36,447 nt of DNA from an uncultured Hungatella sp. (GTDB lineage Bacteria > Bacillota > Clostridia > Lachnospirales > Lachnospiraceae): the NCBI GenBank assembly GCA_949879025.1, contig CATLBO010000025.1, positions 1 through 36,447 of the forward strand, given 5' to 3'. The notes beneath the pieces are model-generated. The model searched no databases and was not told the origin of the DNA. It was given only the letters and a program-made list of their open reading frames with translations. The first letter of the stretch is position 1. Each line of letters begins with the position of its first letter. Shown one piece after another: positions 1 to 36,447 of this stretch. The position numbers and the translations under genes were made by a program.

Positions 1-81
1 ATGCAGCTTACAGAGAGCAATAAATTCATCAGGGATAAATTGGTAGAATTGCACAATAAAATGTTTTATATTTTATTATAA
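1..81 (+). CDS. possible 3' end of an upstream gene (partial)
   Basis: One frame is open from base 1 to a TAA at 79-81, reading 26 codons that end in MFYILL. The other two forward frames close within the first 50 bases. It could be the tail of a gene that begins outside the window. No family can be recognised, and the ATG at base 1 is probably internal or chance. The AT-rich stretch after it (82-110) leads directly into the PTS operon promoter. Confidence 0.25.
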   Translation: MQLTESNKFIRDKLVELHNKMFYILL

Positions 82-104
82 TATTACAAAAATAGAATTT
101 TTCC

Positions 105-119
105 AAGAAAACGCTTGAC
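105..119. promoter_or_regulatory. LacI/CcpA-type operator overlapping the -35 box
   Basis: The stretch AGAAAACGCTTGAC has the central AAACGCTT core typical of LacI-family and CcpA (cre) operators, matching about 12 of 14 cre positions. It overlaps the -35 hexamer at 115-120, so a bound protein would block initiation. Candidate ligands are the LacI-family regulator encoded at 6281-7285, CcpA, or both. The assignment is inference from motif and position. Confidence 0.5.
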
Positions 120-143
120 ATTTCTTGGCATATTGGTTATATT
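115..143 (+). promoter_or_regulatory. sigma-A promoter of the PTS/GAG operon
   Basis: TTGACA at 115-120 and TATATT at 138-143 are separated by exactly 17 bases, a near-consensus vegetative promoter. Transcription would begin near base 150 and give a short leader before the EIIA gene, whose AAAGGAG ribosome site lies at 178-184. Confidence 0.8.
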
Positions 144-191
144 TGCATCACAAGTAAAACAGTTTACCAAACAACAAAAAGGAGAAAGTGT

Positions 192-626
192 ATGGTAGGA
201 ATTGTAATTACAGGACATGGCCATTTTCCAAGCGGGATATTAAGCGCAGTGGAGCTGGTGGCTGGCAAGCCTGATCAGGTCATTGGAGTGGATTTTGAGG
301 CTGGACACAGTGCCCATGCCTTGAAAGAGGCCATAATGGCTGCCGTGGAAGCGCTGGGTGGAGATGAGATCTTGATTCTGGCAGATTTGGTGGGAGGGAC
401 ACCTTTTAATATGGCGGCGGCAGTAAAGCAGGAGCTGACGAGCCGGAATATCCGCCTCCTTGCTGGTACAAATATGCCGGCAGCAATAGAAGCGGTATTT
501 TCGCGAGTCAATGCCGGGCTGGATGAGTTGACAGAGCTGGCAGCGGCTGCAGGATCAAGGGGCGTTGTGGATTTTGAACATTTGGGTCAGGACAAAGAAC
601 AGCTGCGGTTTGAGGACGGTATATGA
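192..626 (+). CDS. PTS mannose-family EIIA component
   Basis: This 144-residue cytoplasmic protein accepts phosphate from HPr and passes it to EIIB during sugar import. The N-terminus MVGIVITGHGHFPSG matches the EIIA-Man/AgaF/LevD fold, with His9 aligning to the phosphorylated His10 of ManX. The segment ILADLVGGTPFNMAA (about residues 61-75) is the second hallmark of the family. The length is normal for a stand-alone EIIA. It is the first gene of the operon and is followed by ugl, EIIB, EIIC and EIID, so the substrate is inferred to be an unsaturated uronic-acid disaccharide rather than mannose. Confidence 0.92.
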   Translation: MVGIVITGHGHFPSGILSAVELVAGKPDQVIGVDFEAGHSAHALKEAIMAAVEALGGDEILILADLVGGTPFNMAAAVKQELTSRNIRLLAGTNMPAAIEAVFSRVNAGLDELTELAAAAGSRGVVDFEHLGQDKEQLRFEDGI

Positions 627-668
627 TTAGGTAAAATAGCTATGAAACCATACAGAGATGGGAGATAA

Positions 669-1862
669 ATGATGAGAAAGACCATTAAGGAAGAACCGAT
701 TCATTACAGCAAAAAATATTTGGAGACCCCCCTCCTTACCAGGGAGGAGACAGAGACGGCGATTCATAAAGTGGTGGAGCAGGCCAGAGTGAACATAGAC
801 TATTTCGGAAACCAGTTTCCGTCTCCAGCTGCCAGGGGGCAGGTTTATGAGCGAATAGACAATGTTGAATGGACCAACGGATTCTGGACAGGACTGCTTT
901 GGCTCTGTTATGAGTACAGCGGGGACTGGATTTTTCGGCAGAAGGCAGAAGAACATGTGGATTCCTTTTTGCATCGAGTGGAAAACCGGATAGAACTGGA
1001 TCACCACGACTTAGGATTCCTCTATTCTCCTTCCTGCGTAGCCGGCTACAAACTGACAGGCTCCAAGCGGGCTAAGCAGGCAGGGATTCTGGCAGCGGAT
1101 AAGCTGATGGAACGGTTTCAGGAAAGGGACGGATTTTTCCAGGCCTGGGGAGAACTTGGGGCAAAGGACAATTACCGACTGATCATTGACTGCCTGATGA
1201 ATATTCCTTTGCTTTACTGGGCTGCCGGTGTGACGGGCCAGGAAAGATACCGGACGGCCGCCAAACGCCATTATGAAAAATCCTGCGATTATGTGATTCG
1301 GGAGGATGCATCGGCTTTCCATACCTTCTACTTTGATCCGGAAACAGGAGAGCCTGTAAAAGGCGTGACGCATCAGGGCTACAGCAATGACTCCGCATGG
1401 GCCAGAGGACAGGCATGGGGAATATACGGAATCCCGCTGAACTACCGGGAAGATCACAGCCCTGATTCAGTCAGGCTGTTTAAAGCAATGACCAATTATT
1501 TCTTAAACCGGCTTCCGGATGACGATGTGTGCTACTGGGATCTGATATTCGGTGACGGTTCCGGCCAGCCCAGAGACTCGTCAGCAGCGGCGGCAGCAGT
1601 CTGCGGCATATGTGAGATGGAAAAATACCTGCCGGAAACAGATGGAGATAAACCGGTTTACCGTCATGGGATGCATAGGATTCTCCGATCGCTTATAAAC
1701 AATTATGCAGGCAGCCAGATCAGGCCAGGCAGCCCGGTTCTCTGTCACGGCGTATATTCCTGGCATTCCGGTAAAGGGGTGGATGAGGGAAATATCTGGG
1801 GAGACTATTACTATATGGAAGCATTGATGCGTTTTTACAAAGACTGGAATCCATATTGGTAA
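669..1862 (+). CDS. ugl: unsaturated glucuronyl hydrolase (GH88)
   Basis: Predicted cytosolic glycoside hydrolase family 88 enzyme of 397 residues. GH88 hydrates the 4,5-double bond of unsaturated uronyl disaccharides made by polysaccharide lyases, releasing the unsaturated uronate and an amino sugar. The family segments are present: WTNGFWTGLLWLCYE (about 68-82), DHHDLGF (111-117) and LIIDCLMN (171-178). Asp114 and Asp174 have nearly the spacing of the two essential aspartates known from Bacillus UGL (88 and 149). There is no signal peptide, which fits import by the surrounding PTS. The start ATG is preceded by GGGAGA. Substrate preference (chondroitin, hyaluronan or heparin fragments) cannot be read from sequence. 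Confidence 0.92.
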   Translation: MMRKTIKEEPIHYSKKYLETPLLTREETETAIHKVVEQARVNIDYFGNQFPSPAARGQVYERIDNVEWTNGFWTGLLWLCYEYSGDWIFRQKAEEHVDSFLHRVENRIELDHHDLGFLYSPSCVAGYKLTGSKRAKQAGILAADKLMERFQERDGFFQAWGELGAKDNYRLIIDCLMNIPLLYWAAGVTGQERYRTAAKRHYEKSCDYVIREDASAFHTFYFDPETGEPVKGVTHQGYSNDSAWARGQAWGIYGIPLNYREDHSPDSVRLFKAMTNYFLNRLPDDDVCYWDLIFGDGSGQPRDSSAAAAAVCGICEMEKYLPETDGDKPVYRHGMHRILRSLINNYAGSQIRPGSPVLCHGVYSWHSGKGVDEGNIWGDYYYMEALMRFYKDWNPYW

Positions 1863-1896
1863 AAAAGCCTCATTATAAATGACGGCCTGAATAAAA

Positions 1897-1916
1897 CAGC
1901 CTGCAGCATCAGGCTG
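1897..1916 (+). other. intercistronic hairpin between ugl and EIIB
   Basis: CAGCCTG at 1897-1903 and CAGGCTG at 1910-1916 form a perfect 7-bp stem with a 6-base loop in the 105-base gap. No U-tract follows, so it is probably an mRNA processing or stability element rather than a terminator. Confidence 0.45.
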
Positions 1917-1967
1917 GAAGAGATTTTGATAGCGCAGTTACATTATTTAAAAACAGGAGGAGTAACG

Positions 1968-2459
1968 ATGGTACCTAATATTGTAGCTTTTCGCATTGAT
2001 GAACGCCTGATTCACGGACAGGGACAGTTGTGGATCAAGGCATTGGGGGTGAACACGGTGATTGTGGCCAACGATTCTGCCAGTGAAGACCCTATGCAGC
2101 AGACTCTGATGAAAGCGGTGGTGTCAAAGTCCGTTGCCATGCGGTTCTTTTCCGTGCAGCATACATGCGACGTGATTATGAAGGCTTCGCCGAAACAGTC
2201 CATTTTCATTGTGTGCAAAACGGCTGAGGATGCCCTGAAACTGGTGGCAGGAGGAGTTCCGGTAAAAGAGATTAATGTGGGGAACATTCACCGTGGGCCC
2301 GGCAAAGTGGAAATCAGCAAGTATATTGCCCTGGGCCCGGAGGATAAGGCGGCGTTAAAAGAACTTCGGGATAAGCACGGAATTACATTCAATACCAGAG
2401 CCACTGCTTCCGGCGATGACGGGGCGGCAAAGGTGGACTTAAACAAATATCTTGATTAA
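1968..2459 (+). CDS. PTS mannose-family EIIB component
   Basis: This 163-residue cytoplasmic phosphotransferase takes phosphate from EIIA and gives it to the incoming sugar. The N-terminus reads VAFRIDERLIHGQ; His16 in RLIHGQ is the family's phosphorylated histidine. The start at 1968 is chosen because AGGAGG sits about 7 bases upstream; an in-frame start at 1926 has no ribosome site and would add 14 non-family residues. The conserved segments EINVGNIHRGPGK and TFNTRATASGD follow. Immediate downstream neighbours are the EIIC and EIID membrane subunits. Confidence 0.92.
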   Translation: MVPNIVAFRIDERLIHGQGQLWIKALGVNTVIVANDSASEDPMQQTLMKAVVSKSVAMRFFSVQHTCDVIMKASPKQSIFIVCKTAEDALKLVAGGVPVKEINVGNIHRGPGKVEISKYIALGPEDKAALKELRDKHGITFNTRATASGDDGAAKVDLNKYLD

Positions 2460-2480
2460 TTGATAAAGGAGGAAACAGTT

Positions 2481-3269
2481 GTGACAATCAGTTTATTTCA
2501 ATGTGTGTTAATTGGCCTTTGGAGCGGATTTTGTCTGGCTGGGATGCTGTTTGGCATTTATACCAACCGATGCCTGGTTATGGCGGCCGGGGTGGGCCTC
2601 ATTTTGGGAGATCTTCCGACAGGACTGGCCATGGGAGCGGTGGGCGAGCTGGCTTTTATGGGATTTGGAGTATCCCAGGGAGGTTCAGTGCCGCCAAACC
2701 CTATGGGGCCTGGGATTGTGGGGACTATAATTGCGATTACCATGAAAGATTCAGGAATTGACGTGGGATCGGCCCTGGCCTTGTCCTTCCCCTTTGCCGT
2801 GGCGTTCCAGTTTGTGATTACGGCGACTTATACTTTTGCCACTACTCTTACAGAGACGGCGTATAAGGCGCTGGACAGAAAGGATTTTAAAGGCTTCCGC
2901 CTGGCGGCCAATGCTACCATATGGGTGTTTGCAGCAGTAGGATTTCTCATCGGGTTTGGAGGAGCGTTCAGCTCTGAGGGCCTGCAGAAGCTGATTTCCT
3001 TTATTCCCGGCTGGCTCAGCACAGGTCTCGGGGTGTCAGGGAAGATGCTTCCGGCTATTGGATTCGCCATGATTTTAAATGTAATGGCAAAGAGAGAGCT
3101 GATTCCTTTTGTGCTCCTTGGATACATTGCCATTGCTTACTTGAACCTTCCGGTTATGGGAGTTGCAGTACTTGGAACGGCTGTTGCGCTGATGGTGTTT
3201 TTCCATGCAGGCAGGGGCGGAGACAGTTTTGTTGAAGAAGTGGAGGTAGAATTTGAAGATGGTATCTAA
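2481..3269 (+). CDS. PTS mannose-family EIIC membrane component
   Basis: Integral membrane subunit of 262 residues that, with EIID, forms the sugar channel. It is hydrophobic throughout, with the family segment GDLPTGLAMGAVGELAFMG followed by VPPNPMGPGIVGTI. A GTG start at 2481 is chosen because AAAGGAGG lies at 2465-2472; a TTG at 2460 lies upstream of that ribosome site. The 3' end overlaps the EIID start, indicating translational coupling. Confidence 0.9.
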   Translation: MTISLFQCVLIGLWSGFCLAGMLFGIYTNRCLVMAAGVGLILGDLPTGLAMGAVGELAFMGFGVSQGGSVPPNPMGPGIVGTIIAITMKDSGIDVGSALALSFPFAVAFQFVITATYTFATTLTETAYKALDRKDFKGFRLAANATIWVFAAVGFLIGFGGAFSSEGLQKLISFIPGWLSTGLGVSGKMLPAIGFAMILNVMAKRELIPFVLLGYIAIAYLNLPVMGVAVLGTAVALMVFFHAGRGGDSFVEEVEVEFEDGI

Positions 3270-4068
3270 CAAATTACAAAAAAACGATTATATTAAAACA
3301 AGCCTCAGGGCGTATTTCCTGCAGAATGGATTTAATTACGGAAACTATCAGGGCCTTGGCTATGCCAACATGCTTTTCCCGGCTCTGCGCAAAATGTATA
3401 AGGATGATGACGATCAGCTTCAGGCGGCGCTGAAGGAGAACCTTGAATTTTTTAATACGAATCTCCATTTCGTTCCTTTCATTACCAGCCTCCATCTGGT
3501 TATGCTGGAAAATAATACTCCAGCCAAAGAGATCCGCAGCATTAAGATGGCCTTAATGGGGCCGCTGGCAGGTATCGGAGATTCCCTGGCCCAGTTCTGC
3601 CTGGCTCCCCTGTTTGCAACTATCGGCGCCTCTCTGGCCCAGGACGGCATGATTATGGGACCCGTTCTGTTTTTTGTGGCCATGAATGCGATTTTGCTGG
3701 CAGTAAAAGTGCTGACAGGCCTTTGGGGATATAAGCTGGGCACCAATATAATTGCCAGCTTAAGTGAAAAGATGGAGATAATTTCCAATATTGCCAGCAT
3801 GATTGGCGTTACCGTAATTTCCGGTTTGGCTGTAAACTTTGTAAAGATTACAACGCCCATACGGTATGTGGCAAACATGCCGGATAACCAGCAGAAAATT
3901 GTGGCCATTCAGGATATGGTAGATGCCATTGCGCCGAAACTTCTCCCTGTTTTATTTACTGGACTGATTTTCTACCTGATTAAGGTAAAGAAGTGGAGCA
4001 CATACAAACTGGTGATTTTAACCATTGTTCTTGGCATTGCATTATCAGTTCTCCAGTTGATTGCGTAG
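3259..4068 (+). CDS. PTS mannose-family EIID membrane component
   Basis: Membrane subunit of about 269 residues that partners EIIC. Family segments include LRAYFLQNGFNYGNYQGLGY near the N-terminus and MGPLAGIGDSLAQ in the middle, with hydrophobic helices in the C-terminal half. Two starts are possible: ATG at 3259, or TTG at 3253, which is closer (5 bases) to the GGAGGT at 3242-3247. Either start overlaps the end of EIIC (3269), so the two are probably translated together. EIID is unique to the mannose class, which fixes the transporter type. Confidence 0.9.
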   Translation: MVSNKLQKNDYIKTSLRAYFLQNGFNYGNYQGLGYANMLFPALRKMYKDDDDQLQAALKENLEFFNTNLHFVPFITSLHLVMLENNTPAKEIRSIKMALMGPLAGIGDSLAQFCLAPLFATIGASLAQDGMIMGPVLFFVAMNAILLAVKVLTGLWGYKLGTNIIASLSEKMEIISNIASMIGVTVISGLAVNFVKITTPIRYVANMPDNQQKIVAIQDMVDAIAPKLLPVLFTGLIFYLIKVKKWSTYKLVILTIVLGIALSVLQLIA

Positions 4069-4086
4069 TGAAGGAAAATAGATACA

Positions 4087-6180
4087 ATGGAACGTTTTGA
4101 GCAGTTAAAGAAAATACTGGAATACCGTTTTGACTGTTTCGGGTTCCGGGAGACTTCAGATTATATAGAAGCATATTGCCCCCAGGAAAAAAAGGAGCTT
4201 CTTGACCGGGCAGAGATTCTGCAGAAACAGACATTTTACTTTCGGGACAGGTGGGATATGGAACCCTGTCCCACTCCCTTTTTTGTGACACTGGATAACT
4301 GGACCACAAGCCCTAACGGTGACCCGGAGTGGGTCTATATGCTGAACCGCCACGATTTTCTGTGCAGGCTGTGGCAGGCTTATATCATGACAGGAAAGAA
4401 AGCCTATGTGGACAAATTGCTGTGGTATCTCTGGAACTGGATGGAAAAAAATCCCATTACCCTAACAGGCACAGAAGCTACCCGACCCATTGACACAGGA
4501 ATCCGCTGCATGAATTGGTGCGCTTTGTGTCTGGATTTAATTGGCGGAGGATTTCTGGGATCGGCAGAGACAGAAATCCTTCTGGAAAATATGGGCCGGC
4601 AACTGGAAAATCTGCAAAAACGGTATATAGGGAAGTATACATTAAGCAACTGGGGCGTGCTTCAGACAACTGCAGTCTGTGCCTGTTTTCTGTGGTTTCG
4701 GGACTTTTTTGCGGAAAGCGGGCTGGAGGAGTGGGCATGGGCAAAATTAAGGGAACAGCTGGAACTTCAGATTCTGGAAGACGGTTCCCATTGGGAGCAA
4801 TCGGCAATGTACCATGTGGAAGTGCTTAACGCCTGTACCAGGCTGCTGGCCTACATATGGCAGGCTGAGAAGACAGGGATTTGCCTGAATGAAAGTGCAA
4901 GATGTGCGGCAGGAAATTTGGGCCAAAAAGAAGACGGGGCCTGTGCCGGGTGGCTTGTGAAAATCGTCCTGAAAATGAGCCGCCATGTGCTTTACAGTTC
5001 TGCTCCCGATTTTATGCAGCTGCCTCAGGGGGACAGCGATATTACAGACATAAGGGATGTGATGGCCAGGGCGGCAGTGATCTCTGCGCTGTTTCCGGTT
5101 TTTAAGAAAGAGGAAGCAGGGGAGCAAGGCATATACCGATACGCAGCGGGAAAGCATCTGGATATGGACAGCGCATGGCTGTTTGGCATCTGGGGAATAA
5201 AGCGCTATGAAAGGCTGGAGCCAAAAGCCCCGCACATACTCAGCTGGTTCTGCCAGGACAGCGGAAATCTGTATCTTCGGAACTGCTGGGAGAGAAACGG
5301 AAATTTTACATGGATGGCAAACGGAAGCCTGGGCAGTAGCCATGGCCATGGAAATCAGACGCAGATATGCCTTTATTATCATGGACAGCCTTTTCTCATA
5401 GACAGCGGGCGGTACTCTTACAGGGAAGATGAACCTTTGCGGTGCAGGCTGAAAAGCCCTCAGGCTCATAATGTGTGTGTCATAGACGGGCAGTCCGGCG
5501 GGGAGCCGGATGGTTCCTGGACCTATGCCAGCTTTGGAGAAAACCTGAAGAATTATTTCCGGGAGCAGGAGGATGTCCACTATATGGAAATGCCTGTTCA
5601 TGGGACATTAAAGGATAAAACGCCTTATGTGATTGTGCGCCGGGTGATGGTAATTGATGCAGGGATCTGGCTCTCTGTGCAGGACGTTATCTGTGCAGGA
5701 AAACATCAGATTCGGGAGTACTTTCATCTGGATACCCAGGTTAGGGCGGAGAGGACAAAGGAGGGGATACGCCTGAAAAGCAAAGAGGCCTGCCTTCATG
5801 CAGTTTCGCCGGAACCATTTCAGATTGAGCGGACAGTGGTATCAGGACGATATAATGAAAAGTCGGAGACGCTTATGCTGGTAAAGGAGTGCATGATGGA
5901 GGACAGGCTGACGTTTTCCACGATTTTTTTGGCAGAGGGAATCAGGGCAGAGCCTGCCCAGGTGTTTGTATATGACGGGGAAAAGCCGGTATCCAGCCAG
6001 ACTGTAACAGGGTGGGACATCTGCACAAAACAGGGAGAGAAGCGGACGCTGCTGGTGTGGAACAGAGAAACCTTTCAGGGAGGAAAAATGTACCTCTGCC
6101 ATGGGGTGCCGGTTTACGGAAAGGCTATGGTGCTGAAGGAGGAAAAGGGCCGCTATACCAGAATCCGGCTGAAAAGTTAA
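4087..6180 (+). CDS. heparinase II/III-family lyase, cytosolic
   Basis: A 697-residue protein with the two-part layout of heparinase II/III enzymes: an N-terminal alpha/alpha barrel and a C-terminal beta-sandwich. Barrel motifs are SNWG (187-190) and DGSHWEQSAMYH (232-243), where Tyr242 and His243 are candidate catalytic residues. Sandwich motifs are SSHGHGNQ (417-424), FLIDSGRYSY (436-445) and AHN (460-462). No signal peptide or membrane helix is visible, so it should act in the cytosol on imported oligosaccharides, unlike secreted lyases. Position between EIID and a LacI-type regulator matches the hyaluronan-utilisation locus of streptococci as recalled, where such a protein is called oligohyaluronate lyase. 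Polysaccharide-lyase subfamily and substrate remain uncertain. Confidence 0.82.
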   Translation: MERFEQLKKILEYRFDCFGFRETSDYIEAYCPQEKKELLDRAEILQKQTFYFRDRWDMEPCPTPFFVTLDNWTTSPNGDPEWVYMLNRHDFLCRLWQAYIMTGKKAYVDKLLWYLWNWMEKNPITLTGTEATRPIDTGIRCMNWCALCLDLIGGGFLGSAETEILLENMGRQLENLQKRYIGKYTLSNWGVLQTTAVCACFLWFRDFFAESGLEEWAWAKLREQLELQILEDGSHWEQSAMYHVEVLNACTRLLAYIWQAEKTGICLNESARCAAGNLGQKEDGACAGWLVKIVLKMSRHVLYSSAPDFMQLPQGDSDITDIRDVMARAAVISALFPVFKKEEAGEQGIYRYAAGKHLDMDSAWLFGIWGIKRYERLEPKAPHILSWFCQDSGNLYLRNCWERNGNFTWMANGSLGSSHGHGNQTQICLYYHGQPFLIDSGRYSYREDEPLRCRLKSPQAHNVCVIDGQSGGEPDGSWTYASFGENLKNYFREQEDVHYMEMPVHGTLKDKTPYVIVRRVMVIDAGIWLSVQDVICAGKHQIREYFHLDTQVRAERTKEGIRLKSKEACLHAVSPEPFQIERTVVSGRYNEKSETLMLVKECMMEDRLTFSTIFLAEGIRAEPAQVFVYDGEKPVSSQTVTGWDICTKQGEKRTLLVWNRETFQGGKMYLCHGVPVYGKAMVLKEEKGRYTRIRLKS

Positions 6181-6280
6181 GAAACGGGTTCCTTGCCCAG
6201 GAAAACTATGCTATACTAAACTGTGTTTGAAAAGTGCTTCCTGGCCCAGAAAGGCTCTGGAACATCATGCGGAGGTTGCA

Positions 6281-7285
6281 ATGAAGAAGCTGACAATTAA
6301 TGAGATCGCAGAGAAGGCAGGGGTGTCCAAGACCACGGTTTCCTTTTATCTGAATGGAAAGACAAATAAGATGTCAGAAGAAACAAAGCAGCGGATACAG
6401 CAGATTATTGACGAAACAGGATATGAACCCAGCGCCGCTGCCCGTGCCATGAAGGCCAAAAGCAGCGCAATGCTGGGGGTGATTCTGGATGATGTGTCAA
6501 AGCCTTTTGAAGCCCAGGCATTAAAAGGGATAGAGGAGACAGCCAGGGCTTCCGGCTACCAGATCCTGATTGGCAACAGTGATCTGAATTTTAACACTGA
6601 AAAAGAATATATTGAACAGATGGTAAGATGCGGGGCGGAAGGCTTTATTATCCAGTCTACGTATCGTTTCGGCATGCTGGCGGCTTCCCTGGAAAAGAAG
6701 AGGAAACCCTTAGTCTATCTGGGAACCCGGCCTTATGATGTGAAAGGGCGCTATGTAAAAAGCAATCATTATGAATGTGTCTACCAGATGGTAACAGGAT
6801 GCATTGCAAAAGGATATGATGCCTTTGTAATGGTGGCCGGAGATGCATCTGACATAAGCGCCGGGTTTGAAAAGACCCGGGGATATAAGGATGCCCTGCA
6901 GGACGCAGGGCTTGAAGGCAGCAGCTGTTATTTTACGGAGCAAGTGCGCTCCGGCGATGTTTTTGAACAGCTGAAGCTGCTGGTGGATTTGACAAAAAAG
7001 ACCTTGATCTATGTGGCGGAGCCGGAACTTCTTCCGGTAGTATACCAGGCGATCCGCAATTATCCGGATTACCAGAAGCTGTTTCCGGATACTCTGGGAC
7101 TTATTGGCTTTGACATGACCGGCTGGACAAGGCTGACCACCCCGGCCATATCTGCCATCCTGGAACCTGCCTGCCAGGAAGGCGTCCGAGCCGCTAAAGA
7201 ACTTCTGGAGCTTTTGGAAGGTAAGCGGAAAGAGGGGGAAGTTGTGTTTAAAAATGTGGTAAAATGGAGGGAAACTACCCTTTAA
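6281..7285 (+). CDS. LacI-family transcriptional regulator (RegR-like)
   Basis: A 334-residue repressor. Residues 4-23 (LTINEIAEKAGVSKTTVSFY) form the LacI helix-turn-helix, followed by a hinge helix near AARAMKAKSS and a periplasmic-binding-protein-like effector domain starting at about residue 62. The start at 6281 is chosen for the GGAGG about 7 bases upstream; an in-frame TTG at 6227 lacks one. It ends the glycosaminoglycan operon and probably controls it through the AAACGCTT site near base 110. A -10-like TATACT at 6212-6217 suggests it may also have its own weak promoter. The effector is unknown; RegR-type function is inferred from gene order. Confidence 0.87.
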   Translation: MKKLTINEIAEKAGVSKTTVSFYLNGKTNKMSEETKQRIQQIIDETGYEPSAAARAMKAKSSAMLGVILDDVSKPFEAQALKGIEETARASGYQILIGNSDLNFNTEKEYIEQMVRCGAEGFIIQSTYRFGMLAASLEKKRKPLVYLGTRPYDVKGRYVKSNHYECVYQMVTGCIAKGYDAFVMVAGDASDISAGFEKTRGYKDALQDAGLEGSSCYFTEQVRSGDVFEQLKLLVDLTKKTLIYVAEPELLPVVYQAIRNYPDYQKLFPDTLGLIGFDMTGWTRLTTPAISAILEPACQEGVRAAKELLELLEGKRKEGEVVFKNVVKWRETTL

Positions 7286-7378
7286 CTCCTTATAATGGTA
7301 TCAATGAAAGCTGCATGCAGATGATGGCAGAAAATATAACCATTTGCTTCCAACACCAAAAAGGAGTAAAAGCAAATT

Positions 7379-8080
7379 ATGGACAGACATAAAATCTTGT
7401 TAATCGAGGATGATCCGGAAATCAGCGAAATGCTGGCAAACTACCTGACATTGGAAAATTACCAGGTTGCCTGCGCTTTTGACGGGCAGGAGGGCTGCCG
7501 TCTGTTTGACAGCAGCCCTTTCAGTCTGGTTCTGCTGGATTTGATGATACCTAAAATCAGCGGGATGGATGTTATGCAGCATATCAGAAAGGGAAGCGTA
7601 GTTCCAGTCATCATCATATCAGCAAAAGACACAGAGGCGGATAAAACCCTGGGACTGGGGCTGGGGGCTGACGACTACATAACAAAGCCCTTTTCCGTGG
7701 CTGAGGTGCTGGCCCGCATAAAAGCCAATATAAGGAGAACGACCCTGTATGACAGCAGATCTATTGCCGTTCCTGCCGTGCTGACTGCCAGGGATTTAAC
7801 TGTGAACCTGTCTGACTATACGGTTGTCAAAAAAGGAAAAAGCATTGAACTGACTGCCAAAGAATTTGATATCTTAAAGTTGCTTCTACAAAATCCTAAA
7901 AAGGTATATACAAAGGAGCAAATCTATTCCATTGTGTGGAAGGACGCTTACTGCGGAGATGAAAACGCCGTAAATGTACATATCAGCAGACTGCGCAGCA
8001 AGATTGAGGACAATTCCCGCAGCCCCTGCTACATACTTACGGTCTGGGGCATAGGATATAAGCTGGGGGATGTGCTGTGA
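7379..8080 (+). CDS. OmpR-family response regulator
   Basis: A 233-residue DNA-binding regulator. The receiver domain (about 1-120) has the acidic pair Asp11/Asp12, phosphorylation site Asp54 in LLDLMIP, and Lys103 in TKPF. The C-terminal winged helix (about 130-230) has the typical ELTAKEFDILKLL and VHISRLRSKIE segments. The ribosome site AAAAGGAG precedes the ATG. A TATAAT at 7291-7296 just after the LacI gene may be its -10 box, with no clear -35. The stop overlaps the kinase start (GTGA), so the pair is co-translated. It is expected to activate the ABC transporter genes downstream. Confidence 0.93.
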   Translation: MDRHKILLIEDDPEISEMLANYLTLENYQVACAFDGQEGCRLFDSSPFSLVLLDLMIPKISGMDVMQHIRKGSVVPVIIISAKDTEADKTLGLGLGADDYITKPFSVAEVLARIKANIRRTTLYDSRSIAVPAVLTARDLTVNLSDYTVVKKGKSIELTAKEFDILKLLLQNPKKVYTKEQIYSIVWKDAYCGDENAVNVHISRLRSKIEDNSRSPCYILTVWGIGYKLGDVL

Positions 8081-9051
8081 ATGGACAGGCAGTTATATAT
8101 GTTCTCCTGCTTTTGATTGTGCTTTTGGCAGGCATTATTCTGTATCAGCGGTTTGTTTTTTATACCAGCATACAGGCAGCCTTAAGTGAAATCAGCAGAA
8201 AGCTGAAAGAGTTAGGGGATACAGACAGGGATGAGGGGATCATGGTCTTTACTGAAAATAAAGAGGTCATGGAGGTGGCGGCGCAAATAAACCGTATGCT
8301 GGAAAAGCATTTGAAAGCAAAGGCTGATTACCGCCGTTTTGAGATTGCCTATAAAAAGATGCTTTCCAATATTTCACACGATATAAAAACCCCTATGACC
8401 GTTATTCTGGGATATCTGGAGATTCTGAGTATCAACAGGAAGCAGCCGGCAGGAGAGAAGGGCATAAGTGAAGAAGGGACAGAGGAGATGCTGGGGAAAA
8501 TCCATCAGAAGGCAGAGCAGGTTATGGAGCTGATAAATCAGTTTTTTACGCTGGCAAAATTGGAGTCCGGGGATATGGACATAGAGATTTCCAAAATCGA
8601 CATGTGTGAGCTTTGCCGTGAGAGCCTGCTGGATTTTTATGAACTCCTGACCAGCCTGGGCTTTCAGGTTGCTGCCTGTGTGCCGGAAAGCGCTGTCTGG
8701 GTTCAGGGAAATAAGGAGGCGCTGCAGCGCATTCTGTTTAACCTTATTTCCAATGCTATCCGCTATGCAGGTGACGGAAAGTATCTGGGAATAACCCTGA
8801 GGGAAGATGAGGAGACAGTATATATAGATGTGGCAGACAAAGGCCACGGAATTGAACAGCCCTTTGCAGACAGAATATTTGACCGCCTGTTTACCATGGA
8901 GGATTCTCGCAGCCGCAGCGTTCAGGGAAACGGCCTGGGGCTGACAATAGCAAAAAATCTGGCGCAGCAGATGGGAGGGGATCTTACCCTGTGCAGTATT
9001 CCCCATATAAAGACTGTCTTTACAGTCAGACTGAAAAGGTGGTCTTACTGA
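8077..9051 (+). CDS. sensor histidine kinase with a single N-terminal membrane helix
   Basis: A 324-residue kinase. One hydrophobic helix spans about residues 6-30 and almost no extracellular part exists, so signal sensing must occur in the membrane or through the transporter. The HisKA segment SNISHDIKTPM places the phosphorylated residue at His101. The ATPase domain carries the N-box NLISNAIRYA, the G1-type DKGHGIE and the G2-type GNGLGLTIAKNL. The start is a GTG overlapping the regulator's stop by four bases. The neighbouring ABC genes and compact kinase resemble peptide-antibiotic resistance modules of Firmicutes. Confidence 0.92.
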   Translation: MNGQAVIYVLLLLIVLLAGIILYQRFVFYTSIQAALSEISRKLKELGDTDRDEGIMVFTENKEVMEVAAQINRMLEKHLKAKADYRRFEIAYKKMLSNISHDIKTPMTVILGYLEILSINRKQPAGEKGISEEGTEEMLGKIHQKAEQVMELINQFFTLAKLESGDMDIEISKIDMCELCRESLLDFYELLTSLGFQVAACVPESAVWVQGNKEALQRILFNLISNAIRYAGDGKYLGITLREDEETVYIDVADKGHGIEQPFADRIFDRLFTMEDSRSRSVQGNGLGLTIAKNLAQQMGGDLTLCSIPHIKTVFTVRLKRWSY

Positions 9052-9062
9052 GTTGACTTTCT

Positions 9063-9079
9063 TGCGCCTGACGGGCGCA
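9063..9079 (+). terminator. weak stem-loop after the kinase gene
   Basis: TGCGCC at 9063-9068 pairs with GGCGCA at 9074-9079 around a 5-base loop, followed by TTTATT. It could partly terminate or attenuate transcription between the two-component genes and the ABC genes, which have their own promoter-like region downstream. Confidence 0.4.
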
Positions 9080-9152
9080 TTTATTGTGCCGCATCCCGCA
9101 GCGTCCCGGCGGAAGCAGGCATCCGGCCTGTTTTTGGGGCGAAAGAAATTTG

Positions 9153-9194
9153 TAAGATTTATTCAAGAGTTTTGAAAATCAAAGCTGCTACAAT
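9153..9194 (+). promoter_or_regulatory. candidate response-regulator site and activator-dependent promoter
   Basis: TAAGA at 9153-9157 and CAAGA at 9164-9168 repeat with 11-bp spacing, the geometry used by OmpR-family dimers. A good -10 hexamer TACAAT lies at 9189-9194, with no recognisable -35 at the right distance. This is the arrangement expected where the regulator replaces a -35 contact. The ABC ATPase gene starts 26 bases further on. Binding by the regulator at 7379-8080 is inferred. Confidence 0.45.
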
Positions 9195-9219
9195 GGTATT
9201 GAGAAGGGAGATGGCAGAT

Positions 9220-10137
9220 ATGCAGTATACTTTACAAACCAGCCACATTACAAAAACCATTGGTGGGAAGACTCTTGTAAATGATGTAAATCTTCATATG
9301 AAAAAAGGGGAAATTTACGGATTCCTTGGCCCCAATGGAGCGGGAAAAACCACAGTAATGAAGATGATAACAAACCTTTGGAAGCCGACAGGCGGAACCA
9401 TTGAGATTTTCGGGGAGACACTTACCCCCCAGTCTTATGAGGTTCTGAAAAGGATGGGAAGCATTATTGAATTTCCAACATTTTACGACCATATGACAGG
9501 CCGGGAAAATTTAGAGCTTCACTGCGAATATATGGGGTATTACAATCACGGCAGCATTGATAATGCCCTTCACATGCTGGGGCTGACACAAGAGGCAGAT
9601 AAACTGGTTAAAAATTATTCCCTTGGTATGAAGGAACGACTTGGGATTGCACGGGGGATTCTCTGCAGGCCGGAGCTTCTTATTCTGGATGAGCCTGTAA
9701 ACGGTCTTGACCCGGCGGGAATCAAACAAGTCAGGGATCTGTTAAAGACCTTGTCCAGGGAATACGGCATAAGCATTATGATTTCCAGCCATGTTCTCTC
9801 CGAGATCGAAAGTATTGCGGACACAGTAGGCGTAATCCGCTGCGGTTCCATGATAAAGGAAATCAGCATGGGAGAAATCCGGGAAATGAGCCTGTCCTAC
9901 ATAGAACTGTCGGTTCTTAATACGAAACAGGCCGCCTTTGTGTTGAGCGAAAAAATGGGGCTTGCTAACTTTAAGATATTTGACGACGGGAAAATCCGCA
10001 TCTATGACGCCGGCGTGTCGCCCCAGGAATTGTCCAGAACTCTGGCGCTGAGTGATATTCCGGTCATTGCCCTTGGCAGAAAAGGGGAAACCCTGGAAGA
10101 CTATTTTTTAAAGGTAACCGGGGAGGTGGAGAAATGA
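9220..10137 (+). CDS. ABC transporter ATP-binding protein (BcrA/lantibiotic-immunity type)
   Basis: A 305-residue ATPase. Walker A is GPNGAGKTT, the signature is YSLGMKERLG (the SGG motif is replaced by LGM, common in this subfamily), Walker B is LLILDEP, and the switch histidine is in ISSHVLSEI. The start at 9220 is chosen because GAAGGGAG ends 9 bases upstream; an in-frame TTG at 9172 has no ribosome site. The long C-terminal extension after about residue 220 is typical of BcrA/NatA-like subunits. It overlaps the permease start (ATGATG). Context suggests export of, or immunity to, cationic peptides; the substrate is not shown. Confidence 0.9.
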   Translation: MQYTLQTSHITKTIGGKTLVNDVNLHMKKGEIYGFLGPNGAGKTTVMKMITNLWKPTGGTIEIFGETLTPQSYEVLKRMGSIIEFPTFYDHMTGRENLELHCEYMGYYNHGSIDNALHMLGLTQEADKLVKNYSLGMKERLGIARGILCRPELLILDEPVNGLDPAGIKQVRDLLKTLSREYGISIMISSHVLSEIESIADTVGVIRCGSMIKEISMGEIREMSLSYIELSVLNTKQAAFVLSEKMGLANFKIFDDGKIRIYDAGVSPQELSRTLALSDIPVIALGRKGETLEDYFLKVTGEVEK

Positions 10138-10844
10138 TGCTGAAACTGATAAAACTGGAATGGAAGAAAAACGGTATAGGCAAATATGTCCGTGACGCCA
10201 TAATACTGGCAGCAGTTCTTTGCCTGTTTCTGTTTGCCCTAGCCTATCTGGGGATTGCCAATGATCCGGATACAGGGGTACCGGACGCAGCGCCGGGCAA
10301 TCATGCCATATCCGCTCCGGTAGAATTGTTTACAAGCATGTCTTTCCTTGTGTTTACAAGTGTTATGCTTTCATCTTTTATTGTCAGCGCATATAAGAAT
10401 AAGACCATGAATATCATGTTTTCCTATCCTATCAAGCGGCAGAAGATTCTTATTTCACAGATGCTTTCTGTATGGATCTTTGGCTTTGGAGCCTTGGTGA
10501 TGACAAAACTGCTGGCTTATGGGTGTATTTTCCTGGGCTCACAGTTTATGGTATCGTCTTTTCCGCTTGACTTTGATATGACAGCTCCGGGATTTTATGT
10601 TCAGCTGCTGGCGAAATCCTTTGTCACTGTAACCATGAGCTTTATTGCGCTTTTCGTTGGCTTGGCTATGAAATCCTCAAAGGCCACAATTATTTCTTCG
10701 TTTCTGCTGATTATACTGACACAGGCCAATATAGGCAGCTTTACTATGTCAGATAACATAGTACTCCCTGTGGTATTAACCATTATCTCGCTTATTTTTG
10801 CGTGCTTGTCTGTGTGCGGAGTGGAAAGTAGGGATTTAATGTAG
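10134..10844 (+). CDS. ABC-2-type permease
   Basis: A 236-residue membrane protein with about six hydrophobic helices. An N-terminal cytoplasmic segment (LIKLEWKKNGIGKYVRDA) and the cytoplasmic segment SYPIKRQKI match lantibiotic/bacitracin permease subunits (LanE/G-like or ABC-2 families). It overlaps the ATPase gene by four bases. Only one permease follows, whereas many lantibiotic-immunity operons have two, so this transporter may be a homodimer. Its stop is followed by a strong stem-loop at 10908-10950. Confidence 0.85.
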   Translation: MMLKLIKLEWKKNGIGKYVRDAIILAAVLCLFLFALAYLGIANDPDTGVPDAAPGNHAISAPVELFTSMSFLVFTSVMLSSFIVSAYKNKTMNIMFSYPIKRQKILISQMLSVWIFGFGALVMTKLLAYGCIFLGSQFMVSSFPLDFDMTAPGFYVQLLAKSFVTVTMSFIALFVGLAMKSSKATIISSFLLIILTQANIGSFTMSDNIVLPVVLTIISLIFACLSVCGVESRDLM

Positions 10845-10907
10845 GGATGGCAGACGTAGAGAGCCAGTACAGGCGGAGAAGACATAATTAAATCTGGAAA
10901 TATGCTG

Positions 10908-10950
10908 AAACCCGGAAAGAACCCACAGAAAACAGGCTCTTTTCGGGTTT
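10908..10950. terminator. bidirectional stem-loop between the ABC permease and chemoreceptor genes
   Basis: AAACCCGGAAAGA at 10908-10920 pairs with TCTTTTCGGGTTT at 10938-10950, 13 bp with one G-U wobble and a 17-base loop. It sits between two convergent genes and can serve both strands. Short T/A runs flank the stem, so efficiency may be moderate. Confidence 0.65.
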
Positions 10951-10960
10951 TGCATATAAG

Positions 10961-12985
10961 TTATATGCGGAATTGGCTGATAAGCTGATTCAGTGTGCTT
11001 GCTTCATGAGACAGCTTGCTGGAAATTGCCGCACTCTCCTCAGCGGCGGCAGAGTTTGCTTCTATTACTCTGGAAACCTCCTTGATGCGGTTATCAATGG
11101 AGATTATCATTTCCGACTGCTGGGAGCTGGCAAGGGCAATTTCATCCATCAATGTTTTGATAGATTGAATGCACTGGCTGATTACCTGCATGGCGGAAAT
11201 AGCATGGCTTGTGGAGTCAGTGCCTGTCTGTACATCCTGAATAGAGCGGCCTATTAAAGTGCTTGTATTTTGGGCAGCTTCGGCAGACTTAGCTGCAAGG
11301 TTTTTGACCTCATCAGCCACAACGGCAAATCCCTTTCCGGCGCTTCCGGCCCTGGCGGCTTCCACGGAGGCATTGAGGGCAAGGATATTGGTCTGAAAGG
11401 CAATATCTTCAATGGTTTTGATAATGCTGACGATTTGAGCGGAGGAGCGGTCAATATTGTTTGTGGCGGTAACAAGAAGTTCCATCTTGGTATCTGCCTC
11501 TGAAGCATAACCAGTAGCTTTGTCCACCAGGTGGCTGGCGTCATTGTAGCGTGCAGCGCTGTTTTGGATCTGCGTGGAAATATCTGTAACATTGGAAACT
11601 AATCCGCTCATGGAATCTTTTTGCTCCATGGTTCCCTGAGACAAGGCCTGGGCGCCGGTGGATACCTGATCAGCACTGCTGCCTACCTGGTTGGCGATCT
11701 GCGAAATCTGACGCATTACATCCATAAGATGGGTGCGGATGCTTTTCAGGCTTTTGGCAAGAACCCTGAAATCACCGATGTAGTAAGATTCATTTTTCAC
11801 GACGTCCACGGCAATATTCCCGTTTGCCATTTCCCCCAGGATGCGGCCGATATCGTCAATGGTCATCCGCAGGCAGTCACATACATGATGGATGGTCTGT
11901 GCGATCATTCCAATTTCATCACTTCTGCCATAAAACGCTTCTAATTCCCGATCTGCCGACAGCTCCAGATTGCCAAGTCGGCGGATAGCGCTTTCCATAA
12001 CCATCAGTTCCCTGCCTTCCCGATGAAGAATTGTAAGGGTAACAAGTATAATAAATCCTGCTACAAGGGCGCACAGAATACCACTGGTGATGCGCACGGC
12101 AGTTACTTCTTTAAAGACCTCAGCCGCATTATCCCGAACCATGAACACCCAGTTGCGATCTTTCAGATATTTGTATGCTACCAGCTGTTTTACGCCATTT
12201 TCATCTCTGTAGGAATATGTACCTGCCTGTGTGGTTCCACCAGCTTTAAGCTGCTGGAGGATTTCCAGAAAGCCGCTGTCTGTTGTCTGAGTATTTAAAA
12301 GCGATTCGTCCTCGTGATACAGATACAGGCCTGTATCCGCATTGAGGAATACATATTCACTGTTGGGCAGCCCTTTAATATCCAAATCCAGCAGCACATC
12401 CATTAAGTGGCTGGCATAGACGGCAGCGCCTACAAAGCCAAGGCACTTCTGTCCATTAAAAAGCGGATAATACATGGAAAGGGTCATGCTTTTGCTTACC
12501 GGAGATTTGATGATTCCAAGATTCGTCAGCTGGGGATGTGCCAGGATTGTGCTCTGAAACTCTTCTAAAGAGTCACCAGTACGGGTGGTTATTCCCACAG
12601 CATTTGGTGAAGTATGGGTGAGAACGTAGGTGGAAGGCGTTCCAATATACAATCCCTCAAAAATACCCTTGACTGCAGCAAAATCTTCTGTGTATTGCTG
12701 CCCCCTTTGAAGAAGCGCAGGATCATCAGGGCTGGAAAGAAGCTTACGGACTTCGTCACTGAGGGCAAAGGCTGTCATGTATTCCTCAGCGGAAGACACA
12801 TAATCGTTGATAATGGCAGCTCTGGATTCTACAGCATCGATCATCTGGTTAGTTATATTGTTTTCGACCATAGAAGAGATATGGCTGGACACAATGAGCC
12901 AAAGCAATAAAAGCCCTGCAAATGTAATCCCCGTGGTAATGATGCCGATGCGGGTGGCAAGCTTTCGATTGGATAGAAATTTCAT
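10961..12985 (-). CDS. methyl-accepting chemotaxis protein with dCache-type sensor
   Basis: A 674-residue transmembrane chemoreceptor. Helix one spans about residues 12-34 and helix two about 298-321. Between them lies an extracellular double-Cache-like domain (about 40-290) with the segment SMTLSMYYPLFNGQKCLGFVG. A HAMP region follows (about 322-385), then the long cytoplasmic coiled coil with the invariant hairpin around IEDIAFQTNILALNASVEAA (about 525-544) and GKGFAVVADEVKNLA. There is no CheR-binding pentapeptide tail. The start at 12985 is supported by AGGAGG upstream; an in-frame start at 13033 would add 16 unlikely residues. The ligand is unknown. The flagellin gene in the same window fits a motile host. 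Confidence 0.93.
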   Translation of the reverse strand: MKFLSNRKLATRIGIITTGITFAGLLLLWLIVSSHISSMVENNITNQMIDAVESRAAIINDYVSSAEEYMTAFALSDEVRKLLSSPDDPALLQRGQQYTEDFAAVKGIFEGLYIGTPSTYVLTHTSPNAVGITTRTGDSLEEFQSTILAHPQLTNLGIIKSPVSKSMTLSMYYPLFNGQKCLGFVGAAVYASHLMDVLLDLDIKGLPNSEYVFLNADTGLYLYHEDESLLNTQTTDSGFLEILQQLKAGGTTQAGTYSYRDENGVKQLVAYKYLKDRNWVFMVRDNAAEVFKEVTAVRITSGILCALVAGFIILVTLTILHREGRELMVMESAIRRLGNLELSADRELEAFYGRSDEIGMIAQTIHHVCDCLRMTIDDIGRILGEMANGNIAVDVVKNESYYIGDFRVLAKSLKSIRTHLMDVMRQISQIANQVGSSADQVSTGAQALSQGTMEQKDSMSGLVSNVTDISTQIQNSAARYNDASHLVDKATGYASEADTKMELLVTATNNIDRSSAQIVSIIKTIEDIAFQTNILALNASVEAARAGSAGKGFAVVADEVKNLAAKSAEAAQNTSTLIGRSIQDVQTGTDSTSHAISAMQVISQCIQSIKTLMDEIALASSQQSEMIISIDNRIKEVSRVIEANSAAAEESAAISSKLSHEASTLNQLISQFRI

Positions 12986-13023
12986 AGAATTCCTCCTGAA
13001 TAAAAATGCTTTTAGACGGAGTG

Positions 13024-13052
13024 ATTTTATCACAATTTTCAGCTTTTTTCAA
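13024..13052 (-). promoter_or_regulatory. sigma-A-type promoter of the chemoreceptor gene
   Basis: Read on the minus strand, TTGAAA (13047-13052) and TAAAAT (13024-13029) are 17 bases apart. No sigma-28-like box was seen here, so this receptor may not belong to the flagellar sigma regulon. Confidence 0.6.
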
Positions 13053-13058
13053 GAATAT

Positions 13059-13078
13059 AATTAGTTTGTTTACTAATT
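13059..13078. promoter_or_regulatory. palindrome next to the chemoreceptor -35 box
   Basis: AATTAGT at 13059-13065 and ACTAATT at 13072-13078 are a perfect 7-bp inverted repeat with a 6-base centre. It ends six bases upstream of the -35 box of the minus-strand promoter. This is a plausible operator for a dimeric regulator, which is not identified. Confidence 0.4.
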
Positions 13079-13251
13079 TGTAACATGCGGGTGGAAGTAC
13101 TGCATCAGGACAAAAGCCGGAAATTTTTTACCGTCCAATTATATGCTGTATTTCTGACGAAATTTCTGCCGGAGCCGCTTTCTGGAGGATATTGGTTACA
13201 AAAATTGCAGAAAAATTGCAGTCATTGACTTTACAGTGAAAAGGAGATAAA

Positions 13252-13522
13252 ATGTTAAAAAAGGAAAAGGTGTGCTCCATGCAGATTCAGGCAGGTTTAC
13301 GCTGGCAGTCAGCATAGTTTTGGACGGCAGGCTGATACAGATACATAAGGCCATGGAAGATCAGCTATCCGCCATTATGAAGATGTAATGAGGCATGAAT
13401 GTGCTGTGAGTAATGCTGTAACCTATTTTGTGCTGAAGCTAAAGGCGGGGTACCGGAATATGGGTCAAAACTTTGTGTTTCGCAGGCTGCTGATAATCTA
13501 TTTTATGAAAAGGAGAGAATAA
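13252..13522 (+). pseudogene. frameshifted remnant before rubredoxin
   Basis: An ATG at 13252 with AAGGAG at 13241-13246 opens a 21-residue frame that stops early. Coding-like sequence continues in a second frame (GTG 13272 to TAA 13386-13388) and then in a third, open from 13349 to TAA 13520-13522. The last frame reads peptides such as HGRSAIRHYEDVMRHECAV and GYRNMGQNFVFRRL. Three successive frames with a good ribosome site suggest a gene broken by at least two frameshifts. Alternatively they are two or three tiny overlapping genes: a TAATG junction lies at 13386-13390, and the last frame ends one base before the rubredoxin start. The family was not recognised. Confidence 0.45.
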
Positions 13523-13523
13523 C

Positions 13524-13679
13524 ATGAAATATGTATGTGATGTATGCGGTTGGGAGTATGACGAGGAGAAGGGATATCCAGAAGGCGGCATTGATCCCGG
13601 AACGAAATGGGAAGATGTGCCGGAAGACTTTGAGTGTCCGCTATGCTTTGTGGGGAAGGATCAGTTTTCAGAGGCTTAA
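13524..13679 (+). CDS. rubredoxin
   Basis: A 51-residue iron protein that carries single electrons in anaerobic oxygen and peroxide detoxification or oxidoreductase chains. Two knuckles hold one Fe: CDVC (Cys5, Cys8) and CPLC (Cys38, Cys41). The family stretch [20 protein letters not shown] is present, and the tail KDQFSEA is typical. The length is normal. Ribosome site AAGGAGAGA precedes the ATG. It follows a decayed gene and is closed by the terminator at 13700-13732, so it may be a monocistronic unit now. Confidence 0.95.
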
Positions 13680-13699
13680 TACTTAAGAAGATGAATGAA

Positions 13700-13732
13700 G
13701 GGGCTGCCAAAGAATTGACAGCCTCTGTTTTT
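13700..13732 (+). terminator. intrinsic terminator of rubredoxin
   Basis: GGGGCTG at 13700-13706 pairs with CAGCCTC at 13719-13725 (one G-U wobble) around a 12-base loop and is followed by TGTTTTT. It lies 20 bases after the rubredoxin stop. Confidence 0.75.
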
Positions 13733-13762
13733 GCCAATGTATTATGCAGGGAGGAACAAGGC

Positions 13763-13806
13763 TGTAACCTCTTTGCTGAAGAAATGAATAGAAATAGAAG
13801 GTTACA
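13763..13806. repeat. spaced inverted repeat
   Basis: TGTAACCT (13763-13770) and AGGTTACA (13799-13806) are perfect reverse complements separated by 28 bases, in the non-coding stretch between the rubredoxin terminator and the citrate-operon promoter. The role is unknown. Confidence 0.5.
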
Positions 13807-13829
13807 ATGCATTTATAGCTGCGAATATT

Positions 13830-13853
13830 TTGAGTAAAAAATTGAGTAAAAAA
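13830..13853. repeat. 12-bp tandem duplication
   Basis: TTGAGTAAAAAA occurs twice head to tail (13830-13841 and 13842-13853). It lies just upstream of the -35 region of the citrate-operon promoter and may add an A-tract/UP-like element, or it may be simple slippage. Confidence 0.6.
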
Positions 13854-13867
13854 GAAAAATTTAAGAC

Positions 13868-13896
13868 TATACATATTGAAAAAAATATGATATAAT
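13868..13896 (+). promoter_or_regulatory. extended -10 promoter of the citrate operon
   Basis: TGATATAAT gives a TGn-extended consensus -10 (TATAAT at 13891-13896), with TATACA at the -35 position 17 bases upstream. Transcription would start near 13903, leaving a leader of about 230 bases before the first gene. Confidence 0.65.
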
Positions 13897-13902
13897 AAAA
13901 AA

Positions 13903-14131
13903 ATGCATTATTTAGCAATAACTCTCATAAACGGAATTGCGAAGGCGCAAAGTTCTTAGTCGCAAGATTAAGGGCTTGTGCCTTTTGTGCGTATAGGGAA
14001 AAACGCATAGCTAAACCAAGAATTTTCAGAATACACAGGGCAAAGGGCGGTGTGCATTTCCATGACGCACTGGACAAACAAACCATTTTCGTTTATAGTA
14101 TTTGTAAATTATTAACCAGGAGGTGGAGACA
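13903..14131 (+). ncRNA. structured leader upstream of the aconitase gene (unassigned)
   Basis: The unusually long leader contains several hairpins. TTGCG/CGCAA closes an AAGG loop near 13937-13950, GGC/GCC lies near 13974, and TGCGT/ACGCA lies near 13989-14008, with further ACAC/GTGT pairing near 14032-14056. CGCA or GCGCA motifs recur. No ORF with a ribosome site fills the region. It does not match the conserved cores of TPP, SAM, lysine, glycine, cobalamin, or c-di-GMP class I riboswitches as far as can be judged by eye. It may be a cis-regulatory RNA for the citrate-to-2-oxoglutarate genes, or a small RNA. No clear intrinsic terminator precedes the gene. Confidence 0.4.
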
Positions 14132-16447
14132 TTGGTATCACTTTATGAAGGCGGCGTTTATCTGGTTAGAGGGACAGAACTAATTCCGGAAAAGGACAGC
14201 GGCAAAGTAAAAGCCCTGACAGGTCAGGAAGCAGACAAGGAAACTGCAAAGAAGGAGACTATCGCCTATTCCATACTGCAGGCTCACAACACATCGGATA
14301 ATATGGAGCATCTGAAGCTCCGTTTTGATTCTATGGCATCTCATGATATTACTTTCGTAGGAATTGTACAGACGGCGAAAGCCTCCGGCATGGATCGTTT
14401 TCCGATTCCTTATGTGCTGACCAACTGCCACAATACACTCTGCGCAGTAGGAGGCACAATTAATGAAGACGATCATATGTTTGGCCTTTCAGCGGCAAAG
14501 AAATACGGCGGCATTTACGTTCCGCCCCATATTGCCGTGATCCATCAGTACATGAGAGAACAGATGGCAGGCTGCGGGCTGATGATTTTGGGATCTGACA
14601 GCCATACCCGCTATGGAGCTTTGGGGACCATGGCCGTGGGAGAAGGCGGCGGCGAACTGGTAAAGCAGCTTTTAAAAGATACATATGATGTGAATTATCC
14701 GGAGGTTGTAGCCGTATATCTGGACGGAGCGCCAAAGCCGGGGACAGGGCCTCAGGACATTGCTCTGGCAATTATTGCCGCCGTATTTAAAAACGGCTAT
14801 GTGAAGAATAAGGTTATGGAGTTTGTAGGGCCAGGGGTTGGTTCCATGACAACGGACTACCGGAACGGCGTGGATGTGATGACAACGGAAACCACCTGTC
14901 TTACTTCCATATGGCGGACAGATGAGGATACCAAGGCTTATCTTGCAAAGCATCACAGGGAAGAGGCATATCGGGAATTGGCTCCTGGACAGGTAGCCTA
15001 TTATGATGGATGTGTGTATGTGGATCTTTCCACGGTGAAGCCTATGATTGCCCTGCCGTTTCATCCCAGCAATGCCTATGAGATTGATCAGCTGAAGGAG
15101 AATCTGACGGATATTTTAGGAGAAGTGGAGACTCAGGCTAAACAGATATCCGGCGGAAAGGCTGAATTTACGCTTTTGGATAAAGTAAAAGACGGGGAGC
15201 TGATGGTGCAGCAGGCTGTTATAGCAGGGTGTGCCGGAGGCACTTACAGCAATATTATGGAAGCAGCCCAGGCGTTGAAAGGTAAAAGCTGCGGCTGTGG
15301 CCAGTTTTCCCTGGCAGTTTATCCCTCATCCCAACCAGTGTTTGCGGATCTGGTGAAGAAAGGGGCAGTATCTGATCTTATGGAAGCCGGAGCCATTGTC
15401 CGCACTGCATTCTGCGGCCCATGTTTTGGCGCAGGGGATACACCCTGCAATAACGGAATGAGCATTCGGCATACTACCAGGAATTTCCCCAACAGAGAAG
15501 GCTCTAAGCCCGGCAGCGGGCAAATGGCCGCAGTGGCCTTGATGGATGCCAGATCTATTGCGGCTACGGCAGCCAACAAGGGACGTCTGACCTCGGCCTG
15601 GGAGATAGATGGCTGGGATCAGGTGCCGGAATACCAGTTTGATGACAGCTCTTACCGGAATCGTGTATACAGCGGTTTTGGAGAGGGAGACTGCAGCAGG
15701 GAATTGGTATACGGGCCTAATATTAAGGACTGGCCAGATATGAGTCCCCTGGCGGAGAATATTCTTTTACAGGTGTGTTCAAAGATCATGGACCCGGTAA
15801 CAACTACGGATGAGCTGATTCCTTCCGGAGAGACTTCTTCTTACCGCTCCAATCCTCTGGGGCTGGCAGAGTTTACCCTTTCAAGAAGAGACCCGGAATA
15901 CGTTGCCAGAGCCAAGGCGGCAGACAGGATTGAAAGGGCCAGAAGGTCAGAAGGATCTGCAGGGGAATTTGCTTTGGAACCAGCCCTTGAATCGATTTTT
16001 TCCTGCATCCGGCAGATATCCGGCAGTGAGCAGGTTACGGCTAGCGATGTGGGAATAGGAAGTATGATCTATGCGGTAAAGCCCGGAGACGGTTCTGCCA
16101 GGGAGCAGGCAGCAAGCTGCCAGAGGGTTATTGGAGGCCTTGCCAATATTTGCAGGGAATATGCGACAAAACGGTATCGCTCCAATGTGATCAACTGGGG
16201 GATGATTCCTTTTCAGATGGAGGCGGAGCCGGAATTCCAGGTGGGAGATTACATTTATGTGCCAGGCATACGGACTGCCCTGGACGGAGATTTAAAGAAT
16301 ATTACCGCTTATGTGATAAAAGACGGTAAAGAGGCCCCAACAGTAAAAGAACTCTGTCTTTATATTGGAGATATGACAGCGGAGGAAAGAGAGATTGTCA
16401 AGGCCGGATGCCTGATTAATTATAACAGAAACAGACAGAAAGGATGA
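14132..16447 (+). CDS. aconitase-family hydratase
   Basis: A 771-residue iron-sulfur hydratase predicted to convert citrate to isocitrate in the cytosol. Three cysteines fit the [4Fe-4S] ligands: Cys367 in GCAGGTYSN, and Cys428 and Cys431 in CGPCFG. The 61-residue gap is close to the known aconitase spacing. The substrate segment [21 protein letters not shown] is also present. The sequence resembles the YbhJ-like branch rather than classical AcnA/AcnB. The start is taken as TTG at 14132, eight bases after AGGAGG; an in-frame GTG at 14123 overlaps that ribosome site. The genes for citrate synthase and isocitrate dehydrogenase follow directly, which argues that it is the working aconitase. Confidence 0.85.
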
Positions 16448-16453
16448 TAGCCT

Positions 16454-17797
16454 ATGGTTAAAAACAGTTATCTTGCGCAATTTTATGGAAAATCCCAGAA
16501 CTACACTGAAATTCCCAATGAATGGTACAGAGAGTACAATGTAAAGAAAGGCCTGCGCAACGAGGATGGAACAGGCGTGCGTATCGGACTTACCAGAGTG
16601 TCTGATGTCGTAGGTTATGAGGAGACAGAGGAAGGGATTCAGGCAGTTCCTGGAAAGTTGTATTATCGGGGCATTGACGTGGTGGATCTGGTAATGGGAA
16701 AACGGGGGAGCCATTTCGGATATGAAGAGGTCTGCTTCCTTCTGCTTTTCGGATACCTTCCCAAGAAACAGGAATTAGACTGTTTCTGCAATATTATCAG
16801 AGAATGCTATGAGATACCAGATGAATTTGTGGAGATGAACCTGCTGCGCATGCCTGGCATGAATCTAATGAATAAGCTTCAGGATGCGGTGCTTACTTTA
16901 TATAATTATGATGACGATCCAGACAACATAGGGGTTTATGAGACTCTGGTAAAGGGAATTAACCTGTTGGCCAAGCTGCCGTCTATTGCCTGCTATGCCT
17001 ACCAGAGCAAAGTACATTATTATGAGAGAGACAGTTTGTTTATCCATTATGCCAATCCTCAGTATTCTATTGCGGAAAATTTCCTAAGCCTTTTGCGCAA
17101 GGATCAGAAGTTTTCCGTAAGGGAGGCAGGGCTTCTGGATACGATTTTAATGCTTCATGCTGACCATGGCGGCGGCAACAACTCTACTTTTACTAATGTA
17201 GTGATTTCCTCCACCGGCACAGACATTTATTCTACCATGTCAGGAAGTATCGGTTCCTTAAAGGGGCCCCGCCATGGAGGTGCCAATATAAAGGTTGCGG
17301 AAATGATGGATGCAGTGCTGGAGGACGTGGGAGGCTATGATGCGGAGGACTCTGCCATCCGGAAGGCAGTGGAAAAGCTGATGGACGGGGAATTATATGA
17401 CCGTTCTGGGCTGGTTTACGGCTTTGGCCATGCAGTTTACACCATTTCCGATCCCAGGGCGGATATGCTTAGGGCATGCTGCAATGCTGTGGCCAAAGAG
17501 AAGGATCTGATGACAGAGCTGGAGTTCCGTATGCGGTTTGAACAGATTGCCAGACAGGTGATGGAGGAGAAAAAAGGAAAACCTCTTCCTGCCAATGTGG
17601 ACTATTACAGCGGCTTTGCGTACGAGATGCTGGGAATCCCCAGGGATTTGTACACTCCGCTGTTTATGTGCAGCAGAACGGTAGGCTGGCTGGCCCATAA
17701 TATTGAGAATAAGCTTTATGACGGCCGTATCATGCGTCCGGCTACTAAGTATGTAGGCAGTGAAAATCAGGAATACGTGTCAATGGAGGACAGATAA
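16454..17797 (+). CDS. citrate synthase
   Basis: A 447-residue enzyme joining oxaloacetate and acetyl-CoA to citrate. The three catalytic regions are visible: LHADHGGGNNSTF (first His), VYGFGHAVYTISDPRAD (second His), and NVDYYSG (Asp). The segment GSLKGPRHGGAN binds substrate. The length and the N-terminal extension before RIGLTRVSDV match the clostridial type rather than GltA of proteobacteria. It starts six bases after the aconitase stop, with AAGGATGA as ribosome site, and ends two bases before isocitrate dehydrogenase. The three genes would supply 2-oxoglutarate for glutamate synthesis. Confidence 0.94.
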   Translation: MVKNSYLAQFYGKSQNYTEIPNEWYREYNVKKGLRNEDGTGVRIGLTRVSDVVGYEETEEGIQAVPGKLYYRGIDVVDLVMGKRGSHFGYEEVCFLLLFGYLPKKQELDCFCNIIRECYEIPDEFVEMNLLRMPGMNLMNKLQDAVLTLYNYDDDPDNIGVYETLVKGINLLAKLPSIACYAYQSKVHYYERDSLFIHYANPQYSIAENFLSLLRKDQKFSVREAGLLDTILMLHADHGGGNNSTFTNVVISSTGTDIYSTMSGSIGSLKGPRHGGANIKVAEMMDAVLEDVGGYDAEDSAIRKAVEKLMDGELYDRSGLVYGFGHAVYTISDPRADMLRACCNAVAKEKDLMTELEFRMRFEQIARQVMEEKKGKPLPANVDYYSGFAYEMLGIPRDLYTPLFMCSRTVGWLAHNIENKLYDGRIMRPATKYVGSENQEYVSMEDR

Positions 17798-17799
17798 GA

Positions 17800-18798
17800 A
17801 TGAGCGATACGATTACGGTGTTTAAAGGAGACGGCATCGGCCCGGAGATTACGGATGCGGTGCTTAAGATTCTGGATGCGGCGGGAGCCGGACTTACTTA
17901 TGAGATTTTTTCTGTAGGAGAGGCGGAATATGAAGCTTGCGGGCAGCTGATTCCTGAGGAAGGCTTTGCGTCTTTTGAAAAGACCAGGGTACTGTTAAAA
18001 TCCCCCATTACCACACCTGTAGGGAAGGGATTTCGCTCACTTAATGTTATGATGCGCAAAAAATACGATCTTTATGCCAACATCCGTCCGGCCAGATCTA
18101 ACAGTGCCATAAAGACGCCTTTTGAGAATGTGGATATTGTAATGTTTCGGGAGAATACGGAGGATCTGTATGCTGGCGTGGAGGAGATGATCAATGAGGA
18201 GACGGCTCATTCCATTAAGATCATTACCAGAAAATGCAGCAAAAGGATTATAAAGGATGCCTTTGAATATGCAGTGCGCCAGGGCCGCAAAAAAGTTACC
18301 TGTGTTCATAAAGCTAATATTATGAAGCTTTCTGACGGCCTTTTTCGGGATGTGTTCTACGAGGTAAGCAGGGAGTATCCTCAGATCGAGGCAGAGGATA
18401 AGATCGTTGACAATGCGGCAATGCAGCTTGTGATGAGGCCACAGCAGTTTGACGTGATTGTGACGGAAAATCTTTACGGAGACATTTTGTCAGATCTGAC
18501 CAGCGGTCTTATCGGCGGTTTGGGACTTCTTCCCTCCAGCAATTTAGGCTGCGGCTATGCCATGTTTGAGGCGGTTCACGGAAGCGCCCCGGATATTGCC
18601 GGAAAAGGCATTGCAAATCCCACAGCCTTTTTGTGGTCTGCATGCATGATGCTGGAGCATATGGGTAAATCGGAGTGTGCGGCAAAGATCAGGCAGGCGG
18701 TCGACAGGGTTCTGGAAGAGGGTAAAGTGAAAACCCCGGATTTGGGCGGGACGGCTACTACAGCAGAGTATCAGGATGCTGTTATTCAACATCTGTAG
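17800..18798 (+). CDS. isocitrate dehydrogenase, NAD-type
   Basis: A 332-residue member of the isocitrate/isopropylmalate dehydrogenase family that oxidatively decarboxylates isocitrate to 2-oxoglutarate. It shows GDGIGPEI (5' loop), NIRPARS and FRENTEDLYAG (substrate and metal region), and HGSAPDIAGKGIANPTA, the adenine-loop form usually linked with NAD. The short length also fits the NAD-dependent class. GGAGGA lies 9 bases before the ATG, inside the end of the citrate synthase gene. Isopropylmalate dehydrogenase is less likely because of the citrate-gene context. Confidence 0.9.
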   Translation: MSDTITVFKGDGIGPEITDAVLKILDAAGAGLTYEIFSVGEAEYEACGQLIPEEGFASFEKTRVLLKSPITTPVGKGFRSLNVMMRKKYDLYANIRPARSNSAIKTPFENVDIVMFRENTEDLYAGVEEMINEETAHSIKIITRKCSKRIIKDAFEYAVRQGRKKVTCVHKANIMKLSDGLFRDVFYEVSREYPQIEAEDKIVDNAAMQLVMRPQQFDVIVTENLYGDILSDLTSGLIGGLGLLPSSNLGCGYAMFEAVHGSAPDIAGKGIANPTAFLWSACMMLEHMGKSECAAKIRQAVDRVLEEGKVKTPDLGGTATTAEYQDAVIQHL

Positions 18799-18868
18799 AA
18801 GAGAGTCAGGAAACTAGATCACGGTTAAGGTCTGCTTCCAATGTCCTTTCGTTACGGATGGAAAAAAC

Positions 18869-18909
18869 AAGAGGGCTGAAATGCGTTTTTTTCGTGTAGC
18901 AGCCCTCTT
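18869..18909. terminator. bidirectional terminator after the citrate operon
   Basis: AAGAGGGCTG (18869-18878) and CAGCCCTCTT (18900-18909) form a perfect 10-bp stem with a 21-base loop. Read on the minus strand the stem is followed by GTTTTTTCC, so it is strongest for the minus-strand unit carrying the beta-glucosidase; it can also end the + strand operon. Confidence 0.75.
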
Positions 18910-18953
18910 ATTGATCCTGTGCATATGCTGGAGAATGACAGGTGATGCTGAAT

Positions 18954-19302
18954 TCACCGGAATTTCCCCAGGGCAGTACCATTTGCCTCACTTAAAGATT
19001 GTATGAATACGCCCTTTAGCAGCGGCTCTTTATCTGTAATGAAAACAGAGGAAAGTTTTACTGCTTTGTAAAGAAATCATCAATTCTTTTCTTAATTTCC
19101 GCTGGCTTCAGATATTTTCCGATTTCTGTTACGGCATTGCTGGTATCAAGGGGAATCCCGATACCGTTTTCAAGCAAATGAGGAGCGATGACGCAGTAGG
19201 AAAAATACCCTTCTTTTGTGCTGAATAAAAGGCTGGCCTGGGGTTTTTTCCTTCTTTGACGCAATCATGCCTTTGACTTTTGTCTGTTTTCCGTATTTTA
19301 AG
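18954..19302 (-). pseudogene. decayed gene downstream of the 6-phospho-beta-glucosidase
   Basis: Three minus-strand frames carry coding-like sequence in succession. The first, ending near 19200, reads GKQTKVKGMIASKKEKTPGQP. The second (to the TAA at 19058) reads KEGYFSYCVIAPHLLENGIG and KYLKPAEIKKRIDDFFTKQ. The third (to the TGA at 18954) reads SSVFITDKEPLLKGVFIQSL. None has a convincing ribosome site. The pattern suggests one or two degraded genes; the family was not recognised. A 68-residue frame (19058-19264, TTG start) is the largest intact piece. The rest of the 549-base gap holds only the terminator at 18869-18909. Confidence 0.4.
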
Positions 19303-19347
19303 ATTCATAGAAGCCCGGACAGTATAAGCTGCTGCAATGAATCGTTT

Positions 19348-20829
<1,482 letters not shown>

Positions 20830-20969
20830 CTACGGCACTTCTTTAATCATACATCAAAATGCCAGTAAATTCCAGAACAATTTGTGCCGTAATATAATTT
20901 GTGAATTGCTGGCTATACTGGTGAATTTTACAGTTGAAATACAGCAGTAAATTTGAAGGGATAAGTGAT

Positions 20970-21013
20970 AAAGAAACAGGCCATTAGGATTAATCCCAAT
21001 GGCCTGTTTCTTT
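20970..21013. terminator. strong terminator overlapping the end of the zinc-ribbon gene
   Basis: AAAGAAACAGGCCATT (20970-20985) and AATGGCCTGTTTCTTT (20998-21013) form a perfect 16-bp stem; the loop itself contains a small GGAT/ATCC palindrome. On the minus strand it ends the flagellin/zinc-ribbon unit. Unusually, the last seven codons and the stop of that gene (20990-21013) make up one arm and part of the loop. Confidence 0.8.
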
Positions 21014-21367
21014 GCAGATAAGTTTTTCTTTTTCACATATAGGGCAGACGTTTTGGCTCCCCTCTTCCAAGAGCTCCGGGACACTGCCGCATTCTGGACA
21101 TTTTGTGCTGTAGGTATGGCCGTTTTTCAAAAAACGGAGGACAGGCACAGCTACTATATTTTGGCACTGCCGGCAGGAGGCAGGGCGGTAATGAAACTGG
21201 AAAAGAGGCTCCTGCTCCTGCCGGACATCTTCTCTTATCTTTGCCTGGATATCAGCGGGAAATACCGGAAGGACACGGTTTAAAGCACAGTGGACTCTTC
21301 CATGGCCCGCAAAGATTTTCCAGGTTTTTCGGCAGGAAGGGCATCTGTATTCTTGAACAATTCCCAT
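20990..21367 (-). CDS. four-CxxC zinc-ribbon protein (CpXC-like)
   Basis: A 125-residue soluble protein with four Cys pairs: Cys9/12 (CPSC), Cys65/68 (CRQC), Cys90/93 (CPEC) and Cys108/111 (CPIC). They could bind two zinc ions. The N-terminal MGIVQEYRCPSC resembles CpXC-type proteins, for which no function is known. It starts 11 bases after the flagellin stop, with AAGGAGAT as ribosome site, and shares that gene's transcript up to the terminator at 20970-21013. A role in zinc delivery to, or handling of, the metalloprotease flagellin is possible but is inference from position only. Confidence 0.75.
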   Translation of the reverse strand: MGIVQEYRCPSCRKTWKIFAGHGRVHCALNRVLPVFPADIQAKIREDVRQEQEPLFQFHYRPASCRQCQNIVAVPVLRFLKNGHTYSTKCPECGSVPELLEEGSQNVCPICEKEKLICKETGHWD

Positions 21368-21378
21368 AACATATCTCC

Positions 21379-23217
21379 TTATCCGTTAAGAAGGCTGACA
21401 ACGACCTGGGGAACCTGATTGGCCTGGGCCAGCATGGACTGACCGCTTTGAAGCAGGATCTGGTTGCGCACATGCTCTGTAATTGCCTGCGCCATATCTG
21501 TATCCCGAATCTGGGATTCGGCGGCTGTCAGATTTTCAATGGTGTTGGCCAGGTTGGAAAGGGTATGTTCCAGACGGTTCTGAACTGCGCCGTAATGGCT
21601 GCGCATCTTGCTGACCTGATCAATAGCGGAGTCAACGCTGTCAATGGCGCTGTTGGCGTCTTCATGGGTAAGGACAGTGGTGCTGGAAAGCCGCAGCCCA
21701 GTGCTGTCAAGGCGGAACAAATCAATGTCAACGAAATTGTTGGCATCTCCTACCAGGAGAGAGATACGTCCGGCGGCTCCGACAGACCAGCTCTTTACAG
21801 AAAAGCTGCTGTTTGATGTTACGCCGCTGCCGAAAATGGAACCGCCGCCTGTGGACAGGTTGGGGGATATGATCGACCCGGCTCCGCCTTTGGAGGCAAT
21901 GGACAGATCACGCACAAATCCGACGAGAGAGGCATCCGGGTTATCAAACAGGCGTTCCAGGGAAGCCAGATCCTTTATCTTTCCTCCTGTATGGTTGCTT
22001 AATACGCTGTACAGAGACTTTGGCGCAGGATTTGCAGCAAGATCGGCAAATATTTTATCCATGCCGGCTGCTATGTTTGCACTGGTAACATCCGTTTGAC
22101 CGCTGGCAAGATAACCGATATACGCAGCTGCCAGATAACCATGCCCATAGGGACGGTCTTTTACATCGTAAGATGCTAAATAATCTGCAACAGCCTGATC
22201 CTGGCCAGTGGGATTGGCAGGATCGATCTGCCCTGCAATCTGTTCCAGTTTGTTGTTCCATCCTGTAGGGAATCCGCCTCCTGCCAGCTGGGCGGTGCCT
22301 TCTGTAAACCACTCAGGGAACTTTTCAACGCCGTCGCGCCCAAACATACCGTCAGTCAATGTATACTGCATGACGGAATGCATCAGTTCATGGGCAATGG
22401 TGGATTTTAAAGCATCCTGGGCCGGGCTGCCGTCTTTAATGGATTCATCGGAAAAGTCAGCGGTATCTACGGTTATGTTCATATTAAAAGGCCTGCCGTC
22501 GGCACGGAACGAGGCCTGAGCATAGGCCAGTGTGCCGTATCCTCCGTCAATATACTCAATACGGAGATCCATCTCAATTTTTTCGCCGCCAATATTGGCT
22601 TTCAGGGAGGGAAAAGCATCCAGAATCTGAGTAAAAGCATTGGGAAGATATTCAGTGGCTATTTTCTCTGCCAAGGCATCGTAACCGGTGCTCTCAGAAG
22701 CCTTGCCGATGCGGCCTGCATAATTTACGTTTACAGTCTGGTTTTTTAAATCCAGGGTACAGCCATAGAGAGAGGTTAAGGTAACACCTTTCTTGGAGGC
22801 CCCGTTGCTGAACAAGGGAACGCCGCTGAAGTTGGTGGATGTGCCGATGCGGCCGATTTCCTCTTTTAAAGCATCCATCTCCTGATTCATCATGGCACGC
22901 TGGTCGTCTGTATAAGTGCTGTTTGAAGCCTGTACCGCCATTCCCTTCATGCGATTAAGCATAGAATGAACCTCTGTCAGGGCGCCCTCCACGGTCTGAA
23001 CAAGGGAAACGCCGTCCAGGGTATTTCTCTTGGCCTGATTGAGGGACATGATCTGCGCCCGCATCTTTTCAGATACAGCAAGACCTGCCGCATCATCTCC
23101 GGCACGGTTAATACGATAACCTGAACTGAGTTTCTCCAGATTTTTGGACATGGTACCCTGGGTCGTGGAGATAATTCTCTGAGAATTAATGGCGGATAGA
23201 TTGTGCTGAATTCTCAT
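21379..23217 (-). CDS. flagellin with inserted metalloprotease domain (flagellinolysin)
   Basis: A 612-residue flagellin, about twice the length of minimal flagellins. Residues 1 to about 140 are a normal D0/D1 segment (MRIQHNLSAINSQR, then LEKLSSGYRINRAGDDAAGL). The C-terminal end from about 520 is the matching D1/D0 (AESQIRDTDMAQ, then LLQSGQSMLAQANQVPQ). Between them, where surface-exposed D2/D3 domains normally sit, lies a peptidase-like domain. HELMH (276-280) gives zinc ligands His276 and His280 and catalytic Glu277. EWFTEGTAQ (302-310) supplies a candidate third ligand, Glu306. YGHGYLAAAYIGYL (357-370) follows, as in related gluzincins. Flagellins of this design are known to form proteolytically active filaments. 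The ATG is preceded by GGAGGTGA. Confidence 0.93.
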   Translation of the reverse strand: MRIQHNLSAINSQRIISTTQGTMSKNLEKLSSGYRINRAGDDAAGLAVSEKMRAQIMSLNQAKRNTLDGVSLVQTVEGALTEVHSMLNRMKGMAVQASNSTYTDDQRAMMNQEMDALKEEIGRIGTSTNFSGVPLFSNGASKKGVTLTSLYGCTLDLKNQTVNVNYAGRIGKASESTGYDALAEKIATEYLPNAFTQILDAFPSLKANIGGEKIEMDLRIEYIDGGYGTLAYAQASFRADGRPFNMNITVDTADFSDESIKDGSPAQDALKSTIAHELMHSVMQYTLTDGMFGRDGVEKFPEWFTEGTAQLAGGGFPTGWNNKLEQIAGQIDPANPTGQDQAVADYLASYDVKDRPYGHGYLAAAYIGYLASGQTDVTSANIAAGMDKIFADLAANPAPKSLYSVLSNHTGGKIKDLASLERLFDNPDASLVGFVRDLSIASKGGAGSIISPNLSTGGGSIFGSGVTSNSSFSVKSWSVGAAGRISLLVGDANNFVDIDLFRLDSTGLRLSSTTVLTHEDANSAIDSVDSAIDQVSKMRSHYGAVQNRLEHTLSNLANTIENLTAAESQIRDTDMAQAITEHVRNQILLQSGQSMLAQANQVPQVVVSLLNG

Positions 23218-23247
23218 GCACGTTCACCTCCATAATCATAATAATGT

Positions 23248-23328
23248 GTTCTATATCAATGCAGGCCGCATCAGTAAGGACTAAATAAAATATTAATAAA
23301 TATAATATATAGAACCTCGTTTGCCTGC
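23248..23328 (-). other. interleaved complementary segments in the flagellin leader
   Basis: On the minus-strand RNA the order is GCAGGC (23328-23323), GTTCTATAT (23315-23307), GCCTGC (23266-23261), ATATAGAAC (23256-23248). The first pairs with the third (6 bp) and the second with the fourth (9 bp, perfect), a pseudoknot topology or two alternative folds. The block lies between the terminator at 23333-23378 and the ribosome site. A second, weaker sigma-A-like promoter (TTACTG at 23272-23277, TATAGA at 23250-23255) overlaps it. Confidence 0.45.
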
Positions 23329-23332
23329 TAAT

Positions 23333-23378
23333 AAAAAAATAAGCTGCACCCCTAATAATACGGGGGGGTACTGCTTAT
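23333..23378 (-). terminator. intrinsic terminator inside the flagellin leader
   Basis: On the minus strand ATAAGC (23378-23373) pairs with GCTTAT (23344-23339), and ACCCC pairs with GGGGT inside it, with a G-C and a wobble pair between. The 3' arm is followed by a run of seven U (23339-23333). It begins only a few bases after the predicted start from the sigma-28-like promoter and 115 bases before the flagellin ATG, so it could attenuate flagellin transcription. Confidence 0.75.
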
Positions 23379-23392
23379 CTGGTTATTACTAT

Positions 23393-23419
23393 ATATCGGC
23401 TTAAAACCGGATTTCTTAA
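23393..23419 (-). promoter_or_regulatory. sigma-28 (flagellar) promoter of the flagellin operon
   Basis: On the minus strand GCCGATAT (23400-23393) is an exact match to the sigma-28/sigma-D -10 element. TTAA (23419-23416) sits 15 bases upstream at the place of the TAAA -35 element. Transcription should start near 23386. Confidence 0.7.
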
Positions 23420-23450
23420 GGCATATTTAAGATTTATTTTTCCGGATTTC
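23407..23450 (-). repeat. direct repeat around the flagellin promoter
   Basis: GAAATCCGG (minus strand) occurs at 23415-23407, inside the promoter spacer, and again at 23450-23442, upstream of it. Two perfect 9-base copies at 35-bp spacing could be a regulator site; no regulator is known. Confidence 0.4.
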
Positions 23451-23475
23451 GTACCCATTATCTTTTTTATGGCTA

Positions 23476-23504
23476 TAGAAAATAATTGGAAAGGATGATA
23501 TAAT
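23476..23504 (+). promoter_or_regulatory. extended -10 promoter of the DHH gene leader
   Basis: TGATATAAT (TATAAT at 23499-23504) with TAGAAA 17 bases upstream (23476-23481). It diverges from the flagellin promoter, about 75 bases away. Confidence 0.6.
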
Positions 23505-23510
23505 AGAAAC

Positions 23511-23695
23511 GTGCACTTGCCGTGCATACATAGCAGCGGCCTCAGGGCCGGGATATGCTACTTTACTTTCGGCGCAGAAGCCGTAGTATAGCACAAATGT
23601 ACTGCCGTAAGCCCTTCTGCATCTGTTTGTTTCAGGCAGAAAATCAGGTGGAGAGACTTTGGGAGTGCGTCACAAACTAAAGGAGGGTATCTTAA
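23511..23695 (+). ncRNA. structured leader upstream of the DHH phosphoesterase (unassigned)
   Basis: A leader of about 185 bases with several strong hairpins. GTGCA/TGCAT lies near 23512-23528; TAGCA..TGCTA, with a GGCC/GGCC inner stem, lies near 23531-23562; CGGC/GCCG follows. A long-range GCAGAA/TTCTGC pair encloses GTAGTA/TACTGC (about 23574-23622). No ribosome site and ORF pair is seen within it. It does not match 6S, SRP, RNase P or a riboswitch class recognisable by eye. It could be a cis-acting leader or a small RNA that runs through into the gene. Confidence 0.4.
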
Positions 23696-24616
23696 GTGAG
23701 ACTAGTAACACGTTCAGACTTTGACGGGCTGGTATGCGGAGCATTATTATTGGAGGCGGGGGTTATTGACCATTGGAAGTTTGCGCATCCAAAAGATTTA
23801 CAGGACGGTTTGGTGGAGATAGATGAGAATGACTGCCTGGCTAATGTACCATTTGTGGAGGGCTGCGGGCTTTGGTTTGACCATCATTCCAGTGAACATG
23901 AGCGTTTACAGCTTGAGGGGAAATATAAAGGAGAAAGCCGCATTACGCCGTCATGTGCCAGGATTATATATGAGTATTACGGCGGCAAGGAGCGTTTTCC
24001 GCAGTTTGATGAGATTATGGAGGCTGTGGATAAAGTTGATTCCGGTAATTTGACCGTTGATGAAGTTATGAACCCAAAGGGATGGATACTCATCGGATTT
24101 TTGATGGACCCAAGAACCGGATTGGGAAGATGGAGGGATTTTACCATTTCTAACTATCAGCTGATGGAGAAACTGCTGGATGGCTGCCGGGTTATGAGTA
24201 CAGCGGAGATCCTTGCCCTTTCCGATGTGCAGGAGCGGGTGGAAGTTTACAATGAACAGATGGAAAAGTTCAAAGAGATGGTAACGGCTCATACACGGGT
24301 TGAGGGAAATGTAATTATTACAGACCTGAGAGGGGTGGAACCTATTTATACAGGCAACCGCTTTATGATTTACAGTATGTATCCGCAGCAGAATATTTCG
24401 GCATGGATCGTCAGCGGCAAAGGCGGGCAGGGATGTTCGGCAGCAGTAGGATACAGCATTCTGAACCGCACGGCTGCACTGAACGTAGGAAGCCTGATGT
24501 TAAAGTATAATGGCGGCGGCCACAAGAAGGTGGGAACCTGTCAGTTTAATAATGAAAATATGGATACGGAGCTGCCAAAGATGCTGGAGGAACTTTGCGC
24601 CATGGCTAATGCGTAG
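23696..24616 (+). CDS. DHH/DHHA1-family phosphoesterase
   Basis: A 306-residue cytosolic protein of the DHH superfamily. The metal-binding motifs are TRSDFDG (5-11) and FDHHSSEH, and the C-terminal DHHA1 element is YNGGGHKKVGTCQF. This group includes nanoRNases and cyclic-dinucleotide or pAp phosphatases and proteins annotated as exopolyphosphatase-related; which activity applies is not decided by sequence. The GTG start is fixed by AAAGGAGGG about 9 bases upstream. The gene stands alone behind a long structured leader and ends in a strong terminator. Confidence 0.85.
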   Translation: MRLVTRSDFDGLVCGALLLEAGVIDHWKFAHPKDLQDGLVEIDENDCLANVPFVEGCGLWFDHHSSEHERLQLEGKYKGESRITPSCARIIYEYYGGKERFPQFDEIMEAVDKVDSGNLTVDEVMNPKGWILIGFLMDPRTGLGRWRDFTISNYQLMEKLLDGCRVMSTAEILALSDVQERVEVYNEQMEKFKEMVTAHTRVEGNVIITDLRGVEPIYTGNRFMIYSMYPQQNISAWIVSGKGGQGCSAAVGYSILNRTAALNVGSLMLKYNGGGHKKVGTCQFNNENMDTELPKMLEELCAMANA

Positions 24617-24667
24617 ATTTTTTATAGGCCGGAGAGCATGATGCGATAAGGACATTAAGATTTTTAT

Positions 24668-24704
24668 AAAAACAGACCTGTGGTTTGGCCTAGGTCTGTT
24701 TTTT
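24668..24704. terminator. bidirectional terminator between DHH and J-domain genes
   Basis: AAAAACAGACCT (24668-24679) pairs perfectly with AGGTCTGTTTTT (24692-24703) around a 12-base loop. U-runs result on both strands, fitting two convergent genes. Confidence 0.9.
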
Positions 24705-24739
24705 GATGGGGTGAAGCGCAGAAGTTTTTCAAAGGCATA

Positions 24740-25105
24740 TCAGCACCCTTGAAAGGCCAGGATAATTATCATGGAAATGGCGAACGCAATAGGATGTTCC
24801 CGCATTTCCTTAAACATATGTTGCAGCTTTGGAGTCGGCGGTACAGAATGGGCGGCATCTTCACTTAATTCTGCCATAGTACGGATGCGGGTTCTCTCTG
24901 TTTCATCATATTCTTTCCGCTTGTCCGCATTGGAGAGGACGGAATAGGCATCATAGAGTTCTTTGGCACGGGGATTGTCCTCAAAGTCTGTGGCAGGGTT
25001 CAGGAAATCAAAGCGGGGCTGCTTGTTGCGGTAAGCGGTTTCAATCTCATCCTGTGTTGCATCAGTGCTGACATTTAAAAGCTTATATAAGTGATTTTTT
25101 TCCAT
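24740..25105 (-). CDS. J-domain-like protein with C-terminal membrane anchor
   Basis: A 121-residue protein. The N-terminus NHLYKLLNVSTDATQDEIETAYR and the later AKELYDAYSVLSNADKRKEYDE correspond to helices I-II and III of a DnaJ domain. The HPD tripeptide needed to stimulate Hsp70 is missing: the loop reads NKQPRFDFLNPATDF. A short hydrophobic helix (AFAISMIIILAF) closes the protein, so it is probably tail-anchored with the J-like domain in the cytoplasm. The start at 25105 is chosen for AAGGAGACTC before ATG; an in-frame start at 25210 would run into the neighbouring promoter region. The function is unknown; it may be a J-like scaffold rather than a true co-chaperone. Confidence 0.75.
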   Translation of the reverse strand: MEKNHLYKLLNVSTDATQDEIETAYRNKQPRFDFLNPATDFEDNPRAKELYDAYSVLSNADKRKEYDETERTRIRTMAELSEDAAHSVPPTPKLQHMFKEMREHPIAFAISMIIILAFQGC

Positions 25106-25176
25106 GAGTCTCCTTCCCTGATGGTTTCTTATAAGTAGTATACTAACGAGAATGAGGACTGTCAATAAAATATGGG

Positions 25177-25204
25177 TTGACATTTCTGAGAAATGTGATA
25201 ATAT
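25177..25204 (+). promoter_or_regulatory. promoter of the metal-resistance operon
   Basis: TTGACA at 25177-25182 with TAATAT at 25199-25204 (16-base spacer). The operator at 25208-25229 covers the likely start point. Confidence 0.65.
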
Positions 25205-25207
25205 AAA

Positions 25208-25229
25208 CATATGAATAGTTGTTCATATG
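25208..25229. promoter_or_regulatory. ArsR/SmtB-type operator
   Basis: CATATGAA (25208-25215) and TTCATATG (25222-25229) are perfect inverted repeats with a 6-base centre. They contain the TGAA-N6-TTCA pattern typical of SmtB/CzrA/CadC operators. It lies directly after the -10 box and ahead of the repressor gene, so autoregulation is expected. Confidence 0.75.
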
Positions 25230-25248
25230 ATAAGAAAGGACGAAGAGA

Positions 25249-25629
25249 ATGACAGAAAAAGAGAGAATTGAACAGGAAGTCCAGGAGTGTGTCTGTGAAT
25301 TTATGCATGTCCATGATGAGATCGTTGATAAAGTGGAGAAGGTTTTGCCTCGAGAACAGGAGCTTTTAGATCTGGCTGAGTTTTTTAAGGTGTTCGGGGA
25401 TTCTACCAGAATTAAAATTCTGTATGTGCTGAGCCAGTCAGAGATGTGCGTCTGTGACATTGCCACTTTGCTGCAGATGGGGCAGTCAGCTATTTCCCAT
25501 CAGCTGCGGGTTTTGAAGCAGATGCGGCTGGTAAATTTCCGCCGAGACGGGAAGACTGTGTTTTATTCTTTATCAGATGGCCATATACAGACAATTCTGG
25601 ATCAGGGCATGGAACATATCAGCGAGTGA
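25249..25629 (+). CDS. ArsR/SmtB-family metal-sensing repressor
   Basis: A 126-residue winged-helix repressor that releases DNA on binding metal. The recognition helix is in MGQSAISHQLRVLK. Two metal sites are visible. The alpha-5 zinc site is Asp110, His112, His123, Glu126, with exactly the SmtB spacing. A cysteine-rich site is formed by MCVCD (Cys67, Cys69) plus N-terminal Cys14 and Cys16, as in CadC. Carrying both suggests response to Zn and to Cd or Pb. The P-type ATPase gene 49 bases downstream is the expected target, with an operator at 25208-25229. Confidence 0.92.
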   Translation: MTEKERIEQEVQECVCEFMHVHDEIVDKVEKVLPREQELLDLAEFFKVFGDSTRIKILYVLSQSEMCVCDIATLLQMGQSAISHQLRVLKQMRLVNFRRDGKTVFYSLSDGHIQTILDQGMEHISE

Positions 25630-25678
25630 CAGTTGACAGAGGCTTTGAGAGCAATCAAAGGAAATCGGGGGAAAGGTC

Positions 25679-27682
25679 ATGACGAAAAAACAGAAAAAAA
25701 TGGTAATCCGCTTAAGTGTAAGCGCAGTATGTTTAGCAGGAGGATTGATTTCAGAGGGAATGCACCCTTTAGACTGGATCTTGTTTTTGACGGCTTATCT
25801 GGCAGCAGGATATGATATTCCCCTAAAGGCTTTCCGCAATATCCGTAACGGCCAGGTATTTGATGAGAATTTTCTTATGACTGTGGCCACATTCGGGGCC
25901 ATTGGCGTGGGAGAGCTGGAAGAGGCAGTGGCAGTTATGTTGTTTTACCAGGTAGGGGAACTGTTTAATGATTATGCAGTAAATCGTTCCAGAAAGTCCA
26001 TTACCAACTTGATGGACATTAATCCGGATTATGCCAATGTGCTCCGGGACGGGAACGAGGAGCAGGTAGAGCCGGATGAGGTGGAGATCGGGGAAGTAAT
26101 TGTCATTAAGCCAGGAGAAAAAGTGCCGTTAGACGGCGTGGTTGTAAAGGGAAGCTCCAGCCTGGATACTAAGGCGCTTACAGGAGAGAGCATGCCTGTG
26201 GAAGTGACGGAAGGAGAGAGCATTGTCAGCGGTTCTATTAATTTAAACGGGGTTCTGGAAGTGAAGGTGACAAAGCTGTTTGACGACTCGACAGTTGCCA
26301 AAATACTGGAATTGGTGGAGAATGCCAGTTCCAGAAAAGCAAAAGCAGAGAATTTTATTACCAGGTTTGCCCGGGTATATACGCCGGCAGTAGTAGCCCT
26401 GGCGCTGGCTTTGGCATTGATACCTCCTATTGCAGCAGGACAGCCCTGGTCAGTGTGGGTGTATCGGGCATGCAGTTTCCTGGTGGTGTCCTGTCCATGT
26501 GCCCTGGTGATCTCCATTCCTTTAAGCTTTTTCGGAGGACTGGGGGCTGCTTCTAAAAACGGGATATTGATGAAGGGCAGCAATTATCTGGAGGCCATGG
26601 GGAAACTGGATACTGTGGTATTTGACAAGACCGGCACTTTGACTACTGGAAGATTTCAGGTAACAGAGGTTAAAGCGGCAAACATCCAGGGAGAGAACGG
26701 CCGGGAGGCCCTGGGCAGGGATGAGCTTCTGGAATTGGCGGCTTATGGGGAATACCACTCTAATCATCCCATTGCTCTTTCAGTAAGAGAGGCGTTTGAA
26801 AACCAGGTGGCGGACAGAACCTTAGATGCAGACAGAATCTTATTTGCAGAGGAAATTGCAGGCCACGGGATGCATGTAAGGATCAGGTACAGCCAGTCAG
26901 ATAAGAGCATTGGATTAAATGAGACTGCAGATACAGCAAAGGCGGAATGGACGGAAGAAGAGGCTGGGAAAACGGCAGGCGGAGAGAATTTCTGCAAAGA
27001 CATTTATATAGGTAACGAGAAACTGATGAACCGCAAGGGCATCACAGCCATGGAAAACGGTGAAACTTTGGGAACTGTATTGTACCTGGCTGATGGAAAA
27101 CGATTTTTAGGGTCTATCATAATCTCCGATACCATACGAAGCGACGTATCTATGGCATTGAAAGGGCTAAGGGCAGAAGGCGTCCGCAGCCTGGTGATGC
27201 TGACAGGGGATAAAGAAGCTGTAGGCAGAGCCGTGGGCGAGAAGTTGGGGCTGGATAAAGTTTTTGGCAGCCTGCTGCCGGGGGACAAGGTGCAGAAGGT
27301 GGAAGAACTTCTCAGGGAAAAGCCGTCGGACAGAACATTGGCCTTTGTAGGCGACGGAATTAATGATGCCCCGGTTCTGGCCAGGGCTGACGTGGGAATC
27401 GCCATGGGCGGCATTGGCTCAGATGCCGCAGTGGAGGCGGCAGACGTGGTGATTATGAATGACCAGCCTTCCAAGATTGTGGACGGAATCCGGATTGCCA
27501 GGAAAACGGTGCGGATCGTAGGGCAGAATATTGTGTTTGCCATTGGGGTAAAGCTTTTGGTGCTTGCACTGGTAGCATGTGGCTTTGCATCTATGTGGGC
27601 AGCTGTATTCGGTGACGTAGGCGTGTCGGTTTTGGCGATTCTGAATGCTGTCCGGGCTTTAAATTACACGTCAGAATCGTAG
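25679..27682 (+). CDS. heavy-metal P1B-type ATPase (Cd/Zn/Pb exporter)
   Basis: A 667-residue membrane pump. Landmarks: TGES (168-171, actuator), the CPC transmembrane metal site (272-274), DKTGT with phosphorylated Asp316, the SNHPIA His-Pro motif, and the hinge GDGINDAPVLARADVGIAMG. CPC with downstream Asp and Gly in GDVGVSVLAILN points to the ZntA/CadA (P1B-2) type. The usual N-terminal CxxC metal-binding domain is absent: the protein begins with the membrane helices. The N-domain holds an extra, low-complexity acidic stretch (about 415-440). Ribosome site GGGGAAAGG precedes the ATG. Regulated with the repressor upstream. Confidence 0.93.
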   Translation: MTKKQKKMVIRLSVSAVCLAGGLISEGMHPLDWILFLTAYLAAGYDIPLKAFRNIRNGQVFDENFLMTVATFGAIGVGELEEAVAVMLFYQVGELFNDYAVNRSRKSITNLMDINPDYANVLRDGNEEQVEPDEVEIGEVIVIKPGEKVPLDGVVVKGSSSLDTKALTGESMPVEVTEGESIVSGSINLNGVLEVKVTKLFDDSTVAKILELVENASSRKAKAENFITRFARVYTPAVVALALALALIPPIAAGQPWSVWVYRACSFLVVSCPCALVISIPLSFFGGLGAASKNGILMKGSNYLEAMGKLDTVVFDKTGTLTTGRFQVTEVKAANIQGENGREALGRDELLELAAYGEYHSNHPIALSVREAFENQVADRTLDADRILFAEEIAGHGMHVRIRYSQSDKSIGLNETADTAKAEWTEEEAGKTAGGENFCKDIYIGNEKLMNRKGITAMENGETLGTVLYLADGKRFLGSIIISDTIRSDVSMALKGLRAEGVRSLVMLTGDKEAVGRAVGEKLGLDKVFGSLLPGDKVQKVEELLREKPSDRTLAFVGDGINDAPVLARADVGIAMGGIGSDAAVEAADVVIMNDQPSKIVDGIRIARKTVRIVGQNIVFAIGVKLLVLALVACGFASMWAAVFGDVGVSVLAILNAVRALNYTSES

Positions 27683-27781
27683 CTTTTGCCCTATTCTGCA
27701 TATCCTCTTAATGAAGGCGGAGCAGGTGACATTTTTGCATGGAAGATGAAAATGATCCACAAGGCTTGTGTCCATATAATT

Positions 27782-27802
27782 AAAGGGCATGGGCCTTTTT
27801 TT
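27782..27802 (+). terminator. terminator of the metal-resistance operon
   Basis: AAAGG (27782-27786) pairs with CCTTT (27794-27798), followed by a run of T to 27802. The stem is short, so termination may be partial and reach the next gene, 90 bases downstream. Confidence 0.5.
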
Positions 27803-27890
27803 CTTGCATATCTTCAAGCTTCCATATATAATAAAATCAGATTCAGAAATTTTTTCCAAAAATCACCAGAAAACGGAGGCATTATCAAAT

Positions 27891-29171
27891 ATGAATACAA
27901 ATACCGAAATAGAGTTACCCCTGAAAGAATCCATGGTCATAGCGGTGGCCGGAACCGGCTATGTGGGTCTGTCCCTGGCTGTTCTCTTGTCCCAGAACCA
28001 TAAGGTGTATGCTGTGGACATTGTGCCGGAAAAAGTGGAAAAGATAAATTCCCGCATATCTCCCATTCAGGATAAGGAAATTGAAGACTATCTGACAGAC
28101 CGCCCGCTGAATCTGACTGCCACATTGGATGGGGGGAAAGCTTACAAGGAGGCGGACTATGTAATCATCGCTGCTCCTACTAATTATGACAGCCGGAAGA
28201 ATTTTTTTGACACTTCAGCAGTGGAGCAGGTGATTGAGCTGGTTATAAAATCTAATCCGAATGCTGTTATGGTTATAAAATCAACAGTGCCCGTAGGCTA
28301 TACGGAATCTGTCAGAAAGAAATTTAATACATCTAAGATTCTGTTCAGCCCCGAGTTTTTAAGAGAATCCAGGGCATTGTATGATAATCTGTATCCCAGC
28401 AGAATCATTGTGGGAGTTGACAAAAAGGATCAGCAGCTTTTTGATGCTGCCCGCCGTTTTGCGGCGCTTCTGCAGGAGGGAGCCATAAAGGAACCAGTGG
28501 ATACCCTGTTTATGGGATTTACGGAGGCGGAGGCAGTAAAATTATTTGCCAACACTTATCTTGCCCTGAGAGTTTCTTATTTTAATGAATTGGATACGTA
28601 TGCAGAGATGAAGGGGCTGGATACCAGATCGATTATTGACGGCGTGTGTCTAGATCCCAGAATCGGGACTCATTATAATAATCCGTCCTTTGGCTATGGC
28701 GGCTATTGCCTTCCAAAGGATACTAAACAGCTGCTGGCCAATTACTCTGATGTTCCGGAGAATCTTATTGAGGCCATTGTGGAGAGCAACAGGACCAGGA
28801 AGGATTTTATTGCGGACCGGGTTCTTACCATGGCCGGGTATTATGATTATTACAACCGCAATGATTACGACAGGGAGAAGGAGCGCTCTTGTAACGTAGG
28901 GGTATACCGGCTTACCATGAAGAGCAATTCCGATAATTTCCGGCAGTCTTCGATTCAGGGAGTTATGAAGAGGATTAAGGCTAAAGGAGCGGCGGTAGTC
29001 GTGTATGAGCCTACGCTTGAGGACGGAAGCACGTTTTTTGGCAGTCTGGTGGTTAATGATTTGGAAAAGTTTAAAAGCATGTGCGACTGCATTATTGCAA
29101 ACCGGTATGATGAGTCGCTGGATGATGTAAAAGGAAAGGTATATACAAGAGATTTATTTCAAAGGGATTAA
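27891..29171 (+). CDS. UDP-glucose/GDP-mannose-family nucleotide-sugar 6-dehydrogenase
   Basis: A 426-residue NAD-dependent enzyme that oxidises a nucleotide sugar twice to the uronate, most often UDP-glucose to UDP-glucuronate for surface polysaccharide. The N-terminal Rossmann motif is GTGYVGLS (21-28). KSTVPVGYT and [19 protein letters not shown] are typical of Ugd. The catalytic cysteine is Cys273 in [10 protein letters not shown]. The start at 27891 is chosen for the GGAGG upstream; an in-frame start at 27789 lies inside the preceding terminator and adds 34 unrelated residues. No polysaccharide gene is adjacent, so the product's use is not shown. Confidence 0.9.
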
Positions 29172-29233
29172 TTGTATGGACACAGGAATGAATGAGTGGG
29201 TGCTGCATTCCATGAAGATCTGAAGGTTTGGAG

Positions 29234-29302
29234 ATGACAGAAATAAACCGCTCAACAGCCGGCAGCCAGGGACTGCCGGCGAATAGGCAGAGGGAACGCT
29301 AA
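29234..29302 (+). CDS. possible 22-residue small ORF before aat
   Basis: An ATG at 29234 with GAAGG about 5 bases upstream opens 22 codons ending in TAA at 29300-29302, just before the aat ribosome site (AAAAGGAG). A perfect hairpin (29258-29280) lies inside it. It could be a leader peptide acting on aat, or chance. Another 15-codon frame (ATG 29176) precedes it. Confidence 0.2.
   Translation: MTEINRSTAGSQGLPANRQRER
29258..29280 (+). other. GC-rich hairpin in the aat leader
   Basis: GCCGGCAG (29258-29265) and CTGCCGGC (29273-29280) pair perfectly over 8 bp with a 7-base loop. No U-run follows, so it is not a classical terminator; it sits 40 bases before the aat start. Confidence 0.55.
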
Positions 29303-29319
29303 AAGGAGATGACAACAGG

Positions 29320-29973
29320 ATGCCTGTATTTCGACTGAATAAAGAAGACGTAATTTTTCCGAGTCCGAGGCTTGCAGAGGAAAATGGATTACTGGCAGTG
29401 GGAGGAGATCTAAGTGTCCGCCGGCTGCTTCTGGCATATGATCATGGTATATTTCCGTGGTATAATCCAGGGGAGGAGATTTTGTGGTGGTGTCCCAAGG
29501 AACGGTTTTTGATTTTTCCGGAGGATATCCATATTTCCCACTCTATGAAAAAGTATATGAGAAAGCACAAATTCCGGATTATTTTAAACCGGGATTTTCA
29601 GGATACCATGCACCGCTGCCGGGCAAAGCGGGAGGCAGATGAGGGAACCTGGATCAGCGATGAGATGGAGGAAGCGTATTATCAGCTTCATAAAGAAGGG
29701 TATGCAGTCAGCGTTGAGGCCTATGAAGACGGAGAGCTGGCAGGGGGACTTTATGGAGTGTCCCTGGGCAGATGTTTCTTCGGGGAGAGCATGTTTTCAG
29801 AAAGAGAAAACGGTTCTAAGGTGGCGTTGATCGCATTTTCCAAGTTTTTGGAAAATAAGGAATTTTTGTTTATTGACTGTCAGTTCCATACGGATCATCT
29901 GGAAAGCATGGGAGGGCATTATGTGTCTTGGGAGACTTTCGAGAATCTTTTGCGGGAGGGGACGGGGGACTGA
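29320..29973 (+). CDS. aat: leucyl/phenylalanyl-tRNA-protein transferase
   Basis: A 217-residue enzyme that adds Leu or Phe from charged tRNA to proteins with N-terminal Arg or Lys, marking them for ClpAP-type degradation (N-end rule). Family segments: FPSPRLAEENGLLAVGGDLS, YDHGIFPWYNPGEEILWWCPKER-like (about 40-62), EADEGTWISDEM, YDGELAGGLYGVSLG-like (here YEDGELAGGLYGVSLG), FFGESMFS and DCQFHTDHLESMGG. All are intact, so the enzyme should be active. The ATG follows AAAAGGAGATGACAACAGG. It is common in proteobacteria and less so in Firmicutes; no clpS or clpA is in the window. Confidence 0.95.
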   Translation: MPVFRLNKEDVIFPSPRLAEENGLLAVGGDLSVRRLLLAYDHGIFPWYNPGEEILWWCPKERFLIFPEDIHISHSMKKYMRKHKFRIILNRDFQDTMHRCRAKREADEGTWISDEMEEAYYQLHKEGYAVSVEAYEDGELAGGLYGVSLGRCFFGESMFSERENGSKVALIAFSKFLENKEFLFIDCQFHTDHLESMGGHYVSWETFENLLREGTGD

Positions 29974-30031
29974 CGGGAATGATTTTTTAAATATACTTTA
30001 ATACTACAGCTGACTTTCAATGGTTTTGAGG

Positions 30032-30074
30032 CAGACAGATGATGTATGGAGAGTCTGAAGGGGTTCGTTTTTTT
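30032..30074 (+). terminator. weak terminator-like hairpin after aat
   Basis: CAGAC (30032-30036) can pair with GTCTG (30052-30056); a T-run lies at 30068-30074, 11 bases after the stem. This separation makes it a poor terminator. The 363-base gap before glnA otherwise holds the promoter-terminator leader and glnA promoter listed separately. Confidence 0.25.
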
Positions 30075-30170
30075 ATGTGTGACTGTATGGGAAAGACGTG
30101 GATGAAATAAGAATACAAATCAGACTTTTATTAGCAGTAGCAATATTGCAGAATATCTCTCTATTTCCTG

Positions 30171-30199
30171 TTGACAAATCCCCCATCCACTGCTATATT
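30171..30199 (+). promoter_or_regulatory. near-consensus promoter upstream of glnA
   Basis: TTGACA (30171-30176) and TATATT (30194-30199) with a 17-base spacer. Transcription would start near 30206, only a few bases before the terminator hairpin at 30212-30266. Confidence 0.75.
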
Positions 30200-30211
30200 T
30201 GACACGTAGAC

Positions 30212-30266
30212 AAGGACGTTACAAGGACAGCCATTGGGAACAATGGCTCCTTGGACGTCCTTTTTT
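30212..30266 (+). terminator. long terminator hairpin in the glnA leader
   Basis: Three stacked stems build one arm: AAGGACGT/ACGTCCTT (30212-30219 with 30255-30262), CAAGG/CCTTG, and AGCCATTG/CAATGGCT capped by a GGAA tetraloop. A run of T ends at 30266. About 21 bp in all, with small bulges. Read from the promoter at 30171 it would release an RNA of about 60 bases unless antitermination occurs. Confidence 0.85.
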
Positions 30267-30282
30267 GCGTAGCGCCATCGGC

Positions 30283-30312
30283 TTGACAGTTATTGATGAT
30301 TTATAATATTAT
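30283..30312 (+). promoter_or_regulatory. proximal glnA promoter
   Basis: TTGACA (30283-30288) with TATTAT (30307-30312), 18-base spacer. It lies after the leader terminator and would give terminator-independent transcription of glnA, whose ribosome site AAAGGAG is at 30323-30329. Confidence 0.55.
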
Positions 30313-30336
30313 GTTAGAGAATAAAGGAGATGTAAC

Positions 30337-31674
30337 ATGGGAAGGTACAGCAGGGAAGACATTATTCGTATGGTGAAGGAGGAGGACGTGGAGTTTATCA
30401 GGCTTCAGTTTACGGATATCTTCGGTATGCTGAAGAATGTGGCGATCACGGCGGGGCAGCTGGAAAAAGCCCTGGACAACCGCTGCATGTTTGACGGGTC
30501 TGCCATAGAGGGATTTGTGCGGAAAGAGGAAACAGACATGTATCTGTATCCGGATCTGGATACATTTGAGATATTTCCGTGGCGTCCCCAGCAGGGCAAG
30601 GCAGCCAGGCTGATCTGCGACGTCCACTGTCCTGACGGGAGCCAGTTTGAGGGAGATCCCAGATATGTGCTGAAGAAAGTGCTGAAAGAGGCTGAGGACA
30701 TGGGATACCGGTTCAATGTAGGGCCGGAGTGCGAGTTCTTTCTGTTCCATATGGACGAGGAAGGAAGGCCTACTACTACCACTCATGAAACAGCGGGATA
30801 TTTTGATGTGGGGCCTATTGATCTGGCTGAAAATGTCCGCAGGGACATTGTGCTGAATCTGGAGGAAATGGGATTTGACATTGAATCTTCCCACCATGAA
30901 ATTGCGCCGGCTCAGCATGAGGTGGATTTTCAGTATGAAACAGGGCTTAAGGCGGCTGACAATATTCTGACGTTTAAAATGGCGGTGAAAACCATTGCCA
31001 AACGCCACGGCCTTCACGCTACCTTTATGCCAAAGCCTAAGGCTGGGGTCAACGGCTCAGGTATGCATATCAGCATGTCTTTGGAGGATATGGAGGGCAG
31101 CAATGTGTTTGCAGATGCAGAGGATGCCCATGGATTAAGCAAGATCGGCTATCAGTTTATGGCAGGGATTCTCTGCCACATCCGTCCTATGACCATTTTG
31201 ACCAATCCTCTGGTGAATTCTTATAAAAGGCTGATTCCGGGGTATGACGCACCGACCCATATTGCCTGGTCAACAGCTTCTAACAGAGGCCAGCTTATTC
31301 GGATACCTACCTCCAGAGATGCCAGTACCAGGATTGAACTTCGCAGTCCGGATTCTGCCATGAATCCCTACCTGGCTCTGGCGGCCTGCCTGGCTGCAGG
31401 ATTAGACGGCATCAAGAAAAACATGGTTCACCCCTGCGCCATCAGCCGGAATGTGATGACTATGACAGAAGAAGAGCTTATGGAACAGGGAATTGTCCAG
31501 CTGCCGGAGACTCTGGGGGAAGCTATTGAGGAGTTTGCAGGAGACCCCTTTTTGAAAGAAGTATTGGGAAAACATATTTACAGCAAATATCTGGCAGCCA
31601 AAAAAGAGGAGTGGAATGAGTTCCGTTCCCAGGTAACAGACTGGGAGATTGGACAGTATCTGTATAAGTTCTGA
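30337..31674 (+). CDS. glnA: glutamine synthetase, type I
   Basis: A 445-residue enzyme that makes glutamine from glutamate, ammonia and ATP. Catalytic segments: MFDGSAIEGF, VGPECEFFLF, HHEIAPAQHEVDF, FMPKPKAGVNGSGMH, NSYKRLIPGYDAPTHIAWS and RIELRSPDSAMNPYLALA. The length and absence of the C-terminal adenylylation-loop tyrosine region place it in the Firmicute GSI-alpha class, controlled by feedback and protein regulators rather than adenylylation. It is followed by an ANTAR regulator, and two promoters and a terminator precede it, so RNA-level control is likely. Confidence 0.96.
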   Translation: MGRYSREDIIRMVKEEDVEFIRLQFTDIFGMLKNVAITAGQLEKALDNRCMFDGSAIEGFVRKEETDMYLYPDLDTFEIFPWRPQQGKAARLICDVHCPDGSQFEGDPRYVLKKVLKEAEDMGYRFNVGPECEFFLFHMDEEGRPTTTTHETAGYFDVGPIDLAENVRRDIVLNLEEMGFDIESSHHEIAPAQHEVDFQYETGLKAADNILTFKMAVKTIAKRHGLHATFMPKPKAGVNGSGMHISMSLEDMEGSNVFADAEDAHGLSKIGYQFMAGILCHIRPMTILTNPLVNSYKRLIPGYDAPTHIAWSTASNRGQLIRIPTSRDASTRIELRSPDSAMNPYLALAACLAAGLDGIKKNMVHPCAISRNVMTMTEEELMEQGIVQLPETLGEAIEEFAGDPFLKEVLGKHIYSKYLAAKKEEWNEFRSQVTDWEIGQYLYKF

Positions 31675-31717
31675 TAAAAAGGGCAGATCTCTGCTTACAG
31701 GCCTGGAGGTGGGACGT

Positions 31718-32266
31718 GTGACCAATATCGTTGTAGCATTTTCGAAACAGGGGGATGCCCAAAATATAAAAAATATTCTTATGCGCAACGGGTTCCAGGT
31801 AGTCGCAGCCTGTACCTCAGGAGGACAGGTTCTCAGCAGCCTGGAAGACTTAAACGGCGGAATCATAGTCAGCGGTTACCGTTTTGAGGACATGATGTAT
31901 CAGGAGATCAGGGACTGCATGCCAATGGGATTTGATATGCTTCTGGTGGCTTCTCCCAGCCGGTTTGGAGGCGGAATGCCCCAAGACATGATGTGCCTTC
32001 CAATGCCCCTTAAGGTTCATGATCTGGTAAGCACGCTGGAAATGATGTGCAGAAGCCAGATAAAAAAGAAGCGGAGAACAGGCAGGGAATCAGGGCAGAG
32101 AAGCGAGAGGGAAACCTGGCTTATCCAAAAGGCAAAAGAACTTCTTATGGAGAGGAATAATATGTCAGAGACAGAGGCGCACCGTTATATACAGAAATGC
32201 AGTATGGACAGCGGAACCAATATGGCGGAAACGGCGCAGATGGTTATCAGCCTTATTGATGCATGA
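31718..32266 (+). CDS. ANTAR-domain antiterminator-type regulator
   Basis: A 182-residue protein with a receiver-like N-terminus (MTNIVVAFSKQGDAQNIKNI, about 1-115) and a C-terminal ANTAR domain: ETWLIQKAKELLMERNNMSE, then EAHRYIQKCSMDSGTNMAETAQMVI. ANTAR domains bind RNA and prevent transcription termination. The receiver lacks the canonical acidic pocket: no clear DD pair and the usual phosphorylated Asp region reads GGIIVSGY, so it may be a pseudo-receiver driven by another signal. The start is GTG at 31718, seven bases after GGAGGT; an in-frame ATG at 31649 overlaps glnA. The adjacent glnA leader terminator is the obvious candidate target. Confidence 0.85.
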   Translation: MTNIVVAFSKQGDAQNIKNILMRNGFQVVAACTSGGQVLSSLEDLNGGIIVSGYRFEDMMYQEIRDCMPMGFDMLLVASPSRFGGGMPQDMMCLPMPLKVHDLVSTLEMMCRSQIKKKRRTGRESGQRSERETWLIQKAKELLMERNNMSETEAHRYIQKCSMDSGTNMAETAQMVISLIDA

Positions 32267-32285
32267 ATCAGACGGAGGAGATTGA

Positions 32286-33092
32286 ATGAAGTTTACAAAG
32301 ATGCAGGGGGCGGGCAATGATTATGTGTATGTCAACTGCTTTGAAGAAAAGGTGAAGGCGCCTGAAAGAACAGCGGTTTTTATCAGTGACCGGCATTTTG
32401 GCATAGGAGCAGACGGGCTGGTGCTTATCTGTCCGTCAGAAACGGCGGACGTGAGGATGCGCATGTTTAATGCAGATGGCTCTGAAGGAGCCATGTGCGG
32501 CAATGCCATCCGCTGTGTAGGCAAGTACGTTTATGATCATGGGCTGGCAAGGAAGAACAGGCTGACAGTGGAGACTCTGGGAGGAACAAAAGAGCTGGAA
32601 CTGGAGATCCAGGAAGGAAAAGTGGTTCAGGTAACTGTGGACATGGGAGTGCCGCAGGTGACCAGCACCGCAGTTCCGGAGAATATCCATATCCAAGGGC
32701 AAGCGGCGAAGTTTGTGGGAATTTCCGTGGGAAATCCCCATGCAGTTTATTTTCGGGATCAGATTGACTGCCTGAACCTGGAGGAAATCGGGCCATATTA
32801 TGAGAACCACAGCCGGTTTCCGGACAGAGTCAATTCGGAGTTTGTGCAGGTAGTGGATCGGAACCATATCCGCATGCGCGTGTGGGAGCGGGGAAGCGGG
32901 GAGACATGGGCCTGCGGCACAGGCGCTACAGCTAGTGCAATAGCTTCCATACTTATGGGATATACGGATAACACAGTAAAGGTATCTCTGCGAGGCGGAG
33001 ATTTAAAGATTGCCTGGAACCGGGATACAGGACATGCATTTATGACAGGTCCGGCAGTGGAGGTATTCTGCGGAGAGATTGATATAGATTAA
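32286..33092 (+). CDS. dapF: diaminopimelate epimerase
   Basis: A 268-residue enzyme that converts LL-diaminopimelate to the meso form for lysine and peptidoglycan. The two catalytic cysteines are in the family motifs GAMCGNAIRC and WACGTGATA. The N-terminal MKFTKMQGAGNDYVYV is typical. GGAGGA precedes the ATG. It is directly followed by dapL, giving the last two steps before meso-DAP in order. Confidence 0.96.
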   Translation: MKFTKMQGAGNDYVYVNCFEEKVKAPERTAVFISDRHFGIGADGLVLICPSETADVRMRMFNADGSEGAMCGNAIRCVGKYVYDHGLARKNRLTVETLGGTKELELEIQEGKVVQVTVDMGVPQVTSTAVPENIHIQGQAAKFVGISVGNPHAVYFRDQIDCLNLEEIGPYYENHSRFPDRVNSEFVQVVDRNHIRMRVWERGSGETWACGTGATASAIASILMGYTDNTVKVSLRGGDLKIAWNRDTGHAFMTGPAVEVFCGEIDID

Positions 33093-33107
33093 AGGAGGGG
33101 CATGGAA

Positions 33108-34334
33108 ATGTTTCAGGTTAATGAAAATTATTTGAAATTGCCGGGAAGTTATCTGTTTTCCACGATTGCAAAAAAGGTAAATGCCTATGAAAAGGCAAAT
33201 CCGCATAAGAAAATCATACGGCTGGGCATAGGAGACGTAACCCAGCCTCTGGTTCCGGCTATTATCAGCGCTATGCACGAGGCAGTGGATGAAATGGGAA
33301 ATGCGGAATCGTTCCATGGATATGCTCCCGATTTGGGGTACGGTTTTTTGCGGGAGAAAATTGCGGAAAAGGATTACCGGGCCAGAGGATGTGATATTAG
33401 CGCTGACGAGATTTTTATATCCGATGGGGCAAAAAGTGACTGTGGGAATATTCAGGAGATCTTTTCCAAAGATTGCCGCATTGCAGTGTGCGATCCTGTG
33501 TATCCGGTGTATGTGGACTCCAACGTAATGGCAGGAAGGTGCGGGGATTATGATAAAGCCCGGGGATTGTGGAGCAATGTGATTTATATGCCATGTACGG
33601 CGGAAAATGATTTTGTGCCGGAACTTCCCAAGGAAAGGCCGGATTTGATCTATCTGTGTGTGCCTAATAACCCAACAGGAACAGCTCTCACAAGACAGCA
33701 GCTGAAGGTCTGGGTGGATTATGCCAATAAAGTGGGGGCTGTGATTTTGTATGACGCCGCATATGAGGCATACATTGCACAGGAAGAAGTCCCCCACAGT
33801 ATTTTTGAGATCCAGGGGGCAAGAACCTGTGCCATTGAATTCCGATCTTTTTCGAAAAATGCCGGATTTACAGGAGTGCGGCTGGGGTTTACGGTGATAC
33901 CCAAAGACTTAAAGAGCGGGGATGTGGCGGTTCATGGGCTGTGGGCTAGAAGACATGGAACCAAGTTCAATGGGGCTCCATATATTGTGCAGAAAGCGGC
34001 TATGGCTGTGTACTCTGATGAGGGAAAGACACAGCTGAAAGAGCAGGTAGCCTATTATATGAAGAACGCTAAAGTGATTTACGAGGGGCTTAAGAAGGCG
34101 GGATATCAGGTATACGGAGGAGTGAATGCACCCTATATCTGGATGAAAGTGCCGGATGGAATGAGCTCCTGGAACTTCTTTGACTGGCTTTTGGAACATG
34201 CAAATGTGGTAGGCACGCCGGGGAGCGGATTTGGGCCCAGCGGGGAAGGATATTTCAGGCTGACGGCTTTCGGAACTTATGAAAAAACGGCAGAGGCCAT
34301 GGAGAGGATAAAGGAGAGCAAAGCGAGTTTTTAA
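33108..34334 (+). CDS. dapL: LL-diaminopimelate aminotransferase
   Basis: A 408-residue PLP-dependent class I aminotransferase that makes LL-diaminopimelate from tetrahydrodipicolinate and glutamate in one step. The N-terminus [17 protein letters not shown] and [13 protein letters not shown] are specific to DapL. The PLP lysine is in [12 protein letters not shown], and PNNPTGTA and DAAYEAYI are cofactor contacts. ATG 33108 is preferred (9 bases from GGAGG); ATG 33102 is only 3 bases from it and would add two residues. It replaces the succinylase route of other bacteria. The amino donor glutamate links it to the nitrogen genes upstream. Confidence 0.95.
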
Positions 34335-34384
34335 GAGAAATCTTGGCAAGGCTTTGTAAGAGACCGCCATCTTTCTGAGTTTCA

Positions 34385-34417
34385 GGAACCAGTACCTGTT
34401 CTTCCGGTACAGGTTCC
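34385..34417. terminator. overlapping inverted repeats between convergent genes
   Basis: GGAACC/GGTTCC, ACCTGT/ACAGGT and GTACC/GGTAC are competing pairings within 34385-34417. One stem-loop can form at a time. T-rich sequence follows on the + strand but there is no clean U-run, so it is a possible terminator for dapL and for the minus-strand gene. Confidence 0.4.
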
Positions 34418-34438
34418 ATTTGCTTTGTGCTGTTTCAG

Positions 34439-34669
34439 TCATTCCTGGGTTGGCGCAATCACTATTTTACATTTTAGACAATAATAGGCTTCTGCTTTAT
34501 AGCCATATGCCTTTAAGGGCCTAAACTGATTTCTAAGGGGAATTGCGTCCTTTGCTGTCGTAAAAGAGAGTATAGATGGTCTTTTGCTGTCTGGCAGCCA
34601 TTGGATTGGCTGTGACCAGTTGGGGATATATCCTAACTGCATTTCCTTTTGGCAGTACGGGCAATTCAT
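34439..34669 (-). CDS. small zinc-ribbon protein (DUF6487-like)
   Basis: A 76-residue protein with NCPYC at the start (Cys3, Cys6) and CLKC near the end, a likely structural zinc site. Between them are an aromatic stretch (GYIPNWSQPIQWLP) and a region ending in YGYKAEAYYC. It resembles the short PF20097/DUF6487-type proteins common in Clostridia; the function is unknown. The start at 34669 is chosen because GGAGG lies upstream; an in-frame ATG at 34684 overlaps that site. It follows the XdhC gene by 32 bases and may be co-transcribed. Confidence 0.75.
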   Translation of the reverse strand: MNCPYCQKEMQLGYIPNWSQPIQWLPDSKRPSILSFTTAKDAIPLRNQFRPLKAYGYKAEAYYCLKCKIVIAPTQE

Positions 34670-34701
34670 AATCTTTACCTCCAATCAGTTTTAATTTGCG
34701 G

Positions 34702-35721
34702 TCATATCCGATTTCGTCCGGCACGTACCAGGATCAGCTGGGCAGTAATGCTGACAGCGATTTCAGCGGGAGTCTCCGAACCGATGTTAAGGCCAATGGG
34801 AGTCGTGATGCGGCTGAAATCTTTATCGGTGAATCCCTGCTCACGGAGCATGGCGCATACTCCGGCGGTTTTCCGAGCGCTGCCTATGACGCCGATGTAA
34901 TGGGCCGGAGTCCGCAGGGCCTGGGCCTGAATAAGGGCATCGTCTTTGTGGCCCCGAGTCATAATGACAATGTAGTCGTCTTCTCGGACAGTAATAAAAT
35001 CAGTAATTCGGCTGGTATCAATGAGGACAGTCTGGTCTGCGCCTGGAAAAAGCTCCTTTCGGCAGAAGTCTTCTCTGTCTTCTAAAACGATGCAGCGGAA
35101 ATCTACGGCGGATAAGGCAGGAACCAGGGCCTGGGCCACATGGCCGCCGCCGAATATGTAAACCGTGCCAGCCTGAATAAGTTTTTCACAGTAATAAAAG
35201 TTTTGTCCGTCCTGATGCCGGGCAGGCCTGGAATTCAGCTGGGAAATAATGCCAGAAGGTATGTCTATGCCGAAAAGACCAGATTTTTTGCTGTATACGG
35301 CAAGCCCTCCCTGATGCCCCTGGGTAATGTCCGTAATAAGCCACGACTGTTCTCCCTGGGAATACAGAGAGTCAATATGTTCTGTCAGGGCAAGGCACTT
35401 AGGATCGCCGGCGGGAATGTATTGAAAGTAAACGTTTACATCTCCGCCGCAGATCATGCCCAAATCCTGTACCTGATTCTTATGGAGCTGAAAATACTCC
35501 AGGCGGGAACTTTTCTGCTGAAGGACGGTCTGGGCCAGCTGCTGGCTGCGATACTCAACGGCGCCGCCGCCGATGGTTCCGGCAAGGCGTCCTTCTTTGG
35601 TAATCAGCATACGGGCTCCGGCGCCGCGGGGGGTAGAACCGCTGCTGGCAACAACCGTAACCAGTACGGCGTCGTGATTTTGAGATAGAGCGTTATGCAA
35701 TAATTGGAATAGGTTTCTCAT
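34702..35721 (-). CDS. XdhC/CoxI-family molybdenum hydroxylase accessory protein
   Basis: A 339-residue protein. The N-terminal XdhC domain has VVASSGSTPRGAGARMLI and GTIGGGAVEY, and the segment DLGMICGGDVNVYFQY. The C-terminal half has a Rossmann-like start (VYIFGGGHVAQALVPAL) and ends in ITTPIGLNIGSETPAEIAVSI, typical of the family. XdhC helps insert sulfurated molybdenum cofactor into xanthine dehydrogenase-type enzymes. No molybdenum enzyme is in the window, so its client is elsewhere. Its ATG overlaps the HAD stop by four bases, with AAGGAG upstream, so the two are co-translated. Confidence 0.9.
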   Translation of the reverse strand: MRNLFQLLHNALSQNHDAVLVTVVASSGSTPRGAGARMLITKEGRLAGTIGGGAVEYRSQQLAQTVLQQKSSRLEYFQLHKNQVQDLGMICGGDVNVYFQYIPAGDPKCLALTEHIDSLYSQGEQSWLITDITQGHQGGLAVYSKKSGLFGIDIPSGIISQLNSRPARHQDGQNFYYCEKLIQAGTVYIFGGGHVAQALVPALSAVDFRCIVLEDREDFCRKELFPGADQTVLIDTSRITDFITVREDDYIVIMTRGHKDDALIQAQALRTPAHYIGVIGSARKTAGVCAMLREQGFTDKDFSRITTPIGLNIGSETPAEIAVSITAQLILVRAGRNRI

Positions 35722-36398
35722 GATATTGGCTCCTTATGGGAAATTACAGGTGATGCTATGCCCAGTATCCCGGGAATTTCGGTTAAACTGGCAATTTCGT
35801 AATGGGCCAGGGAACGGTCAAATCCAAAGCGGTCGTCGATAAGGGCAGCTATGGTCATTCCTGCCCTGGAAGCGGCGGTGATTCCCAGGGTGGAGTCCTC
35901 GATTACCAGGCACTGGTTTTCCGGAGTGCCCAGACGGGAGGCGGTATAGTGATAGATCTCCGGGTGTGGCTTGCTTTGTTTGAACTGGTCTCCGGTTACG
36001 ATAACCTGGAAATAATGGGTAATCTGATTTTCGGAGAGTACCCGCTGGATGATGTCCATTTGGGTGGAAGAGGCCAGGGCTATGGAGTAGTTATGGGACT
36101 TTAGGGATTCCAGAACCGGTACGGCCTCAGGGCGGAAGATGGCCCGGTAGTCTACCTGGGAGAATACGTCTATGGAGGCCCGGTATTCTCTGCGCAGTTC
36201 CTGCCAGGTCTGTCCGTTGTCAATAGCCTGAGCCATAATGCGCCATGCAGGCTCTTTGGAGGCGCCTACCATGCCGTAGAGCTGATCAATGGTGACATTG
36301 GGATTTTTGGAACGGGCGAAGGCCAGATCGTATTGAAGATAGCAGATTTCGCTGTCGATCAGGACGCCGTCCATGTCGAAAATAACTGATTTTATCAT
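35718..36398 (-). CDS. HAD-superfamily hydrolase, beta-phosphoglucomutase-like
   Basis: A 226-residue cytosolic phosphatase or phosphomutase. HAD motifs: FDMDGVLIDSE (nucleophile Asp8, acid Asp10), LASST (motif II), and KPHPEIY and VIEDSTLGITAA (motifs III/IV). The four-helix cap after motif I places it in subfamily IA. The substrate is not predictable. It overlaps the XdhC gene by four bases. The same frame stays open upstream to the window edge, and a different frame ends in a TGA overlapping this ATG, so another gene may lie just outside. Confidence 0.88.
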   Translation of the reverse strand: MIKSVIFDMDGVLIDSEICYLQYDLAFARSKNPNVTIDQLYGMVGASKEPAWRIMAQAIDNGQTWQELRREYRASIDVFSQVDYRAIFRPEAVPVLESLKSHNYSIALASSTQMDIIQRVLSENQITHYFQVIVTGDQFKQSKPHPEIYHYTASRLGTPENQCLVIEDSTLGITAASRAGMTIAALIDDRFGFDRSLAHYEIASLTEIPGILGIASPVISHKEPIS

Positions 36399-36447
36399 AG
36401 TGGGTTCCTGGTATTGGGATACCTTGTCCTTTCGTTTGAATGGTGTG

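Follow-up and report, generated by a model that had tools for sequence, protein, structure and literature searches.

Flagellinolysins were described in 2017 (PMC5595980) and 2020 (PMC7643111), and the passages of these papers on which we draw report activity for two family members, both Zn/Ca-dependent proteases. FliA(H) of Clostridium haemolyticum is found at full length in filaments, of which it can make up as much as 10%, and its activity is mostly filament-bound (PMC5595980). HgrFlaMP of Hylemonella gracilis cleaves itself, aggregates and cuts flagellin, and release of its protease domain has been suggested (PMC7643111). Here we compare these systems with a gene in a 36,447-nucleotide stretch of DNA from an uncultured Hungatella sp., hereafter the window. 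The original prediction for this DNA had proposed a flagellin whose variable surface domain is replaced by a zinc-protease-like domain and had recognised flagellinolysins as an already known kind of protein. Both points hold, since the previously described curated family NF033876 (MEROPS M101), whose members are flagellins bearing a gluzincin-type metalloprotease at this position, matches the window protein above its cut-off. What is new at this locus is thus not the proteolytic flagellin but a small adjacent gene, here called zr, and its linkage to flagellinolysins. The features are as follows, residue numbers in the larger gene referring to the flagellinolysin.

20990..21367, minus strand: zr, encoding a 125-residue zinc-ribbon protein that has four CxxC pairs; the gene starts 11 bases past the flagellinolysin stop codon.
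21379..23217, minus strand: flagellinolysin gene (FlaMP), 612 residues, from its open reading frame, translation and NF033876 match.
21388..21645, minus strand: D1/D0 C-terminal flagellin region, residues 525-610 (Flagellin_C, PF00700, E 8.2e-27).
21793..21888, minus strand: Ser/Gly-rich stretch, residues 444-475, opening with a GAGS segment; 17 of 32 residues are Ser or Gly.
21871..22689, minus strand: peptidase (M101) domain, residues 177-449, the span used for the peptidase alignment, with NF033876 and collagenase matches.
22297..22314, minus strand: EWFTEG, residues 302-307, with invariant Glu306 as third zinc ligand by homology (ColG alignment).
22378..22392, minus strand: HELMH, residues 276-280, predicted zinc ligands and catalytic Glu277.
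22804..23211, minus strand: D0/D1 N-terminal flagellin region, residues 3-138 (Flagellin_N, PF00669, E 6.2e-37).
23393..23419, minus strand: putative sigma-28-type promoter motif TTAA-N15-GCCGATAT, 175 bases upstream of the flagellinolysin start codon.

The open reading frame proposed for 21379..23217 is confirmed and lies on the minus strand; in the ORF translation it starts with ATG, and the plus-strand translation of the same interval contains several stops. Likewise, the D0/D1 ends predicted to be intact correspond to two matches that both exceed the gathering score, the 386 residues between them agree with an expected insert of about 380, and HELMH and EWFTEG sit where they had been placed, so that the numbering of Glu306 is correct.

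By its profile match the window protein is a further member of the known flagellinolysin family. NF033876 scores 214.7 bits against a cut-off of 205 (E 2.8e-63, residues 111-541), a margin of only about 10 bits; the alignment spans positions 2-383 of the 384-position model, and a genome-level repeat of the search gave 216.2 bits. In 612 residues of the same composition, HExxH would be expected 0.007 times by chance. The protein has the layout of HExxH, downstream third-ligand glutamate and basement alanine, and in an alignment of 18 intact flagellinolysins from the window genome and its relatives, His276, Glu277, His280, Trp303, Glu306 and Gly307 are invariant, while Ala309, the basement residue three positions after Glu306, is kept in 17. 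Candidates for the published calcium-site residue Asp206 are Asp251, whose column holds Asp in 13 and Asn in five of the 18 sequences, and Asp254, with Asp in 13. Glu302 was ruled out as third zinc ligand, because only four of the 18 sequences have glutamate there.

Searched against solved structures, a profile of the peptidase domain matched the collagenases ColG (E 3e-5), ColT (1e-4) and ColH (about 3e-4), and also the neutral metalloprotease 7bb8 (6e-5). Two printed ColG alignments place HExxH and WFxEG in register with the window profile, and the pairing of Glu306 with the WFxEG glutamate of ColG supports its assignment as third zinc ligand by homology. In the zincin arrangement, HExxH lies in one helix and the third-ligand glutamate in the next. 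Both AlphaFold models that we obtained from three-row alignments place HExxH inside a single helix and Glu306 in the following one (residues 267-289 and 301-312, respectively, in the full model); these are weak models, however, whose mean pLDDT (50.0 and 54.9) is too low for measuring ligand distances at His276, His280 and Glu306, and no zincin was among the listed matches of Foldseek and VIA structure searches with them.

How might such a protein be expressed? The motif upstream of the gene, which we read as agreeing throughout with the sigma-28 (sigma-D) consensus, has 12 of 12 consensus letters, and none of 400 shuffled 300-mers reaches 11. The pattern occurs once in the window, compared with a mean of 0.04 in shuffles, four of 100 of which have one. 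Intact orthologues carry the motif upstream at 11 of 12 (L007) or 12 of 12 letters (L071 and L015/L154), and two ordinary flagellins of the window genome do so at 11 of 12. Broken copies score 12 (G1027, split), 10 (G1025 and G031) and 9 (1XD42-76), and at loci with zr as the first gene the motif upstream of it scores 11 (G097), 10 (G054), 9 (G064, G514 and G376) or 8 (G193); here 24 of 400 shuffles attain a score of 10, and for G031, G1027 and G054 the end of the scan and the start codon did not coincide exactly. Two genome-wide sigma-28 markers were rejected: GCCGATAT alone is common (165 places versus 100 for the reversed control), and the strict long pattern finds one place, the flagellinolysin gene, versus two for its reversed control, so that this count by itself shows nothing. 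The predicted promoter, which recurs before intact orthologues, links the gene with the regulon of late flagellar genes.

Compared with its 96% identical counterpart in L007, a MAG of an uncultured Hungatella sp., the gene has a dN/dS of 0.077 overall and 0.064 in the peptidase region, which is under strong purifying selection; the value for zr is 0.22. Besides the flagellinolysin, the window genome (83% complete) encodes three flagellins that lack a peptidase; contig 36 has two of these genes and contig 157 the third, which is incomplete. Flagellinolysin is therefore probably a minor subunit of a mixed filament. The earlier picture of a flagellin with a protease domain stands, but its thousands of active sites per filament have to be toned down in view of the three protease-free flagellins.

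Identified neighbours in the window are non-flagellar (glycoside and PTS genes, aconitase, citrate synthase, isocitrate dehydrogenase, a metal-transporting ATPase and others) except for a chemoreceptor, a methyl-accepting chemotaxis protein at 10961-13033 (minus strand) that weakly matches dCache and lies some 8 kb from the flagellinolysin; several ORFs around the gene have no family match. At 192-7285 (plus strand), a mannose/sorbose-type PTS, a GH88 hydrolase, a heparinase II/III-like protein and a LacI regulator presumably form a glycosaminoglycan-use operon. A divergent ORF of 306 residues at 23696-24616 (plus strand) matches nothing in Pfam or NCBIfam at E 0.001 and contains a stretch, FDHHSSEHE, which we take to be DHH-like.

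On the other side of the gene lies zr, its start preceded by a ribosome-binding-like AAGGAG. Against curated families the protein (P0002) has no match over cut-off, the best Pfam score being 17.6 bits versus a threshold of 34.4 and the best NCBIfam score 18.9 versus 117, and against solved structures its profile shows generic zinc-ribbon similarity only (E 0.004 or worse). Fourteen aligned relatives share invariant C9, G21, C65, C68, C93, C108, P109 and C111 and a G-x-W-D end. Far members are 18-31% identical to P0002, and each relative is recognised at 72-103 bits by profiles made from rows less than 40% identical to it. No signal peptide is evident by eye, so that zr is probably cytosolic.

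Our main reading, which we hold at a probability of about 0.87, is that this flagellinolysin sits in the filament by its D0/D1 ends as a minority subunit, exposes a collagenase-related zinc peptidase (M101) and thereby makes the filament proteolytic, with zr as its putative cytosolic partner. Expression, export, assembly and activity are what we infer from the sequence, and we envision the following course. The gene would be transcribed together with late flagellar genes from the sigma-28-type promoter, and its product would be handled in the cytosol by zr, which might, for example, keep the peptidase zinc-free or inactive. The protein would then be exported by the flagellar type III system, its D0/D1 ends would enter the filament among a majority of ordinary flagellins, and the peptidase would come to lie on the surface, rendering it proteolytic. 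In this reading, zr may be a dedicated partner of flagellinolysin, and zinc handling, inhibition and chaperoning are candidate roles for it before export.

Is zr linked to the flagellinolysin itself? Within the genus, a single-sequence query finds zr in five of 26 genomes, exactly the five with a flagellinolysin; flagellin matches occur in nine genomes, four of which have neither zr nor flagellinolysin. In the family sample, where the best 14 or fewer first-look candidates per genome were scored, 14 of 299 genomes have a zr match at E 1e-5. Eight of these matches exceed 115 bits and adjoin a flagellinolysin, all eight being rows of the zr profile; two lie at contig ends with the neighbour out of view (G241, 90 bits; G039, 38 bits). 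Flagellin-embedded M101 is present in ten genomes of this sample, two of them (G276 and G278) without zr, and two further central M101 matches (G080 and G293) fall in non-flagellin proteins. In the order sample, zr appears at E 1e-10 in five of 392 genomes, always adjoining a flagellinolysin, and M101 at E 1e-20 in 16, of which 11 are without zr.

Across all searches, 33 genomes carry a flagellin-embedded M101 peptidase. In 15 of them zr is adjacent, one case being a remnant; one (G931) has a shorter CxxC protein of 104 residues, and 17 have no zr, which implies that it is not required by all flagellinolysins. Ten of the 17 were judged on flanks of up to about 8 kb (shorter at contig ends) and the other seven on whole-genome searches plus short flanks; in seven of the 17, partial matches of 21-31 bits turn up at other places in the genome, and we did not count these as zr. 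As in the window, zr is the next gene downstream in L007, L071, L015, L008/L016, L018 and L073/L078, with a 3' remnant in L072, and it is the next gene upstream in L017, L019, L021, L023, L048, L049 and L050, at gaps of 28 to 133 bases where measured. No zr was seen beside the six M101 proteins that lack flagellin ends (L022, L053, L056, L057, L195 and L196, the first four with short flanks). That zr accompanies flagellin-embedded M101 and was not seen with these other proteins would suit a role ahead of flagellar export.

Because the zr profile was built from proteins beside flagellinolysins, and the eight strong family hits are its own rows, part of this evidence is circular. The single-sequence query in the genus, the profiles from rows below 40% identity and the M101-negative genomes of the order are free of that circularity; Fisher values for the linkage (1.4e-12 and 5.8e-8) ignore both relatedness and the circularity of the profile.

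Alternatively, zr may be functionally unrelated to flagellinolysin and be either a zinc-ribbon regulator of a general kind or a neighbour peculiar to certain lineages. The 17 genomes without zr are what this explanation would lead one to expect, as are the weaker homologues of 29-59 bits in four genomes of the family sample (G047, G005, G293 and G150), which have no M101 within the surrounding 12-13 kb. We nevertheless consider it unlikely, since placement on either side of the gene over such wide divergence argues against mere vertical synteny, and since zr was found at E 1e-10 in none of the 376 genomes of the order sample without an M101 match, where scoring covered roughly the 11 top first-look candidates of each genome. 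From the linkage we tentatively raise a more specific proposal, possible but falling well short of even odds: the order's flagellinolysin and zr would form a two-gene module in which zr controls the enzyme before export, through delivery or withholding of zinc or through a block of the peptidase, and so spares unassembled flagellins.

The zinc-ribbon family to which zr belongs is broader than its link to flagellinolysin. Other zr-like proteins were seen at L146:105-509, L147:6528-6944, L148:6322-6834 and L150:6000-6440, one at a contig end (G241) and three without a nearby M101. In G931, which belongs to another family, each of two flagellinolysins is followed by a 104-residue CxxC protein ending in FYD (L058:3147-3458 and L065:849-1160), 113-133 bases downstream and with marginal similarity to zr (19.5 and 18.4 bits); the one in L058 resembles HypA in a family scan.

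A second alternative concerns the fate of the peptidase, which might be freed from the filament, or exported through the flagellar system as a monomer, to act as a soluble protease, with the Ser/Gly-rich stretch as cleavage site. Residues 444-475 had indeed been put forward as a possible linker or self-cleavage site. Their composition is as described and would suit this idea, as would the self-cleavage, aggregation and suggested domain release of the H. gracilis protein in the published passages (PMC7643111). However, we found no support for a self-cleavage site: the GAGS opening is common to 13 of the 18 aligned flagellinolysins, so that at least this part of the stretch is ordinary domain anatomy. 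Together with the full-length filament protein and mostly filament-bound activity described for C. haemolyticum (PMC5595980), this makes a soluble protease improbable, and we keep to an enzyme that would stay on the filament.

Several flagellin backbones carry the M101 domain, as do some proteins that are not flagellins. We built a D0/D1 tree from 71 flagellin rows, of which 33 have a peptidase; on it the peptidase label must change 14 times or more, and well supported branches force four or more of these changes. The window D0/D1 region groups with structural flagellins of its own genus, at 94 (unstarred) in this tree and at 96 (starred) in a 66-row tree that omits five long-branched rows, a few rows of both trees being the same gene fetched twice. 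In a peptidase tree of 45 rows, where fragments of broken copies are rows of their own, the window clade is placed with the copies L041-L046 instead (100, starred), and the non-flagellin proteins L022 and L053 (98 each, starred) fall beside or among flagellin-borne domains. Forcing together the D0/D1 regions of the window clade and of its peptidase sister group (five copies) is 34 log units worse but not significantly so (p-AU 0.068); domain swapping in the window's branch is suggested but short of proof. The pattern fits movement of the peptidase between flagellin backbones, as the 2017 paper proposed (PMC5595980, in the passages drawn on). Among viral contigs, not one of the 48 loci returned by a full-length alignment search matches M101 at E 1e-3, and a peptidase alignment search returned eight weak relatives.

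Several further architectures occur. M101 without flagellin ends occurs at L022:232-2406 (with a type I dockerin), L053:127-2538 (with an InlB-like repeat), L056:736-2868, L057:1093-3240, L195:3010-5355 and L196:2928-5366. Very large M101 flagellins with a long extra region are encoded at L153:6097-9378, L021:46-2928 and L023:871-3810 (961, at least 980 and 1094 residues). Flagellins of family f62 (L063-L064 and L066-L068) match only part of the flagellinolysin model (about 38-218), and three of the five f62 genomes also have a full-length match.

Within the window's peptidase clade, flagellinolysin is broken in four of eight genomes, and the open copies are those of the window, L007, L071 and L015. 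In G283 (L008) the reading frame is disrupted close to each end, and another residue stands in place of the catalytic glutamate; G1025 has a stop and has lost its 3' part, with zr cut too; G1027 has a frame change near the middle, and G031 a stop near residue 100. Outside the clade, the copy of G900 is split by a stop. The loci of these four genomes and G900 are L008 (=L016), L018, L072, L073/L078 and L063/L197; all come from draft genomes, so that assembly errors are possible. Four broken copies among eight close relatives indicate that the trait is dispensable. That the protein is made and assembled while its peptidase is inactive in this lineage, serving only as an antigenic or adhesive surface domain, would accord with such tolerated loss, including that of a catalytic glutamate, but it is highly improbable given the intact catalytic residues of the window protein and its 96% identical relative, the low dN/dS of the peptidase region and a motif invariant in all 18 intact copies. 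The case shows one peptidase on several backbones and recurrent decay of its gene in close relatives.

How a promiscuous protease is safely made in the cytosol and then exported is left unexplained in the passages of the two primary papers (PMC5595980, PMC7643111), one of which describes the H. gracilis enzyme as cutting flagellin and tending to digest itself (PMC7643111). For this missing step zr is a testable candidate. If the proposed module is real, zr would be a safety or maturation factor specific to a protease exported via the flagellar type III system. Literature joining a proteolytic flagellin with a zinc ribbon was not found in a search covering mainly the texts of openly available papers.

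Compared with known systems, the window protein resembles FliA(H) and HgrFlaMP in its flagellin D0/D1 ends, its central HExxH...E peptidase and its third-ligand glutamate, and, as in C. haemolyticum, its genome has ordinary flagellin alongside it. It shares its D0/D1 ends with the ordinary flagellins of its own genus and differs from them by the peptidase insertion. Its profile also matches the M9 collagenases ColG, ColH and ColT around HExxH and the WFxEG third ligand, but the relationship is distant (profile E 3e-5 to 3e-4) and, unlike theirs, its peptidase is embedded in a flagellin. Unlike the characterised flagellinolysins, it is known from sequence alone and belongs to a host lineage near Lachnospiraceae. 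It also directly adjoins zr, a neighbour that goes unmentioned in the passages drawn on for FliA(H) and HgrFlaMP (PMC5595980, PMC7643111).
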